From NCBI RefSeq assembly GCF_019748365.1, contig NZ_JAIEPN010000027.1, positions 1-64,000 on the forward strand: a DNA stretch of 64,000 bases, in the 5' to 3' direction. A program made the translations under genes and the position numbers. Shown here in pieces: positions 1-64,000 of the stretch. This stretch comes from Novosphingobium sp. GTDB lineage: Bacteria; Pseudomonadota; Alphaproteobacteria; Sphingomonadales; Sphingomonadaceae. Every line of letters starts with the position of its first letter. Positions within the stretch are counted from its first letter, which is position 1. The notes under the pieces were generated by a model. It did no database searches. It was not told where the DNA came from and worked only from the letters and a program-made list of their open reading frames with translations.

Positions 1-2445
<2,445 letters not shown>

Positions 2446-2462
2446 TCTAGGGTATCAGAGCA

Positions 2463-3896
2463 ATGGGCAAGGCAACCGGCTTCCTCGAAATCGATCGCAA
2501 GGATCGCAGCTACGACGCGCCGCAGGAGCGTCTGAAGCACTACCGCGAGTTCGTCATCCCGCATGACGACACCACGCTCAAGGGCCAGGCGGCGCGCTGC
2601 ATGAACTGCGGCATTCCCTATTGTCACAACGGCTGCCCGGTGAACAACCAGATCCCGGACTGGAACCACCTCGTCTACGAGAACGACTGGCGCACCGCGC
2701 TCGACAATCTCCACTCGACGAACAACTTCCCGGAATTCACCGGCCGCATCTGCCCCGCCCCGTGCGAGGCCGCCTGCACGCTCAACCTCGTCGACCAGCC
2801 CGTCACCATCAAGTCGATCGAATGCTCGATCGTCGACAAGGGCTGGAAGGAAGGCTGGATCGAACCGCAGGTGCCCGCGCACAAGACGGGCAAGACCGTC
2901 GCGGTCGTCGGCTCCGGCCCGGCCGGGCTCGCCTGCGCGCAGCAACTCGCCCGCGCCGGCCACTCGGTGACGGTGTTCGAAAAGTCGGACCGCGTCGGCG
3001 GCCTGCTCCGCTACGGCATCCCCGATTTCAAGCTCGAGAAGCACCTCATCAACCGCCGCCTCGTCCAGATGATGGCCGAAGGCGTCGAGTTCCGCACCTC
3101 GGTCGAAGTCGGCGTCACCGTCTCGGTCGCCAATCTCCTCGAAAACTTCGACAAGGTCGTCCTCGCCGGCGGCGCCGAAGACCCGCGCCCCATCGGCATC
3201 CCCGGCTTCGAACTCCCCGGCGTGCGCTACGCCATGGAATTCCTCACCCAGCAGAACAAGCGCGTCGCCGGCGACGATGAAATCCGCGCCGCCCCGCGCG
3301 GCTCGCTCCTCGCCACCGGCAAGCACGTCGTTGTCATCGGCGGCGGCGATACCGGGTCGGACTGCGTCGGCACTTCCAACCGCCAGGGCGCCCTCTCGGT
3401 CACCCAGCTCGAAATCATGCCGCGCCCGCCCGAAAAGGAAGACAAGGCGCTGACCTGGCCCAACTGGCCGCTCAAGCTGCGCACGTCGTCCAGCCACGAG
3501 GAAGGCGTCGAACGCGAATTCGCCGTCCTCACCAAGCGCGTCCTCGGCGAGAACGACGTCTCCGGCCTCGAATGCGTCCGCGTCGAATGGAAGAACGGCA
3601 AGATGGAGGAAGTCGAAGGCAGCACCTTCGTCATCCCCGCCGATCTCATCCTCCTCGCCATGGGCTTCGTAGGCCCGCGCAAGCAGGGCCTGCTCGAACA
3701 GTCCGGCGTCGAACTCGACGCGCGCGGCAACGTCAAGGCGAACACCAGCGACTACCACACCAGCCACGAACGCATCTTCACCTGCGGCGACATGCGCCGC
3801 GGCCAGAGCCTCGTCGTCTGGGCCATCCGCGAAGGCCGCCAATGCGCCCGCGCCGTGGACGAAGCCCTGATGGGCGTGACAGAACTCCCGCACTAA
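2463..3896 (+). CDS. gltD: Glutamate synthase small subunit
   Basis: This 477-aa protein is the NADPH-oxidising flavoprotein partner of GltB. It has an N-terminal domain with Fe-S cysteine clusters ([24 protein letters not shown], residues about 47-105). An FAD dinucleotide fold follows ([15 protein letters not shown] near 148-162), then the NADPH fold ([13 protein letters not shown] near 290). The C-terminal [17 protein letters not shown] motif is typical of the family. The length is normal. The start sits 17 bp after the gltB stop, so the two are almost certainly co-transcribed. Hairpin repeats follow the stop and may end the transcript. Confidence 0.97.
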
Positions 3897-3897
3897 T

Positions 3898-3935
3898 CCC
3901 TCCCCGGAACGGGGAGGGGGACCACCGCAGGTGGT
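3898..3935. repeat. Double hairpin dispersed element after gltD
   Basis: Two adjacent perfect hairpins are visible. CCCTCCCCG/CGGGGAGGG has a 3-nt loop (3898-3918), and ACCACC/GGTGGT has a GCA loop (3921-3935). The element starts right after the gltD stop and could serve as a transcription or mRNA-end structure. Sequences of this shape are dispersed in many alphaproteobacterial genomes, so it is probably a repeat copy and not a dedicated terminator (there is no U tract). Confidence 0.6.
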
Positions 3936-3969
3936 GGAGGGGCGCCGCACAGGAAAGAGCCTACGGCGG

Positions 3970-3989
3970 GCAAGGGCCATCGCCCTTGC
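3970..3989. repeat. GCAAGGGC hairpin repeat, copy 1
   Basis: An 8-bp perfect inverted repeat, GCAAGGGC/GCCCTTGC, with a 4-nt loop. A second copy of the same hairpin lies at 5508-5527 after the tetR gene, and a degraded half copy lies near 4133. It is a small dispersed palindromic element. Confidence 0.6.
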
Positions 3990-4043
3990 ATCCCGTCATC
4001 TTCCCCGCGCCAACTTTACACCTCCGTCCCTCCCACCGCCCTT

Positions 4044-4124
4044 CGTCATTCCCGCGAAGGCGGGAATCCAGAGCCGCCCACCCCGCGCCAGCCGCCCTGG
4101 ATTCCCGCCTTCGCGGAAATGACG
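4044..4124. repeat. Inverted pair of REP-like repeats (CGTCATTCCCGCG type)
   Basis: A copy of CGTCATTCCCGCGAAGGCGG at 4044 is followed by an inverted copy ending at 4124 with one mismatch. Each copy has its own internal hairpin. The same family recurs at 9822, 14234, 21754, 26362 and 62274, always between genes. It lies between the 3' ends of gltD and the leftward membrane gene. Confidence 0.8.
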
Positions 4125-4164
4125 AAGGTTTGGGGCAAGGGCCATCACCCCCCGCATCCCTTCC

Positions 4165-4746
4165 TCAGGCCGCCCCACCGGCCACGCGCCGGGTCCGCCA
4201 CGCAGCAATCCGCAGCGCCAGCGCCGCCAATAGCAGCGGCACCACAGTCAGCCCTAACGAGCGCAGCTCGGGCTCGAAGACCATCGAGGCATAGCCCACA
4301 AGATAGTAGAGAAACACGATCTGCACGCCCGCCGCATGCAGGCGGTGCCACCATCGGCCCAACTGCTTCATCGAACCCGGGTTGGATGAGAAGGCCATCA
4401 GATAGATGACGGCATAGCCGACGATCCCGGCGGCGGGCTGCGGCGGGCTTCCCGGCTGGGCGATGTAGTTCAGGATGGCGGCCAGATGCACGGTATGGGT
4501 CAGCGCAAAGGCGAGGCCCAGCGAACGCCGGTTCCGGCTGAGCCATGCCGTCCACTGGCCCGGCCAGAGTCGATGGAGCGAGGAGGCCGTGTAGATCACC
4601 AGCACCAGCGGCACGCCGGCCCGCGCGGTGAAGCGCGCCATGTAGAGCGCGCGCTGAAGCGCATCCTGTCCCAGCACCTGGGCGAGCAGCAACGCAGTCG
4701 TGCTCGCCGCCAGGGCATAGAGAAACGGTTCGATCCGAAGGCGCAT
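4165..4746 (-). CDS. Ferric-reductase-like transmembrane protein (MsrQ/YedZ-like fold)
   Basis: A 193-aa membrane protein with about five or six hydrophobic segments. Paired histidines (THTVH near residues 84-87, WHRLH near 134-137) resemble the heme ligands of the ferric-reductase-like transmembrane domain family. It probably carries b-type heme and moves electrons in the inner membrane; the partner is unknown and no msrP lies next to it. It is transcribed away from the tetR gene at 4911, with a perfect 7-bp-arm operator between them, so it is the likely target of that repressor. The exact role is not established. Confidence 0.7.
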   Translation of the reverse strand: MRLRIEPFLYALAASTTALLLAQVLGQDALQRALYMARFTARAGVPLVLVIYTASSLHRLWPGQWTAWLSRNRRSLGLAFALTHTVHLAAILNYIAQPGSPPQPAAGIVGYAVIYLMAFSSNPGSMKQLGRWWHRLHAAGVQIVFLYYLVGYASMVFEPELRSLGLTVVPLLLAALALRIAAWRTRRVAGGAA

Positions 4747-4807
4747 GGCGGACCTTTCAGGCTGGAGCGGACAGGGTAGGGGGCGAATCAGTCCAAATAA
4801 TCTCTAA

Positions 4808-4827
4808 AACCGTCCATATAGACGGTT
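4808..4827. promoter_or_regulatory. Palindromic operator between tetR and the ferric-reductase-like gene
   Basis: AACCGTC and GACGGTT form perfect 7-bp arms around CATATA (18 of 20 positions symmetric). It lies 62 bp from the start of the leftward membrane gene and 84 bp from the tetR start. This is the usual placement for a TetR-family repressor controlling itself and a divergent target. The binding protein is inferred from position. Confidence 0.7.
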
Positions 4828-4910
4828 ATGGAAATCAGCCAGCCTTTTTCCCACCATCGTTGATCCGGCCGGGTTCGCGGCTATGGTGCGCGCCCAGACA
4901 AGGAACAGCG

Positions 4911-5486
4911 ATGGCAGACAGCATCAAGCGGAAAGGCCCCGGCGCGCGGCGCGAAGGCGTGCTCGATGCGGCGGAGGCGCTGGTGCTCGATACCGGCGCG
5001 GCGCACCTCACCATGGACGCGGTTGCGGCGCGCGCCGGGGTGAGCAAGGGCGGCGTGCTTCACCACTTTCCCACCAAGTCGCATCTGATTCAGGCCATGC
5101 TCGATCGGTTGCTGGTCGTGTTCGAAGCGGATTCGGTCGTGGTGGAGCGCCTTGCCGGCCCCGATCTCAGGGCGCAGATCCACGCCTGGATCCGCCTTGC
5201 CGAAACCCCCGATCCGAAGGTCGAAGGCATCGCCGCCGCGCTGCTCTCCGCCGCCGCCAACGAGCCGGAACTGCTGTCCCCCTTCGGCGTGATGATGCAG
5301 CAGCGCCTCGCGCAGCACCGCGCCCACCCGGACTATGCGCTGGCCCTCGCAGTCCGCACCGCGCTCGATGGCTACTGGCTCTGCAATGCGCTGCGCATGG
5401 GGCCGTTCACGCCCGAAGACCACACCGCATTCTTCGCGATGCTGCACACCATTGCCGAAGGGATCGGGAGCGGCGGCGGCGGCTAG
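4911..5486 (+). CDS. TetR/AcrR family transcriptional regulator
   Basis: A 191-aa repressor-type protein. The N-terminal helix-turn-helix is clear (VLDAAEALVLDTGAAHLTMD, then RAGVSKGGVLHHFPTKSHLI, residues about 12-60). The rest is an alpha-helical ligand-binding domain of the kind seen with TetR_C-type sequences. The ATG at 4911 is preferred over the listed TTG at 4860 because AAGGAAC precedes it at good spacing and it begins just before the conserved helix. It is divergent from the ferric-reductase-like gene, and the palindrome at 4808 is its likely operator. The ligand is unknown. Confidence 0.88.
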   Translation: MADSIKRKGPGARREGVLDAAEALVLDTGAAHLTMDAVAARAGVSKGGVLHHFPTKSHLIQAMLDRLLVVFEADSVVVERLAGPDLRAQIHAWIRLAETPDPKVEGIAAALLSAAANEPELLSPFGVMMQQRLAQHRAHPDYALALAVRTALDGYWLCNALRMGPFTPEDHTAFFAMLHTIAEGIGSGGGG

Positions 5487-5507
5487 CGACGGCTGAAGTT
5501 TGGGGAT

Positions 5508-5527
5508 GCAAGGGCAATGGCCCTTGC
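5508..5527. repeat. GCAAGGGC hairpin repeat, copy 2
   Basis: Same 8-bp-arm hairpin as at 3970, with loop AATG, placed 21 bp after the tetR stop. The 329-bp gap from 5487 to 5815 between two convergent genes holds only this hairpin and the 28-bp palindrome at 5637. I see no convincing gene in it. Confidence 0.6.
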
Positions 5528-5636
5528 CCGCCGGAGGCCTTCTTCCTCAGCAACCGCCCAAACCCCTCCGTCATCGGCTGCGCCGATGCCACCTCCCCAT
5601 GTGTGCTGCGCAAAAATGGAGAGGGCGAAGGGCACA

Positions 5637-5664
5637 ATAAATAACAGACGCGTCTGTTATTTAT
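5637..5664. promoter_or_regulatory. Perfect 28-bp palindrome, orphan operator-like site
   Basis: The half-site ATAAATAACAGACG is followed directly by its exact reverse complement, with no loop, giving 28 symmetric bases. ACAGACGCGTCTGT-type cores are common for TetR-family operators. It is the most AT-rich stretch nearby. It sits between the 3' ends of tetR and rimO, and no open gene starts next to it on either strand. It could be an operator left after gene loss, a site for a remote regulator, or a weak bidirectional terminator. Confidence 0.6.
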
Positions 5665-5815
5665 AAACCGCTGTCCTACAGGCCGTCACCTGCGGCATGG
5701 TCCGGTGATGGTCCTCAGCCAGCCCCGCATTTCTGCCGCTTCCCATGCCCATCGGCGTGGCAAAAAGGCACCAGTCGGGGCCCTGACATTTCCGCTCAGG
5801 ACTGTGTCAACTGTG

Positions 5816-7207
5816 TCAACTTGCCGGACGAATCACCCCGTAGAGGTCATGCGCGTCGGCGTCTTCCACCAGCACCTCGGCGAAGTCGCCGGCCTTCAGA
5901 TCGGCAGGCACGTTGCGCAGGTAGACCGCCCCGTCGATTTCCGGGGCGTCGGCCTGGCTGCGGGCGGTGGCGCCGATGTCGCCGTCTTCGTCGGGTTCGC
6001 CGACTTCGTCGATGATGACGGGGATCGTGCGGCCCACCTTGGCGGCGAGTTTGGCGGCGCTGATCGCTTCGGTCTTGGCCATGATCCGGGCGTAGCGTTC
6101 TTCCTTGACCTCTTCCGGCACCGGATCGGGCAGGTCGTTGGCGGCGGCGCCGGCGACGGGTTCGAAACGGAAGGCGCCGACTCGGTCGAGCTGCGCTTCG
6201 TCGAGCCAGTCGAGCAGGTACTTGAAGTCTGCCTCGGTCTCGCCGGGGAAGCCGACGACGAAGCTGGAGCGGACGGCGATGTCCGGGCAGATCGCGCGCC
6301 AGGCTTTGAGGCGTTCGAGCACCTTGGCCTCGTTGGCGGGGCGCTTCATGGCGCGCAGCACATTGGGGCTGGCGTGCTGGAAGGGGATATCGAGGTAGGG
6401 CGTGAGCAGCCCTTCGGCCATCAGCGGGATGACGGCATCGACGTGGGGGTAGGGGTAGACGTAGTGGAGGCGCACCCACGGCGTGTGGCCGTCCGGCGTC
6501 TTCAGCTGGCCGAGTTCGCGGGCGAGGTCGGTCATGTGGGTGCGGACTTCGCGACCCTTCCAGGTGCGCGTTTCGTGGCGGACGTCGACGCCGTAGGCCG
6601 AGGTGTCCTGGCTGATGACGAGGAGTTCGCGCGTGCCGGCGGCGACGAGCTTTTCCGCCTCCCGCAGCACCGCATCAATGCGGCGGCTGGCCAATTTGCC
6701 GCGCAGGCTCGGGATGATGCAGAAGGCGCAGGCGTGGTTGCAGCCTTCGGAAATCTTGAGGTAGCTGTAGTGGCGCGGGGTAAGCTTGACGTCGCCCGGA
6801 TCGGCCTGTGGGATGAGGTCGACATAGGGGCTGATCGAGGGCGGCGCGGCTTCGTGGACGGCTTCGACGACGGCTTCGTACTGGTGCGCGCCCGTCACGG
6901 CAAGGACGCTGGGGAACTTCGCGCGGATCACGTCCGCTTCGTTGCCCATGCACCCGGTCACGATCACACGGCCGTTTTCGGCGATGGCTTCGCCGATGGC
7001 GGCGAGGCTTTCCTCCTTGGCGCTATCAAGGAAGCCGCAGGTGTTGACGAGGACGACGTCGGCCCCGGCGTAGTCCGCGCTCATGGCATAGCCATCGGCG
7101 CGCAGGCGGGTGAGGATGCGTTCGCTATCGACGAGCGCCTTGGGGCAGCCGAGGCTGACCATGCCGACCTTGGGGGCTTCGGGCAGGATGATGGGTGTGG
7201 TGGCCAT
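5816..7207 (-). CDS. rimO: Ribosomal protein S12 methylthiotransferase
   Basis: A 463-aa radical SAM enzyme that methylthiolates an aspartate of ribosomal protein S12. The N-terminal MTTase domain has the three expected cysteines (SLGCPK Cys21, NTCGF Cys57, TGCMG Cys86). The radical SAM motif CNHACAFC (Cys156, 160, 163) follows, and a TRAM-like C-terminus ends the protein. [13 protein letters not shown] and [13 protein letters not shown] favour RimO over MiaB. The length is normal. It converges on tetR across a 329-bp gap. Confidence 0.95.
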
Positions 7208-7316
7208 GGCGGGGGCGCTTACGCGATAATTGGCGGCGCGTCACGGCACCTTGTGGCGGTTTGCCAATCGGGCGGGGCGGGCCTAGGCACTGGGCACTTG
7301 CAAACGGGGTGGCGCG

Positions 7317-7679
7317 ATGGGTCCGGTGAACTGGGTGGCTGTGGTTGCGGCGGGGCTGGCGGCGCTGGTGTTCGGGCTCGTCTGGCACGGCCCGGCGGCG
7401 CGGCGGGCGGGGCAGGTGGTGCTGGCGGGCGCGCTGTTGCTGCTCACTTCCGCGATGATGGGGCACATGTTCGCGCGGGTCGGCGCGGCGACCTTGGCGG
7501 TGAAGCCGTGGCTCTATTTCATGATGTCGGGCGGGCTGGCGCTGGCCTTTGTCGCCCCGGCGCTGGCGATTGGCGAGGCGCGGGGCGGGGCTTCAGCGGG
7601 CGCGGTTCTGCGCGGGGCCTTGTTCTGGATCGCCAGCTATCTGGTGATGGGCACGGTGTTCTGGCTCTTCAAAGCCTGA
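7317..7679 (+). CDS. DUF1761 family membrane protein
   Basis: A 120-aa protein made almost entirely of four hydrophobic segments. It begins MGPVNWVAVVAAGLAALVFG and contains LVWHGP near residue 21, as expected of the DUF1761 family. Function is unknown. It is divergent from rimO with a 109-bp gap. Its 3' end overlaps the 3' end of the LytM gene on the other strand by 11 bp. Confidence 0.75.
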   Translation: MGPVNWVAVVAAGLAALVFGLVWHGPAARRAGQVVLAGALLLLTSAMMGHMFARVGAATLAVKPWLYFMMSGGLALAFVAPALAIGEARGGASAGAVLRGALFWIASYLVMGTVFWLFKA

Positions 7680-8204
7680 TCGGCAGATAGAGCGCCGGGT
7701 TGCGGGGGCTGGTGCCCTTGCGCAGTTCGAAATGGAGGCCGGGGCGCCTGGCCTCGCCGCTCTTGCCAATGCGGGCGATGACCTGGCGGGCCTTCACCTG
7801 CTGGCCTTCCTTCACCATCACCTTGCCGAGATAGGCATAGGCCGTGACCCAGCCGCCGGTGTGTTCGATCACGATCAGCTGGCCGAAGCGTTCGGGCTCC
7901 TTGCCGGCGAAGACGACCTTGCCGGCGGCGGCGGCGTGGACGGTCATCCCGGCGAAGGCGGCGAGATCGATGCCGTTGTTGGGCAGGCCCTTGACCGGCG
8001 CACCGAATTTCGCGGTGACGGCGCCGGAGGTGGGCCAGGTCAGGCGGGGGGCGGTGGCATCGCGCTTTTCCGGAGGCTTGGCTGGAGGCTTGGTGGCCGT
8101 CGGCGCAGCCCGGTGCTTGGGCGGGAGCAGGTTCTCCGGCTGGGCATGCGCGGCCAGCCCTGCGGGCAGGACCAGCGCCGCCGCGGCCAGCCGGAACGCC
8201 CGCA

Positions 8205-8205
<1 letters not shown>
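7669..8205 (-). CDS. NlpD/EnvC-like LytM (M23) domain protein, degenerate active site
   Basis: A 178-aa exported protein: signal peptide MRAFRLAAAALVLPAGLAAHA, a Pro/Lys-rich linker, then one LytM domain. The zinc ligands of active M23 peptidases look incomplete. The first motif reads NNGIDLAA with Asn in place of His, YAH is YAY, and HLHFE is GLHFE. The end, NPALYLP, matches NlpD-type proteins. It is therefore more likely a non-catalytic activator of cell-wall amidases than a hydrolase. Its ATG overlaps the serS stop (TGATG), so translation is probably coupled to serS. Confidence 0.8.
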
Positions 8206-9714
<1,509 letters not shown>

Positions 9715-9821
9715 GGGATTGCTCCTCCATTGGGGCTTGGTGTGGAGGCCTTATGCGCGTGCCTTGGTGGGCGGACATTGATGCGGATCAAGTGGGGACG
9801 TCGGCGTTCTGTCCCGATCTT

Positions 9822-9900
9822 CGTCATCCCCGCGGAGGCGGGGGTCCAGGGCGAAGGTGCGCTGTGGCCGCTCTGGATCCCCGCCTTCGCGGGGATGACG
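9822..9900. repeat. Inverted pair of REP-like repeats (CGTCATCCCCGCG variant)
   Basis: CGTCATCCCCGCGGAGGCGG at 9822 and an inverted copy ending GGGGATGACG at 9900. Same family as at 4044, in the C-rich variant. It lies in the 283-bp gap between the YgaP-like gene and the SnoaL-like gene. Confidence 0.8.
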
Positions 9901-9942
9901 AGGCGGTAGGGGGATGACGAGGCGGTAGGGGGATGACGAGGG
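9893..9942. repeat. 19-bp tandem repeat growing out of the REP end
   Basis: The unit GGATGACGAGGCGGTAGGG occurs twice exactly (9893-9911, 9912-9930), followed by a partial third copy. The first unit begins inside the right REP arm, so the tandem probably arose by slippage at the repeat edge. Confidence 0.8.
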
Positions 9943-9957
9943 GGCGTGTCGCGCTTG

Positions 9958-9979
9958 GTGTCTCGACTTCGCTCGACAC
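9958..9979. repeat. Short dispersed palindrome (GTGTCTCGACTTCG type)
   Basis: GTGTCTCGA and TCGACAC flank CTTCGC in an imperfect hairpin, 18 bp downstream of the SnoaL-like gene's stop. Its shape matches dispersed palindromic elements of alphaproteobacteria. It could mark the end of the P450 operon transcript. Confidence 0.4.
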
Positions 9980-9997
9980 GAACGGTGAGGGACGGGG

Positions 9998-10516
9998 TTA
10001 AAGTTGGCGGTACCTTTCGTGCCCACCCCCAAGTATCTCCAGGATCGGCAGCGGGAAGGCCGCGTTGGGATTGAACACCGGCTGGTCCGGGATCGGGTGC
10101 GACCAATCGAGCACATAGTTGCGCCGCGCGATGCGCCATTCGGTCCCGCGCTTTGCGAAGGTGTCGAGATAGCGGCCGCCGTATAGCGTGCCGGCGTAAG
10201 TGCCGTCTTCGCCCTGCCGCGCGCCGGCGGTGAGGCCATAGGTTTCGACTTCGGCATGCGATCCATCGACAAGGCGGATGGCCGGCGGGCCGCTCAGGTG
10301 CCAGCGCCGTGCGCTGCGGCGTTCGATGGCCATGACGACGGGGACGAACTCGGCGGCGCTGCCCTTGAAGAAGCCGTAGTCGACCGCGGCATCGGGCCAG
10401 AAGCAGCTGGCCTGTCCTTCCTCGTCGAGCCAATCGAGCGTGTGCGAGTAGCGCGCCAGCACATCGATGATCGCGTCCTTGGCGAGCAGATCATCTAGCG
10501 AGGTGGCAGCGGTCAT
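9998..10516 (-). CDS. SnoaL-like / NTF2-fold protein
   Basis: A 172-aa protein of the SnoaL-like family (NTF2-type cone fold). The start of the domain reads DLLAKDAIIDVLARYSHTLDW, and a late strand reads GTEWRIARRNYVLDW. Relatives are small-molecule dehydratases, cyclases or hydroxylase-associated proteins; the reaction here is not known. Start 10516 is chosen because its ATG overlaps the upstream stop (ATGA). It is the third gene of a leftward operon with a P450 and an ABM-like protein, all linked by 4-bp overlaps, so it should act on the P450 product or its ring-opened derivative. Confidence 0.75.
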   Translation of the reverse strand: MTAATSLDDLLAKDAIIDVLARYSHTLDWLDEEGQASCFWPDAAVDYGFFKGSAAEFVPVVMAIERRSARRWHLSGPPAIRLVDGSHAEVETYGLTAGARQGEDGTYAGTLYGGRYLDTFAKRGTEWRIARRNYVLDWSHPIPDQPVFNPNAAFPLPILEILGGGHERYRQL

Positions 10517-10914
10517 GCGCGGCCGGTCCACCATGCGGGAATGGTGAGCGGGAAGCGTTCCTGCGCGGTCTTCAGGTCCGCATCCGCATCGGCAGGAAGC
10601 GGCGCATCGACCGTCGGCGGGAGGCCGCCGCCCGCGCCCTTGACCGGGTCGAGGTATTCGAGGCGGATGCCATCGAGCACGGCGGCAAAGTCATGGCCTT
10701 CATGGTGCGGCGACATCTGGTGGCGGTAGAAGGTGGCCTTGTCGTCGAAGGAGAGCAGGCAATAGTAGAGGTTCGGTTCCTCGCCCTTCCAGTATTCGTA
10801 GCGCTTCACGCCGGTTTCGGTGGTCCAGGTCTGGTGGGCCATATCGGCCATGATCGCCTCCCACTTCTCCTCGGTGCCGGGCTTGATCCTGATGTGCGCG
10901 AGAAGGGTGGTCAT
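10513..10914 (-). CDS. Antibiotic biosynthesis monooxygenase (ABM)-like protein
   Basis: A 133-aa protein beginning MTTLLAHIRIKPGTEEKWEAI, a typical ABM-type dimeric alpha-beta barrel start, with an unusual Pro/Asp-rich C-terminal tail after residue about 95 (the P..VDAPLPADADADLK region). Some ABM proteins are cofactor-free quinol oxygenases; others only bind metabolites. The listed ORF start at 11040 is too long. ATG 10914 overlaps the P450 stop (ATGA), and its stop overlaps the SnoaL-like start in the same way, so all three proteins are translationally coupled. Confidence 0.7.
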   Translation of the reverse strand: MTTLLAHIRIKPGTEEKWEAIMADMAHQTWTTETGVKRYEYWKGEEPNLYYCLLSFDDKATFYRHQMSPHHEGHDFAAVLDGIRLEYLDPVKGAGGGLPPTVDAPLPADADADLKTAQERFPLTIPAWWTGRA

Positions 10915-12233
10915 GCCGTGGTCTCCGTTTCGAAGGTGCAGTGAAGCGCGAGCGTGCCGAGCATGATGCCCGGCTGGTGGAGGAAGGTGTTGCCGGGGGC
11001 GTAATCGAGGCTGGCGAGCCGGTCGCACAGGCGGTTCCACGCGATGGTCTGTTCGAGCCGCGAGAGGCCGGTGCCGGGGCAGACGCGCGGGCCGGCGGAG
11101 AAGGCGAGGTGGCGGGTGACGGCGGCGCGGTCGAGCTTCAACTCCAGCGGGTCCTCGAATTCGTCGGGGTCGATATTGGCGGCGCCCCAGCGCAAGTGGA
11201 GGGAGGAGCCTGCGGGGACATGGACGCCCTGAAACACCTCGTCCTGCGAGGTGATGCGGGTGGAGAGGCCCTGGGTCGGCGAGCGCAAGCGCATGCCTTC
11301 CTCGGTGAACGGGCGGATGAGGGCGCGGTCAGCCTTGATCTTGGCGAAGAGGCCGGGGCGTTCGATCAGCAACTGCGCTTGTTCGACGAGGGCGTACTGC
11401 GTGGTTTCCAGCCCGCCGATAACCATGGCGTAGACGATCCCGTCGATCTCGTCGTCGGTGAGCTTGCGGTCCAGCGCCTCGTAATGGACCTGCGTGAGGA
11501 AGCTGATCATGTCCTCGCCCGGATTGGCGCGGCGGCAGCGGACGTGATCCCGCACATAGTCCGAGAAACCGGCGAGGAGGCGGAACTTCTCGGCGGACTG
11601 TTCGGGCGTCAGAATATTGTTGTGCCCGCAGCCGTGGACATAGGACATGACCTGCGCATTGCCCCAGATCTCGAGGTCCTTCACGTCCTCCAGCGGGAAG
11701 CCGAGCACGCTGGCCATCGTGCGCTGGGGCAGGGGCCGGGCGAAATCGGCGACGAAATCGAACTGTTCGCCGGCGATCCACTGGTCAATCAGCGCATCAA
11801 CGTGGCCGGTGATCATGGCCTCGTGCCGCTTGGCGCCGGGGCCGACCCACGGATCGGTGAGCTGCTGGCGGTGCGCGCGCCACAGTTCTGGATTGGGGCG
11901 CAGCGAGGCGATCGATTTCACCATGGCATCGATATCGGGCATCGCGCGGACCGAGGCGGGATCGGCCTTGCGGGCTTCGAGCAGAAGCGAGAGCGTCGGT
12001 GGATACCTCTCCCAATCGCGCACAACGCGGGCGATGTCCTCGTACTTGGAGAGGATGAAGGCGTCGCGGTCCGGGGTCAGCCCTTCGCCGGGGAGGCGCA
12101 GCACGGGCGCTTCGGCGTGGAGGATGGCATAGGCCTCATACCAGTGCTCGGCCGCGCCGGGGGCGAAGAGATCGACGTCCGCCAGCGCACGCGGACACGC
12201 CATCGGGCTCAGCTCGTGATTGACGTGGCGCAT
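10911..12233 (-). CDS. Cytochrome P450 (leftward)
   Basis: A 440-aa soluble bacterial P450. The heme-binding loop FSAGPRVCPGTGLSR has its Cys near residue 385. The I-helix region reads GGLETTQ (the usual acid-threonine pair appears as ETT), and the K-helix is EEGMRLRSPTQ. It should hydroxylate a small hydrophobic substrate using a ferredoxin; no P450 ferredoxin or reductase gene is adjacent. First gene of a three-gene operon with ATGA overlaps. A second P450 of different sequence is on the divergent side, after the AhpD-like gene. Confidence 0.93.
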   Translation of the reverse strand: MRHVNHELSPMACPRALADVDLFAPGAAEHWYEAYAILHAEAPVLRLPGEGLTPDRDAFILSKYEDIARVVRDWERYPPTLSLLLEARKADPASVRAMPDIDAMVKSIASLRPNPELWRAHRQQLTDPWVGPGAKRHEAMITGHVDALIDQWIAGEQFDFVADFARPLPQRTMASVLGFPLEDVKDLEIWGNAQVMSYVHGCGHNNILTPEQSAEKFRLLAGFSDYVRDHVRCRRANPGEDMISFLTQVHYEALDRKLTDDEIDGIVYAMVIGGLETTQYALVEQAQLLIERPGLFAKIKADRALIRPFTEEGMRLRSPTQGLSTRITSQDEVFQGVHVPAGSSLHLRWGAANIDPDEFEDPLELKLDRAAVTRHLAFSAGPRVCPGTGLSRLEQTIAWNRLCDRLASLDYAPGNTFLHQPGIMLGTLALHCTFETETTA

Positions 12234-12360
12234 GGCCCTCTCCCCCGGCTTTATCCAAATAGCCAGTTGTTGTGGGGGGGATGGTGCATGACCAATGCGC
12301 AGGCTGCCATGCTCACTTTTGCCAAGACCATAAAGGGCAGCGGCTATGGGAGATCACAGC

Positions 12361-12948
12361 ATGACCCGCGTCGCCAAGATTGCGCCCGAGGACTGGGACC
12401 CGCGCCTGCGTGCAGCGCTGAAGCCGGAAGACCGCACCGAGATCGAACAGGGGATGATCCGCTTCCTTGCCCACTGCCCCGATCAGGTGCTGGGGATGAT
12501 GCAGTTTGCGGGCGCGCTGAAGGTGCATCGCCAGTTGCCCGAGAAGCTGGTCGAGCTGGTGCGGCTGCGCGTCGCGTTCTTCAACCAGTGCCGCAGCTGC
12601 ATGGCGATCCGCTATACCGACGCGCTGGAGGACGGCGTGACCGAGGACCTCGTCTGCTCGCTGGAGCGGCCTCAGGAGGCCGAGAACCTGACACCGGCGG
12701 AGAAGGCCGCGATCAAGTTCGGCGAGGCGTTCGCGACCGACCATCTGCGCATCGACGAGGCGATGTACGCTTCGCTGCGCGAACATTTCAGCGAGTCCGA
12801 GATTGTCGAACTGGGCATGACCTGCGCGTTTTTCGTTGGCTTCGGGCGCCTGGCGGCGACCTTGCACATGGTCGAGGAACTGCCCGATGCGTTCCGGCGC
12901 GAAGGCGTGGTCGCGCCCTGGGGCGAGGAACGGGTGGTGGTGCGATGA
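12361..12948 (+). CDS. Carboxymuconolactone decarboxylase / AhpD-like protein
   Basis: A 195-aa all-helical protein of the CMD/AhpD family. The motif FFNQCRSCMAIRYTDAL (residues about 77-93) carries the CxxC pair and the following acidic helix of AhpD-type alkylhydroperoxidases. It may reduce peroxides formed by oxygenases or act on a ring-cleavage product. ATG 12361 is preferred to 12346 because GGGAG lies 8 nt before it. Its stop overlaps the next P450 start (ATGA). The 127-bp gap to the divergent P450 operon must hold both promoters; I see no strong palindrome there. Confidence 0.82.
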   Translation: MTRVAKIAPEDWDPRLRAALKPEDRTEIEQGMIRFLAHCPDQVLGMMQFAGALKVHRQLPEKLVELVRLRVAFFNQCRSCMAIRYTDALEDGVTEDLVCSLERPQEAENLTPAEKAAIKFGEAFATDHLRIDEAMYASLREHFSESEIVELGMTCAFFVGFGRLAATLHMVEELPDAFRREGVVAPWGEERVVVR

Positions 12949-14210
12949 GCGAGGAGCTCGGCGTCAATCTGTTCGACCCGGCGGTGCAGCAGTGCCCTTA
13001 TGAGGCGTACCGCGTGCTCAGGGATCAGGCCCCGGCCTATCGCCAGCCGGGGACGAACATCTATGTGGTGACGCGCTACGAGGATGTGCGGCGGGTCTTG
13101 CTCGATACCGAGAATTTCCCGAGCAGCCCCAAGACCGCCGGACTGCAGACGCTCTCCGCTAATGTCGAGCGGCAGAAGAAGGTGGTCGCGCGGTTCAAGG
13201 AGCGCGGCTGGCTGCCTGAGCCGACCTTGAGCGGGCGCGATGATCCCAACCACAAGCAGATGCGCGCCATGTTCAACGAGGCGTTCAAGCCGAGCCGGAT
13301 CAAGGAAATCGATCCGCTGGTGGAAACGCTCGCCTACGAACTGATCGATGGCTTTGTGGCGGATGGGCGCTGCGAATGGGTCAGCCAGTTCTGCGTGCCG
13401 CTGCCGCTCTACATCATCGGCGAGCAGATGGGCGCGAAGCGCGAGGACATGTGGAAGATCAAGCGCTGGACCGACGCCTTCTTCAAGCGAATCTCGATGA
13501 TGCTGCCCGAGGAAGACGAGATCGAGATGGTCGACCGCGAGATCGAGGCGCAGCATTATTTCCAGCCGATCTTCGAGCGGCTGCGCGCGAACCCCGATGA
13601 CTCGCTGATCAGCGTGCTGGTCAACACCGTGATCGAGGGGTGGGGGCGGCCCTTGAACGACAACGAGCTCCATGCCGAGATGATGGCGGATACCTTCGTC
13701 GGTGGCAGCGAGACGACGACCAATGCACTGGCGGCGGGGATGAAGCTGCTGATCGAGAACAAGGACGTCTGGCTGAAGCTCAAGTCCGATCCCGAGCGCT
13801 ACATGAAGACCTTCGTCGAAGAAGTGGTGCGGCTGGAATCGCCGGTGCAGAGCCTCATGCGCTTCTGTGCGCACGATACCGAGCTGGAGGGCACGGTGAT
13901 CCCCAAGGGCGCGCTGGTGAACGTGCGCTTTGCCGCCGCGAACCGGGATGAGCGGGCGTTCGAATGCCCGGAGAAGCTGGACCTCGACCGGCCCAAGGCG
14001 GGGGCGCACATGGGCTTTGGTTCGGGCACGCACCATTGCCTTGGCGCGCCGCTGGCGCGGCGGGAGCTTTCATGGGGCTTTCAGGCAGTGGTCGACCGGT
14101 TCGAGGACATGCACTTTGCGGATGGCGCGAACGACTTTTCGGTGCACCCGCATTTTCTGCTGCGCAGCCTGAAGGCGCTGCATATCGAGTTCGAGGTGAA
14201 GCGGGGGTAG
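12945..14210 (+). CDS. Cytochrome P450 (rightward)
   Basis: A 421-aa P450. The heme loop GFGSGTHHCLGAPLARRE has its Cys near residue 365, the I-helix is GGSETTTNAL and the K-helix EEVVRLESPVQ. The ORF track joins it to a long artificial N-terminal extension from 10941; the real start is ATG 12945, overlapping the stop of the AhpD-like gene. It differs clearly in sequence from the leftward P450, so the pair likely acts at two positions or on two intermediates. REP-like repeats follow the stop. Confidence 0.93.
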   Translation: MSEELGVNLFDPAVQQCPYEAYRVLRDQAPAYRQPGTNIYVVTRYEDVRRVLLDTENFPSSPKTAGLQTLSANVERQKKVVARFKERGWLPEPTLSGRDDPNHKQMRAMFNEAFKPSRIKEIDPLVETLAYELIDGFVADGRCEWVSQFCVPLPLYIIGEQMGAKREDMWKIKRWTDAFFKRISMMLPEEDEIEMVDREIEAQHYFQPIFERLRANPDDSLISVLVNTVIEGWGRPLNDNELHAEMMADTFVGGSETTTNALAAGMKLLIENKDVWLKLKSDPERYMKTFVEEVVRLESPVQSLMRFCAHDTELEGTVIPKGALVNVRFAAANRDERAFECPEKLDLDRPKAGAHMGFGSGTHHCLGAPLARRELSWGFQAVVDRFEDMHFADGANDFSVHPHFLLRSLKALHIEFEVKRG

Positions 14211-14233
14211 GCCGGTTCCATCACCATGACACT

Positions 14234-14312
14234 CGTCATCCCCGCGAAGGCGGGGATCCAAGGAGACATCGCGCTGCGTCCGCTCTGGATCCCCGCCTTC
14301 GCGGGGATGACG
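14234..14312. repeat. Inverted pair of REP-like repeats
   Basis: CGTCATCCCCGCGAAGGCGG at 14234 and an inverted copy ending GCGGGGATGACG at 14312. It fills the gap between two convergent genes (P450 and the PQQ dehydrogenase). Confidence 0.8.
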
Positions 14313-14355
14313 AGGGGCGGGTTGCTGGGGGCGGGTGGCGAAAGGGCGGTGCCCC

Positions 14356-16242
14356 CTACTTCGCCACCTCGAACACCATCAGCGCGTTGCCAGGCGAGTG
14401 GCTGTACATGCCGTAGCCCGAGTTCACGAAGACCTTGCCTTTCCACACCGCTGCGCCGGGGCCGCTCATCGAGCCGCCCTTGGCCGTCTGGCCGCCGATG
14501 GCGGGCATGGGCTGGGTGGTGTCGTACTGCCACAGGATTGCGCCCGTATCGGCATCGTAGGCGCGCAGCATGCCATCGAGATGACCGCCGAAGACGACGC
14601 CGGGGATGCTGGTGACGGCAGCGGAAATGCCCGGATCGCAGAACTTGCGGCCTTCGCACTTGTCCTCGGCCTTGGCTTGCCAGATCACGTTGCCGGTCTT
14701 GGCATCGAGCGCATGGAGCCCGGCGCCGCGGATGGCCGGATCATAAAGGCGCGCGTCGCCTGTATCGGCCATGTCGTTGATGGGCACGAAGACGCGGCTT
14801 CCTTCCGCGCTCATGCCGAAATGGACGCCGCCCTGCGTGCCGCCATGGCCGAGCCGGGTCATCCACCTGACCTTGCCGGTCTCGGGATCGAGGCCCCAGG
14901 CCTGCCCGGACTTCTGGCCGACGACGATCATCTTCCCGCCGGTTCCCGTATCGACGAGGAGCGGGGAGGCGGCGACGTCGTAGTCCGGCCCGCCTTCCTT
15001 GGGGCACGAGCCGAGGCCCATCATGCAGCCGACATTCCACGCGTCGCCGAGCGTGAGCTGCGTGCTCCAGAGGCGCTTGCCGGTGGTGGCATCGACGGCG
15101 AAGACCGCGTCGGAACCGTCGTCGGCGGGGGTGGAGTAGTTCTCGCCCGAGCCGAAGTAGACGCGGTTGGTGGCCGCATCATAGGTCGGGCTGTTCCAGA
15201 CGGGCGCGCCGGAGGGGCCGAGGATCGGTGTGCCGTCCGCCGTCTTGCCCTGCGGCACGGGCTTGCCCGCCGTGTAGGCGCGCCACTTCTCCTCGCCGGT
15301 GGCAGGATCGACCGCGACGACCGAGCCGCGGAAGGTGCAGCAGGGATAGGCGGGATTGCCCGCCTGCACGACCTCGAGCGAGGAGACCGGCACATAGAGC
15401 AAACCGCCGCCCAGCGTGGGCGTGCCGGTGATCGTGGCATCGGCATGGTCGCTCATGCGCTGCGCCCAGATTTCCTTGCCGGTGAGAGCGTCGAGCACGT
15501 GCACCTTGCCGAGGAGATCACCGAAGTAGAGCCGCCTGGTCGAGGCTTCTGCGACAATGGCGGTGCGCACTTCGGCGCTGAGGCGCGTGGTCCACTTCGT
15601 GCAGCCGCTATCGGGATCGAAGGCGTAGACGGTGCCGTCCTGGCTGCCGACGAACAGCGTGCCCCATGCCACCGTGGGCTGCGAGCGGATATGCGTGGCG
15701 GCCGGATAGGCGAAGGCCCACTTCAGTTTCAGCTTGGGCACGTCCGCCTTGGCCAGCCCGGCGATCCCGGCAGGCACGAAGCGGCGGTTGTCATGCCCCC
15801 AGCCGATACCGGCGGGTACGTCGGTCATGTCGAACTTCGCAGACGCACCCTTGCAGCGCGGCGGCGGGGCCGGACGCTGATAGGAGGCATAGGGCGTGCG
15901 GGTGAGGTATTCGGCGACCTCGATCTTCTGCGCCGGCGTAAGTGTGGCGGACTGCTGGCGCATTACCCCGGTGGTCATCGCATTGATGATGGCATCGGGC
16001 GCGAGCATCGCCAGGAAGCTGGGCGAGGGCGCCTTGGGCACGCCGCCGAGGTGGCACATCGCGCAGTGCTGTTCGAACAGCGGGCGGCCGGGCGCTGTGG
16101 CTGGATCGATGGTGGGACCGGCGCGCGATTGCAGGTCCTCGGTCGATTTGATCCGCGTGGGGGTCGCGGCATGGAGCCCCGCGGCAAGCGCCAGCGCGGC
16201 GAAGCCGGATAGGACGGCAAGGCGGCCTGTCTTGAGCAGCAT
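14356..16242 (-). CDS. PQQ-dependent quinohemoprotein dehydrogenase, polyvinyl-alcohol-dehydrogenase-like
   Basis: A 628-aa periplasmic enzyme. It has a signal peptide (MLLKTGRLAVLSGFAALALAAGLHA), then a short cytochrome c domain with CAMCH (about 60-64), then an eight-bladed PQQ beta-propeller with repeated AxDxxTGKxxW blades. Adjacent cysteines in AYPCCTFRGS recall the vicinal disulfide of quinoprotein dehydrogenases. The domain order (heme c first, then PQQ) is that of polyvinyl alcohol dehydrogenases and differs from ethanol dehydrogenases, where heme is C-terminal. It probably oxidises an alcohol of a hydrophobic compound. A TTG at 16260 overlapping the upstream stop is an alternative start. 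Last gene of a four-gene leftward operon. Confidence 0.85.
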   Translation of the reverse strand: MLLKTGRLAVLSGFAALALAAGLHAATPTRIKSTEDLQSRAGPTIDPATAPGRPLFEQHCAMCHLGGVPKAPSPSFLAMLAPDAIINAMTTGVMRQQSATLTPAQKIEVAEYLTRTPYASYQRPAPPPRCKGASAKFDMTDVPAGIGWGHDNRRFVPAGIAGLAKADVPKLKLKWAFAYPAATHIRSQPTVAWGTLFVGSQDGTVYAFDPDSGCTKWTTRLSAEVRTAIVAEASTRRLYFGDLLGKVHVLDALTGKEIWAQRMSDHADATITGTPTLGGGLLYVPVSSLEVVQAGNPAYPCCTFRGSVVAVDPATGEEKWRAYTAGKPVPQGKTADGTPILGPSGAPVWNSPTYDAATNRVYFGSGENYSTPADDGSDAVFAVDATTGKRLWSTQLTLGDAWNVGCMMGLGSCPKEGGPDYDVAASPLLVDTGTGGKMIVVGQKSGQAWGLDPETGKVRWMTRLGHGGTQGGVHFGMSAEGSRVFVPINDMADTGDARLYDPAIRGAGLHALDAKTGNVIWQAKAEDKCEGRKFCDPGISAAVTSIPGVVFGGHLDGMLRAYDADTGAILWQYDTTQPMPAIGGQTAKGGSMSGPGAAVWKGKVFVNSGYGMYSHSPGNALMVFEVAK

Positions 16243-16256
16243 GGCGTGGGGCCGTT

Positions 16257-16553
16257 TCAATCGAGCGAGCGGTAGAATGCGAGCTTCATGTCCTCGGCGA
16301 GGCAGGCGAGCACGGGCGGCACCAGCCGATCATGAAAATCAATGTGCATATGGGTTTCGAATGCGGCGTCGTCCTTGAACGTGGCGACGCACTGGAACAG
16401 GTCGGGGTCTTCCTCCGACTGGAACAGCTCGTAGACGAGCGCGCCGGGTTCATGTTCGAACACCAGCTTCTTCAGCTCGGTCTGGAGCGCGATCAGCTCT
16501 TCGCGCTTCTCCGGTCTGGTGCGCAACTGGGCGATGAAGCTCTTTCCGCTCAT
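16257..16553 (-). CDS. ABM-domain protein 2
   Basis: A 98-aa ABM-type dimeric alpha-beta barrel protein: MSGKSFIAQLRTRPEKREEL, then YELFQSEEDPDLFQCVATFKDD, then HMHIDFHDR. Such proteins are small monooxygenase-like or isomerase-like metabolite-binding proteins. It lies 4 bp downstream of a second, divergent-in-sequence ABM gene and just upstream of the PQQ dehydrogenase. The precise activity is not known. Confidence 0.75.
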   Translation of the reverse strand: MSGKSFIAQLRTRPEKREELIALQTELKKLVFEHEPGALVYELFQSEEDPDLFQCVATFKDDAAFETHMHIDFHDRLVPPVLACLAEDMKLAFYRSLD

Positions 16554-16557
16554 GCTC

Positions 16558-16854
16558 TCAGGCTCCGGCTTCGAGATCGTAGAGCAGCTCGCGCGTGTAG
16601 GAGCCGTCCATGCAGGCGATCATCCGCTCGATCAGCGGCTGGTTGTGCGGGTATGCCACGTGCGCCTTGTCCGCTTCCTCGTCGGTGAAACGTTCGTAGA
16701 CCGCGAACATGCCGGGTTCGGCAAGCCGGTAGAACTGATAGGCCAGCGTGCCCGGCTCTGACGGGGCGAGCGCTTCCATCTCCTTGGCGAGCGCAATGAA
16801 TTCGGCTTCCTTGTCGGCGCGGATGCGGAAGCGGGAGAGGAAGGAAAAGGCCAT
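16558..16854 (-). CDS. ABM-domain protein 1
   Basis: A 98-aa ABM-type protein: MAFSFLSRFRIRADKEAEFI, YQFYRLAEPGMFAVYERFTDEE, then HVAYPHNQPLI. It has the same length as its neighbour at 16257 but only modest similarity, suggesting an old duplication or a heterodimer. Second gene of the operon that starts at 17442. Confidence 0.75.
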   Translation of the reverse strand: MAFSFLSRFRIRADKEAEFIALAKEMEALAPSEPGTLAYQFYRLAEPGMFAVYERFTDEEADKAHVAYPHNQPLIERMIACMDGSYTRELLYDLEAGA

Positions 16855-16872
16855 GTAGGGGTCTTTCTGGGT

Positions 16873-17442
16873 TCAGGCTTGCCGGGACTGTTCGTAGGCG
16901 GTCCAGCTGGGCAGGCGCTCGGGGTAGTCGGCCAGCTTCGGCTCGGGATAGGCGTGGTTGCGATCGGGCCGGGCCAGTATGCCGGGATAGGCCTCGACCG
17001 GGACGTAGTAGAGGAAGCCGATCACCCGCTCGGCGAACTTCCAGCCGGCAGGTGTTTTGCGGTAGCGATCATCATAGCGGATCGCGGCGACCATCATCCG
17101 GCCGTGGCGCATGAGCTCGGCATGGCCGGCAACGCGGCCGGTGGCGTTTTCCTCGTCTACGAAATCGATCTGGATATCGTGCATGACATGATGGCCGGGG
17201 CCGAGCACCGAAAAGCGACCATCGAACTGGGCCATGATCGCATCGGGGCCCACCGCGTGCATCACTCCGTCGTGGGAGCGCAGCACGGCATCGTCTGCGA
17301 ACAGCGCACGCACCGCATCAATCCGGCGATCGTCGATGTCGAAGCTGTAGTGCGCGACGAGCTGGCGGATCTGCGATTCGGCTTCCAGCCGCGCGATGCG
17401 CGCTTCCAGATCAGCCCCCGGGCTCGCCCCAAGATCAGGCAT
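16873..17442 (-). CDS. SnoaL-like / NTF2-fold protein
   Basis: A 189-aa SnoaL-like protein: ARIARLEAESQIRQLVAHYSFDIDDR, then GWKFAERVIGFLYYVPVEAYPG. It is a second copy of the fold found at 9998 but not a close duplicate. ATG 17442 (MPDLGASP) is preferred over the upstream listed start because the extra residues are Arg/Ser-rich read-through and GGGAGAG precedes this ATG. It heads the leftward operon SnoaL-ABM-ABM-PQQ dehydrogenase. An 18-bp operator-like palindrome lies 76 bp upstream (17518). Confidence 0.72.
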   Translation of the reverse strand: MPDLGASPGADLEARIARLEAESQIRQLVAHYSFDIDDRRIDAVRALFADDAVLRSHDGVMHAVGPDAIMAQFDGRFSVLGPGHHVMHDIQIDFVDEENATGRVAGHAELMRHGRMMVAAIRYDDRYRKTPAGWKFAERVIGFLYYVPVEAYPGILARPDRNHAYPEPKLADYPERLPSWTAYEQSRQA

Positions 17443-17517
17443 GCGGCTGTGCTTTCTCTCCCGCGAGCCGCTTCGCGCGGCTCTGCTTTGGGGCCATGAT
17501 ACCCGGGCTTGGCCTGA

Positions 17518-17535
17518 AAACAATCATGAATGTTT
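17518..17535. promoter_or_regulatory. Operator-like palindrome, site A
   Basis: AAACAATCATGAATGTTT, with 8 of 9 positions matching between arms. It fits the shared consensus AARCAWNCATGNNTGYTT without mismatch. It lies in the 337-bp divergent gap 17443-17779 between the SnoaL-like operon and the TonB receptor. The rest of that gap shows site B and no gene. Confidence 0.65.
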
Positions 17536-17692
17536 GAAGGCGGGTTGTGCGGCCTCTTATCCGCCGGTGGCTTCGGCAGAGATGGTGCGGAGCGCCGCAG
17601 ATCGGCGGCTTGCCCCGCCAGACGCCGGGGCAACGGCGACAGGCGGGGCAAACCGCGATGCTGCTTTTGCAGGGCGTTCCACCTCTCTAAAA

Positions 17693-17710
17693 AAACATAC
17701 ATGTCTGCTT
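17693..17710. promoter_or_regulatory. Operator-like palindrome, site B
   Basis: AAACATACATGTCTGCTT fits the shared consensus without mismatch; 7 of 9 positions are symmetric. It lies 70 bp before the TonB receptor start, in an A-rich stretch that would suit a promoter. Confidence 0.62.
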
Positions 17711-17779
17711 GCAAAATGCGCCCCGGAGTTTATCCTTTCACCCACACCGCACGACGATGCGGGGCATGAGGAGATGGGG

Positions 17780-20287
17780 ATGGCACTGAGGGACCTTCGC
17801 TGGTCAGCGGCGTTTGGCGCAATGACTGCAGCGATGCTGGCAACGCCGGCTCTGGCAAATGACGAGGCACAGGCGGCGCAGCCGCAGGCAAGCCAGGCGC
17901 AGTCCAGCGCCGAGGACATGGCAAGCGATCGCCTTGGTGAAATCGTCGTGACGGCAACCCGTCGCGATTCCAACCTGCAGCGCACACCGGTGGCGGTTTC
18001 CGCGGTCGACGCCAACCTGATCCGCCAGTCGAGCCCGCGCGATATCGGCGATCTTGCCGCCTTCGTACCGAACTTCTCGGCCAGCACGATCACCAACTTC
18101 AACGCCGCCTCGTTCGCGATGCGCGGCGTGGGCCAGACGTCGATCATCGTCTACTTCGAGCCGCCGGTCGCGGTGCTCGTGGACGACTTCGTGGTGCCTT
18201 CGGTGCAGACCCAGCTGCTTGACACGTTTGACATCGCCCAGGTCGAAGTCCTGCGCGGCCCGCAGGGCACGCTGTTCGGCAAGAACACCACCGGTGGCGC
18301 GGTGACGGTGAAGACCAAGCGCCCCGAACTCGGCGTGATCGGCGTGGACGGCCGCGCGGAGTTTGGTTCGTTCGGCACCTACCGGGGGCAGCTGGCGGCC
18401 AATATCCCGATCTTTGACAATATGGCGCTGCGCGTAGTGGCGGGTGCCGAAAAGTCGGACGGCTTCTATCGCAACGGCGCCTGCTATGGCCCGGTCGGCG
18501 GCCTGCCGACGAGCAACTTCTTCGGCCAGACGGGCTGCCTAGATGGCAAGCGGGCTGGCGGCAAGGATGTGGTCAACCTGCGCGGCAAGCTGCTGTGGGA
18601 ACCGACCAGCCGCCTTCGCATACTGGCGCAGTATGAATGGCTGCGCGACCGTTCGGAAACAGTGCCCTCGGTCAATGAGAACTATACCTACACCGGTACC
18701 ACACCGTTCCTGACCGATATCCTCAACACGGTTCGCCAGAATCCGGCCAGCAGCGACCCGCTCGACAACGCGGCGATCTCGTATCGTCAGGACGGGTTGA
18801 TCAAGATGCGCGATGGTCAGCGCATCTCGGTAGATGGCTTCTATCTCAATGCCGACTACGATCTGGGCTTCGGCAAGCTGACATCGGTCACCGGCTGGCG
18901 CCGTCAGATCTCGCGCATTCCGAACTCCTATGCTGGCGCCGCGCCGATCGGCAAGGACGGCACGCCGCTATCGTTCTTCGATGCGACGCGTGACGACAAC
19001 CGCAGGACCTTCCAGCAGGAACTGCGCCTCGCCACCGACACCGGCACGGCTTTCGATGCAGTGATCGGCGGGTTCTACCAGCGCGAGACGGTTGATTTCT
19101 GCGTGGCGCAGATCCTCGGGTTCCTTGACTTGACCTCCGGGCCGCTGCCCTTCGGCAACTGGAATGATACGCCCTATATCCTGTGCAATGCGCAGCGTTC
19201 CAATTCGAAGGCGCTCTTCGCCGAAGGTACCTACAAGCTTACGCCCGAACTCTCGCTGACCGGCGGCATTCGCTATACCTGGGAAAACAAGACCTGGTAT
19301 GGCCGTCAGCAGGCGTTCATCGCACAACTCGGTGGCGGATTCGATCCATCGATCCAGATTGACGAGGCGCTGGACGCGAGCGTGTTCAAGTTTCCCGCCA
19401 ACGTCATCACCGTCAATGACAGGGCCAACAAGCCGACCTGGCGCGTCACTCTGGGCTATCAGGCGACCCCCGACATCTATGCCTATGTGAACTATTCGCG
19501 CGGCTTCAAGGCGGGTGGCTTCAACGACCAGATCGGCGGCTTCGCGCCGTTCACGAACCTTGCCGGCGTGACGGACTTTGACGCATTCCGCACCGCGGCG
19601 CGTGCGACCCGTCCGGAAACGGCGGACTCGTTCGAGGCCGGCATCAAGACCGAGCTGTGGGATCACCGCCTGCGCTTCAACCTCACGGGCTTCTATGTGA
19701 AGTACCGGGACCTGCAGAAGCAGCTCAACGTGCCGATCGTGGTCAACGGCAATCCCAACCAGGTTACCCTGTTCGTCAACGCAGCGAGCGCCACGGTGAA
19801 GGGTATCGAGGCGGAAGCCACCGCGCGCCTGTTCAAGGGCTTCACGCTGCGCGGCGTGCTCGGCTTCCAGGACGGCAAGTACAACGAGTACACCGCGCCG
19901 GGTGCGGGGTACAATCTCGCGGACGCACCGCTGGACCGTGCGCCCCGGTGGCAGTGGACGATCGACGGCGCTTATGAAGTGCCGGTCGGCTCGAACTACA
20001 AGATCATCGCCAATGCCTCGGCGGCCTATACCGCGCGGAACCTCAATACCCAGTCGATCACCGATATCGATGGCAACACGTTCCTCAACGCCCGCACGCT
20101 GGTGAACGCCTCGCTGACGATCTCGCAGATCGACGACAAGTACTACGTCAAGGCGATCGGCCGTAACCTGACCGACGCACGCTACCGGATCGCTTCGCAG
20201 AACGTGGCGGGCCTGTGGCTCAATTCGAACTTCGGTGCGCCGCGCTACTTCGGCGTCGAACTCGGCGTCCGCTTCCGCGGTCCCTGA
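17780..20287 (+). CDS. TonB-dependent outer-membrane receptor
   Basis: An 835-aa receptor. It has a signal peptide (MALRDLRWSAAFGAMTAAMLATPALA) and a plug domain with the sphingomonad-type opening GEIVVTATRRDSNLQRTPVAVSAV. The plug ends VEVLRGPQGTLFGKNTTGGAV, and a 22-strand barrel follows. The last residues are GVRFRGP, not the usual terminal aromatic. ATG 17780 is chosen because GAGGAG precedes it and the signal peptide begins there; 17774 is possible. It probably imports the substrate of this region. The Rieske oxygenase gene follows on the same strand after 98 bp. Two operator-like palindromes lie upstream. Confidence 0.93.
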   Translation: MALRDLRWSAAFGAMTAAMLATPALANDEAQAAQPQASQAQSSAEDMASDRLGEIVVTATRRDSNLQRTPVAVSAVDANLIRQSSPRDIGDLAAFVPNFSASTITNFNAASFAMRGVGQTSIIVYFEPPVAVLVDDFVVPSVQTQLLDTFDIAQVEVLRGPQGTLFGKNTTGGAVTVKTKRPELGVIGVDGRAEFGSFGTYRGQLAANIPIFDNMALRVVAGAEKSDGFYRNGACYGPVGGLPTSNFFGQTGCLDGKRAGGKDVVNLRGKLLWEPTSRLRILAQYEWLRDRSETVPSVNENYTYTGTTPFLTDILNTVRQNPASSDPLDNAAISYRQDGLIKMRDGQRISVDGFYLNADYDLGFGKLTSVTGWRRQISRIPNSYAGAAPIGKDGTPLSFFDATRDDNRRTFQQELRLATDTGTAFDAVIGGFYQRETVDFCVAQILGFLDLTSGPLPFGNWNDTPYILCNAQRSNSKALFAEGTYKLTPELSLTGGIRYTWENKTWYGRQQAFIAQLGGGFDPSIQIDEALDASVFKFPANVITVNDRANKPTWRVTLGYQATPDIYAYVNYSRGFKAGGFNDQIGGFAPFTNLAGVTDFDAFRTAARATRPETADSFEAGIKTELWDHRLRFNLTGFYVKYRDLQKQLNVPIVVNGNPNQVTLFVNAASATVKGIEAEATARLFKGFTLRGVLGFQDGKYNEYTAPGAGYNLADAPLDRAPRWQWTIDGAYEVPVGSNYKIIANASAAYTARNLNTQSITDIDGNTFLNARTLVNASLTISQIDDKYYVKAIGRNLTDARYRIASQNVAGLWLNSNFGAPRYFGVELGVRFRGP

Positions 20288-20327
20288 CCGGGGACGGCGC
20301 AGCGGCCGGACCGATAACTGAAAGCCT

Positions 20328-20365
20328 GCGGGCCGTCGTGCGGGGAAGACCTGACGGCGGCCCGC
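20328..20365. other. Imperfect hairpin between TonB receptor and Rieske genes
   Basis: GCGGGCC-GTC pairs with GACGGCGGCCCGC across a 15-nt loop, with a 3-nt bulge. It has no U tract, so it is more likely an mRNA-processing or partial-termination structure that lowers expression of the Rieske gene relative to the receptor. Confidence 0.45.
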
Positions 20366-20385
20366 AATCATCTTGGGGTTGGACA

Positions 20386-21729
20386 ATGAACGCCTTGGAT
20401 CTCTGGGACATTCACACCGGCAAGCGCTTTCCCTTCGATGCCCGCGCGCCGCGGATCGACAATGGCACGGGGCGCCCCTCGCCGGACCGCTATGTCAGCC
20501 CTGCCTACGCCGCAGAGGAATGGGACAAGGTCTTCGCGAAGTCATGGCTGCTGGCGGGCCCGCTTTCGGACATTCCAGAGCCCGGCGATTTCATGAAGTT
20601 CGACATCGGCCCGGAAAGCTTCCTGGTGGTGCGCGATGAGGATGGCACGGTGAAGGCGCACTACAACGTGTGCCCGCATCGCGGCAGCCAGCTGGTGACG
20701 GCCGATCTGGGCTCTGTCGGCCAGTTCACCTGCCCGTTCCATTCCTGGCAGTTCGCGCTTGATGGCACTTGCACGTCGGTGACCGACAAGGAGACGTTCC
20801 GCCCCGAAGTGCTGTGCCATGGCACCGATCTTTCTTCGGTGCGCTGCGAAGTGGCGGCGGGCTTCGTGTTCATCGCGATGGACCCGGACATCAAGCCGCT
20901 GGAGGATTTCCTCGGCCCGATCCTCGGGCAGCTTGCGCTTTACGAGATCGACCAGATGTACGTCGTCCAGCACCGCCGCTCCGATTGGGGCGCGAACTGG
21001 AAGGGCGGGGTGGATGCCTTTGCCGAGATCTACCACCTCCACGCTGTCCACCCGCAGACGCAGTGCCTGATGGACGACCGCACCCAGATCGATCTGTGGC
21101 CCGGCGGGCTCAGCCGCCAGTTCGTGCCGTTTGCACAGCCCAGCCCGCGCTTCCCCGATCAGGAAAGCGTCAATCCCGGCATCCAGATGATGCTGCGCGA
21201 TGCCGGCATCGATCCCGAAACCTACGAGGGCTCCGCGCGCGAGACCCGTTCAGCGGTGCAGGCGGCCAAGCGCAAGCGGTCTGACGAGCTGGGCCTGCGC
21301 TACGAGCGGTTCTCCGACAGCCAGCTTTCGGATTCGGTGGTCTATTCGGTGTTTCCGAACGTGCAGATCGGCTGTCACCCGGAAGCGGTCTTCCTTCACC
21401 GCTTCATCCCGCATGCCACCGATCCGAACCAGTTTACCTACGATACGATCATCCTCTATCGCCATGTCGATGCGCCGGGCTATTCGGCCCCGGCGTGGAT
21501 GGGAATGGGCGCGGACGTCGATCTTTCGGGCCGCACCCGTCCGGACGTGATCCACACCGGATTGGGCGAGCCGCCATGCCTTGGCGAAGTGCTCGATCAG
21601 GACAGCGACTTGCTGCCCGTGGTGCAGAAGGGCGCGCGTTCGCGCGGTTTCCGGGGGCCGCTGTGGAGCGAGCAGGAAGGGCGCCTCAGGCACTTCCATG
21701 CCGAGCTGGACCGGATGATGGGGGCTTGA
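20386..21729 (+). CDS. Rieske non-heme iron oxygenase alpha subunit (1 of 4)
   Basis: A 447-aa oxygenase. The Rieske cluster is CPHRG...CPFHSW (Cys96, His98, Cys116, His119). The mononuclear iron site is in EIYHLHAVHPQ (His217 and His222). ATG 20386 has GGGG upstream; the longer ORF start lies in the hairpin. No beta-subunit gene follows, so it is likely a homomultimeric alpha-only enzyme fed by a separate ferredoxin, possibly the one at 34534. It adds oxygen to the substrate or demethylates it; which is not visible. It lies behind the TonB receptor. Confidence 0.92.
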   Translation: MNALDLWDIHTGKRFPFDARAPRIDNGTGRPSPDRYVSPAYAAEEWDKVFAKSWLLAGPLSDIPEPGDFMKFDIGPESFLVVRDEDGTVKAHYNVCPHRGSQLVTADLGSVGQFTCPFHSWQFALDGTCTSVTDKETFRPEVLCHGTDLSSVRCEVAAGFVFIAMDPDIKPLEDFLGPILGQLALYEIDQMYVVQHRRSDWGANWKGGVDAFAEIYHLHAVHPQTQCLMDDRTQIDLWPGGLSRQFVPFAQPSPRFPDQESVNPGIQMMLRDAGIDPETYEGSARETRSAVQAAKRKRSDELGLRYERFSDSQLSDSVVYSVFPNVQIGCHPEAVFLHRFIPHATDPNQFTYDTIILYRHVDAPGYSAPAWMGMGADVDLSGRTRPDVIHTGLGEPPCLGEVLDQDSDLLPVVQKGARSRGFRGPLWSEQEGRLRHFHAELDRMMGA

Positions 21730-21753
21730 TCCGCGCCGCCGGTGTGTGCGGCT

Positions 21754-21843
21754 CTGGATCCCCGCCTGCGCGGGGATGACGAGGTTTTGGTAATCCTCAT
21801 TCCCGCTCAACCACTCGTCATTCCCGCGAAGGCGGGAATCCAG
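21754..21843. repeat. Inverted pair of REP-like repeats, mixed variants
   Basis: A C-rich copy (CTGGATCCCCGCCTGCGCGG, 21754-21781) faces a T-containing copy (CGTCATTCCCGCGAAGGCGG, 21816-21843). The two variants form one inverted pair between convergent genes. Confidence 0.8.
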
Positions 21844-21859
21844 AGCGCAATACGCAGCC

Positions 21860-22618
21860 TCAGAACGGGCGGATCGTCAGCCCGTTGTCGATCACCAGCT
21901 CCGCGCCGGTGATATAGCGGCTTTCGTCGCTGGCGAGGAACACGATCAGCGCGGCGACATCCTTGGGATGGCCCGGCGATCCGTGCGGCAGGACGCCATC
22001 CGGAATCTCCTTGGCCTCGCCCGGGCGGCCCTCGGCCTGCTGGACCATCGGCGTTTCGATCGCGCCGGGATGCACCGAGTTGCAGCGGATCTTGTAGCCC
22101 TTGACCTGCGCCATGACCGCGACCGACTTTGTCATCGAGCGGACCGCGCCCTTGGCGGCGGAATAGGCGAAGAAGATCGGATAGCCCAAGAGCGCGCCGA
22201 CCGAGGACATGTTGATGATCGAGCCGCCGCCGCTCTTGTTCATCAGCGGAATCGCGTGCTTCATGCCGAGGTAGACGCCGTCGATCATGATCGAATTGAC
22301 CCAGCGGAACTTGTCGAGGCTGGTGTCTTCCACATCGGCATTGAGCACAACGCCGGCGTTGTTCACCAGCACGTGGAGGCCGCCGAACTTTTCCTCAATC
22401 GCGGCATAGGCGGCGATCCACTGGGCTTCGTCTGCCACATCGAGAGCGAGCGCGATGGCATTGGCGCCGATCCTGTCCGCAACCGCCTGCGCAGCGGCGA
22501 TGTTCACGTCGGTAACGACGACCTTGGCGCCTTCGGCGGCGAGCGCCTCGCAGTCTGCGGCGCCCAGTCCCGATCCGCCGCCGGTAACCAGCGCCACCTT
22601 GCCTTCAAGCCGGCCCAT
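21860..22618 (-). CDS. SDR family oxidoreductase
   Basis: A 252-aa classical short-chain dehydrogenase. It has the NAD(P) motif VTGGGSGLG (11-19), NNAG (86-89), the catalytic Ser near 139 and YSAAK (Tyr152, Lys156). Asp38 after the second strand suggests NAD preference. It begins with AGGAGAG at good spacing. It is the second gene of a two-SDR leftward operon. It probably oxidises a ring or side-chain hydroxyl produced by an oxygenase. Confidence 0.88.
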   Translation of the reverse strand: MGRLEGKVALVTGGGSGLGAADCEALAAEGAKVVVTDVNIAAAQAVADRIGANAIALALDVADEAQWIAAYAAIEEKFGGLHVLVNNAGVVLNADVEDTSLDKFRWVNSIMIDGVYLGMKHAIPLMNKSGGGSIINMSSVGALLGYPIFFAYSAAKGAVRSMTKSVAVMAQVKGYKIRCNSVHPGAIETPMVQQAEGRPGEAKEIPDGVLPHGSPGHPKDVAALIVFLASDESRYITGAELVIDNGLTIRPF

Positions 22619-22648
22619 ATTCGCTCTCCTGTTTTGGTGCGGGCGGTC

Positions 22649-23584
22649 TCAGGCCGCGCCGTCTTCCGAGAAATAGTCCGGCATCCCCGCGGGCCAGATC
22701 ACGCCCCACTGCGCCTGCCCGCCGTCGATGATCATGAGATCGCCGTTGATGAAGCGGCCGGCCGGGCTGGCGAGATAGGCGATGGCCTCCGCCACATCCC
22801 AGGCATTGCCGCGCATCTTCAGCGGGTTGGCCTTGTGGAAGCGGGCGAGCGCTTCTTCGGGATACATGCGGAAGCCCTCGGTCTCGATCACGCCGGGGCC
22901 GATGCAGTTGACGCGGATATTGTGCGGCGCCCATTCGGTGGCGACCGTCTTCGAAAGGTAGATCACCCCGGCCCGCGCGGCGCAGGTGTGCGCGGCTTGC
23001 GGCATGCCGCGCTCGACATTGGCGACGATGTTGATGACATGGCCCGGCTTGCCATCCGCGCGCCAGCGCTTCGCGGCTTCCTGCATCATCCACCAGGTGC
23101 CGTTCAAGTTAGTGTCGATCACCGCGAGCCAGCCCTTGCGGCTGAAATCGATCGCATCCTGCGGGAACTGGCCGCCGGCATTGTTGACGAGCGTATCGAG
23201 CCCGCCGAAGTGATCATGAACTGCGCCGATCATCGCCTCGACCGCTTCGGGATCGCGGATGTTCGCCTCGATGAAGAGGATCTCGCGCCCGGTTTCCTCG
23301 CGGATCAGGTCTGCCGTGCCATCGAGCTTCTCGCGCGTGCGGCCGCAGATCGCGACGTTGGCACCTAGCTTGGCGGCGAGGAACGCCGCGGCCTTGCCCA
23401 TGCCGCTGCCCGCGCCTGAAATGAGGATGGTGTGCCCGGCAAGCAGGTCTTCGCGGAAGATCGTCGCTTGCGTGCGCAGTGCCTCGTCATCAAGGCCGCG
23501 CTTGGGCCGGCCGGGATCGCCGGGTTCGGGACGGAAGATGCGCGGGGTATGGATATCGGGCGCGTTCAACGGTTCATCCCCCAT
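22649..23584 (-). CDS. SDR family protein, 2,4-dienoyl/enoyl-CoA reductase-like
   Basis: A 311-aa SDR with a 50-residue N-terminal extension. The cofactor motif SGAGSGMGKA (56-65) and NNAGGQFPQDAIDF (134-147) resemble peroxisomal 2,4-dienoyl-CoA and trans-2-enoyl-CoA reductases. The usual YxxxK is not present: the aligned residues read TCAAR (Thr200, Arg204) in AAHTCAARAGV. Dienoyl-CoA reductases also lack the canonical Tyr, which supports a CoA-thioester substrate over an alcohol. First gene of the two-SDR operon, with palindrome site C 39 bp upstream. Confidence 0.8.
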   Translation of the reverse strand: MGDEPLNAPDIHTPRIFRPEPGDPGRPKRGLDDEALRTQATIFREDLLAGHTILISGAGSGMGKAAAFLAAKLGANVAICGRTREKLDGTADLIREETGREILFIEANIRDPEAVEAMIGAVHDHFGGLDTLVNNAGGQFPQDAIDFSRKGWLAVIDTNLNGTWWMMQEAAKRWRADGKPGHVINIVANVERGMPQAAHTCAARAGVIYLSKTVATEWAPHNIRVNCIGPGVIETEGFRMYPEEALARFHKANPLKMRGNAWDVAEAIAYLASPAGRFINGDLMIIDGGQAQWGVIWPAGMPDYFSEDGAA

Positions 23585-23622
23585 TCGTTCGTTCCCGCAT
23601 AGCTAGAACACCCGCAAGGAAA

Positions 23623-23640
23623 AAACAAACAGGTTTGATT
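23623..23640. promoter_or_regulatory. Operator-like palindrome, site C
   Basis: AAACAAACAGGTTTGATT fits the shared consensus with two mismatches. Inside it CAAACAGGTTTG is a perfect 10-base palindrome around AG. It is 39 bp upstream of the SDR operon start and 86 bp beyond the tetR stop. Confidence 0.58.
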
Positions 23641-23725
23641 TTGATTTGTGCCTCCGGGGCTCGATTCGCGCAAGGCACGCGGGGACTTGGAGCGGTTTCC
23701 GGGGGCTGTCCTAAACGGTGCGCGA

Positions 23726-24385
23726 TCAGCCCTTTGCAGCCGGTGCGAGCGCGCGGATCTGCTCTTCGAGATGGCGGAGCATCGGCTCGACCTGCGCCGG
23801 TTCCATGCCGCCCGTCTGCAGCGAGATCGCCATGCCTTCGAGGATCGTCTGCGAGAGCGTCATCGCCAGCGCAAAGTTGGGCGAGCCGAGCCATTCGGGG
23901 AACAGCGCTTCGGCCTGCGCGTTGAACTTCTCTCGGAACTCGTCCTGCAAGGGCGAGAGGATCGAGGCGAGATCGGCATCGGTGCGAGCGGCGACGGCGA
24001 GCTCGTGAAAGGCGATGAACGCGGGCTTCTGCAGCTGGCGCCAGTAGGTTTCAACGAGATCGGTGACTTCGTGCTCGGGGCGGTCCGCAGCGCGGCGGAA
24101 GGCGCGCAGGCGCTTTTCGTGGAGTTCGGTGATCGCCGCCTTGATCAGCGCCGAACCGTTCTCGAAATGGTGGACCATCGCCCCGCGCGAAAGGCCAGCT
24201 TCTTCGGCGACCTTGGGCGTGGTCGTGTTGGCATAGCCGTACTTGACGAGGCAGCGCACCGTTGCATCGATCAGGCGGGCACGGGTCTGTGCGGCCTTGG
24301 CGGCCTGCAAAGTGCGCGTGCGATCGGCTACCGGGCGAGCGGGCCGAGGGGCGGGCCGTGCCGCCCGCGTACGTGATAGAGCCAT
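23726..24385 (-). CDS. TetR/AcrR family regulator, candidate master regulator
   Basis: A 219-aa regulator. A basic N-terminal tail (RAARPAPRPARP) precedes the helix-turn-helix (ARLIDATVRCLVKYGYANTT, EEAGLSRGAMVHHFENGSAL, about 36-85). The C-terminal domain FREKFNAQAEALFPEW resembles regulators of fatty-acid or aromatic CoA genes. It lies between the SDR operon and the divergent acyl-CoA ligase, with inverted repeats on the ligase side. It is the only regulator gene inside the region that carries the five-site operator family, so it is the best candidate to bind them; the ligand may be a CoA thioester. Confidence 0.87.
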   Translation of the reverse strand: MALSRTRAARPAPRPARPVADRTRTLQAAKAAQTRARLIDATVRCLVKYGYANTTTPKVAEEAGLSRGAMVHHFENGSALIKAAITELHEKRLRAFRRAADRPEHEVTDLVETYWRQLQKPAFIAFHELAVAARTDADLASILSPLQDEFREKFNAQAEALFPEWLGSPNFALAMTLSQTILEGMAISLQTGGMEPAQVEPMLRHLEEQIRALAPAAKG

Positions 24386-24431
24386 GCGTTGCTACTTGCC
24401 TGAACCGATGCGCACCCCTTCCGGCACGCCT

Positions 24432-24457
24432 TGAAAAACAGCCTTAATGTGTTTTCA
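24432..24457. promoter_or_regulatory. Imperfect inverted repeat upstream of tetR
   Basis: TGAAAA and TTTTCA flank a 14-nt centre containing ACA and TGT-like bases. The shape resembles the perfect repeat at 24605 (GAAAAAGACA arms). It is 47 bp upstream of the tetR start, so it could be the autoregulatory site. Evidence is weak. Confidence 0.4.
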
Positions 24458-24604
24458 TGCCGCGTAAAACCGCCGCTTTGACCGCATCGGGGACAAGTGT
24501 CCCGACGCGGATCTTGGCGGCTCCTTTCGGATGGCACGACGCACATCGAATCAATCGCGCGGCCCTTGCCTGCCGCACACATCAAAGAGGTAGCGCATCG
24601 CGCG

Positions 24605-24632
24605 GAAAAAGACAGATATGATTGTCTTTTTC
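24605..24632. promoter_or_regulatory. Perfect 10-bp-arm inverted repeat upstream of the acyl-CoA ligase
   Basis: GAAAAAGACA and TGTCTTTTTC are exact reverse complements around the 8-nt spacer GATATGAT. It lies 59 bp before the ligase start, in the 305-bp divergent gap 24386-24690 with the tetR gene. It is likely a regulator binding site; a TetR-family dimer is the natural candidate. The gap contains no visible gene. Confidence 0.68.
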
Positions 24633-24690
24633 AGCATCCGGTGTATCTCCGGGCCAAGACCAATAAGAGGCCCGCGGGGCCGGGGGATGC

Positions 24691-26343
24691 ATGACCGACG
24701 CGCAGCCATTCGCCACTGCACCTGTGCTCACGATGGGCGGCATGATCCGCGCTTCGGCGCAATCCTTTGCCGCGCGCGAGGCGGTGGTTTTCCCCGACCG
24801 GCGGATCAGCTACGCCGAGCTTGATGCTGCGGCGAGACGCTGGGCTGCGGCGCTCATCGCACTCGGCGTGCAGCCCGGCCAGCATGTCGGCCTGTTCATG
24901 CCGACATGTCCGCAGTTCATCGAGGCGTTCTACGGCATTGCCATGGCGGGCGCGGTCGCGGTGCCGATCAATGCGCGATACCAGTCGCATGAGCTTGCCT
25001 ATCTCGTGCGCGACGCCGATCTGGTCGTGCTGGTGACGGCTGGCGAGGTTGCCGAGGGCCTCGATTACCGCGACCGCGTGCGCGCTGCGCTGCCGGCGCT
25101 GGCGGATGCTGGCGGTGTGTGGGGCCTCAGCCTCGACGAGGCGCCGATGCTCCGCACGATCATCTCGCTCGATGCCGAGGGCGCGGACGGGATGCTGGCG
25201 GTGGACGAAGCGCTGGCGATGGGCGAGGGGACGGACGGCGGTCTGATCGACCGGCGGATCGACGACGTCGATCCCGAAGACATCGCCATGATCCTCTACA
25301 CCAGCGGGACGACCGCGAACCCCAAGGGTGCGCTCATTTCGCACCGCGCGCAGGTCGGCAACAGCCGCAATCTGGGCAAGCGCTACCTCTGCACGGCGGA
25401 CGACAAGGTGTGGTCGCCGCTGCCAATCTTCCACATCGCGGGCATCCTGCCGATGACGATGATCCTCGATCTGGGTGGGGTCTATATGACCGTGCCGCAT
25501 TTCGAGGCAGGGCAGGCGCTCGCCATGCTGGGCGCAGAAGGCGCGACGATTGCGTACCCCAGCTTCGTCACGATCATGCAGGACCTGATCAATCACCCCA
25601 CGTTCAAGACCACCGATCTTTCGAAGCTGCGCGTGATGAATTCGAACTTCGCAGTGCAGCCGGCGTGGATCAAGGACGCGGTGGTCGCCGCGATGCCGCA
25701 CACGATCCAGGTGGGCACCTATGGCCTGACCGAGGCGGCGGGGACGGTTTCGACGAGCCGGCTGGATGACAGCTTCGAGGTGCGCACCGGGCGCTGCGGC
25801 TTCCCGCTCGAAGACTGGGAAATGCGAATCGTCGATCCCGAGACCGGGCGTGAGTGCGGCGCGGATGAGCGCGGCGAGATCGTGCTGCGCGGGCCGCATA
25901 TGCTCAAGGGCTATTACAACGCGCCCGAAAAGACCGCCGAGGCGATCCGCGATGGCTGGTTCTACACCGGCGATATCGGGACGGTGGATGCGAACGGCAA
26001 CGTGATGTTCCACGGCCGCACCAAGGACATGCTCAAGGTCGGCGGCGAGAATGTCGCGGCGGCGGAAATCGAGGCCATGCTGCAGACGCATCCGGCGGTG
26101 AAGCTGGCGCAAGTCGTCGGCATTCCCGATGACCGCTATGTCGAAGTGGCGGCGGCGTTTGTGGAACTGGCGGAAGGCTCTTCAGCCGACGAGGCGGAGC
26201 TGATCGCGCATTGCAAGGGCAAGCTCGCGGGCTTCAAGATTCCGCGCCATGTGCGGGTGGTGAGCGAGTGGCCGATGTCGACTTCGAAGATCCAGAAGTT
26301 CAAGCTGCGCGGTGAGCTGATCGAGGAACTGGGGCTGGGGTGA
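24691..26343 (+). CDS. AMP-dependent acyl-CoA ligase
   Basis: A 550-aa ANL-superfamily enzyme. Visible motifs are the phosphate-binding loop LYTSGTTANPKGA (about 204-216), the adenylate motif YGLTEAAG, YTGDIG, and the hinge GRTKDMLKVGGENV. The C-terminal Lys region is MSTSKIQKFKLR. It activates a carboxylic acid to its CoA thioester; the substrate class (aryl, fatty or polycyclic acid) cannot be fixed by eye, though FadD3-type enzymes look similar. It is divergent from tetR with a perfect operator-like repeat upstream. Confidence 0.92.
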   Translation: MTDAQPFATAPVLTMGGMIRASAQSFAAREAVVFPDRRISYAELDAAARRWAAALIALGVQPGQHVGLFMPTCPQFIEAFYGIAMAGAVAVPINARYQSHELAYLVRDADLVVLVTAGEVAEGLDYRDRVRAALPALADAGGVWGLSLDEAPMLRTIISLDAEGADGMLAVDEALAMGEGTDGGLIDRRIDDVDPEDIAMILYTSGTTANPKGALISHRAQVGNSRNLGKRYLCTADDKVWSPLPIFHIAGILPMTMILDLGGVYMTVPHFEAGQALAMLGAEGATIAYPSFVTIMQDLINHPTFKTTDLSKLRVMNSNFAVQPAWIKDAVVAAMPHTIQVGTYGLTEAAGTVSTSRLDDSFEVRTGRCGFPLEDWEMRIVDPETGRECGADERGEIVLRGPHMLKGYYNAPEKTAEAIRDGWFYTGDIGTVDANGNVMFHGRTKDMLKVGGENVAAAEIEAMLQTHPAVKLAQVVGIPDDRYVEVAAAFVELAEGSSADEAELIAHCKGKLAGFKIPRHVRVVSEWPMSTSKIQKFKLRGELIEELGLG

Positions 26344-26361
26344 GCGTTGTGTACTGCCGCT

Positions 26362-26451
26362 CTGGATCCCCGCCTTCGCGGGGATGACGAGGGTGGGGTA
26401 CTCCACACTCGACGCCTAAACTTCGTCATTCCCGCGAAGGCGGGAATCCAG
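26362..26451. repeat. Inverted pair of REP-like repeats, mixed variants
   Basis: A C-rich copy at 26362-26389 faces a T-containing copy at 26424-26451. This is the same arrangement and variant pairing as at 21754, between the convergent ligase and thiolase genes. Confidence 0.8.
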
Positions 26452-26505
26452 AGCGTTTAGCGCGACGCTCCGGACTTCCTTGGTACGCCCGCAATGAAGC
26501 GGGCC

Positions 26506-27657
26506 TCAAACCGTCTCGGCATTCCCGAAGATCACCGTCGCCTGCGCCGATAGCGTGCCGCCGTTGCCGTGTGCCAGCGCGGTCTGAGCGCCCGCGATCT
26601 GGTTCGCCGCCGTCCCGCGCATCTGGCGCACGGCTTCGACCATCGCGAACATGCCGTACATGCCCGGGTGGCAGCACGAGAGGCCGCCGCCGTTGGTGTT
26701 GACCGGCAGCGAGCCGCACGGCGAAATCGCCCCGCTCGCGACGAACTGACCGCCTTCGCCCTTGGCGCAGAAGCCGAGGTCTTCGAGGAACAGGATCGTG
26801 TTGATGGTGAAGGCGTCGTAGAGCTGCACGGTGTCGATCTGGCCGGGCGTGAGGCCGGCCATCGCCATCGCGCGCGGGCCGGATTCGGCAGCGGCGGTGA
26901 CGGTGATGTCGTCCGCCTGCGTGACCGAGTTGTACCACGTGGCAGCGGCGGCACCGAGGATCGGGACGAGAGGCTGCGGGCCATCTTTCGCGCGGGGCGT
27001 GCGGGTGAGCACCATGGCGGCGGCGCCGTCCGTCACGAGGCAGCAATCGCGCGCGCGGATCGGGCTGCTGATCAGGCGCGAGGCGATCACGTCCTCGATG
27101 GTCAGCGGGCCCTTGGCAAAGGCTTCAGGGTTGGTGTTTGCCCAGAGCCGCGCGGCAACCGCGACGCTCGCCAGTTCCTCGCGCGTGGTGCCGTACTGGT
27201 GCATGTGGCGCGCGGCGGCGAGCGCGTAGAACGAGAGCGGGTACATCGGATGGTAGGGCGCGTCCCAACGGTCGGGCCGCGCGGGGGTGGAGAGCTTGCC
27301 GCCGCTGGAGCGCTGGTTGGCGCCATATGCAATCACGGCGCAATCGAGATACCCGGCATCGAGCATCATGCAGGCGGTGACGAGGTGGCTCATGAACGAG
27401 GCCCCGCCGGCGCGGTTGTTGTCGGTGAAGCGCGGGTGCAGGCCGAGATATTGCGCGAGGCTGAGGCCGGCGAAGAGATCGTCGGGCAAGGCGATGAACA
27501 GGCCATCGACTTCCGCCAGATTGATCGCGGCATCGGCGAGCGCAAGCTGCACCGCCTTGCCTGCCATCTCGATGGTCGAATGGCCGGGCATTTCGCCGAC
27601 GCCGAACGTGGCAGCACCAGCAACCGCAACGCGGCCGCGCGGGAAGGTGTCACCCAT
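26506..27657 (-). CDS. SCPx-type thiolase-like protein lacking the nucleophilic Cys
   Basis: A 383-aa thiolase-superfamily protein. Where thiolases carry the acyl-accepting Cys (NNNCATGS in SCPx) it reads NNRAGGAS, so Cys is replaced by Ala. The His loop (CCHPGMYGMF) and the end motif AHGNGGTLSAQ are kept. Cys-less members such as Ltp2 act with a DUF35 partner as aldolases that remove a side chain by retro-aldol cleavage; a DUF35 gene is directly upstream. I infer aldolase-like or transferase activity, not classical thiolysis. ATG 27657 overlaps the DUF35 gene by 8 bp. Confidence 0.85.
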   Translation of the reverse strand: MGDTFPRGRVAVAGAATFGVGEMPGHSTIEMAGKAVQLALADAAINLAEVDGLFIALPDDLFAGLSLAQYLGLHPRFTDNNRAGGASFMSHLVTACMMLDAGYLDCAVIAYGANQRSSGGKLSTPARPDRWDAPYHPMYPLSFYALAAARHMHQYGTTREELASVAVAARLWANTNPEAFAKGPLTIEDVIASRLISSPIRARDCCLVTDGAAAMVLTRTPRAKDGPQPLVPILGAAAATWYNSVTQADDITVTAAAESGPRAMAMAGLTPGQIDTVQLYDAFTINTILFLEDLGFCAKGEGGQFVASGAISPCGSLPVNTNGGGLSCCHPGMYGMFAMVEAVRQMRGTAANQIAGAQTALAHGNGGTLSAQATVIFGNAETV

Positions 27658-28018
27658 CGGCCTGCTCCACCGGATCGAAGACAATGATGGGGGTTTCCCC
27701 TGCGATGATCCGCGCCTTGACGGCCATGCCGATGTGCAGCGTCTCGGGCGTCACGCCTTCGACGCAGCCCATCATCCGCGCGCCTTCGGCAAGATCGACG
27801 AGCACGACATTGTAGGGCGGCTCGGGCGGTTTGCGCTGGATCCAGGTGGCGGAATAGACCGTGCCGAGGCCCGAGGCTTCAACCCATTCAAGCTCCGCAC
27901 CGGTGCCGGGCGCGAAAGCGCGCGGGGGGAAGACGGCTGCTCCGCCGCCCAGGGGCTGCTGGATCAGGAAGCGGCCCTCGGCAAGGGCGGCATCCCATTC
28001 GGCGCCGGGGCCGCTCAC
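27650..28018 (-). CDS. DUF35 / OB-fold protein, partner of the thiolase-like gene
   Basis: A 122-aa DUF35 protein. It keeps the VFPPR motif (about 29-33) and the OB-fold part ending GMAVKARIIAGETPIIVF. The zinc-ribbon cysteines expected on either side of FPPR are absent: LIQQPLGGG and AFAPGTGAEL take their places. In ChsH2-Ltp2-type complexes the DUF35 subunit supports the aldolase and holds the CoA ester. Start and stop both overlap neighbours (ATGA with the CoA-transferase, 8 bp with the thiolase), so the three are strongly coupled. Confidence 0.82.
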   Translation of the reverse strand: MSGPGAEWDAALAEGRFLIQQPLGGGAAVFPPRAFAPGTGAELEWVEASGLGTVYSATWIQRKPPEPPYNVVLVDLAEGARMMGCVEGVTPETLHIGMAVKARIIAGETPIIVFDPVEQADG

Positions 28019-29217
28019 TTGAGCACCGCGCCGCTGGCGACGAGGCCTGCAATCTCGTCCTCGCCGTAGCCGGCTTCGGCCAGCACCGCCGCGCTGTCAG
28101 CGCCCAGCGCCGGGCCGGGATCGCCGATGGCACCGGGGGTGCCGGAGAAGTTCGTGGGGATGCCGGGATAGCGCAAGGTGCCAAGCTCCGTTTCGGCGCT
28201 GTGCCAGAAGCCCGTCTCCTCGAGGTGCGGATCGTGGAGCAGGTCCTGCAGCGAGGCGATGGGGGTTGCGGGGATTTCGGCGCGGCGGAACAGGTCCATC
28301 CAGCTTTCCGTGGTGCGCGTGATCATGACCTTCTCGACATGGGCGAGCACTGCCGAGATATTCTCGCTGCGGCTGCGCATCGTGGCGAACATGGGATCAT
28401 CCGACCATGCGGGATTGCCGAGTTCGCGGAAGAAGGCCTGCCACTGCTTGTCGTTGTAGATCATCACGCCGACATGGCCGTCCGCCGTCTTGTAGGGGCG
28501 GCGCGAGGGGGAGGTGGCGCGGGGGTAGACCGGCGGCCCGAGCGGCGGATCGAAGAGCGAGCCGCAGATGTGCTCGGTCGCGGCGAAGGAGACCAGCGTC
28601 TCGAACATCGGGACTTCGATTTCCTGCCCCTCGCCCGTCTTCTCGCGCGCATAGAGCGCGGCGATCACGGCATAGGCGCCGGTGAGGCCCGCGACCTTGT
28701 CGGCGATCACGGTGGCGCTGTAGGTCGGCTCGCCGCCCGAAAGCTTGGCCTGCAGATCGACGATGCCCGAGGCGGCCTGCACGATATCGTCGTAGGCCGG
28801 GTAATCGCGGTAGGGGCCGGTGCGGCCATAGCCATAGAGATTGGCGTAGATGATCTTCGGGTTGGCGGCCTTCAGCGCGGCGTAGTCGAGCCCGAGCCGG
28901 GCGATGGCCTGCGCGCGCATCGAGTGGATGAAGACGTCGGCATCCCTGGCAAGGCGCAGCACGGCATCGCGGGCGGCCTGCTGCTTGAGATCGAGCGCAA
29001 GGCTGCGCTTGCCGCGGTTGACGTTGAGGAACATCGCGCCGCGCGTCGAGTCAGGCCCCGGGGGGATGAAGCGCGTGGTATCGCCCGAGGGGCCTTCGAT
29101 CTTGATCACGTCTGCGCCCAGATCGGCGAAGATCTGGGTGGCGTAGGGGCCCATCAGCACGGCGGTGAGATCGAGCACGCGCACGCCCGCGAGAGGGCCC
29201 TTGCCGCGCCCGCTCAT
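28015..29217 (-). CDS. CaiB/BaiF family CoA-transferase
   Basis: A 400-aa class III CoA-transferase. It begins GPLAGVRVLDLTAVLMGPYATQ, and the catalytic Asp is in IADKVAGLTG (Asp173). YEGRTGPYRD-type and REKTGEGQEIEV motifs are typical. It moves CoA from a donor thioester to a carboxylic acid, or helps epimerise an alpha-methyl acyl-CoA as in Amacr-like relatives. It is the first gene of the leftward operon with DUF35 and the thiolase-like protein. Site D lies 103 bp upstream. Confidence 0.9.
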   Translation of the reverse strand: MSGRGKGPLAGVRVLDLTAVLMGPYATQIFADLGADVIKIEGPSGDTTRFIPPGPDSTRGAMFLNVNRGKRSLALDLKQQAARDAVLRLARDADVFIHSMRAQAIARLGLDYAALKAANPKIIYANLYGYGRTGPYRDYPAYDDIVQAASGIVDLQAKLSGGEPTYSATVIADKVAGLTGAYAVIAALYAREKTGEGQEIEVPMFETLVSFAATEHICGSLFDPPLGPPVYPRATSPSRRPYKTADGHVGVMIYNDKQWQAFFRELGNPAWSDDPMFATMRSRSENISAVLAHVEKVMITRTTESWMDLFRRAEIPATPIASLQDLLHDPHLEETGFWHSAETELGTLRYPGIPTNFSGTPGAIGDPGPALGADSAAVLAEAGYGEDEIAGLVASGAVLK

Positions 29218-29319
29218 GCCCGCGCTCCGGCGGCGATAGTCAGGCGCGTGTGCCTCATGATTCTCCCGTTTCCTGCCTTGCTGCGGCGGCGATTTGGTCC
29301 GCTATGAAGGACCATAAAA

Positions 29320-29337
29320 AAGCATTCAAGCATGTTT
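29320..29337. promoter_or_regulatory. Operator-like palindrome, site D
   Basis: AAGCATTCAAGCATGTTT fits the shared consensus with one mismatch (position 10) inside an A/T-rich stretch. It is nearly central in the 234-bp divergent gap between the CoA-transferase operon and the SDR-Rieske operon, so it could control both. Confidence 0.6.
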
Positions 29338-29451
29338 TTTTCTTGGCGGGTGGGCCCCGTCTCCATAGAGTGCGCGGCGAGAAGAGGAGCGGGCATTTGG
29401 GGCCATGCGCCATGCGCGCGAAGGTAGCCCCGCCGCAGGAAAGGACAAGAC

Positions 29452-30213
29452 ATGGATCTGGGACTTCAGGGCAAGAAGGCGATCGTCGTCGGCGGTGCGC
29501 GCGGCATCGGCTATGCGGTGGCCGAGATCCTGTCGCGCGAGGGCGCAGACGTCGCCATCAGCGCGCGCGGCGAGGACAGCGTGAAGGACGCGGTGGCGGC
29601 GCTCTCGCGCTATGGCACCAAGGTTGTCGGGAGGCCCGTCAACGTGAAGAAGGCAGATGATTACAAGGCGTGGCTCGAATGGGCGATCGAGGCGCTCGAA
29701 GGTGTCGACGTGCTGGTGCCGCTGAGCTCGGCCGGAGGCGGCATGGGCAGCGAAAAATACTGGCACAACGCTTTCGAGACCGATGTGATGGGCCCGGTCC
29801 GCGCGGTCGAGGCGGTGATTCCGGTGATGACCCAGCGCAAGCATGGCTCGATCGTGCTGGTCGCCACCACCAGCGCGCTGGAAGCGATGGGCGGCCCGCA
29901 GGCCTACAACGCGATGAAGGCTTCGCTGATCACCTATGGCAAGCAGCTCGCGCTCGCGCACGGCAAGGACGGCATTCGCGTCAACGTTGTCTCACCCGGG
30001 CCGATCGAGTTCGAGGGCGGCAACTGGGACATGATCAAGGGCACGATGGAGAAGTTCTACCAGTCGCAGCTGCGCCAGCAGCCAATGGGGCGGCTGGGGC
30101 GGCCGGAGGAAGTGGCGCGCGCGATCGTGTTCCTCGCCAGCGAGGCGGCCAGCTGGTGCAGCGGCTCGCACCTCGTGGTCGATGGCGCCTTCACCAACCG
30201 GACCCATTTCTGA
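29452..30213 (+). CDS. SDR family oxidoreductase
   Basis: A 253-aa classical SDR: VGGARGIG (13-20), catalytic Ser141 region, AYNAMK (Tyr152, Lys156). The NNAG motif is replaced by LSSAGGG (91-97), as seen in some 3-oxoacyl-reductase-like relatives. First gene of a rightward operon with a Rieske oxygenase (start 1 bp after the stop) and an FMN reductase. It may oxidise a cis-diol or ring alcohol made by the oxygenase. Confidence 0.87.
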   Translation: MDLGLQGKKAIVVGGARGIGYAVAEILSREGADVAISARGEDSVKDAVAALSRYGTKVVGRPVNVKKADDYKAWLEWAIEALEGVDVLVPLSSAGGGMGSEKYWHNAFETDVMGPVRAVEAVIPVMTQRKHGSIVLVATTSALEAMGGPQAYNAMKASLITYGKQLALAHGKDGIRVNVVSPGPIEFEGGNWDMIKGTMEKFYQSQLRQQPMGRLGRPEEVARAIVFLASEAASWCSGSHLVVDGAFTNRTHF

Positions 30214-30214
30214 G

Positions 30215-31594
30215 ATGGATCAGCCAGTCACTCAAAAGCCGGTGACCTGGGACACGTCGAAGATGGACGTGAAGCGCGTCGTCGACGTGATCCGCGTGAC
30301 GCCGGAGACCAACACCAGCCGCACGCCGGTGGACAAGGCGCCCGATCCGGAGCTGGGGCACGATCTGATCCCGGCGGAGCGCTACTACTCCGAAGCATTC
30401 ATGAAGCTCGAATGGGAGCGGATCTGGACCAAGGTCTGGCTGCTCGGCGGGCGGGCCGACGATATCCCGGAGCCCGGCGACTACATCTGCACCGAGATCG
30501 GCAAGGAAAGCGTGCTGATCGTGCGGCAGCACGACGGTTCGCTGCGCTGCTTCCCCAATGTGTGCCTCCACCGCGGCAACCGGCTGCGGCCGGAAGGCAT
30601 CGGCAATGCGCAGGCGTTCCGCTGCATGTATCACCACTGGACCTACGGGCTCGACGGCAAGATCGAGCGGCTGCCGGATCTTTGCACCTTCCCGCAAGGG
30701 GGGCCTCCGGGCATGACCTTGCCGAGCCTGCCGGTGACGGAGTGGAACAGCTTCGTGTGGTTCTCGCTGAACCCGGATGTCGAACCGTTCGACGATTACA
30801 TCGCCCCGCTCAAGGACCACCTCGAGCCCTATCACCCCGAGCGCATGGCGTGGAAACGCGACGTGACGGTGGAGTGGGACTGCAACTGGAAGGCCTCGGT
30901 CGATGCCTTCAACGAGACCTACCATGTGCAGGGCATCCACCCGCAGCTGCAGTGGTATCTCGACGACGTGAACGTGCAGATCGATTGCTACGAGCGGCAC
31001 AACCGCTATCTGATCCCGTTCGCCGCGATCTCCCCGCGCGTCGCCATGCCGAGCGCGATCCCGCCGGCGATCGAGGAGATCATGCGCCATGCCGGCATGG
31101 ACCCGGCGGAGTACGAGGGGCGGGTGAGCGATATCCGCCGCGATGTGCAGCTGTTCAAGCGCCAGCACGGCAAGGCGCAGGGCAAGGACTATTCGGCGCT
31201 GAACGATGATCAGCTGACCGACGACTACCACTACATGATCTTCCCGAACGTCGCGCTCAACGTGCATGCGGATGACATCATGATGTTCCGCCAGCGCCCG
31301 CACGCCAGCGATCCGAACAAGATGCTCTACGACGTCTGGGTGTTCGAACTTGTGCCGGAGGGCGAGCCCTGGCCCGAGCGGGTGAAGCATCGGCGCTTCA
31401 AGCATGGCGAGCGCAGCATCGGGCAAGTGCTCGATCAGGATGCCTACAACCTGCCGACGGTGCAGGCAGGGATGAAGAGCGAGAGCTTCCCCGGGCTGTG
31501 GATCGGCGAGCAGGAGCTGCGCATCCGCCATTTCCACAAGGTGCTCGACGACTACATCTACGGGCCGGGCGGCAAGCAGGCGGGGGATTTGTGA
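30215..31594 (+). CDS. Rieske non-heme iron oxygenase alpha subunit (2 of 4)
   Basis: A 459-aa oxygenase. The Rieske ligands are CLHRG (Cys117, His119) and CMYHHW (Cys137, His140). The iron site is NETYHVQGIHPQ. ATG 30215 follows the SDR stop by one base; the listed earlier start lies inside the SDR gene. There is no beta subunit. Its stop overlaps the GTG start of the FMN reductase, suggesting that reductase may supply electrons or handle a quinone product. It resembles the enzymes at 20386 and 57380 in length and layout. Confidence 0.92.
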   Translation: MDQPVTQKPVTWDTSKMDVKRVVDVIRVTPETNTSRTPVDKAPDPELGHDLIPAERYYSEAFMKLEWERIWTKVWLLGGRADDIPEPGDYICTEIGKESVLIVRQHDGSLRCFPNVCLHRGNRLRPEGIGNAQAFRCMYHHWTYGLDGKIERLPDLCTFPQGGPPGMTLPSLPVTEWNSFVWFSLNPDVEPFDDYIAPLKDHLEPYHPERMAWKRDVTVEWDCNWKASVDAFNETYHVQGIHPQLQWYLDDVNVQIDCYERHNRYLIPFAAISPRVAMPSAIPPAIEEIMRHAGMDPAEYEGRVSDIRRDVQLFKRQHGKAQGKDYSALNDDQLTDDYHYMIFPNVALNVHADDIMMFRQRPHASDPNKMLYDVWVFELVPEGEPWPERVKHRRFKHGERSIGQVLDQDAYNLPTVQAGMKSESFPGLWIGEQELRIRHFHKVLDDYIYGPGGKQAGDL

Positions 31595-32238
31595 CGCAGC
31601 GTATCCTCCATGTGATCGGCAGTCCGCGCGGGGAGCGCTCGCGTTCGGTGAAGGTGGCCGAGCGGCTGATCGCGGGACTGACGGCGGCGAGCCCCGGTAC
31701 CACAGTCGAGACGCTGAACACCTGCAGTGCAGACCTCCCCGCGCTGACCGGCCCAGTGATCGAGGGGCGCTATGCGCTGATCGAGGGGCGCGAGGTCGCG
31801 GACGAGGTGCGCGCCGCATGGGCGCAGATCGGCGACGCGGTGGCGCACTTCCTCTCGTTCGACACGCATGTGTTCAGCGTGCCGATGTGGAACTTCGGCA
31901 TTCCGTGGCAATTGAAGCAGTATATCGACACGATCACGCAGCCGGGCATGGCCTTCCGCGTTTCGGAAACCGGCGTCGAAGGGCTGGGTGCGGGCAAGCG
32001 GGCGATCCTTGTCGCCTCGGGCGCGCTCGATATACGGCCCGGTCAGCCCGGCGCGGAGCTAGATCATCAGGTGCGCTTCATGCAGGCTTGGCTCGGCTTC
32101 ATCGGGATCACCGATGTGCATGTCGTGCACTTGCGACCGACTTATGGCCCGCCCGACGTGGTCGAGGCGGCGATGGGCGCGGCTTATGCCTCGGCGGAAG
32201 CGCTGGTGGCCGATCTGTCGCGGCCTGCGCGCGTGTAG
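31591..32238 (+). CDS. FMN-dependent NAD(P)H oxidoreductase (azoreductase/flavodoxin-like fold)
   Basis: A 215-aa AzoR-like flavodoxin-fold protein: ILHVIGSPRGERSRS (FMN phosphate loop), then PMWNFGIPWQLKQYIDTI, then GVEGLGAGKRAILVASGG-like region. It reduces quinones or other acceptors with NAD(P)H. GTG 31591 overlaps the Rieske stop (GTGA), so it is translationally coupled. The 3' end overlaps the convergent MaoC gene by 55 bp. A role as electron donor to the oxygenase is possible but unproven. Confidence 0.85.
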   Translation: MTQRILHVIGSPRGERSRSVKVAERLIAGLTAASPGTTVETLNTCSADLPALTGPVIEGRYALIEGREVADEVRAAWAQIGDAVAHFLSFDTHVFSVPMWNFGIPWQLKQYIDTITQPGMAFRVSETGVEGLGAGKRAILVASGALDIRPGQPGAELDHQVRFMQAWLGFIGITDVHVVHLRPTYGPPDVVEAAMGAAYASAEALVADLSRPARV

Positions 32239-32693
32239 ACGAGGTTGGTGCTCTCGAAGGTGACGCACTCGGTGCCATCCTCCAGCATCACCACATAGCG
32301 CGTGACGGCCGTGCCGCGCGGCTTGGCGCTGCGCGAGGGCTCCAGGCTGAGGATTTCGCTCGAGACGCGCAGCGTATCGCCGGCGCGGACGGCACGCTTC
32401 AGGCGCAAGCGGTCCCAGCCCACACCGCAGACGAAATCGATATCGCCGTTGATCGCATGATCCATCTGCCGCCAGATCGCCAGCACATGGATGCCGCTCG
32501 CGACGACCTGACCGAACACCGAGGCGCGCGCGGCTTCGGGATCGGTGTGGAACCACTGCGGATCATGCGCGCGGGCGAAATCGACGATCTCGGCCTCGGT
32601 CAGGGTGCGCAGGGGCGAGAGCCGCGTCTCACCCACTGCAAGGTCTTCGAACGTCCGCCACGGCGTGCCCAGCGGCGAGAGCGTATCGGTCAT
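32184..32693 (-). CDS. MaoC-family hydratase/dehydratase
   Basis: A 169-aa hotdog-fold protein: FEDLAVGETRLSPLRTLTEAEIVDFARAHDPQWFHTDPE carries the hydratase Asp/His residues. The upstream portion of the listed ORF is shadow; ATG 32693 overlaps the Rieske stop (ATGA). It probably hydrates an enoyl-CoA in side-chain beta-oxidation. Second gene after the Rieske oxygenase at 32690. Confidence 0.85.
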   Translation of the reverse strand: MTDTLSPLGTPWRTFEDLAVGETRLSPLRTLTEAEIVDFARAHDPQWFHTDPEAARASVFGQVVASGIHVLAIWRQMDHAINGDIDFVCGVGWDRLRLKRAVRAGDTLRVSSEILSLEPSRSAKPRGTAVTRYVVMLEDGTECVTFESTNLVYTRAGRDRSATSASAEA

Positions 32694-33919
32694 TCGCGGA
32701 CGATGAACGGCGCGAGCACGGGTGTCACGCGCAAGTGCTCGGGCACGTTCTCCACGCCGATGCGGCGGTCGAGTTCCTCGTGCCAGTTGTAGATGCGGCG
32801 TTCCTGATAGTTGAGCGACATGCCCTTGAAGCCCGGGCCTTCGACCGATTCCTGAATCTGCGGGGCAAACTGCAGGTCCTCGTAGAGGATGCGCTCCCAG
32901 TTCTTGATGCGCATTTCCCACAGCGGGTGCGGATTGGCAGCATCGTGATCGGGGGCGAGCCAGGTCGAGACGACCCGGGTGCGCTTCGGCCCCATCGGCC
33001 AGAACTGCAGCAGCGGAATGCCGGTAGGCGCGGGCGGCATCACGAAGTTGGGGTAGATCGAGTAGGAGACGTTGTTCTTCGCCACGAACTCCGAGATCGT
33101 CGGGATTTCGGGCATGCCGACAGTGCCGGGATCGATCCAGCCTTCGCGCCGGTTGGGCGTCGCCATGCGGCTGTGGCCGTTGGGCCAGAGCGTGACGATC
33201 ATCGCGCGGTGATCGAGGAAGCGGTCCACCGTGTTCTCGTGGATCGACTTGAGGTGATAGACTTCGAGGAACGCGTCGAGCAGCACCTTGACGTTGCAGT
33301 CGGTCTCGTAAGTGCGGCTGTCGACAAGGCGCAGCTTTTCGAGCTGGAGCTGTTCGAGCTCCGCCGCCATCGGGCCGATGTGCTGCATCAGTGGCTCGGC
33401 ATCGGGATCGGCGTTGAGGAAGATGAGGCTGCCGAGGAGCTCACAGCGCACCTGGCTCAGCGAATGGCAGGAAAAGTCGAAACCTTCCGCAAAATCGCGC
33501 CGGTCGCGCACCGCGGTGAGCTTGCCTTCGAGCGTATAGGACCAGCCGTGATAGCCGCATACGAAGCCGCGCGAGGTGCCGCTCTCCTCCTTTACGAGAG
33601 GTGCGCCGCGGTGCTGGCACGTGTTGTAGTACGCCCGGATGTCGCCCGAAAGCGTGCGGGTGACGATGACGGGGGAGCCGGTGTTGCGGCAGAGGAACCA
33701 TGAGCCGGGCTCGGGGAGCTGGTCGACGTGCCCCGCATAGAGCCACGAGCGCTGCCACATGCCCCTTTCCTCGAGTTCGAGGAAAGCGGGATCGACGTAG
33801 CGGCCGCCGGGGATCGAGGGCAGCGCGGGAAAATCGGCGGGCGGACCATTGCGCTCGCGTTCCCACGTCATGCGTGCCAGATCATCGGCATGGGCTTGCG
33901 CGGTCAGGGTTTCGGACAT
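32690..33919 (-). CDS. Rieske non-heme iron oxygenase alpha subunit (3 of 4)
   Basis: A 409-aa oxygenase, shorter than the other three. The Rieske ligands are CQHRG (Cys101, His103) and CGYHGW (Cys121, His124). The iron site is LEVYHLKSIHENT. ATG 33919 is chosen because GGAGAGG precedes it; the listed start at 34003 runs through the operator. No beta subunit. It is coupled to the MaoC gene. Sequence features (RGGxYVDP, YSIYPNFVM) put it in a different subgroup from the others, so it probably acts on another intermediate. Site E lies 42 bp upstream. Confidence 0.92.
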   Translation of the reverse strand: MSETLTAQAHADDLARMTWERERNGPPADFPALPSIPGGRYVDPAFLELEERGMWQRSWLYAGHVDQLPEPGSWFLCRNTGSPVIVTRTLSGDIRAYYNTCQHRGAPLVKEESGTSRGFVCGYHGWSYTLEGKLTAVRDRRDFAEGFDFSCHSLSQVRCELLGSLIFLNADPDAEPLMQHIGPMAAELEQLQLEKLRLVDSRTYETDCNVKVLLDAFLEVYHLKSIHENTVDRFLDHRAMIVTLWPNGHSRMATPNRREGWIDPGTVGMPEIPTISEFVAKNNVSYSIYPNFVMPPAPTGIPLLQFWPMGPKRTRVVSTWLAPDHDAANPHPLWEMRIKNWERILYEDLQFAPQIQESVEGPGFKGMSLNYQERRIYNWHEELDRRIGVENVPEHLRVTPVLAPFIVRE

Positions 33920-33960
33920 CGTACCTCTCCCGGAACAACGGGGTTCCGATTGCACCTTAA

Positions 33961-33978
33961 AAACATTCATGTATGCTT
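33961..33978. promoter_or_regulatory. Operator-like palindrome, site E
   Basis: AAACATTCATGTATGCTT fits the shared consensus without mismatch, with 7 of 9 symmetric positions. It lies 42 bp before the Rieske gene start in the 153-bp divergent gap to the VOC gene. Confidence 0.64.
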
Positions 33979-34025
33979 GTAAAGCGATGCTTTCGGCGGT
34001 CAATGAGGCGTATTTTCAATCTATA

Positions 34026-34037
34026 AAACATATGTTT
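34026..34037. promoter_or_regulatory. Palindrome before the VOC-ferredoxin operon
   Basis: AAACATATGTTT is a perfect 12-base palindrome built of the same AAACAT and ATGTTT half-sites as sites A-E but without the 6-bp spacer. It is 36 bp before the VOC gene start. It may be a related site or a chance AT-rich palindrome. Confidence 0.4.
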
Positions 34038-34072
34038 GCTGAATTGCAGCTGACGACATGGGAGTGATGCGA

Positions 34073-34537
34073 ATGGAGATTTTGGCGGGTATCTTTCACC
34101 ATGGCGTGATCGTTGACGATCTGGAAGCGGCGATGGCCCATTTCGGCGCGACGATGGGCTGCACATGGACCCCGGTGCGCACGTTCGATCCGATGCCGGT
34201 GTGGAACGCGGCAGGCGAGCAACTGGAGGCGAAACTGCGCGTGGTCTACTCGCATCAGGGGCCGCTCCGGATGGAGCTGATCGAAAGCGAACCGGGTTCG
34301 GCTTATGACGCGATGCGCGCGCTCGGGCCGTCGCACCTCGGCGTCTGGGTCGATTCGGTGGCAAACAGCGCAGCGGCGATGCTGGCGGATGGCTGGGAGC
34401 TGGTGCTGGGCGGAGCGCCCGCCGATCAGGGCCACGGCGCGATTGCCTATCTTGCGAAGCCTGGCAGCCCGGTGATCGAACTGGTGGCGCGCGCGATCAC
34501 CCCGGTGATGGAAGAATGGTGGGCGGCAACTGCATGA
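34073..34537 (+). CDS. VOC (glyoxalase/bleomycin-resistance fold) protein
   Basis: A 154-aa protein: HHGVIVDDLEAAMAHFGATMG is the first beta-alpha-beta-beta-beta module, and GKPGSPVIELVARA-like residues (YLAKPGSPVIELV) close the second. VOC proteins include epimerases, dioxygenases and lyases; methylmalonyl-CoA-epimerase-like members begin this way. ATG 34073 is preferred because GGGAG lies 8 nt before it. Its stop overlaps the ferredoxin start (ATGA). Confidence 0.75.
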   Translation: MEILAGIFHHGVIVDDLEAAMAHFGATMGCTWTPVRTFDPMPVWNAAGEQLEAKLRVVYSHQGPLRMELIESEPGSAYDAMRALGPSHLGVWVDSVANSAAAMLADGWELVLGGAPADQGHGAIAYLAKPGSPVIELVARAITPVMEEWWAATA

Positions 34538-34887
34538 GCACGACTTGGCATGACCTTGCTCCGGAGGCTGAATTCCCCGCCGAAGGCAAACTCGCGGCGC
34601 GGCTGGCGGGCTGGCACATTCTGGTCCTGCGCACGGATGACGGCACCTATCGCGCTGTCAACGACCGCTGCACGCACCAGGCCGCGCTGCTCTCCCCGGG
34701 GCGCGTCCGGCGCGGCGCGGTGATGTGCCCGCTCCACGGCGCGCGCTTCGACGTACTGACCGGCAAATGCCTCGGCGCGGCCTACCCGGACCTGCGGACA
34801 TTCCCGGTGCGGGTGGAAGCGGGGCGGATCGAAGTCGAGATGCCGGATGCCCCGCCGGGGCCGGGGGAACTGCCAGTCGTGATGTGA
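34534..34887 (+). CDS. Rieske-type [2Fe-2S] ferredoxin
   Basis: A 117-aa Rieske ferredoxin: CTHQ (Cys46, His48) and CPLHG (Cys65, His68). It is the only oxygenase-type electron carrier in the window, so it may serve several of the alpha-only Rieske oxygenases. No ferredoxin reductase is visible nearby. ATG 34534 overlaps the VOC stop. A tRNA gene follows on the other strand. Confidence 0.9.
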   Translation: MSTTWHDLAPEAEFPAEGKLAARLAGWHILVLRTDDGTYRAVNDRCTHQAALLSPGRVRRGAVMCPLHGARFDVLTGKCLGAAYPDLRTFPVRVEAGRIEVEMPDAPPGPGELPVVM

Positions 34888-34907
34888 GGCGGCACCGGCC
34901 TGGCCGG

Positions 34908-34982
34908 TGGTGGGCGCGGCAGGGATTGAACCTGCGACCCCACCCGTGTGAAGGGTGTGCTCTACCACTGAGCTACGCGCCC
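34908..34982 (-). tRNA. tRNA-Val (anticodon CAC)
   Basis: On the minus strand GGGCGCG pairs with CGCGCCC as the acceptor stem. The D arm is GCTCAGTGGTAGAGC. The anticodon stem CACCC/GGGTG encloses the loop TTCACAC, giving anticodon CAC. The T arm is GCAGGTTCAATCCCTGC, and CCA is encoded at 34908-34910. All stems pair fully. It marks the right boundary of the catabolic block. Confidence 0.95.
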
Positions 34983-35086
34983 GCGCGGCGGACTCATGCG
35001 GTGGGCATGGCGGCCGGACAGGGGCGCGCCTCTGCCATGGCGGGGCTTGATTGACAAGTGGGGCGATCAAGATATTTGCGGGGGCC

Positions 35087-35404
35087 ATGACCGACGAAGC
35101 ATCCGCGCCCGAATCCGCCGCTCCCGCAACCACTGCCGGACCGGACGTGCCCCCCGATCACCTCGCCATCAATCCGCGCAGCCCGTTCTTCGATGCGGAG
35201 AAGCTGCGCCGGGGCATCGGCATCCGCTTCAAGGGCACGGTGCGCCGCAATGTCGAGGAATACTGCATCTCCGAAGGTTGGGTGCGCGTGCAGGCGGGCA
35301 AGACCATGGACCGCAAGGGCAACCCGCTGACGCTCAAGCTCTCCGGCCCGGTCGAGGCGTGGTACGAGGACCTTGGCGAGGACGCGCCGGTCGCGAAGCT
35401 TTAG
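35087..35404 (+). CDS. DUF3297 family protein
   Basis: A 105-aa protein. After an Ala/Pro-rich start it reads DHLAINPRSPFFDAEKLRRG, RRNVEEYCISEGWVRV, then GNPLTLKLSGPVEAW, which matches the DUF3297 family found in proteobacteria. Function is unknown. ATG 35087 has GGGGG upstream. It stands alone between the tRNA and the lysR gene. Confidence 0.8.
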   Translation: MTDEASAPESAAPATTAGPDVPPDHLAINPRSPFFDAEKLRRGIGIRFKGTVRRNVEEYCISEGWVRVQAGKTMDRKGNPLTLKLSGPVEAWYEDLGEDAPVAKL

Positions 35405-35484
35405 GCCGTACCCCTCCGTCAGCCCTGCGGGCTGCCATCCCCCCATTTGACCCTTCGACAAGGTCAGGGGACAATGGGGAGGAT

Positions 35485-36390
35485 CTAGTGGGGTAGCAGG
35501 CGGCTTCTTTCCCGCTCCACCAGTGCCGTAAGCCAGGTCTTGAAGACCTGCACCCGTGCAAGGGCATGCGTGTCCTTGTGCATGACGAGCCAGAATGAGC
35601 GCGTGATTCGACGTTCGGGAAAGACGGGCACCAGCTTCGGATCCGCGTCGCCAATGAAGCACGGAAGCACGCCGATGCCCGCGCCGCTGGCGATCAGGCG
35701 GTACTGCGCATTGATCGAGGAAGAGCGGACCGTGGCCGCAAGGCCGGGCTCGATCTCGGCGAGGTAGCGCAGTTCGGGCGCGTAGAGCAGATCGGGGATA
35801 TAGCCGACTAGGGCGTGGCCGCGGGCGAGATCGCCAGCGCGGCGCAGCGCCGCATGGCCGGCGAGATAGCCGGGCGCGGCATAGAGCCGCAGGTGATAAT
35901 CGGAGAGCTTGCCGGCAATGACCGGCCCCGCGCGCGGGCGTGAAAGGGTGACGGCGAGGTCCGCCTCACGCTTCGAGGGGCTGAGGAAGCCGGAGCTGGC
36001 GACAAGATCGATGACAAGGCGCGGATGCGCGGCGGTGAAGCCCGCCAGCGCGGGGGCGACGATCCAGCTGGCGAACCCTTCGGAGAGGCTGACCCGCAGG
36101 AGGCCCGCCACGGAGCCCTTGTCTCCGCCGCCGCCGTGTTCGGCGATGCGGCTGGCGGCGCGTTCCATCGCTTCCACCTCGACCAGCATCGCCTCTCCCG
36201 CTTCAGTGAGGACCTGCCCCTCGCGCGTCTGTTCGAACAAGTTGGCCCCGATGCGCGTTTCTAGGCGGCGCAGGCGGCGGCCCATCGTGGTGGCATCGAC
36301 ACCCATGGCCTGTGCGGCGCGGGCAAGCTGCCCGGCGCGGGCAATGGCGAGGAAGGTCTGGAAATCGCTCCAGTCGGGGGGCTGCATCAT
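35485..36390 (-). CDS. LysR-family transcriptional regulator
   Basis: A 301-aa LTTR. The helix-turn-helix is QTFLAIARAGQLARAAQAMGV...TMGRRLRRLE (about 10-48), and the effector domain includes SLSEGFASWIVAPALAGF. The listed ORF extends to 36732 in shadow; ATG 36390 has GGGAG upstream. It is divergent from mmsA by 90 bp. The gap contains TTGC-TT-GCAA, so it probably controls the valine catabolism genes, though that is inferred from position. Confidence 0.87.
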   Translation of the reverse strand: MMQPPDWSDFQTFLAIARAGQLARAAQAMGVDATTMGRRLRRLETRIGANLFEQTREGQVLTEAGEAMLVEVEAMERAASRIAEHGGGGDKGSVAGLLRVSLSEGFASWIVAPALAGFTAAHPRLVIDLVASSGFLSPSKREADLAVTLSRPRAGPVIAGKLSDYHLRLYAAPGYLAGHAALRRAGDLARGHALVGYIPDLLYAPELRYLAEIEPGLAATVRSSSINAQYRLIASGAGIGVLPCFIGDADPKLVPVFPERRITRSFWLVMHKDTHALARVQVFKTWLTALVERERSRLLPH

Positions 36391-36417
36391 TGCAGGTCTC
36401 CCTCGCATTTTCTCACC

Positions 36418-36427
36418 TTGCTTGCAA
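36418..36427. promoter_or_regulatory. Candidate LysR-type site between lysR and mmsA
   Basis: TTGCTTGCAA, a 4-bp-arm inverted repeat, lies 28 bp from the lysR start and 54 bp from mmsA. It is short, so confidence is limited. Confidence 0.35.
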
Positions 36428-36480
36428 TTCATCCGGGGTGCAGGAAGCCCGTCAAATTCGTCAGGAAAGGAAGCAAACCC

Positions 36481-37977
36481 ATGCGCCAGATCGATCATTT
36501 CATTGTCGGCGGCTCCGGCGGCGCGCCGGCGCGCAAGGGCCCGGTGTTCGATCCCAACACCGGCGCAGTGCAGGCCGAAGTGGCGCTGGGCACGGCCGAG
36601 ACGCTGGAGCGCGCCGTGCAGGCCGCAGCGGCGGCGCAGCCCGCATGGGCCGCGGTCAATCCGCAGCGCCGCGCCCGCGTGATGTTCGAATTCAAGCGTC
36701 TGGTCGAGGCCAACATCGACGAGCTGGCACACCTGCTCTCATCCGAACACGGCAAGGTCATCGCCGATTCGAAGGGCGACATTCAGCGCGGGCTTGAAGT
36801 GATCGAGTTCTGCTGCGGCATCCCGCATGTGCTGAAGGGTGAATACACGCAAGGCGCCGGGCCCGGCATCGACATCTATTCGATGCGCCAGCCGATCGGC
36901 ATCGGCGCGGGCATCACCCCGTTCAATTTCCCTGCGATGATCCCGCTGTGGATGTCGGGCGTGGCGATTGCCACCGGCAATGCCTTCATCATCAAGCCTT
37001 CGGAGCGTGATCCCTCGGTGCCGGTGCGCTTTGCCGAACTGTTCCTCGAGGCTGGCCTGCCCGAAGGCATCTGCCAGGTCGTCCATGGCGACAAGGAAAT
37101 GGTCGACGCGATCCTCGATCACCCGGCGATCGGCGCGGTGAGCTTCGTCGGCTCGTCGGATATCGCGCATTATGTCTACAACCGCGGCGTTGCTGCGGGC
37201 AAGCGCGTGCAGGCGATGGGCGGGGCCAAGAACCACGGCATCGTGCTGCCCGACGCCGATCTCGATCAGGTCGTCAACGATCTCGCCGGCGCCGCGTTCG
37301 GTTCGGCGGGCGAGCGCTGCATGGCGCTGCCGGTGGTCGTACCGGTGGGCGATGAGACCGCCGAGCGCCTCAAGGCCAAGCTGATCCCCGCGATCGAGAA
37401 GCTGCGCGTCGGCATCTCGACCGATACCGATTGCCACTATGGTCCGGTCGTGACCGCCGCGCACAAGGCGAACATCGAACGCTGGATCACCACGTGTGAG
37501 GAAGAAGGCGGCGAGATCGTGATCGATGGCCGCGGCTTCTCGCTGCAGGGCCACGAGAACGGCTTCTTCGTCGGCCCGACGCTGATCGACCACGTCACGG
37601 CGGAGATGGAGAGCTACAAGAACGAGATCTTCGGCCCCGTGCTGCAGATCGTGCGCGCCAAGGATTTCGAGGAAGCGCTCGCGCTCCCCTCGAAGCATCA
37701 GTACGGCAACGGCGTGGCGCTGTTCACCCGCAGCGGCAACGCGGCGCGCGAATTTGCGGCCCGAGTCAATGTCGGCATGGTGGGCATCAACGTGCCGATC
37801 CCGGTGCCGGTGGCCTACCACACCTTCGGCGGCTGGAAGCGCTCTGCCTTTGGCGATACCAACCAGCACGGCGTCGAGGGCGTCAAGTTCTGGACCAAGG
37901 TCAAGACCGTGACGCAGCGCTGGCCCGATGGCCTGCCGGATAGCGGGAATGCGTTCGTCATCCCGACGATGGCCTGA
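36481..37977 (+). CDS. mmsA: CoA-acylating methylmalonate-semialdehyde dehydrogenase
   Basis: A 498-aa aldehyde dehydrogenase of the MmsA type, the last step of valine catabolism (to propionyl-CoA). Motifs include ITPFNFPAMIPLWM, IIKPSERDPSVPVR, FVGSSDIA and the catalytic Cys in AGERCMALPV (Cys280). GKVIADSKGDIQRGLEVIEFCCGIPH is distinctive for MmsA. ATG 36481 has a purine-rich GGAAAGGAAG upstream. The rest of the pathway lies 2-6 kb downstream, separated by two leftward genes. Confidence 0.95.
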   Translation: MRQIDHFIVGGSGGAPARKGPVFDPNTGAVQAEVALGTAETLERAVQAAAAAQPAWAAVNPQRRARVMFEFKRLVEANIDELAHLLSSEHGKVIADSKGDIQRGLEVIEFCCGIPHVLKGEYTQGAGPGIDIYSMRQPIGIGAGITPFNFPAMIPLWMSGVAIATGNAFIIKPSERDPSVPVRFAELFLEAGLPEGICQVVHGDKEMVDAILDHPAIGAVSFVGSSDIAHYVYNRGVAAGKRVQAMGGAKNHGIVLPDADLDQVVNDLAGAAFGSAGERCMALPVVVPVGDETAERLKAKLIPAIEKLRVGISTDTDCHYGPVVTAAHKANIERWITTCEEEGGEIVIDGRGFSLQGHENGFFVGPTLIDHVTAEMESYKNEIFGPVLQIVRAKDFEEALALPSKHQYGNGVALFTRSGNAAREFAARVNVGMVGINVPIPVPVAYHTFGGWKRSAFGDTNQHGVEGVKFWTKVKTVTQRWPDGLPDSGNAFVIPTMA

Positions 37978-37986
37978 TCCGAAGGC

Positions 37987-38808
37987 TTACGGGCTGACGG
38001 TCCCATGCACCGGCACACCTTCCGCAGCGGTTTCGCGGCGGCGGTTCACCACCGCCTCGAACCGCTCGTGGTAGCGCGGATGCTCGGTGCCCATCCAGCG
38101 GTCCCACCAGGTGAAGTAGAGCCCGAAGTTGTAGCGCCCTTCGCTGTGATGCAGGTCGTGGTGGGTGGTGGTCGACATCCAGCCCGTCCATGGCGAGCGG
38201 GTGAAGCCCGGCCAGGCGAGTTCGAACCCGGCGTGGCCGAAGGCATTGCGCGCGATCTGGTGGCCGAGGAAGATAAACACCGCCCAGGGCTCGGCCGGGG
38301 CGAAGATCGTCAGCGCGGCGACCATCAGCGGCACGATCAGCGCCTCGAACGCGGCCTCGCCGGTGGCGAAGCTGTAGGCGGCCCAGCTCGTTGGCGTGCG
38401 GCTGAGGTGGTGGACCGAATGGAGCAGGCGGAACATCGCCTTGCCGTGCATCCAGCGGTGCATCCAGTAGAAATAGGCATCGTGCATCACGATGAGTGCG
38501 GCGGTCTGCCACAGGATCGTGACGGGCACCGGCGGACCCTGATTGAAGGCGATGGCGCCAATCGCAATCAGCACCACCGTGATCAGATCGACAAAGGCGA
38601 AGACCGTCATCGACCACATCGACTGGCGCACCTCGCGCAGACGGTCCGCCGTGCTCGCGCGGCGCGTCTGGATGCGGCGGTGGGCAATGCGGCTGGCGAG
38701 CAGCCAGCACAGCAGCGCAACGCCGGATGCGCCGGCGAAGTAGCGGATGCTTTCGATCCAGATACCATCGAGCATGCGGTGGGCGAGGAACAGCAGCGTG
38801 ATCGGCAT
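37987..38808 (-). CDS. Sterol desaturase / fatty-acid hydroxylase superfamily protein
   Basis: A 273-aa di-iron membrane enzyme with His boxes HDAYFYWMHRWMH, HSVHH and HHDLHH, plus three or four hydrophobic segments. It hydroxylates or desaturates a lipid; in sphingomonads relatives act on carotenoids, sphingolipids or sterol-like lipids. ATG 38808 has GGAGAG upstream. It converges on mmsA (9-bp gap) and lies downstream of the AraC-type gene on the same strand, which may regulate it. Confidence 0.85.
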   Translation of the reverse strand: MPITLLFLAHRMLDGIWIESIRYFAGASGVALLCWLLASRIAHRRIQTRRASTADRLREVRQSMWSMTVFAFVDLITVVLIAIGAIAFNQGPPVPVTILWQTAALIVMHDAYFYWMHRWMHGKAMFRLLHSVHHLSRTPTSWAAYSFATGEAAFEALIVPLMVAALTIFAPAEPWAVFIFLGHQIARNAFGHAGFELAWPGFTRSPWTGWMSTTTHHDLHHSEGRYNFGLYFTWWDRWMGTEHPRYHERFEAVVNRRRETAAEGVPVHGTVSP

Positions 38809-38901
38809 GGGGCTCTCCGGGAAGGGGGTGCCCGAGGTTTGGCATGGTGGCGGCACGGTGGCTCCGCGCGGTCCGAAAATGCTGATCCTTTTCGGAATCG
38901 A

Positions 38902-39963
38902 TCAGGGTTTTTCATCAGCGGCAAACGCCTGCCGACGAAATTCGGTGGGGGTCTGCCCCACGCTTTCGCGGAAGGCGCGGTTGAACGGCGCGAGCGAGCC
39001 GTAGCCGAGGTCCATCGCGATGGTGAGGACCGGCAGATCGACGCGCGCCGGATCGGCAAGCACGGCCTTCGCTTCGGCAATGCGGTGCCCGTTGAGGAAG
39101 GCCGAGAAGTTGCGGTGGCCAAGCCGGCGGTTGATCAGCGCGCGCAGGCGGTGCTCGGGCACATCGAGCCTTGCGGCGAGCGCGGTGATGGTAAGCCCGG
39201 GTTCCAGCCAGACGCGGGCGGCCATCGCGGCATCGAGCTTGCCCTTGAGCACGCGTTCGGCCGGGCTCCAGTCATCGGCGCCGGGCGGCGCAAGGCCCGC
39301 GCGCGGCGGGGCGAGCAGCGCGGGATCGGCCTCCAGCATGGCAACACCGATGCCGAGAATGGCGAGCGCGATCACCACCGACTGGCTGACCAGCATCCAG
39401 GCGGGTTCGTGGCCGAAGCCGAACCACGCCTCGCTCGCCAGCACGCCGATCGAGAGCACTGCGATCACCAGCACGAAGACCACGCGGAAGCGGCGGCGCT
39501 GTTCGACAAGGTCGTCGTCGCGTTCGCGCACCGCGATCACCATGGCATGGATCACCAGCAGCGCGGCGACGATATGGCCAACCGCATCGGCGAGCGGGAT
39601 CAGCGGCTCGTACCAGCGGCGCAGGACGTAGATCATCACGCTCGCGAGGATCAGCGCGAGGCTGGCCCCGGCGATGCGCCGGTCCACCGCGCGGTCAAAC
39701 ACGATATGGGCGAAGAGCCACAGGAACCACGGCGCAAGATTGCTGGCCAGCACCACAGCGAAGCGCGTGGGCGAGGGCGTTTGCGGAAACTGCGGCGCCG
39801 AATTGATGAGATAGCCGATCACGCCGATCAGCAGCGCCACCGTGACCTGGCGCACCGCCGGCCCGGCACCGCTGCGCCAGACGACCAGCGCCACCAGCAA
39901 GAGCTGGCCTATGCCGATCAGGCGCAGCGCGGCATCGATGCTGGCGGTGTCGAGGCTTTCCAT
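38902..39963 (-). CDS. Membrane-anchored AraC-family regulator
   Basis: A 353-aa protein with about seven hydrophobic segments in residues 10-220. A C-terminal AraC double helix-turn-helix follows (LTITALAARLDVPEHRLRALI; AMDLGYGSLAPFNRAFRESVG). Membrane-linked AraC regulators of this layout probably sense lipids or envelope state. ATG 39963 is chosen from the conserved MESLDTASID start; the RBS is weak. It stands 93 bp before the sterol-desaturase-like gene, its likely target. Confidence 0.85.
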   Translation of the reverse strand: MESLDTASIDAALRLIGIGQLLLVALVVWRSGAGPAVRQVTVALLIGVIGYLINSAPQFPQTPSPTRFAVVLASNLAPWFLWLFAHIVFDRAVDRRIAGASLALILASVMIYVLRRWYEPLIPLADAVGHIVAALLVIHAMVIAVRERDDDLVEQRRRFRVVFVLVIAVLSIGVLASEAWFGFGHEPAWMLVSQSVVIALAILGIGVAMLEADPALLAPPRAGLAPPGADDWSPAERVLKGKLDAAMAARVWLEPGLTITALAARLDVPEHRLRALINRRLGHRNFSAFLNGHRIAEAKAVLADPARVDLPVLTIAMDLGYGSLAPFNRAFRESVGQTPTEFRRQAFAADEKP

Positions 39964-40082
39964 GCGCGCCCGGTTATGGCCTGCGCTCGCCCCAAGGTCC
40001 ATCACTTGCCACGCCCCGCGCTTCGGCTAGGGCTTGGTGTACCGCACGCAATTCCACCCTCCCTGCAATGCAAGGCCCGAGC

Positions 40083-41228
40083 ATGACCGACCAGTTTGCC
40101 CTCACCGACGACCAGCTCGCGATCCAGGAGATGGCCCGCCGCTTCACCGCCGATGCGATCACGCCGTTCGCCGCGCAGTGGGACGAGGAGCACACGTTCC
40201 CGCGCGAGACGATTCGGGCTGCGGCGGAACTCGGCTTCGCCTCGATCTACGTGAGCGAGGAAAGCGGCGGCATCGGGCTGGGCCGGCTCGATGCGGCGCT
40301 GATCATGGAAGCCATGGCCTATGGCTGCCCCAGCACGAGCGCGTTCATTTCGATCCACAACATGGCCTCGTGGATGATCGACCGCTTCGGCGGCGACGCG
40401 ATCAAGGGGCGTTTCCTCCCCGATCTCATCACGATGGACAAGATCGCCAGCTACTGCCTTACCGAACCCGGCTCGGGCTCGGACGCGGCGGCCTTGCGCA
40501 CGACGGCGAAGCTGGATGGCGATCACTATGTGGTGAACGGCACCAAGCAGTTCATCTCGGGCGGCGGGGTGAGCGACATCTACGTGACGATGGTGCGCAC
40601 GGGTGAGGCGGGGCCCAAGGGCATTTCGTGCCTCGTGATCGAAAAGGACATGCCGGGCGTCAGCTTCGGCGCGCCGGAGCGCAAGCTGGGCTGGAATTCC
40701 TCGCCCACCGCGCAGGTGATCCTCGAGAACGTGAAGGTGCCAGTGGCGAACCGTGTCGGCGCGGAAGGCGATGGGTTCCGCTTTGCCATGGCCGGGCTCG
40801 ATGGCGGGCGGCTCAACATCGGCGCCTGCTCGCTCGGCGGGGCGCAGCGCTGCCTGGATGAGGCGATCAGGTATGCCAAGGAGCGCAGCCAGTTCGGCCA
40901 GCCCATCGCCGATTTCCAGAACACGCAGTTTGCACTGGCCGACATGGCGATCGACCTCGAAGCAGCGCGCGCGCTGCTCTATCTGGCGGCGGCCAAGGTG
41001 ACTTCGAACGCGCCGGACAAGACGCGCTTTTCGGCGATGGCGAAGAAGCTGGCGACCGATACCGGCTCCTCCGTGGTCGACCGCGCTCTGCAGATCTTCG
41101 GCGGCTACGGTTATCTCAAGGACTATCCGATCGAGCGCTTCTGGCGTGACCTGCGCGTCCACCGCATCCTCGAAGGCACCAACGAGGTGATGAAGATGAT
41201 CGTCGGGCGCGATCTGCTTCGCCAGTAA
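40083..41228 (+). CDS. Isobutyryl-CoA dehydrogenase-like acyl-CoA dehydrogenase
   Basis: A 381-aa FAD enzyme. It has YCLTEPGSGSDAAALRT (FAD/substrate region), RSQFGQPIADFQNTQF, IFGGYGYLKDYPIERFWRDLRV and the catalytic Glu in LEGTNEVM (about Glu364). The YLKDYPIERFWRD signature and its place with 3-hydroxyisobutyrate genes point to the ACAD8/isobutyryl-CoA type, converting isobutyryl-CoA to methacrylyl-CoA. ATG 40083 (MTDQF) has AAGG upstream. First gene of a five-gene rightward operon. Confidence 0.9.
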   Translation: MTDQFALTDDQLAIQEMARRFTADAITPFAAQWDEEHTFPRETIRAAAELGFASIYVSEESGGIGLGRLDAALIMEAMAYGCPSTSAFISIHNMASWMIDRFGGDAIKGRFLPDLITMDKIASYCLTEPGSGSDAAALRTTAKLDGDHYVVNGTKQFISGGGVSDIYVTMVRTGEAGPKGISCLVIEKDMPGVSFGAPERKLGWNSSPTAQVILENVKVPVANRVGAEGDGFRFAMAGLDGGRLNIGACSLGGAQRCLDEAIRYAKERSQFGQPIADFQNTQFALADMAIDLEAARALLYLAAAKVTSNAPDKTRFSAMAKKLATDTGSSVVDRALQIFGGYGYLKDYPIERFWRDLRVHRILEGTNEVMKMIVGRDLLRQ

Positions 41229-41253
41229 TTCAGGTTTGGGAGAGGGCAAGGCA

Positions 41254-42300
41254 ATGACCGACGATATTCTGGTCCGCACCGAAGGGGGGATGGGCGTGCT
41301 GTCGCTCAATCGGCCCAAGGCGATCCACGCGCTCAACCGCGCGATGGTGGATGGCATGACCGCCGCGCTGCTGGCGTGGCGTGATGATCCCGCAATCGGC
41401 GCGGTGATCATCGACCATTCCGAAGGGCGCGGCTTTTGCGCGGGCGGCGATATTGCCTTCCTGCGCAATTCGGCGCTGACCGACGAGGGCGTCTCCGGCC
41501 GCAAGTTCTTCTTCGACGAGTACCGCCTCAACCACCTGATCATGACCTATGAAAAGCCAATAGTGGCCTTCATGGATGGGATCACGATGGGCGGCGGCGT
41601 CGGCATCGCGGACCCGGCGCGCTACCGCGTTGCGACCGAGAACACCCGGCTCGCCATGCCCGAGACCGGCATCGGCCTGTTTCCGGACGTGGGCGGCGGC
41701 TGGTTCCTCTCGCGCATGAAGGGGCGGCTGGGCCAGTACCTTGCGCTCACCGGCGCGCGGATGGACGGAGCCGAATGCCTCTGGGCCGGTTCCGCCACGC
41801 ACTACCTGCCCGCTGCTGCATTGACCGAGGCGAAGGCGAAGATCGCCGCAAACCCCGGCGATGTTCCGGCGATCCTGAGCAGCCTTGCGGTCGCCGCGCC
41901 CGAGCCGAAAGTGGCGGCGCAGGCCGAGGCGATCGCACGGCTCTTCGCATCCGATCGCTACGAGGATATCCTCGCCGCGCTCGAAGCCGATGGCAGTGAA
42001 TTTGCGGCCGTGACGCTCGCAACGCTCCACACCAAGAGCCCGCAGACCTGCAAGGTTGCGCTGCGCCAGCTCGCGACCAGCCTTACCCTGCCCGATTTCG
42101 CCGCCAACATGGTGATGGAATACCGCATCTGCAGCCGCGTCCTGCTGCGCCCCGACTTCGCCGAGGGCGTGCGCGCGGTGATCGTGGACAAGGACAATGC
42201 CCCCAAGTGGAACCCGGCCACACCCGAAGGCGTGACCGACGCAATGCTGGACGCGATCTTCGCGCCCCTGCCTGCAAACGAGGAATGGAGCCCCCTATGA
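41254..42300 (+). CDS. 3-hydroxyisobutyryl-CoA hydrolase
   Basis: A 348-aa crotonase-fold protein. The stretch [30 protein letters not shown] and GSATHYLP are the HIBYL-CoA hydrolase hallmarks, and the length is longer than a typical enoyl-CoA hydratase. It releases 3-hydroxyisobutyrate from its CoA ester. ATG 41254 has GAGAGGG/AAGG upstream. It overlaps the next gene (ATGA). Confidence 0.92.
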
Positions 42301-43079
42301 CCTACGAGACGATCCTTGTTGAACAGCGCGGCGCCGTCACGCTGATCACGCTCAACCGCCCCAAGTCCTTGAACGCGCTCAATTCGCAGGTGCTTGAGGA
42401 ACTGATCGTGGCGTTCGGTGCCTATGAAGCCGATCCCTCGCAGCGCTGCGCGGTGCTCACCGGCTCGGGCGAGAAGGCCTTTGCTGCGGGCGCGGACATC
42501 AAGGAAATGGCCGACAAGGCCGCGACCGATTTCTACACCGGCGACTTCTTCTCGCGCTGGACCAGCCATATCGTGAAGGCCACCCGCAAGCCGTGGATCG
42601 CGGCAGTCAATGGCTTTGCGCTCGGCGGCGGCTGCGAACTGGCGATGATGGCAGACTTCATCATCGCCTCAGAAAACGCCAAGTTCGGCCAGCCCGAAAT
42701 CAAGCTCGGCGTCGCGCCGGGCATGGGCGGTTCGCAGCGCCTGACCCGCGCGGTGGGCAAGGCCAAGGCGATGGACATGTGCCTCACCAGCCGGATGATG
42801 GATGCGGTGGAAGCCGAGCGCTCGGGCCTCGTCAGCCGCGTCGTTCCGCTCGCCTCGCTCATTGACGAGGCGATGGCCGCTGCCGAAGTGATCGCCGGGA
42901 TGGCGCCGGTCGCAGTGATCGCCAACAAGGAAATGGTCAATGCCGCCTTCGAGACCACGCTGGATCAGGGCGTGCTGTTCGAGCGCCGCCTGTTCCAGGT
43001 GCTGACCGCGACCGAGGACAAGGCCGAAGGCATGGCCGCCTTCATCGAGAAGCGCCCCGGCGTGTGGAAGGGGCGGTAG
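42297..43079 (+). CDS. Enoyl-CoA hydratase (methacrylyl-CoA hydratase role likely)
   Basis: A 260-aa crotonase: [40 protein letters not shown] with the hydratase Glu and [16 protein letters not shown] with the second Glu. It hydrates short enoyl-CoAs; between isobutyryl-CoA dehydrogenase and the hydrolase, methacrylyl-CoA is its likely substrate. ATG 42297 overlaps the previous stop. Confidence 0.92.
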
Positions 43080-43322
43080 TTGTCTGCCCTGCGCAATGTG
43101 GTTTCGCGCCGTGCGCTGCGGTTCGCCGCAGCCTGCGTCCTGCTGCATCTGCTGATATGGGCATACGGCTACTGGGCAAATTTGCAGTACGATGACGGCG
43201 GCGTCGGGACCTTGTTTTTCTTCACTTGGATCTCGCACATTCTCCTGATCATCGCCCTTGTCATTCTGGTGACCAGCGCAGTTCGTCGATGGATCGCGCT
43301 AGAAACAACTTCCGGAGAGTGA
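43080..43322 (+). CDS. Small two-helix membrane protein
   Basis: An 80-aa ORF starting with TTG right after the enoyl-CoA hydratase stop. It has two hydrophobic helices (ALRFAAACVLLHLLIWAYGYW and FFFTWISHILLIIALVILVT). It fills the gap to mmsB exactly (1 bp before the ATG), supporting a real gene within the operon. I do not recognise a family. No strong RBS is visible beyond the coupled position. Confidence 0.6.
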   Translation: MSALRNVVSRRALRFAAACVLLHLLIWAYGYWANLQYDDGGVGTLFFFTWISHILLIIALVILVTSAVRRWIALETTSGE

Positions 43323-43323
43323 A

Positions 43324-44193
43324 ATGAAAATAGCATTCATCGGCCTCGGCAACATGGGCGGCGGCATGGCCGCGAATCTCGTCAAGGCGGGGCATGACGT
43401 GCACGCCTTCGATCTGGCCGAAGCGGCGCTGGCGCGCGCGAAGGAAAACGGCTGCACCACCTACACTTCTGTGCAGGAAGCGGTGCAGGGCGCGGAGGCG
43501 GTTGTTTCGATGCTGCCCAACGGTGCCATCGTGAAGGCAGTCTATACCGCCGACGTGATCGGCCATGCACCGACTTCGGCGCTTCTGCTCGATTGCTCGA
43601 CCATCGATGTTGCCACCGCGCGCGAGGTTGCCGCGCAGGCGGCAGACGCGGGCTATGCCATGGTCGATGCCCCGGTTTCGGGCGGGATCGCGGCGGCCAA
43701 TGGCGGCACGCTCACCTTCATGGTCGGCGGCAGCGCCGATGCCTTCGCGCGCGGCGAGCCGATCCTTGCCGCGATGGGCAAGGCAGTGATCCACGCAGGC
43801 GACAGCGGCGCGGGGCAGGCAGCCAAGATCTGCAACAACATGCTGCTCGGCGCCTCGATGATCGCGACTTGCGAGACTTTCGCCATGGCCGAGAAGCTGG
43901 GTCTCGATTTGCAGACCTTCTTCGACATCTCGTCAAAGGCCTCGGGCCAGTGCTGGTCGATGACAAGCTATTGTCCCGTGCCCGGCGTCGGCCCGACGAC
44001 GCCGGCGGACAACGGCTATCAGGGCGGCTTTGCCACCGCGCTGATGCTGAAGGACCTCAAGCTCGCGATGGAAGCGGCCAAGAGCGCCGGGGCCGACGTG
44101 CCGATGGGTTCGCGCGCGGCGGAACTTTACGCGGCGTTCGATGCGGCCGGAAATGGCGGGCTCGATTTCTCGGCGATCATCAAGACGATGTGA
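43324..44193 (+). CDS. mmsB: 3-hydroxyisobutyrate dehydrogenase
   Basis: A 289-aa NAD enzyme of the beta-hydroxyacid dehydrogenase family. It has the Rossmann motif GLGNMGGGMA (7-16), DAPVSGGIAAAN (substrate loop) and the catalytic Lys in GAGQAAKICNNM. It oxidises 3-hydroxyisobutyrate to methylmalonate semialdehyde, the substrate of MmsA. Last gene of the operon. Confidence 0.95.
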   Translation: MKIAFIGLGNMGGGMAANLVKAGHDVHAFDLAEAALARAKENGCTTYTSVQEAVQGAEAVVSMLPNGAIVKAVYTADVIGHAPTSALLLDCSTIDVATAREVAAQAADAGYAMVDAPVSGGIAAANGGTLTFMVGGSADAFARGEPILAAMGKAVIHAGDSGAGQAAKICNNMLLGASMIATCETFAMAEKLGLDLQTFFDISSKASGQCWSMTSYCPVPGVGPTTPADNGYQGGFATALMLKDLKLAMEAAKSAGADVPMGSRAAELYAAFDAAGNGGLDFSAIIKTM

Positions 44194-44195
44194 GG

Positions 44196-44990
44196 TCAGC
44201 GCACGCGGGCAGCGATGATGCGGCCGATGGGATCGCGCGCGAGATTGGGGGAGACCGCGACAGCGCGCTCCTCTTCGCGTGGCTTGACCGAAGCCTTGAC
44301 GATCTCACGCGCAGCCAGCGGACGGCGCGCAGGGCTGCGACTCGTTTCGGGCACGATGCCCTTGAGGAAATCGGGGCCGATGCGCGAAGTGTAGGTCGCT
44401 TTCGGTGCCTCAGCCGAAGCCAGCACGGTCAGCCGTTCATTCGGCCCGGGGTTCTTTGGCGGCTTCCCGTTGTAGATGAAGCCCTCGACCGGCCAGTGCG
44501 TGGTGCCGAGTCCGCCGAGCGGCGCATACCACACGCGAACCTCGCTCCAGTCGTTTTCAGGCGAGACATCGACGGCGCGGACATTGTCTTCCAGCTGGCC
44601 GCGCCGCCCCTCGATGGGGGACCAGTTGGCGTGGCGCAGCAGCACCGTGCGCGAATCGATGATCCGGCTGACAGCGGCGACATGGCCCAGCTGCATCGCG
44701 CCATGGGGCCGGAAGGCCATGACAGCACCGACCTTGGGTCGGTTTCCCCGCGCATAGCGGCCAGCCGCCTGACCCCACCAGGTATGTGCATCGCCATAGA
44801 GCTGAATGCCGGAAACCTTGCGCGCATATGGGACGCACTGGATGTAGGGGAGGGCGAAGTCGCGGACACCCGGATTATCGCGGTCATCAAAGTTCGCCGT
44901 CGGATCCGGTGCTACTGGCCGTGCATTGCCTACAGCCGGAAAAGCCGCAAGGACGGACAGGATCGCCAAAGCTATAGGGCTACTGCTCAT
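44196..44990 (-). CDS. CHAP-domain (NlpC/P60-like) cell-wall amidase
   Basis: A 264-aa exported protein. Signal peptide MSSSPIALAILSVLAAFPAVG, then a CHAP domain with CVPYARKVSGIQLYGDAHTWW (nucleophilic Cys near 52), GHVAAVSRI (His) and HANWSP. The C-terminal half is low-complexity and Arg/Ala-rich. Such proteins cut peptidoglycan cross-links or act on glutathionylspermidine-like amides. It converges on mmsB with a 2-bp gap. Confidence 0.85.
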   Translation of the reverse strand: MSSSPIALAILSVLAAFPAVGNARPVAPDPTANFDDRDNPGVRDFALPYIQCVPYARKVSGIQLYGDAHTWWGQAAGRYARGNRPKVGAVMAFRPHGAMQLGHVAAVSRIIDSRTVLLRHANWSPIEGRRGQLEDNVRAVDVSPENDWSEVRVWYAPLGGLGTTHWPVEGFIYNGKPPKNPGPNERLTVLASAEAPKATYTSRIGPDFLKGIVPETSRSPARRPLAAREIVKASVKPREEERAVAVSPNLARDPIGRIIAARVR

Positions 44991-45136
44991 GTCGCGACAT
45001 TGCCGACCGTTGGTTAAGGCCGGTCTGTTGAGGCTGGTTAATGCCGGGTTAGGGTGCAGACTTTTGCCGAACCGGCACGAACATGCCGCAACAGACGCGA
45101 CTTGCGTTCTGGGTCCGATGAGGCCACGGGAAGGCG

Positions 45137-46531
45137 ATGCTGCCTCAGGTTATCATCATCGGCCGGCCCAATGTCGGCAAATCGACGCTGTTCAATCGGC
45201 TGGTCGGCAAGAAGCTCGCGCTTGTCGACGACCAGCCGGGCGTGACGCGTGACCGCCGCTTTGGCGATGCCGATCTGCTCGGCCTGAAGTTTACCATCGT
45301 CGATACCGCGGGCTGGGAAGACCTCGATCCCGAGACCTTGCCGGGCCGCATGCGCCAGCAGACCGAAGCCTCGCTGGTGGGCGCGGATGTCGCATTGTTC
45401 GTGATCGACGCGCGCGCCGGCGTGACCCCGCTCGACGAGGAAATCGCGCGTTATCTGCGCTCCAGCCGCATTCCCATCGTGCTCATGGCCAACAAGGCCG
45501 AAGGGCGCGCGGGCGATCCGGGGCTCTACGATGCCTTCGCGCTCGGCTTTGGCGAGCCGGTGGCGTTCTCTGCCGAGCACGGGCAGGGCCTCGCCGATCT
45601 GTTCGAGGCGCTGCGCCCGCATATCGAAGGCACGGATGGCGACGATGATGACGACATTCCGCCGCCCGAAGGCGCGGAGGACGAGGAGGAGTTCGATCCC
45701 GAATCGGTCCTCAAGCTCGCCATCGTCGGGCGGCCCAATGCGGGCAAGTCGACGCTCATCAACAAGCTGCTCGGCGAGAACCGGCTGCTGACGGGGCCCG
45801 AAGCCGGGATCACGCGCGATTCGATCGCGATTGACTGGCAGTGGTTCGATCCTGCGAGCGATGCCTACCGCCCGGTGCGGCTGATCGACACGGCGGGGAT
45901 GCGCAAGAAGGCGCAGGTCGTCGAGAAGCTGGAAAAGATGTCCGTCGCCGATGCGCGCCGCGCGATCGACTTTGCCGAAGTCGTCGTGCTGCTGCTCGAT
46001 GCCACCCGGGGCCTCGAACATCAGGACCTCAAGATCGCCTCGATGGTGCTCGAGGAAGGCCGCGCGCTGATGATCGCGATCAACAAGTGGGACGTAGCCG
46101 AGGATCCTTCCGCCCTGTTCAATGGCGTGCGCGCGGCGCTGGACGAGGGCCTGGCTCAGGTGCGCGGCGTGCCGCTGCTCGCGGTTTCGGCGCGGACGGG
46201 CAAGGGGCTCGACCAGATGCTGACCGCCGCTTTCGATATTCGCGCGGCCTGGTCGAAGCGCGTGCCGACCTCGGCGCTCAACCGCTGGTTCGATGATGCG
46301 CTCGCCGCCAATCCGCCACCGGCACCGGGCGGCAAGCGGATCAAGCTGCGCTACATCACGCAGGCGCGCATCCGCCCGCCCAGCTTCGTGATGTTCGGCA
46401 CGCGGCTTGATCAGCTTCCCGAAAGCTATCGCCGCTATCTGGTGAACGGCATCCGCCGCGAACTGGGTTTCGACGCGGTGCCGATCCGGCTGACCTTGCG
46501 CAGCCCGACCAACCCGTTCGCGAAGAAGTAG
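45137..46531 (+). CDS. der: Ribosome-assembly GTPase Der
   Basis: A 464-aa protein with two tandem GTPase domains: GRPNVGKSTLFN (residues 9-20) and GRPNAGKSTLIN (about 198-209). Both have DTAG and NKxD-type motifs (NKAE, NKWD), and a C-terminal KH-like domain ends NPFAKK. It is essential in 50S subunit maturation. An acidic linker (GDDDDDIPPPEGAEDEEE) separates the G domains, as is usual in alphaproteobacteria. Confidence 0.97.
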   Translation: MLPQVIIIGRPNVGKSTLFNRLVGKKLALVDDQPGVTRDRRFGDADLLGLKFTIVDTAGWEDLDPETLPGRMRQQTEASLVGADVALFVIDARAGVTPLDEEIARYLRSSRIPIVLMANKAEGRAGDPGLYDAFALGFGEPVAFSAEHGQGLADLFEALRPHIEGTDGDDDDDIPPPEGAEDEEEFDPESVLKLAIVGRPNAGKSTLINKLLGENRLLTGPEAGITRDSIAIDWQWFDPASDAYRPVRLIDTAGMRKKAQVVEKLEKMSVADARRAIDFAEVVVLLLDATRGLEHQDLKIASMVLEEGRALMIAINKWDVAEDPSALFNGVRAALDEGLAQVRGVPLLAVSARTGKGLDQMLTAAFDIRAAWSKRVPTSALNRWFDDALAANPPPAPGGKRIKLRYITQARIRPPSFVMFGTRLDQLPESYRRYLVNGIRRELGFDAVPIRLTLRSPTNPFAKK

Positions 46532-46553
46532 GACGCGTTTCGCTGTTCCATCG

Positions 46554-46690
46554 TCACCCTGAACTTGTTTCAGGGTCCATCGCGCCGTAAAGCGCGGAGT
46601 AATCGGCAAGCGCGACACGCTGCGTCGTTGCTTTTGAGCACCGGCCTCCGTGTAGGCGGACAGATGGACCCTGAAACAAGTTCAGGGTGA
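46554..46690. repeat. 28-bp perfect inverted repeat (dispersed element)
   Basis: TCACCCTGAACTTGTTTCAG... (46554-46581) is exactly inverted at 46663-46690, with an 81-nt spacer. Each arm contains CCCTGAA/TTCAGGG, a small hairpin of its own. It lies between der and the DUF983 gene and is a different repeat family from the CGTCATTCC one. Confidence 0.85.
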
Positions 46691-46736
46691 CAAGAGTTTT
46701 TAAGCCGACGTTCGTTTCGACCTTTGAGGTTTCGCC

Positions 46737-47162
46737 ATGCCCGATGCCGCCCTGCCGCTCGACCCCGCGATGCTGCCGCATAGCGCAGGTGCTGCCATCC
46801 TGCGTGGCGCAGCGGGCAAGTGCCCCCGCTGCGGGGGGACGCATCTGTTCGCTGGCGGACTGAAGCCGGTCGAGCGCTGCCGCATGTGCGGGCAGAACTG
46901 GACGCTGCACGCGGCGGACGATTTCCCGCCCTATATCGCGATCCTGCTGACCGGGCACCTGATGGCGCCGGTGATCATCGGCCTCGGCAAGATCGAAAGC
47001 CTGCCGGAATGGGCGATGATGCTGATCGCGCTGACCATGGCCGCCGCGCTCATGGCCGCCATCCTGCGCCCCGCCAAGGGCGGCGTGATCGCGCTGCAAT
47101 GGTGGCTGGGGATGCAGGGCTTTGCCGGGCATGCCGGGAAGGTTGAGGCGGGGGTGGCCTAA
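46737..47162 (+). CDS. DUF983 family protein
   Basis: A 141-aa protein with a zinc-ribbon-like CPRCG...CRMCG (about 29-56), then two hydrophobic helices (IAILLTGHLMAPVIIGLG; MMLIALTMAAALMAAILR). This is the DUF983 layout. It is often found near cytochrome oxidase genes, but no such genes lie here. Function is unknown. Confidence 0.82.
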   Translation: MPDAALPLDPAMLPHSAGAAILRGAAGKCPRCGGTHLFAGGLKPVERCRMCGQNWTLHAADDFPPYIAILLTGHLMAPVIIGLGKIESLPEWAMMLIALTMAAALMAAILRPAKGGVIALQWWLGMQGFAGHAGKVEAGVA

Positions 47163-47184
47163 CACCGCCCAAGCCCTCTTCCCT

Positions 47185-47347
47185 CGTCGCCCCGTGCTTG
47201 ACACGGGGCTTGGCTTTCTTTGCGACCTTCGGTTTGGCAGGAAGGCCTGATGAAGAAGGGCGGCTGGGCCTGCATCACGGCGAACCGCCATTACGGCGAG
47301 GGTAGCGCCAAAAGGCAGCCAAGCCCCGTGTCAAGCACGGGGCGACG
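47185..47347. repeat. 31-bp perfect inverted repeat (dispersed element)
   Basis: CGTCGCCCCGTGCTTGACAC... (47185-47215) is exactly inverted at 47317-47347 with a 101-nt spacer; each arm contains CCCCGTG..CACGGGG, itself a hairpin. A third repeat family in this window. It lies 15 bp beyond the end of the low-GC membrane gene. Confidence 0.85.
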
Positions 47348-47361
47348 ACGGGTATTGAGGT

Positions 47362-47814
47362 TCAAATCTGGCGCTGGTTCAGGCGCAAACACGATGCCGA
47401 AATGAGACCTGAACTCGTAAGTAGCATCGTTGCGAAATACGCGGGGTAGCCGTCCAAGTGTCCTATAAAGTCGAATGGTCGCAATTGACCAACTGCCGCA
47501 ATCACAAAGCCAATGGTCACAGCAAATCGCACTGTGACGGCGCACCCGCTGCGCAACCTTTGGTCGACAAACGTGACTCCAAAGATCCATGGAATATAAA
47601 AGGGAAGGACCGCGAAAGCATCTATAATCCAAGCATTGATCGGGAAAGAATAGACTGGCCCTTCGACGGCAATCACGCCAACTGGATCAAGCGTACTCCA
47701 CGCCCACTTGCCAAAGAAGGCGCCAGCGGATGCGGCAAGCAATGACGAGATTGGGGTAACAAGCGAGCGCAGGGTCGTATCCCGAAGCGTATCTTTTAGC
47801 CGTAGCCCTCCCAT
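47362..47814 (-). CDS. Uncharacterised membrane protein of lower GC
   Basis: A 150-aa protein with about four hydrophobic segments (SLVTPISSLLAASAGAFFG; INAWIIDAFAVLPFYIPWIF; VTIGFVIAAVGQL; YFATMLLTSSGLISA). ATG 47814 is preferred to the TTG at 47820 because GAGGG lies 6 nt before it. It starts 9 bp after the HD-domain gene's stop, so it is in the same transcript. Codon use is visibly richer in A/T than its neighbours, suggesting acquisition. I do not recognise a family. Confidence 0.62.
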   Translation of the reverse strand: MGGLRLKDTLRDTTLRSLVTPISSLLAASAGAFFGKWAWSTLDPVGVIAVEGPVYSFPINAWIIDAFAVLPFYIPWIFGVTFVDQRLRSGCAVTVRFAVTIGFVIAAVGQLRPFDFIGHLDGYPAYFATMLLTSSGLISASCLRLNQRQI

Positions 47815-47823
47815 GCCCAACCC

Positions 47824-48558
47824 TCACAAGAAATTATTCGGCCAGATCATCGTGCGCCACATATGCGCCGTGGGTGAGCCGTCAAAGCCCAGCCCTTCCT
47901 CCGGTTCCCTGAAGTTGCGCCCGATCACGTCTTCCAGTTCCTCTGGCTGCACCACCGGGAAATCGTCGAAGAAGTAGGTGTCGTAGAGCGTCATCTGCCG
48001 CGCGGTCATGTACCACTTGTGGTTCTTCGCATACTCGGCGTCGCGCAGCAGGTAGTCCGGCACCTGATAGTCCGGGCCGAAGAAGGCGTGGTAGCTTTCG
48101 GGGTAGGCATAGCCGACGCTTTCGTCCGGCACATAGCGCAGCGCCTGGTGGTACTTCACCGCGAAGGCGACTTCGGGATCGACATAGGGCTCGACCAGTT
48201 GTGCGCTCCAGTAGCCGTGGTCGCAGCGGATCAGGCAGCCGTTGGAAATGTCGTGGAGCAGACAGGCCATCACGACCTTTTCCGGCAGCCCATCATCAAG
48301 CGCGCGCTTGGCGCTGACGAGCAAGTGCCGCACGGTGATATCGCCGAAGCGGCAGCGGAAGAAATCCATCAGGCGCGGGCGTTCGGGCATGCGCGGCAGG
48401 GCCGGGTTGTCGCCCATCATGAACACCGTCTTCGGGTTCAGGCGCTTCAGCAGCTCGGCCTCATTGTCGATGAAATCGGTGCCCTTCCAGCCGACGGGGG
48501 AAGGGTAGATCAGGCGTTCGCGGCCATCCTGCGGCCAGGGGCGGGTATCTTCGGTCAT
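47824..48558 (-). CDS. HD-domain metal-dependent phosphohydrolase-like protein
   Basis: A 244-aa protein with an HD pair in MACLLHDISNG and distal His/Asp residues (DHGYWSAQLVEPYV, KYHQALRY), the arrangement of HD-domain phosphohydrolases. The C-terminal half has a Tyr-rich region (YHAFFGPDYQVPDYLL). ATG 48558 (MTEDTRPW) is chosen over the listed start; the additional 12 residues look like shadow. Substrate is unknown. The low-GC membrane gene follows it. Confidence 0.75.
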   Translation of the reverse strand: MTEDTRPWPQDGRERLIYPSPVGWKGTDFIDNEAELLKRLNPKTVFMMGDNPALPRMPERPRLMDFFRCRFGDITVRHLLVSAKRALDDGLPEKVVMACLLHDISNGCLIRCDHGYWSAQLVEPYVDPEVAFAVKYHQALRYVPDESVGYAYPESYHAFFGPDYQVPDYLLRDAEYAKNHKWYMTARQMTLYDTYFFDDFPVVQPEELEDVIGRNFREPEEGLGFDGSPTAHMWRTMIWPNNFL

Positions 48559-48610
48559 GCGCGGAAGGGTAGGCGCGGCGCTCCCACTGGGCAAGCGCCG
48601 CGCCCATCTG

Positions 48611-49786
48611 TCAGAGGACTTCGAACAGCCCCGCCGCGCCCATGCCGCCGCCGACGCACATCGTCACGACGACGTACTTCGCACCCCGGCGCTTGCCTTC
48701 GATCAGGGCATGCGCGGTGCAGCGCGCGCCGGTCATGCCATAGGGGTGGCCGATCGAGATCGAGCCGCCGTTGACGTTGAGGAGCTCGTTCGGAATGCCG
48801 AGCTTGTCACGGCAATAGAGCACCTGCACCGCGAAGGCTTCGTTGAGCTCCCACAGGCCGATGTCGTCCATCTTGAGGCCGAAGCGCTTCAGCAGCGCGG
48901 GGATCGCAAAAACCGGGCCGATGCCCATCTCGTCAGGCTCGGTGCCCGCCGCTGCCATGCCGACATAGCGGCCGAGCGGGGTAAGCCCCTTCTGCGCGGC
49001 AACCCCGGCTTCCATCAGGATGACTGCGGCCGAACCATCCGAAAGCTGGCTGGCATTGCCAGCGGTCACGATGCCGCCCTCGATCACGGGCTTGAGCGCC
49101 TGCAGGTTCTCGATCGTGGTCGAGGGGCGGTTGCCTTCGTCCTTGGTGAGCGTCACGTCGTGCATCGTGATCTCGCCGGTTTCCTTGTTCTGCACGCCCA
49201 TCGAGGCGCTGGCGGGCACGATCTCGTCATCGAACTTGCCCGCTTCCTGCGCGGCGGCGGTGCGCTGCTGCGACTGGAGTGCGTATTCGTCGCAGGCCTC
49301 GCGGCTGATGCCATAGCGCTTGCCGACCGTTTCGGCGGTCTGCAGCATCGGCATGTAGACCGCGTTGTGCATGGCAACGAGGCTGCGATCAGGGGCGACG
49401 CGCATGTCCTTGGTCTGGACGAGGCTGATGGACTCCTGCCCGCCCGCGGCGACCACATCCATGCGGTCGACGATGATCTGCTTGGCCGCGGTGGCGATAG
49501 TCATCAGGCCCGAGGAGCACTGGCGGTCCATGCTCATGCCCGAGACGGTGACGGGCAGGCCCGCACGCAGCGCGACCTGGCGGGCGATATTGCCGGCCTG
49601 CGCACCCTGCTGGAGCGCCGAGCCCCACAGCACGTCGTCGACTTCGCCGCCTTCGATCCCGGCGCGCGCGACGGCGGCCTCGAGCGAAAGTGCGCCGAGC
49701 GTGGCGCCGGCGGTGGCGTTGAACGCGCCCTTGTAGGCACGGCCGATGGGGGTGCGGGCGGCAGCAACGATAACGGCATCACGCAT
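48611..49786 (-). CDS. Acetyl-CoA C-acyltransferase (thiolase)
   Basis: A 391-aa thiolase with all catalytic residues: Cys90 in DRQCSSGL, His in GHPYGMTG and Cys in CVGGGMG. The enzyme cleaves 3-oxoacyl-CoA with CoA in beta-oxidation. It contrasts with the Cys-less paralogue at 26506. Last gene of the leftward operon that begins at 54692, preceded by a ligase and a 3-hydroxyacyl-CoA dehydrogenase. Confidence 0.94.
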
Positions 49787-49797
49787 GATTGGTCTCC

Positions 49798-51378
49798 TTA
49801 GGCATCCGGTGTGAGTACGGGGTTCTGGGCAATCGGGTTACCGCCGAAGTGATCACGCAGCTCGCGCTTCAGCACTTTGCCGATGGGGCTGCGCGGCAAT
49901 TCGTCCACCACTTCGATACGGGCAATGCGCTGCGTCTTGCCGAGTGCGCGGTTGGCTTCAAGCCGGATTGCTTCGGGATCGGCGGAAGGGTCGGCCAGCA
50001 CGACAACAGCAAGCGGGGTTTCGCCCCACTGGTCAGACGGAATGCCGACGACAGCGGCCTCCTTCACGGCGGGTTGGCGGGTGAGTTCGGCTTCAAGGTC
50101 GGTCGGGAAGATGTTGAACCCGCCGGAGATGATCATGTCCTTGGCGCGGTCCATCAGGATGAGGAAGCCGTCTTCGTCGAACTTGCCAACGTCTCCATGG
50201 CGCAGGTAGCGGTTACCATCCTTGTCGTACCATTCCATCTCGCGCGTCTTGGCGGGCTGGCCGTGGTAGCCGTTCATCATGATGGGAGAGCGACCAACGA
50301 TCTCGCCGACTTCGCCCTGTGGCAGCTCGTTGCCGTCCTCATCGATGATCTTGATGACATGGCCCGGCGAGGGGCGACCGACGGTGTGGAGCTTGTCCGG
50401 GAACTCGTGGGCGACGAGATTGGTTGTCGCGCCGCCTTCGGTGAGGCCATAGCCTTCGACCAGGCCGCCGGGCCAGCGCTTCAGCACGTCTGCTTTCAGC
50501 CATGCCGGAAAGGGCGCGGAAGTGCAGGTCTTGAGCCGGTAGGACGAGAGATCGAAGCTGTCGAAATCAGGATGTTCCATGATGCGCCGGTATTGCACCG
50601 GGACCAGCATGGCGTGGGTGACGCGCTCGCGCTGCGAGAGTTCTAGAAAGCCGCGCGCATCGAACTTCTTCATCAGCACGACCTTGCCCGCCGCGGTGAG
50701 CGTGGGAAGGAAGCTTACCAGGGTGGTGTTCGAATAGAGCGGTGTCGAACAGATCGTCGCGCTGTTGTCGTCAAACCCGGAACCGAGCCCGCGCCTGACA
50801 TACTCGTGGCGCATCTGGTGGCTTTGCACGATGCCCTTGGGGCTGCCGGTGGTGCCTGAGGAATAGATGATGTTGAACGGGTCTTCGGGGCGCGGCAACC
50901 GTTCTGCGGGCTTGGTGCCTTCGGTCGCGATCCATTCCGAGAAGGGAATGCCGGCATCGCTGTCATCAAGCGCGATACGCTTGACGTTCTCCGGGAAGGG
51001 CAGGCCCGCCAACCCTTCGGCCATCGCCTTGTCGAGCAGCAGCACGCGGCTGCTGCTGTCCGTCAGCATGGCGAGCACCGTCGGCGGTGCGGCTGTCGAG
51101 GTCAGCGGCGCAGCCACTGCGCCTGCCCGCAGCGCGCCGAGAAAGGCGAGGCCGGTGTTCACCGCATTGCTCGCCGCGATGGCGACAGGCTCGTTCGCCT
51201 GAACCCCTTCGCGCTGGAGTGCGGCGGCCACGCGGTCGAGCATGGTGTCGAGATCGATCCACGATATCCAGGAGGTCTCGTCCGCAATCGCAATGGCATC
51301 GCCCCGCCGCGCTGCATGCGCGCGCAGGATCACGCTCAGCGGGATGAACGGGCTCTCGATGATGTCCTCGATGCGCAT
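49798..51378 (-). CDS. AMP-dependent acyl-CoA ligase
   Basis: A 526-aa ANL enzyme: [18 protein letters not shown] (phosphate loop, about 170-187), [25 protein letters not shown], and the hinge [15 protein letters not shown] with the C-terminal [11 protein letters not shown] (catalytic Lys). It activates a fatty or aryl acid to CoA. It is a different subgroup from the ligases at 24691 and 54960. Operon with thiolase and 3-hydroxyacyl-CoA dehydrogenase (11 and 14 bp gaps). Confidence 0.92.
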
Positions 51379-51392
51379 GGCCTTGGCCGCCT

Positions 51393-52649
51393 TCAGTCGA
51401 ACGCTTCGCCGGCTGCCGCCTTGCGGGCCAACAGCGGCGCGACGGGAAGGCCATGCTTCTCAAGGCCCGCGACGACGGTGGCGAGGCCGATGTGGCTTGC
51501 CCAGAACATCGGACCGCCGGTCCATGCGGGCCAGCCATAGCCGTTGAGCCACACGGTATCGATGTCCGAAGCGCGCTGGGAAATGCCTTCCTCGAGGATC
51601 AGTGCGCCTTCGCTGATCATCGGGTAAAGCAGGCGCTCGAGGATTTCCTGCGCATCGATGCTGCGCTGGGGCTTGCCCTCTTTCGCGGCCCATTCGGCGA
51701 TCAGGCCGCGCGTCACTTCGGAAGGCGTGCGCTGGCGGTTCGCGTCGTAGTCGTAGAAGCCCGCGCTCTTCTTCTGGCCCCAGCGGCCCAAAGCGCAAAG
51801 CGCCTCGCGCAGGGTTTCGATGCGGTTCGGGTCGCGGTGCCAGCCGATATCGAGCCCGGCAAGGTCGGCCATCTGGAACGGGCCCATCGGGAAGCCGAAT
51901 TCGAGGAGCGCGTTGTCAACGTCCGCGAAGTCCGCGCCTTCCATGATCAGCGCGTTGGCCTGTTCCTGCCGCTTGGCCAGCATGCGGTTGCCGATAAAGC
52001 CGTGGCACACGCCCGAGACGACGGGGACCTTCCCGATCTTGACCGCGAGCGCCATGACCGTCGCCAGCACATCGTTCGCGGTGGCGGAGCCGCGCACCAC
52101 TTCGAGCAGCTTCATCACGTTGGCGGGCGAGAAGAAGTGCATGCCAAGCACGGCTTCGGGGCGCTTGGTGGACGCGCCGATTTCATTCACATCGAGGTAG
52201 CTGGTGTTGCTAGCAAGGATCGCGCCCGGCTTCACGATGGCATCGAGCTTGCCGAAGACCTCTTTCTTCACCTCCATGCTCTCATAGACCGCCTCGATCA
52301 CGAGATCGGCATCGGCGAGCGCATTGAAATCGAGCGTCGGGGTGAGGCGGCCCATTGCGGCTTCGGCGAGGGCGGCGTCCATCTTGCCGCGCTTTACGGT
52401 GTTCTCGTAATTCTTGCGCATCGTGGCGACGCCGCGATCGAGCGCTTCCTGCGTCATCTCGACGATGGTGACGGGGATGCCGGCGGTCAGGAAGTTCATC
52501 GTGATGCCGCCGCCCATGGTCCCTGCGCCGATCACGCCGACCTTGTTCACGGGGAGCAGCGCGGTATCGGCGGGGATATCGTCGATCGTCGCGGCGAGCT
52601 TGCGGGCGGCTTCGATGTGGTCCTTGGCGCCGGAAATGGGATCGGACAT
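51393..52649 (-). CDS. 3-hydroxyacyl-CoA dehydrogenase (FadB C-terminal type, no hydratase domain)
   Basis: A 418-aa protein with the NAD fold [19 protein letters not shown] (about 35-53), the catalytic HFFSPAN (His/Glu dyad region), and two C-terminal helical domains ([32 protein letters not shown]). It is the dehydrogenase half of FadB/FadJ without the crotonase half. It oxidises 3-hydroxyacyl-CoA to 3-oxoacyl-CoA for the neighbouring thiolase. Confidence 0.92.
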
Positions 52650-52671
52650 TGCGGTGTCTCCTTGGATGGGA

Positions 52672-53895
52672 TCAAGCGTGACTGTGCGTCATCGCCGAAT
52701 AGACCAGCGTCTTGAGCTGGCGGCGGATGGGATAGCTGGACGAGGGGAAGAGCTGGGTCATGAAGACCATGTGCAGCTTCTCATGCGGGTCGATGAAGAA
52801 GGCGGTGGAATGGATGCCGCCCCAGTGGAACTCACCCTTGGTGCCCAGGATCAGCGTCTTGGCAGGATCGATGACCACGCCGAAGCCGAGGCCGAAACCG
52901 ACGCCGGCATTGCCGGATTCGCTGAACAGCGCCTTGGAGAGCGTCGTCAGGTCCGCACCGCCGGGGAGGTGGTTCGAGGTCATCAGCGCCAGCGTCTTGG
53001 GCGAAATCAGCGGAGCGCCGCCCTTCGCCAGCGCGGCGCAGAAGCGGTGGTAGTCCGCGGTCGTCGAGAGCAGCCCGCCGCCGCCGCTTTCAAAGCGCGG
53101 CGCGCGCAGCGTGTTCGACTTCTCCGCGTGGTCGATCAGTGTCGGCGCGCCCAGCGGGTTCCAGGCCCAGCTGTCGGTGAGGCGGTGCGCCTTCTCGGGC
53201 GGGCAATGGAAGCCGGTATCGACCATGCCGAGCGGCGCGAAGATGCGCGTCGCGAAGAAGTCCCCAAGGCTCATGCCGGACAGGCGCGCCACGATCACGC
53301 CCAGCACATCGGTGCTCACCGAGTAGTTCCAGCTCGTGCCCGGATCGAACTCGAGCGGCAGCTTGGCCAGTTCGGCGATGAAGTGGTCGTTGCTGGGGAG
53401 TGAGGCATGCCCGTCGAGCCGGCCCTTGCGATAGGCGGCATCGACATTGGTGCGGTTCTGGATGCCGTAGGTGAGGCCCGACATGTGGGTGAGCAGGTCC
53501 ACCATGCGCATCGGATTGGCCGCCGCGCGCGTCGGGAAAAAAGGCGCGTCGCCGCCGCCGCCGTTGTAGATGCCGAGCCCGGCGAATTCCGGGATCACCT
53601 TGGTGACGGGATCGTCGAGCGCGACCTTGCCTTCTTCCAGCAGCATCATGAAGGCCGCGCTGGTGAGCGGCTTGGTCATCGAGGCGATGCGGAAGATCGC
53701 GTCTTCGGCCAGCGGCGTGCCATCGGCGCGGGCCTTGCCGCGCGTGAAGCGGTGGATCGGCTGGCCCTCGCGCGCGATCAGGAGGTCGGCATTGGGGAGC
53801 AGGCCGGGCGCGAGGTAGCGCTCCTCAAGGAATGCGCCGATGCGGGCGAGGCGGGCCGCGTCGAAGCCATGGGCGGCGGGATCGGCGATATCCAT
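52672..53895 (-). CDS. Beta-lactamase-family serine hydrolase (EstB-like esterase)
   Basis: A 407-aa class C beta-lactamase-fold protein. SMTK (Ser72, Lys75) is the nucleophile motif, and WNYSVSTD carries the Tyr. It has no signal peptide, unlike true secreted beta-lactamases, and in this operon a cytoplasmic esterase role is likely. ATG 53895 overlaps the thioesterase stop (TGATG); the listed ORF to 54372 is shadow. It may cut an ester or lactone before CoA activation. Confidence 0.85.
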
Positions 53896-54692
53896 CAGCC
53901 GAACACCGCGACCGATTGCAGTCCGCGCATCACTTCGAGCCCTTCGCTGTTCCACAGCCGCAGCGTCTCGCTGCTGAAGCCGTGGCTCATATGGTTGGAT
54001 CTCGTTTCGAGCAGCCACCACCCTTCGCGGGTGGGCGGCACATCGCCAAGGATCGTCAGCGCCCAGGTGATCGAGCTGATCGGCCCCATCCGCTCCATCG
54101 CGCGTGCCGAACCGGGCGGCAGCGCATCGCCAATGCCGACAAGCTCGGCGATGGGGTCGAGGCCAGACCGGTCCTTCAGCCGCACCCAGCGGCGGATCGT
54201 GCCGTGGGGGGAGCCGCCCGGCGGATCGGCGCGGCGCATGTCCATCCGCGCGGTGAAAGCGGGGGCAAAGTCGCTGGCGGTGAGGCGGGGTGAGTCCTCG
54301 GGTGGGATCAGGTCGGGCAGCACGGCGGCAGCAACGGTGCCGTTGCTTTCGCGGCCCGCACCAAACAGCCACAGCGTGCGCTGGGCGATCGCGCCGTCGC
54401 AGATTAGCGAGGTTTCAACCTGTGCGACGCTCTTGCCCTGCCGGAGCATCACGACTTCGACTTCGAGATGCTCGCCCACCGGCGCGACAAAGCCGACTTG
54501 CGCGGCGCGCAGCGGGGGCAGATCAGGGAAGGCGAGCCTGGCAGCGGAATGGGCGATGAAGGCTGCCGTTCCGCCGTACATCGTGCGGCCCTGCATCCAG
54601 CCCGCCGCACCATCGAGCCTGAAGCGCCCATTGCCCAGCGGCTCGAGCCGCTCTGCGAGCGCGCCGAGACCCATTTCCGCTTCGGCGGGCAT
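53895..54692 (-). CDS. Acyl-CoA thioesterase, double-hotdog type
   Basis: A 265-aa protein of the TesB/thioesterase-like superfamily: GGWMQGRTMYGGTAAFIAHSA-like start (GWMQGRTMYGG), then VGFVAPVGEHLEVEVVMLRQGKSVAQVE, and a second hotdog ending WWLLETRSNHMSHGFSSETLRLW. It hydrolyses acyl-CoA, perhaps to release CoA from dead-end products. ATG 54692 is chosen; a TTG at 54728 is possible. First gene of the leftward operon. Confidence 0.83.
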   Translation of the reverse strand: MPAEAEMGLGALAERLEPLGNGRFRLDGAAGWMQGRTMYGGTAAFIAHSAARLAFPDLPPLRAAQVGFVAPVGEHLEVEVVMLRQGKSVAQVETSLICDGAIAQRTLWLFGAGRESNGTVAAAVLPDLIPPEDSPRLTASDFAPAFTARMDMRRADPPGGSPHGTIRRWVRLKDRSGLDPIAELVGIGDALPPGSARAMERMGPISSITWALTILGDVPPTREGWWLLETRSNHMSHGFSSETLRLWNSEGLEVMRGLQSVAVFG

Positions 54693-54959
54693 GGTGCCAA
54701 CGGTATCCGGGTGCTCGGCTTGCGGCAAATCGGCGTCCTTCCCACGAATCTACTTATGCGGGGGGATTAGGTCATCGGAAGGGATCAGGAAAGCGCTTTG
54801 CGCGGGGCGCGCTGGCGAAAAAATGCAGCAATTCCGCCGGATTCCATGCCTTCCGCTACGGCATCCGCACCTTTCGCGGCCCTTGCTGCAAGCCGGGCTC
54901 GGCACTAGTCTCGCCGTCAGGGAGGTGCCGCCGGAACGAGTGGCGCCCATGAGGATGCC

Positions 54960-56702
54960 ATGACCCAAACGACCCCAGAACCGACAGGCGCGCTCCCAAC
55001 GATTCCCGCCGGCTGGCCTGTGCACACGCTGCCGGAAATCCGCGAGGAACTCTGCGCGCCGGGCATGCCGTTCGAGATGGAGACCGTGACGATCCGCGGC
55101 GTGCCGACGCGGGTGTGGAAGAACGCCCTGCCCGATCTGCGCGGCGTTCTGGCGGCCGCGCGCACGCACAGCGGTGCCGATTTCCTTGTCTATGGTGAGG
55201 AGCGCGTGAGCTTCGACGCGTTCCACCGGGCCGTCGCAGCGCTCATGGCCGCGCTGGCGGCGCGCGGGGTTGGCAAGGGCGACCGCGTTGCGCTTGCGAT
55301 GCGGAATCTGCCCGAATGGCCGGTCGCGTTCATGGCTGCCTGCGCGCTGGGTGCGATCATCGTGCCGCTCAACGCCTGGTGGACGGGCGAGGAACTGGCC
55401 TTCGCGCTCGAAGACAGCGGAGCGACGCTGCTGATTGCCGATGCCGATCGCTGGACGCGCATTGCACCCCATGTTGCCGGACTGCCGCTGAAGAACGTGA
55501 TCGTCTCCCGCGGTGCAGGCGAAGGGGCCGAGCTGCTCGAAGACCTGATCGGCGCGCCCGCCAGCTGGCCCGCGCTCCCCAATGCGGAGCTGCCAGCTGC
55601 GGAGATCCACAGCGATGATCCCGCCGGCATCTTCTACACCAGCGGCACCACCGGGCGGCCCAAGGGCGCGCTCGGCACCCACCGCAACCTTGCCACCAAC
55701 ATCATGACCAGCGCATGGAGCGGCGCGCAATCGGCGCGGCGGCGCGGCGAGGGGCTGCCCGAGCCGCGCCCGCGCGTCATCCTCCTCGCCGTCCCGTTTT
55801 TCCACGCCACCGCCTTTTCGGCGACCCTCATGGGCTCGCTCGCGGGCGGCAGCCGCCTCGTGCTGCTGCACAAGTGGGATACGCTGGAGGCCATGCGCCT
55901 GATCGAGAAGGAGCGCGTGAGCATGACCGGCGGCGTGCCGTTCATCGCCTGGCAGCTGATCGAACACCCGGATCGCCACAAGTTCGATCTCTCCAGCCTC
56001 GAAGCCATCGCCTATGGCGGCGCGCCTTCTGCGCCCGAGCTGGTTTCGGCGATCTGGCAGACCTTCGGCGCGCTTCCCGGCAACGGCTGGGGCATGACCG
56101 AAACCAGTGCGACGGTGACGCACCATATGGCGGAGGACTATCTCAACCGGCCCTCCAGCTGCGGCCCGCCGGCGCCGGTCGCCAGCCTTGAAATCCGCTC
56201 CGACGATGGGGTGACGGTGCTCCCGCCTAACTCGGTCGGCGAACTATGGGCCAGCGGACCGATGATCGTCGCGGGCTACTGGAACCGCCCCGAGGCGACC
56301 GCGCAGACTTTTGTCGAGGGCTGGGTGCGCACGGGCGATCTGGCGAAGCTCGACGATGAGGGCTTCTGCACGATCGTCGACCGCGCCAAGGACGTGATCA
56401 TCCGCGGCGGCGAAAACATCTACTCGATCGAGGTCGAGAACGTGCTCTACGAGCATCCCGCAGTTACCGACGCGGCGCTGGTCGGCATTCCCCACCGCAC
56501 TTTGGGCGAGGAACCGGCGGCGGTCGTCTATCTCGCGCCCGGCGCCTCGGCGAGCGAGGAGGAACTGCGCGCTTTTGTCGCCGCGCGGCTGGCGGGGTTC
56601 AAGGTGCCGGTGCGGATCGCCTTCACTGCCGAGACCCTGCCGCGCAACGCCAACGGCAAGATCCTCAAGAAGGAACTCAAGGCGATGCTCGCTGAAGGTT
56701 GA
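54960..56702 (+). CDS. AMP-dependent acyl-CoA ligase
   Basis: A 580-aa ANL enzyme: FYTSGTTGRPKGALGTH (about 222-238), GNGWGMTETSATVT, RTGDLAKLDDEG, RAKDVIIRGGENIYS and the C-terminal Lys in RNANGKILKKEL. It is divergent from the operon at 54692, with 267 bp between and no obvious palindrome. The third CoA ligase in the window, so the region prepares several different acids. Confidence 0.92.
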   Translation: MTQTTPEPTGALPTIPAGWPVHTLPEIREELCAPGMPFEMETVTIRGVPTRVWKNALPDLRGVLAAARTHSGADFLVYGEERVSFDAFHRAVAALMAALAARGVGKGDRVALAMRNLPEWPVAFMAACALGAIIVPLNAWWTGEELAFALEDSGATLLIADADRWTRIAPHVAGLPLKNVIVSRGAGEGAELLEDLIGAPASWPALPNAELPAAEIHSDDPAGIFYTSGTTGRPKGALGTHRNLATNIMTSAWSGAQSARRRGEGLPEPRPRVILLAVPFFHATAFSATLMGSLAGGSRLVLLHKWDTLEAMRLIEKERVSMTGGVPFIAWQLIEHPDRHKFDLSSLEAIAYGGAPSAPELVSAIWQTFGALPGNGWGMTETSATVTHHMAEDYLNRPSSCGPPAPVASLEIRSDDGVTVLPPNSVGELWASGPMIVAGYWNRPEATAQTFVEGWVRTGDLAKLDDEGFCTIVDRAKDVIIRGGENIYSIEVENVLYEHPAVTDAALVGIPHRTLGEEPAAVVYLAPGASASEEELRAFVAARLAGFKVPVRIAFTAETLPRNANGKILKKELKAMLAEG

Positions 56703-56777
56703 GGGCTGGCAGAAACGTGAGATGGCGGCGGCGCCTTTGCATGCGATCACAGGGAAACGGACGAGGGAGAGCAGCAT

Positions 56778-57203
56778 ATGACAGAAGCAACAGCAGGCGA
56801 GCGGCGGCAGGGCGGATGCCTGTGCGGGGCGGTGCGCTATGAAACGGCATGGCCGCCGCTGCTGACCGGCGTGTGCCACTGCCGCCATTGCCAGAAGCAG
56901 GCGGGCACGGCGTTCTCGGCGCTGATCGCCGTGCCGTTCGCGGCGCTTGAGCGCACGGGCGAGCTTACCGTCTACGAGGATGGCAGCGAATCCGGCAATC
57001 CGGTCTTGCGCAAGTTCTGCGGCAAGTGCGGCTCGCCCGTATTCAGCGAAACGCCGGGCGGGATGGCGCAGGGGATGATCTTCATCAAGGCGGGCACGCT
57101 CGATGATACCAGCGATCTGGAGCCCACCGTCCATTTCTGGACCTCGAGCAAGCAGAACTGGGTGACGCTCCCCGAAGGCGCGGCCCTGCTCGAAAAGCAG
57201 TAA
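56778..57203 (+). CDS. Gfa-like (CENP-V/GFA) zinc protein
   Basis: A 141-aa protein with the GFA zinc ligands: GGCLCGAVRY, CHCRHCQKQAGTAF, and RKFCGKCGSPVF. Family members bind glutathione or other thiols; the Gfa prototype speeds formaldehyde-glutathione adduct formation. It lies 75 bp after the CoA ligase, where a demethylating oxygenase (57380) could release formaldehyde; this link is inferred. Confidence 0.85.
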   Translation: MTEATAGERRQGGCLCGAVRYETAWPPLLTGVCHCRHCQKQAGTAFSALIAVPFAALERTGELTVYEDGSESGNPVLRKFCGKCGSPVFSETPGGMAQGMIFIKAGTLDDTSDLEPTVHFWTSSKQNWVTLPEGAALLEKQ

Positions 57204-57379
57204 CGCAGACAGGCGAATTGCCTCACCGGGCCGATTGCGTCCGGGCCGGTTTCGCGCTCCTATTCAATGCGTCAGCTTGCTGGCGCGCGGCAGGGTGGCA
57301 TTATGGCCGCCGTGCAGGAACTGCGCGCGCGGCGCGGCCTGTCCCGCTGCCTTCAAGCTCTTGAGAACCAGGATACGTC

Positions 57380-58807
57380 ATGGCTGATATTGACCCCCAG
57401 ATCGACCGTTCCGACCGCTGCCCGGGGATCACTTATACCGACATGCTCGCCGTCGATACGCGCCCCGCGCCCGATTACCTCGTGATGGAATCGACGCAGG
57501 AGCTGGGCGACGAGCCGCTCGATCCGGATCGCTACACCAGCCCTGCCTTCAAGGCGCTCGAAGACGAGAAGATGTGGCCCAACGTGTGGCAGTTCGCCGC
57601 GCGCGAGGAAGACATGCCCGATCCGGGCGACACCGTGGTCTACGAGATCAATGACAAGTCGTTCCTGCTGATCCGCCAGAACGATGACAGCGTCCGCGCG
57701 TTCTACAACGTGTGCCTCCACCGCGGGCGCAAGCTGCGGCTGGAAAGCGGCCGAGCGATCAACTTGCGCTGCCCGTTCCATGGCTTCACCTGGAACAACG
57801 ACGGCAGCCTCAAGGAAATCCCCTGCGCATGGGATTTCAAGCATCTGGAAGACAAGGACCTGTCGCTCCCCGAACTCCGGGTCGAGCGCTGGCAGGGCTT
57901 CATCCTGATCACCGAAAATCCCGAACTGCCGGGTTTCCGCGATTGGATCGGCCCCGGCGTCGAGCATTACGACAACTGGCGGCTCGATGAATGCACCACC
58001 GGTGCCTGGGTGGCCAAGGTGGTGCCTGCCAACTGGAAGGCCGTGGCCGAGGCGTTCATGGAAGCCTGGCACTCGGTCGTCACGCATCCGCAGATCCTGC
58101 CGTTCACCGCGGACGCCAACACGCGCTATGATCTCTACGGCGACCACATGAACCGGGCGATCACGCCCAACGGCACGCTCTCGCCCCACCTCAAGGGCAA
58201 GGACCAGATGTATGTGATCAACAAGCTCGCCGAATTCCTCGGCGCGGGCGACGGGCGGGGGCGCCGCAATGCGGCCGAACCAACCGACCTCAAGGGCTTC
58301 GATCCGGAAGATCCGCTGCTCGCGCGCAAGGTCCTCGCGCAGGCCAATCGCGAAGGCTTCGCGGCGATGAACGGGCATGATTATTCCGAGGCGTCGGACA
58401 GCGAGATGCTCGACAACCTGACCTACAACATCTTCCCCAACTGGTCCCCGTGGGGCGGCTTCGTGCCGAACATCGTCTACCGCTGGCGGCCGTGGAAGGA
58501 TGCCGATCACTGCCTGATGGAAGTGCGCATCCTGATGCGCGCGCAGAAGGGCGAGAAGCCTGCACGGAGCCCCGAGATGTTCATGATCCCGGAGGGCGAG
58601 CCCTTCGCCTATGCCGGCCACCTCATTGGCGCGGCGCTGGCCGGCGTGTTCGATCAGGACATGGAGAACCTGCCGCACGTGCAGGCGGGCATGAAGGCCA
58701 GCAAGAACAAGCGGCTCGAGCTCGGCCACTATCAGGAAACCCGCATCCGCCAGTTCCACCGCACGATGGACAAGTACATTTCGGGTGAATTGCCGAAGAT
58801 GGCCTAA
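57380..58807 (+). CDS. Rieske non-heme iron oxygenase alpha subunit (4 of 4)
   Basis: A 475-aa oxygenase. The Rieske ligands are CLHRG (Cys112, His114) and CPFHGF (Cys131, His134). The iron site is in EAWHSVVTHPQ (His-x4-His). The middle part, PEDPLLARKVLAQANREGF, is unlike the other three, and the iron motif has Trp-His, so it is a separate subgroup. No beta subunit. It lies 177 bp after the Gfa-like gene. A perfect 30-bp repeat follows. Confidence 0.92.
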   Translation: MADIDPQIDRSDRCPGITYTDMLAVDTRPAPDYLVMESTQELGDEPLDPDRYTSPAFKALEDEKMWPNVWQFAAREEDMPDPGDTVVYEINDKSFLLIRQNDDSVRAFYNVCLHRGRKLRLESGRAINLRCPFHGFTWNNDGSLKEIPCAWDFKHLEDKDLSLPELRVERWQGFILITENPELPGFRDWIGPGVEHYDNWRLDECTTGAWVAKVVPANWKAVAEAFMEAWHSVVTHPQILPFTADANTRYDLYGDHMNRAITPNGTLSPHLKGKDQMYVINKLAEFLGAGDGRGRRNAAEPTDLKGFDPEDPLLARKVLAQANREGFAAMNGHDYSEASDSEMLDNLTYNIFPNWSPWGGFVPNIVYRWRPWKDADHCLMEVRILMRAQKGEKPARSPEMFMIPEGEPFAYAGHLIGAALAGVFDQDMENLPHVQAGMKASKNKRLELGHYQETRIRQFHRTMDKYISGELPKMA

Positions 58808-58823
58808 CGACTGACTCTCGCCT

Positions 58824-58902
58824 CGTCATTGCGAGCGTAGCGAAGCAATCCAGGGCGGCAGTGCATTGCGCTCTGGATTGCTTCGCTACGCTCGCAATGA
58901 CG
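58824..58902. repeat. 30-bp perfect inverted repeat (dispersed element)
   Basis: CGTCATTGCGAGCGTAGCGA... (58824-58853) is exactly inverted at 58873-58902 with a 19-nt spacer. This can fold into a very long hairpin and is a fourth repeat family. It lies between the 3' ends of the convergent Rieske and MDR genes, where it can act as a transcript-end structure. Confidence 0.85.
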
Positions 58903-58927
58903 ATGAGGGGGCTAGGATGAGGAGTCT

Positions 58928-59938
58928 CTAAAGCTCCACCACCACCTTGCCCACATTCGCACCCGTGAAGAGCTTGGTGAATGCCGCCGGCGTCTCTTCC
59001 AGCCCATGGCTCACCTCGAACGGCAGGCGCAGCTGACCCGCTGCCGCCAGCCGGGCAAGCTCCGGATTGAATTCCGGCTCGCGCGCGTAGAAGTCGGGCG
59101 AGAAAAAGCCTTCGATGCGCAGGCGCTTCATCAGCACCTGATCGAAGCGGTATGGGCCGGGCACGGGCCCTTGCGCGATATAGTTCGTGATAAGGCCGCA
59201 GACCGCGACGCGGCCGAACAGCGCCATGTTCGCCAGCGCCGCATCGAGGATCGCCCCGCCGACATTGTCGAAATAGACATTGATCCCATCGGGGCAGAGC
59301 CGCGCTAGTTCGGCTTCGACATCGGCCGACTTGTAGTCGATCGCGCCATCGAAGCCGTATTCCCCGGTCAGCAGGTCGCACTTGGCCGCGCCGCCCGCGA
59401 TGCCGATCACGCGGCAACCAAGGGCCTTGGCGATCTGGCCGGCCATGAGCCCGGTGCACCCCGCAGCAGCGGAGACGACGAAGGTTTCGCCAGCCTTGGC
59501 TGCGCCGGTCTCCACCACGCCGACCCATGCCGTCCAGCCGTTCGCGCCGTAGATGCCGACGTATTCCTTCAGATCGGCGTGCGCGTCGTCCAGCACGGTG
59601 CAGTAGGTCGCGTCGGGTTCGACCACCGAGTAGTCCGCCCATTGGCCATAGCAGCGCACGCGGTCCCCGGCCTTGTAGGCGCCGTGGCGGCTCTCCACCA
59701 CTTCGCCCAGCACCGTGCCGATCAGCTTGGCGCCGAGTGGTGTGCCGGGCTGGTAACTGTCCTCGCGGTCGGTCATGTACATCCGGGTGCCGCTGTCCAT
59801 CGAGAGTACCTTGTTGGCGACGAGGATCTGGCCTTCCGCCAGCGCAGGCAGCGTTTCCGTCGCCATCGCGAAGGCTTCGGCATAGCCATTGCCGACAGGG
59901 CGCCGGGCGAGGATCCAGTGGCGGTTTTCGGTGCTCAT
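58928..59938 (-). CDS. MDR-family NADP-dependent oxidoreductase (prostaglandin-reductase/CurA-like)
   Basis: A 336-aa zinc-independent MDR protein: LSMDSGTRMYM near the start, GANGWTAWVGV, then VVSAAAGCTGLMAGQIAKALGCRVIGIAGG (NADP fold). The gap to the true start at 59938 is certain: AAGGACA precedes this ATG and the MSTENRHWILARRP start is typical, so the listed 1204-aa ORF is mostly shadow. It reduces the C=C of enones or enoyl esters. Divergent from the molybdoenzyme. Confidence 0.9.
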   Translation of the reverse strand: MSTENRHWILARRPVGNGYAEAFAMATETLPALAEGQILVANKVLSMDSGTRMYMTDREDSYQPGTPLGAKLIGTVLGEVVESRHGAYKAGDRVRCYGQWADYSVVEPDATYCTVLDDAHADLKEYVGIYGANGWTAWVGVVETGAAKAGETFVVSAAAGCTGLMAGQIAKALGCRVIGIAGGAAKCDLLTGEYGFDGAIDYKSADVEAELARLCPDGINVYFDNVGGAILDAALANMALFGRVAVCGLITNYIAQGPVPGPYRFDQVLMKRLRIEGFFSPDFYAREPEFNPELARLAAAGQLRLPFEVSHGLEETPAAFTKLFTGANVGKVVVEL

Positions 59939-60091
59939 CGTGTGTCCTTCAGCGCGGTCCGGGCCTGCATCAAGCCCGGCTTTGCCCCCCAAGGCTACTG
60001 GCGGAAATGAGCGGCTACCCTCTCTTTCATCAGTGTGCCCGGACTTCGATTGCCGATAGCCTTCGCGTTCAAAACACTTGGGAGATGTGTC

Positions 60092-62245
60092 TTGGCCGAT
60101 AAGACCCTGCGTACCTTCTGCCGCTTCTGCCATGCCAGCTGTGCCATGCTGGTCGATGTCGAGGGCGACAAGGTGACGGCGGTGCGGGGCGATCCCGAGA
60201 ACCCGCTGTTCAATGGCTATACCTGCGTGAAGGGCCGCCAGATGCCCGAAATGCACAACCTGCCCGAACGGCACCTGCGCCCGCTGGTGCGCAACGGCGG
60301 GGTGAAGGGCGCCGAGTTCGTCGAGACCTCCACTGCCGAGGCGCTGAAGCTGGTCGCGGACAAGATCAAGGCGGTCATCGCGGAGCATGGTCCTCATGCG
60401 GTGGCGCTCTATTGCGGCACCAATGCGTTCCAGAACAGCGCGGTGCTGGGCACCTCCTATGCGCTGGCGGAGGCGATCGGCACGCGCAATTACTATACCA
60501 GCGTCACGGTGGACCAGCCCGCCAAGGTCTTCACCACCGCGCGCTATGGCCAGTGGATGGGCGGGCCGAACAACTTCGAGGAATCCGACGTCGTCATGTT
60601 CGTCGGGAACAACCCGCTCGTTTCGCACTATACGCCGAGCGGCGGTGTGCCGCCGTTCTCGCCCTCGCGCCGCCTGCGCGATGCCAAGGCGCGGGGGATG
60701 AAGGTGATCGTCGCCGATCCGCGCCAGAGCGACACCGGCAACCTCGCCGACCTCTACCTGCAGGTGAAGCCAGGCGAGGATCCGGCGCTGCTGGGCGGCA
60801 TGCTGCATGTGATCATCAAGGAAGGGCTCTACGACCGCAATTTCGTGGCCGCGCATGTGGATGGGTTCGATGCGCTGGCGGACGCGGTGAAGGATTTCAC
60901 GCCCGAGCTCGCTGCCGACCGCGCCGGGGTTCCGGCGGAGCAGATCGTTGCCGCCGCCCGCATGTTCGCCCGCGCCGCCAAGGGCCGCGTGGTGACGGGC
61001 ACCGGGCCGGAAATGGCCGGCCGCGGCGTCCTCACCGAATACATGGTGACCGCGCTCAACGTGGTTTGCGCGCGGTTCAACCAGGCGGGGGACAAGGTGG
61101 CGAACCCGATGGTGTTCATGCCCTTTGCCGCCGGGCCGAAGAAGGCGCAGGTCGCGCCGCCGATGCCGATGTTCGGCGAAGGCTTCACCAAATCGCGCAT
61201 CCGGGGCATTGGCAAGCTCGGCACCGAAATGCCCTGCCCGGTGCTGGCGGACGAGATCCTCACCCCCGGCGAGGGACAGATCAAGGTGCTGATCTCGATC
61301 GGCGGCAATCCCGAGATCGCCTTCCCCAACCAGCGCAAGGTGAGGAAAGCGCTCGAGACGCTCGACATGTTCGTGCAGGTCGATCCCTACATGTCGGCCA
61401 GTGCGAAGCGGGCGGACGTGATCCTCGCGCCCTCGATGTGCCTTGAGCGCGAGGACATCAACAATGTCTCGCAGCCCTTCTGCGAGGAGCCTTATGCCCA
61501 CTACGCCGAAGCGATGGTGCCGCCGCCGGGTGACACGATGGACGAGTACGAGATGCTCTGGTGGATCGCCAAGCATCTTGGCTTGCAACTGCAATTGCCC
61601 GGCGGGCCGTGCTCGATGGAGAGCGTGCCGGACAAGATGACGATGCTCGACCTCATCTCGCACGGCTGCCTCGTCGCGCCCAGCAAGGCGCGCGCGGATT
61701 CGCTGGCGAGTCCGACCCCGGGTGGGGCGATGTTCTATCCCGAGGTCCATGCCACGATCGCGCCGCCGGACCCCGATGCCGCAAACCGCTTCCAGCTTGG
61801 CGCGGGCGATATGCCGGCGGCCTTTGCGGGCTATGCCGCGCGGCGGCCCGAGGCGGATGGCTTCGATTTCCGCCTCATCTCGCGCCGCTCGAAGCACCGC
61901 TACAACAGCAACGGGCACATCTCGGAATTCCTCAAGAAAAAGATGCCGACCAACCCGGCTTACTTCAATCCGGAGGACTTGGCCGAACTGGGCGTGGAGG
62001 ACGGCGCGGTGATCGAGATCGCCTCGCGCGTCGCCTCGATCCATGCGGTGGCGAGCGCGAGCGATAAGGTGCGCCGCGGGGTGATTTCGATGTCCCACGC
62101 CTGGGGCAACGACGATGCCGGCAAGGACGACGTGATGACCGTCGGCGCCTCGACCAACCGCCTGATCGACGACGAGGACGATGCCGATCCGATCACCGGC
62201 ATGGTGCTGCAAAGCGCGATTCCGGTGCGGGTGGTGGCGGCCTGA
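60092..62245 (+). CDS. Molybdopterin (bis-MGD) oxidoreductase
   Basis: A 717-aa enzyme with a 4Fe-4S motif at the N-terminus (CRFCHASC...YTCVKGR, Cys10, 13, 17, 45). MGD-binding regions follow (VDQPAKVFTTARYGQWMGGPNNFEESDVVMFVGNNP; VIVADPRQSDTGNLAD), and a C-terminal MGD domain includes SMSHAWGNDDAGKDDVMTVG. It is in the DMSO-reductase superfamily without a signal peptide. No ATG is in frame; TTG 60092 with GGGAG upstream is the likely start. The substrate is unknown; relatives act on hydroxylated aromatics or alkyl chains. Confidence 0.85.
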   Translation: MADKTLRTFCRFCHASCAMLVDVEGDKVTAVRGDPENPLFNGYTCVKGRQMPEMHNLPERHLRPLVRNGGVKGAEFVETSTAEALKLVADKIKAVIAEHGPHAVALYCGTNAFQNSAVLGTSYALAEAIGTRNYYTSVTVDQPAKVFTTARYGQWMGGPNNFEESDVVMFVGNNPLVSHYTPSGGVPPFSPSRRLRDAKARGMKVIVADPRQSDTGNLADLYLQVKPGEDPALLGGMLHVIIKEGLYDRNFVAAHVDGFDALADAVKDFTPELAADRAGVPAEQIVAAARMFARAAKGRVVTGTGPEMAGRGVLTEYMVTALNVVCARFNQAGDKVANPMVFMPFAAGPKKAQVAPPMPMFGEGFTKSRIRGIGKLGTEMPCPVLADEILTPGEGQIKVLISIGGNPEIAFPNQRKVRKALETLDMFVQVDPYMSASAKRADVILAPSMCLEREDINNVSQPFCEEPYAHYAEAMVPPPGDTMDEYEMLWWIAKHLGLQLQLPGGPCSMESVPDKMTMLDLISHGCLVAPSKARADSLASPTPGGAMFYPEVHATIAPPDPDAANRFQLGAGDMPAAFAGYAARRPEADGFDFRLISRRSKHRYNSNGHISEFLKKKMPTNPAYFNPEDLAELGVEDGAVIEIASRVASIHAVASASDKVRRGVISMSHAWGNDDAGKDDVMTVGASTNRLIDDEDDADPITGMVLQSAIPVRVVAA

Positions 62246-62273
62246 TTTTCCGCTGACGCTTCGTTTGGCCGCT

Positions 62274-62348
62274 CTGGATCCCCGCCACCGCGGGGATGAC
62301 GAACTGTCTCTGACATAACCCTCGTCATTCCCGCGAAAGCGGGAATCC
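62274..62348. repeat. Inverted pair of REP-like repeats, mixed variants
   Basis: A C-rich copy (62274-62301) faces a T-containing copy (62323-62348, last bases diverged). Same variant pairing as at 21754 and 26362, after the molybdoenzyme stop. Confidence 0.75.
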
Positions 62349-62397
62349 GCGGCGCACGTGCATTGCGCCCGCCCGATCGCTTCAGACCCCCCAAAGC

Positions 62398-62431
62398 AAA
62401 AGGCCGCCCCGGTTTCCCGGGACGGCCTTTT
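62398..62431. terminator. Bidirectional rho-independent terminator
   Basis: AAAAGGCCGCCCCGG pairs with CCGGGACGGCCTTTT (14 of 15 pairs) around a 4-nt loop, with an A tract on one side and a T tract on the other. It lies 29 bp after the TonB receptor stop (minus strand) and 150 bp after the molybdoenzyme. It is the best terminator in the window. Confidence 0.85.
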
Positions 62432-62459
62432 CAGACGGCGTGGAGTGGCCGGCTGAAGC

Positions 62460-64000
62460 TCAGAACTTGAAGCTCGCCTGGACGAAGACCTGACGGCCGC
62501 GGTTGACGGTGAAGACTTCGTCGTCACCGATCGGAAGACCATTGCCCGGCCCGGCGAGGAACGGACGTCCGCCCGAAGTGTTGACGAAGATCTTGTCGGT
62601 GATGTTGTTGCCGATCAGCGCGAGCCGCCACTTGCCATCGGGCGCGCCGATCGAGATCGAGGCATCGATGGTGGCATAGGCAGGCTGCTGGTAATCAGCC
62701 ACGTTTTCCTGCCGGGTGTAGTAGCTGCCGCTATAGGCCACGTTGCCGGAGAGGCCGAGTTCCAGCGCATCGCTGATCGGTGCGGCGTAGTCGAAGGCGA
62801 TGTTGCCAGCGAACTCCGGAGCACGCGCGGCGCGGCGGCCCCTGATGTTCGGATCGTCGGCGGTGCCGAGAACGCCGTCGGGGCCTGTGCCGGTGAAGAA
62901 GTCCCGCGTGAACTTCGCATCGGTATAGGCAAGCGAGCCGGAGAAGCGCAGCCCCTCCACCGGCGGACGCCAGCTGAAGTCGACGTCGATACCCTTGGTG
63001 GTCAACTGACCGGCGTTGGTGGTGACGAACTGGATCGTGGTGGCGTTGAAGTTCTGCACCTGCAGGTTGTTGAACACGTAGTAGTAGGCCGTCGCGTTGA
63101 ACGTGATCGTGCGGTTGGCGAGCTGCGACTTGAAGCCGATTTCGCCGCCCTTGCTGGTTTCCGACTTGAAGATCAGGCCGTTGGCGGCTTCCTGGAAGGT
63201 TGCCGGATCAAGGAACTTGGCAAGGTTGCTCGAAGGCAGCGCGCTGTTGTCGATACCGCCCGACTTGTAGCCGGTCTTGAACGCGGCATAGACGTTGAAG
63301 TCCGGATTGACTTTGTAGCGCAGCGTCACTTCCGGCGACCAGTTCGTATCATTGAACTTGATCGGCGGGGTGGCGAAGCCGCTGTTCACGAAGCCGAAGA
63401 CCGTCGAAAGGAACTGGTGCATGTAAGGAATGACGATCGTGTTGACCTTGTCTTCCTTGGTGTAACGGACACCGCCGGTCAGTTCGAGTTGCTCGGTAAT
63501 GTCATACGTGGCGCTGCCGAACAGCGAGTAGGTGTTCGTCTTCGTGCGGTGCCTCTTGAAGTAGTCGAACGTGTTGCCTGTCACCGGGTCCGGGAACAGC
63601 AGCGAGGCGTTGAACGCCTGCTGCGAGGTGTTGAACTTGATCACGCGGCTTTCATAGAAGGCGCCGAGCGAGAAGTTGATCGGCCCATCGTAGCTGCTGA
63701 CAAGGCGCAGTTCCTGCGTGAACTGGGCCGTCTTGTTGACCGGATCGCTGCCGCCGACGCCCTGGGGCGAGCCCACGGTGTTGACCGCATCGAGCGCGGG
63801 GGCCGAGAACGGCCCAAGCGCCGCAAGCACGAGCGGCAACCCGCTTGGACGGAACGCCTTGCCGACGCCGAGATAGCTGTAGGAATCGTAGTCGATCGCG
63901 TCGAGGTTCATGTAACCCGTGGTCGAGACCAGCTTCAGGTTGTCGCCGAGCTTCGCGTCCATCTTAAGGCGCGTGAAAAACAGCTTCGTCTCGCCGAAGG
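62460..64000 (-). CDS. TonB-dependent receptor, C-terminal part (partial)
   Basis: The frame stays open to the right edge (FGETKLFFTRLK precedes the listed Met), so the plug domain and signal peptide are outside the window. About 513 residues of the beta-barrel are visible, ending QVFVQASFKF with the usual terminal Phe. The barrel contains GYKSGGIDNSALPSSN, a sphingomonad-type FKTGYKSGG strand. A second receptor for the region, with a strong terminator behind it. Confidence 0.92.
   Translation of the reverse strand, partial: FGETKLFFTRLKMDAKLGDNLKLVSTTGYMNLDAIDYDSYSYLGVGKAFRPSGLPLVLAALGPFSAPALDAVNTVGSPQGVGGSDPVNKTAQFTQELRLVSSYDGPINFSLGAFYESRVIKFNTSQQAFNASLLFPDPVTGNTFDYFKRHRTKTNTYSLFGSATYDITEQLELTGGVRYTKEDKVNTIVIPYMHQFLSTVFGFVNSGFATPPIKFNDTNWSPEVTLRYKVNPDFNVYAAFKTGYKSGGIDNSALPSSNLAKFLDPATFQEAANGLIFKSETSKGGEIGFKSQLANRTITFNATAYYYVFNNLQVQNFNATTIQFVTTNAGQLTTKGIDVDFSWRPPVEGLRFSGSLAYTDAKFTRDFFTGTGPDGVLGTADDPNIRGRRAARAPEFAGNIAFDYAAPISDALELGLSGNVAYSGSYYTRQENVADYQQPAYATIDASISIGAPDGKWRLALIGNNITDKIFVNTSGGRPFLAGPGNGLPIGDDEVFTVNRGRQVFVQASFKF

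Follow-up and report, generated by a model that had tools for sequence, protein, structure and literature searches.

The five genes at 9998-14210 of the 64,000-nucleotide Novosphingobium DNA analysed here (the window) probably form a single functional unit, a conserved cassette in an aerobic sphingomonad pathway for the catabolism of an alicyclic, steroid- or terpenoid-like compound. The leftward operon (- strand) encodes a cytochrome P450 (P450a, 10911..12233, start at 12233), an ABM protein (10513..10914), which is a dimeric alpha+beta barrel of the YgiN/LsrG type and carries an extension at its C terminus, and a SnoaL_4 protein (9998..10516) of the NTF2 fold. The rightward operon (+ strand) encodes a CMD/AhpD-like 'peroxidase-related' protein (CMD, 12361..12948) and a second cytochrome P450 (P450b, 12945..14210). 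The Pfam assignments, p450, ABM, SnoaL_4, CMD and p450, agreed with the family names in an earlier note on this DNA, and none of the five proteins matched an NCBIfam model above its curated cut-off. REP-like inverted doublets were present at the left (9823..9899) and right (14235..14311) ends of the cassette.

The layout described in that note, two divergent operons with three ATGA junctions around a 127-bp gap, was borne out, and the genes of each operon are tightly packed. The P450a stop overlaps the ABM start, the ABM stop overlaps the SnoaL start provided that the ATG at 10516 is used, and CMD and P450b are joined in the same way. Starting SnoaL at the upstream ATG, 10534, would lengthen its overlap with ABM to 22 bp, and an alternative CMD start (ATG at 12346) would reduce the divergent gap to 112 bp. 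Of the neighbouring same-strand gene pairs in the window, 32 in all, six have exact 4-bp overlaps, and three of these six lie outside the cassette. The window's 12 divergent gaps ranged from 65 to 422 bp. The overlaps and the gap are therefore ordinary in themselves. The gene content and order of the cassette are not a matter of chance. Exact -4 spacing at all three junctions was confined to the nearest Novosphingobium clade; in other lineages, the P450a-ABM spacing varied from -4 to +22 and that of CMD-P450b from about -4 to +18, with ABM-SnoaL usually remaining at -4. Overlap conservation was therefore dropped as a hallmark of the cassette, the overlaps differing among genera, and the conserved feature is the gene set.

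P450a was detected in 17 of 401 family genomes, CMD in 16 and P450b, at 73% or more, in 24, the widest spread of the three cassette proteins surveyed. All 16 genomes with CMD also had P450b, as did 16 of the 17 P450a carriers (hypergeometric 8e-22, a score which, like that of the motif described below, can be inflated by kinship among the genomes). The two P450 genes were usually divergent and adjacent, and the distances among P450a sequences tracked those of their partners (Mantel r 0.77-0.84, p 0.001). No further P450a turned up, at a threshold of E 1e-90, when 399 genomes sampled across the phylum were searched. The order of the cassette was retained in several genera despite different surroundings. 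Natural variants consisted of P450b only, P450b with SnoaL, an SDR in place of SnoaL, or cassettes lacking CMD, and these show which of the genes can work without which others. No paper describing this five-gene set was found in the literature.

The promoter region common to both operons (12234..12360), read from the sequence, was supported by the presence of a conserved 16-bp element. This element, CAACTGGCTATTTGGA (+ strand TCCAAATAGCCAGTTG), located at 12254..12269 on the - strand, was obtained by motif discovery in intergenic regions and is newly reported here. The corresponding gaps in relatives were mostly 81-133 bp. The motif was present in 26/26 non-redundant intergenic regions with a score of 17.7 bits, against about 8 in shuffles, and was conserved across genera, including P450b-only genomes that had been left out of motif building; at three loci (L067, L069 and L071) it was absent at P450b. 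In several lineages, paired inverted copies were seen, one per operon. The exact pattern matched four times in the genome, three of these besides the cassette, and the two other matches whose surroundings were read (L062 and L063) lay at no catabolic operon. Neither sigma-70-like promoters nor intrinsic terminators were found in 9700-14500. The element may serve the cassette as an operator or as a promoter core.

Both P450s exhibit the features of bacterial cytochromes P450 (ExxR, FxxGxxxCxG and the I-helix acid-alcohol pair), namely EGMR, FSAGPRVCPG and GGLETTQ in P450a, and EVVR, FGSGTHHCLG and GGSETTT in P450b. P450a was strongly conserved over the 43 sequences examined. Neither protein closely resembles any characterised enzyme. 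The closest solved structures were CYP150A6 for P450a (E 5e-34) and CYP142A3 for P450b (E 2e-52). As CYP150A6 and the CYP142/CYP125 steroid monooxygenases, the nearest solved sequences to P450a and P450b, are distant matches that do not share the context of the cassette, function was not transferred from them. A CYP family name or substrate taken from solved P450s was likewise considered and left unassigned, the relatives being too distant.

At 41 of 44 loci the ABM gene was directly downstream of P450a, and this was so at every testable sphingomonad locus; P450a relatives beyond the sphingomonads (L048-L050) had no ABM. The P450a-ABM coupling is genuine and kept across genera. The neighbourhood survey of the triplet that the earlier note had called for thus upheld this coupling, but not the exact overlaps, which at two junctions were limited to the nearest clade. 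The barrel fold of the ABM family was indicated by Pfam, by a monomer model (mean pLDDT 90.5) and by Foldseek, the neighbours of the model including LsrG and the cyclase OAC; 37 sequences were aligned. No description of the action of a P450-coupled ABM protein was found in the literature, and the cassette offers a cheap test case for its function.

The SnoaL protein is predicted, from its sequence and model, to be a dehydratase of the BaiE/LinA/scytalone type. Its profile matched BaiE, LinA and 3ef8, the last a putative scytalone dehydratase from Novosphingobium. Foldseek of the AlphaFold model (mean pLDDT 83, with a C-terminal tail of low confidence) returned the same three, 3ef8, LinA and BaiE, at a low identity of about 14-22%. 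Y23, D28 and H73 were invariant in an alignment of 28 sequences and align on the catalytic Tyr/Asp/His of BaiE; the NTF2 fold and these positions are common to the SnoaL protein, the bile acid 7-alpha-dehydratase BaiE, LinA and scytalone dehydratase. For this protein, dehydration fits these results better than the rearrangement that the note had suggested. In one group of relatives (L039-L043), an SDR takes the place of SnoaL.

For the CMD protein, the Pfam CMD score was 47.5 against a cut-off of 23, and the TIGR01926 (AhpD/peroxidase-related) score was 43.1 bits, below the curated cut-off of 81.8. It shares the CMD fold family and the CxxC (C77-x2-C80) with AhpD/PA0269-type peroxidase-related proteins; however, in the alignment to PA0269 the His of their C-x2-C-x3-H motif is replaced by Arg (Arg84), as it is in 30/30 aligned homologs. 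Because the AhpD His is absent, peroxide removal by the AhpD route, as the note had envisaged, is doubtful, and it was set aside on account of the incomplete motif.

The surroundings of the cassette in other genera point to catabolism. In Erythrobacter/Porphyrobacter and others, its neighbours included acyl-CoA ligase, thioesterase, Rieske oxygenases, a KstD-like FAD dehydrogenase, SDRs, a double-bond reductase, a molybdopterin oxidoreductase and a glyoxalase. The KstD-like protein scored equally for cyclohexanecarboxylate dehydrogenase and steroid enzymes, far under the curated cut-offs. Relatives of these genes were also found in the window: a Rieske oxygenase alpha subunit (57380..58807, +), which shares 63% identity with one that adjoins the cassette in L081/L082 and is probably in the same pathway; an MDR-family reductase (58928..59938, -; 53%) and a molybdopterin oxidoreductase (60146..62245, +; 65%), both of which have relatives in the cluster that surrounds the cassette in other genera, the relative of the latter adjoining P450b in L081/L082; and a TonB-dependent receptor (62460..63962, -), whose frame runs to the window end and which is 53% identical to that of L081/L082. 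Contig C142 of the same genome held further relatives of cluster genes (KstD-like 64%, MDR 77%, Rieske 60% and NmrA 65%). The link to the pathway could be secondary, since several carriers (L034 and L036 among them) have the cassette among housekeeping genes. The titles and abstracts found for an abscisic-acid lead contained nothing specific.

The earlier note had seen in P450-ABM-SnoaL a resemblance to polyketide tailoring more than to typical catabolism. Under such a reading, the unit would decorate and rearrange a polyketide made by the strain itself. The family names ABM and SnoaL do derive from polyketide tailoring enzymes, and the ABM model also resembles the structures of SnoaB and OAC, although these ranked behind generic family members. 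However, a whole-genome ketoacyl-synt search returned a single full-length match of FabF size (451 aa) and three short weak ones, and neither a PKS nor any long PKS frame was present in the genome. The genome contains 13 SnoaL_4 genes and eight of the ABM family, so that neither label is distinctive there. The neighbours of the cassette in other genera are catabolic, SnoaL is nearest to dehydratases, and only 2.4% of alphaproteobacterial P450s lie within biosynthetic clusters (PMC8197338). The polyketide reading is largely refuted and now highly improbable. Synthesis or modification of an endogenous non-polyketide lipid (carotenoid, hopanoid or sterol-like) would suit a module standing alone amid housekeeping genes, as in several genera (L034, L036 and L038), but is unlikely given its patchy spread over 17/401 family genomes, the catabolic genes that surround it as a cluster in many other carriers, and the presence of several of the strain's orthologs of that cluster in the window and on C142.

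A detoxification module, in which P450s of broad specificity are protected by a CMD/AhpD peroxidase and serve no defined pathway, could draw on the retained CxxC and on the genomes with a standalone cassette. It is quite unlikely, the AhpD His being Arg throughout, CMD being dispensable (absent from the cassettes of L052 and L081), and the matched divergence of partners and strong conservation fitting a specific substrate better. That the P450 operons are mere neighbours with separate substrates and a gap shared by chance would accord with the eight genomes that have P450b without P450a, and with G205, in which the two are on separate contigs. The near-constant company of P450b in P450a carriers and the pairing of inverted elements, one per operon, make this very unlikely.

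In the preferred reading, a catabolic cassette, P450a and P450b would act as class I enzymes that introduce a hydroxyl group into a hydrophobic alicyclic compound, steroid- or terpenoid-like, or into an intermediate of it, with electrons supplied by a ferredoxin and reductase encoded elsewhere. ABM may be a P450 accessory or a cofactor-free isomerase/oxygenase that works alongside P450a or in the step directly following it, and the third-slot enzyme, here the NTF2-fold dehydratase and in one relative group the SDR, would process the resulting hydroxyl by dehydration or oxidation. CMD may assist P450b in a redox or lyase capacity, as an optional partner and not as a canonical AhpD peroxidase. 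Both operons would be controlled from the 127-bp region by the 16-bp element and a regulator from outside the cassette. A more speculative extension, which we regard as possible but doubtful, is a transferable oxidation module, in which an obligate P450a-ABM pair, a swappable third slot and the 16-bp element travel together and use a host-encoded regulator. ABM would then either serve as a P450 accessory or act on what the P450 produces. The hydroxyl would be eliminated by the NTF2 dehydratase or oxidised by the SDR, and one element would govern both operons. Sphingomonads contain many orphan P450s, for which a conserved partner set is the best handle on substrates. The cassette can be recognised by P450a with ABM, P450b and the 16-bp element, often within a wider conserved catabolic cluster.

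Among known systems, the edc estrogen-degradation cluster of Novosphingobium (Caenibius) tardaugens (PMC7793797) is likewise from a sphingomonad and has a P450 (EdcA) and two divergent operons. Its divergent gap is 137 bp, it has no ferredoxin or reductase gene, and a TonB receptor is linked to it (PMC7793797). The cassette differs in having two P450s, ABM, SnoaL or SDR, and CMD, and in encoding no regulator. Neither a 4,5-extradiol dioxygenase nor an indolepyruvate ferredoxin oxidoreductase was found among the five genes and the scanned conserved neighbours, which sets it apart from edc-type estrogen clusters. EthD and ABM proteins are related in their barrel fold. In the ethRABCD system, the 10-kDa EthD is coupled to a P450 and was reported to be essential for activity (PMC7934444). 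The EthABCD operon combines EthD with a ferredoxin and a reductase, whereas none of the five cassette genes encodes a ferredoxin or reductase, the small protein is ABM (PF03992) and not EthD, and no AraC regulator accompanies it. The likeness between the two systems lies in the coupling of a P450 to a small protein, as of P450a to ABM.

The five genes of the cassette were confirmed from the window sequence and family matches at the positions that the earlier note had given: P450a (10911-12233), ABM (10513-10914) and SnoaL_4 (9998-10516) on the reverse strand, and CMD (12361-12948) and P450b (12945-14210) on the forward strand. The divergent P450a/CMD gap of 127 bp was likewise confirmed, as was ATGA at all three junctions, provided that SnoaL starts at 10516. 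The 4-bp overlaps and the gap are unremarkable within the window, since 6 of its 32 same-strand gene pairs overlap by 4 bp and its divergent gaps range from 65 to 422 bp. The close Novosphingobium clade retained all three exact -4 overlaps; in other genera the spacing was -4 to +22 for P450a-ABM, about -4 to +18 for CMD-P450b and usually -4 for ABM-SnoaL. The conserved trait is thus the gene order and not the overlap. The proposed P450-ABM coupling was borne out: of 44 loci that could be tested, 41 had ABM as the next gene downstream of P450a. These loci were drawn from two collections in which some genomes were counted twice; the three exceptions were all non-sphingomonads (62-65% identity). 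Six REP-like inverted doublets (sequence GTCATCCCCGCGAAGGCGGGGATC; none expected by chance) were located at 4045-4123, 9823-9899, 14235-14311, 21757-21840, 26365-26448 and 62277-62347, two of them flanking the cassette, one per outer end.

The host genome is Novosphingobium-like (4.55 Mb), and P450a, P450b and CMD were each absent from all 10 sampled congeners. Across 401 sampled family genomes, orthologs were found in 17 for P450a (identity 71% or more), 24 for P450b (73% or more) and 16 for CMD (67% or more), P450b being present in 16 of the 17 P450a carriers and in every CMD carrier. Contig-collection records named Novosphingobium, Sphingopyxis and Erythrobacter showed P450a with the same divergent neighbours; the Porphyrobacter RI_32 record lacks the CMD gene. 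In Mantel tests, P450a distances correlated with the distances of each of its partners (P450b, CMD, ABM, SnoaL; r 0.77-0.84). Between genera, P450a similarity (71-80%) equalled or exceeded that of SerS in the same genomes (61-74%, counting unbroken SerS alignments). Taken with the patchy distribution, these values suggest horizontal transfer, although strong constraint could yield identical figures.

The module can be divided into the units P450b, P450a+ABM, SnoaL/SDR and CMD, because loci exist with an SDR for SnoaL, without CMD, and with P450b but no P450a. In L039-L043, SnoaL was replaced by an SDR whose Rossmann motif and YxxxK are intact, and weak matches placed an SDR in the same slot in L014, L016, L017 and L019. 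CMD was absent from L052 and L081. Eight sampled genomes carried P450b without P450a; in five of their eight loci P450b and SnoaL were directly divergent, with no P450a, ABM or CMD between. In a Halieaceae contig (L055), P450a-ABM and P450b were convergent, and CMD and SnoaL were not detected. P450a-ABM was present twice in one Novosphingobium MAG, on separate contigs (L034 and L035): one copy belonged to a full cassette, whereas beside the other neither P450b nor CMD was detected and SnoaL matched poorly.

A 16-bp element (consensus TCCAATCTGCCAATTG) was placed in 26/26 non-redundant P450a/CMD intergenic regions, scoring 17.7 bits where shuffled sets reached about 8; by design the search assigns a single site to every region (weakest in L044), and relatedness persists in the shuffles. 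Several lineages had two inverted copies, one beside each operon. Whole loci were then searched with the matrix, among them the eight P450b-without-P450a loci outside its training set. Five of these (L066, L068, L070, L072, L073) had the element upstream of CMD or P450b, and no copy was found there in the other three. Shuffled 64 kb sequences gave 0-2 matches; the window's only match at 12 bits or more was at 12254-12269, and a degenerate pattern matched four times in the source genome. No regulator gene lies within the cassette. The element could be an operator or, alternatively, a promoter core. A strong extra copy (22.4 bits) was seen at 11667 in L040, L041 and L042, at ABM's 3' terminus, immediately ahead of the SDR replacing SnoaL, oriented opposite to expectation for a rightward promoter.

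For SnoaL, profile matches included a Novosphingobium putative scytalone dehydratase (3ef8), BaiE and LinA, whose structures its model resembled (mean pLDDT 83, tail poor). Y23, D28 and H73, invariant across 28 sequences, aligned to Tyr/Asp/His residues of BaiE, which we take to be Y30, D35 and H83 after subtracting a presumed 19-residue tag. Because profile and model match dehydratases and these residues fall on those of BaiE, a dehydratase is likelier than a cyclase. CMD retained CxxC; the position of the AhpD histidine, which matters for AhpD function, was Arg84 in 30/30 aligned sequences. ABM was predicted to form a YgiN/LsrG-type barrel plus a C-terminal extension, a fold to which EthD is presumably related.

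A larger conserved cluster surrounded the cassette, or P450b alone, in Erythrobacter, Porphyrobacter and genera related to them. It comprised a molybdopterin oxidoreductase, curcumin-reductase-type MDR reductases, a KstD-like FAD dehydrogenase, SDRs, Rieske oxygenases, an acyl-CoA ligase, thioesterase, glyoxalase, NmrA and additional ABM and SnoaL proteins. Relatives of many of these genes were present but dispersed in the source genome: at 57.4-64 kb of the window (Rieske 63%, Mo-oxidoreductase 65%, MDR 53%, TonB 53%), on contig C142 (KstD-like 64%, MDR 77%, Rieske 60%, NmrA 65%) and on contig C113 (SDR 61%, MDR 71%). This catabolic cluster and its dispersed relatives point to breakdown of a hydrophobic ring compound. 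The cassette stood among housekeeping genes in L034 and L036, and thus can occur without the cluster. Contig C142 (L087), judged by its gene content, is a second catabolic island, with three tandem SnoaL_4 genes beside Rieske, TonB, KstD-like and MDR genes. At 14356-17442, a quinoprotein dehydrogenase-like protein, two ABM and one SnoaL_4 adjoin the cassette in the Novosphingobium clade, and are not retained beside it in other genera. The P450-ABM-SnoaL arrangement had been likened to polyketide tailoring; that reading was rejected. Across the whole genome, the ketosynthase search gave a single full-length match, which is FabF-sized; three further matches were short and weak. The SnoaL_4 and ABM labels are generic in this genome (13 matches over cut-off and 8 matches, respectively, with three ABM-SnoaL neighbour pairs), and a survey placed 2.4% of alphaproteobacterial P450s within biosynthetic clusters (PMC8197338).

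The gene set is probably a P450-centred catabolic cassette, of which no published description was found in the literature searched. P450a and P450b would hydroxylate, and the third-slot enzyme (SnoaL or SDR) would eliminate or oxidize the new hydroxyl; ABM would act together with P450a, and CMD would assist P450b in some lineages. As a guess, the substrate may be steroid- or terpenoid-like, because of the KstD-like neighbour, the BaiE-like SnoaL and the CYP142-like P450b, each weak alone. Electrons would reach the P450s from ferredoxins encoded elsewhere, by analogy with EdcA, for which such a supply has been proposed (PMC7793797). EthD is a precedent for a small partner protein required by a P450 (PMC7934444).
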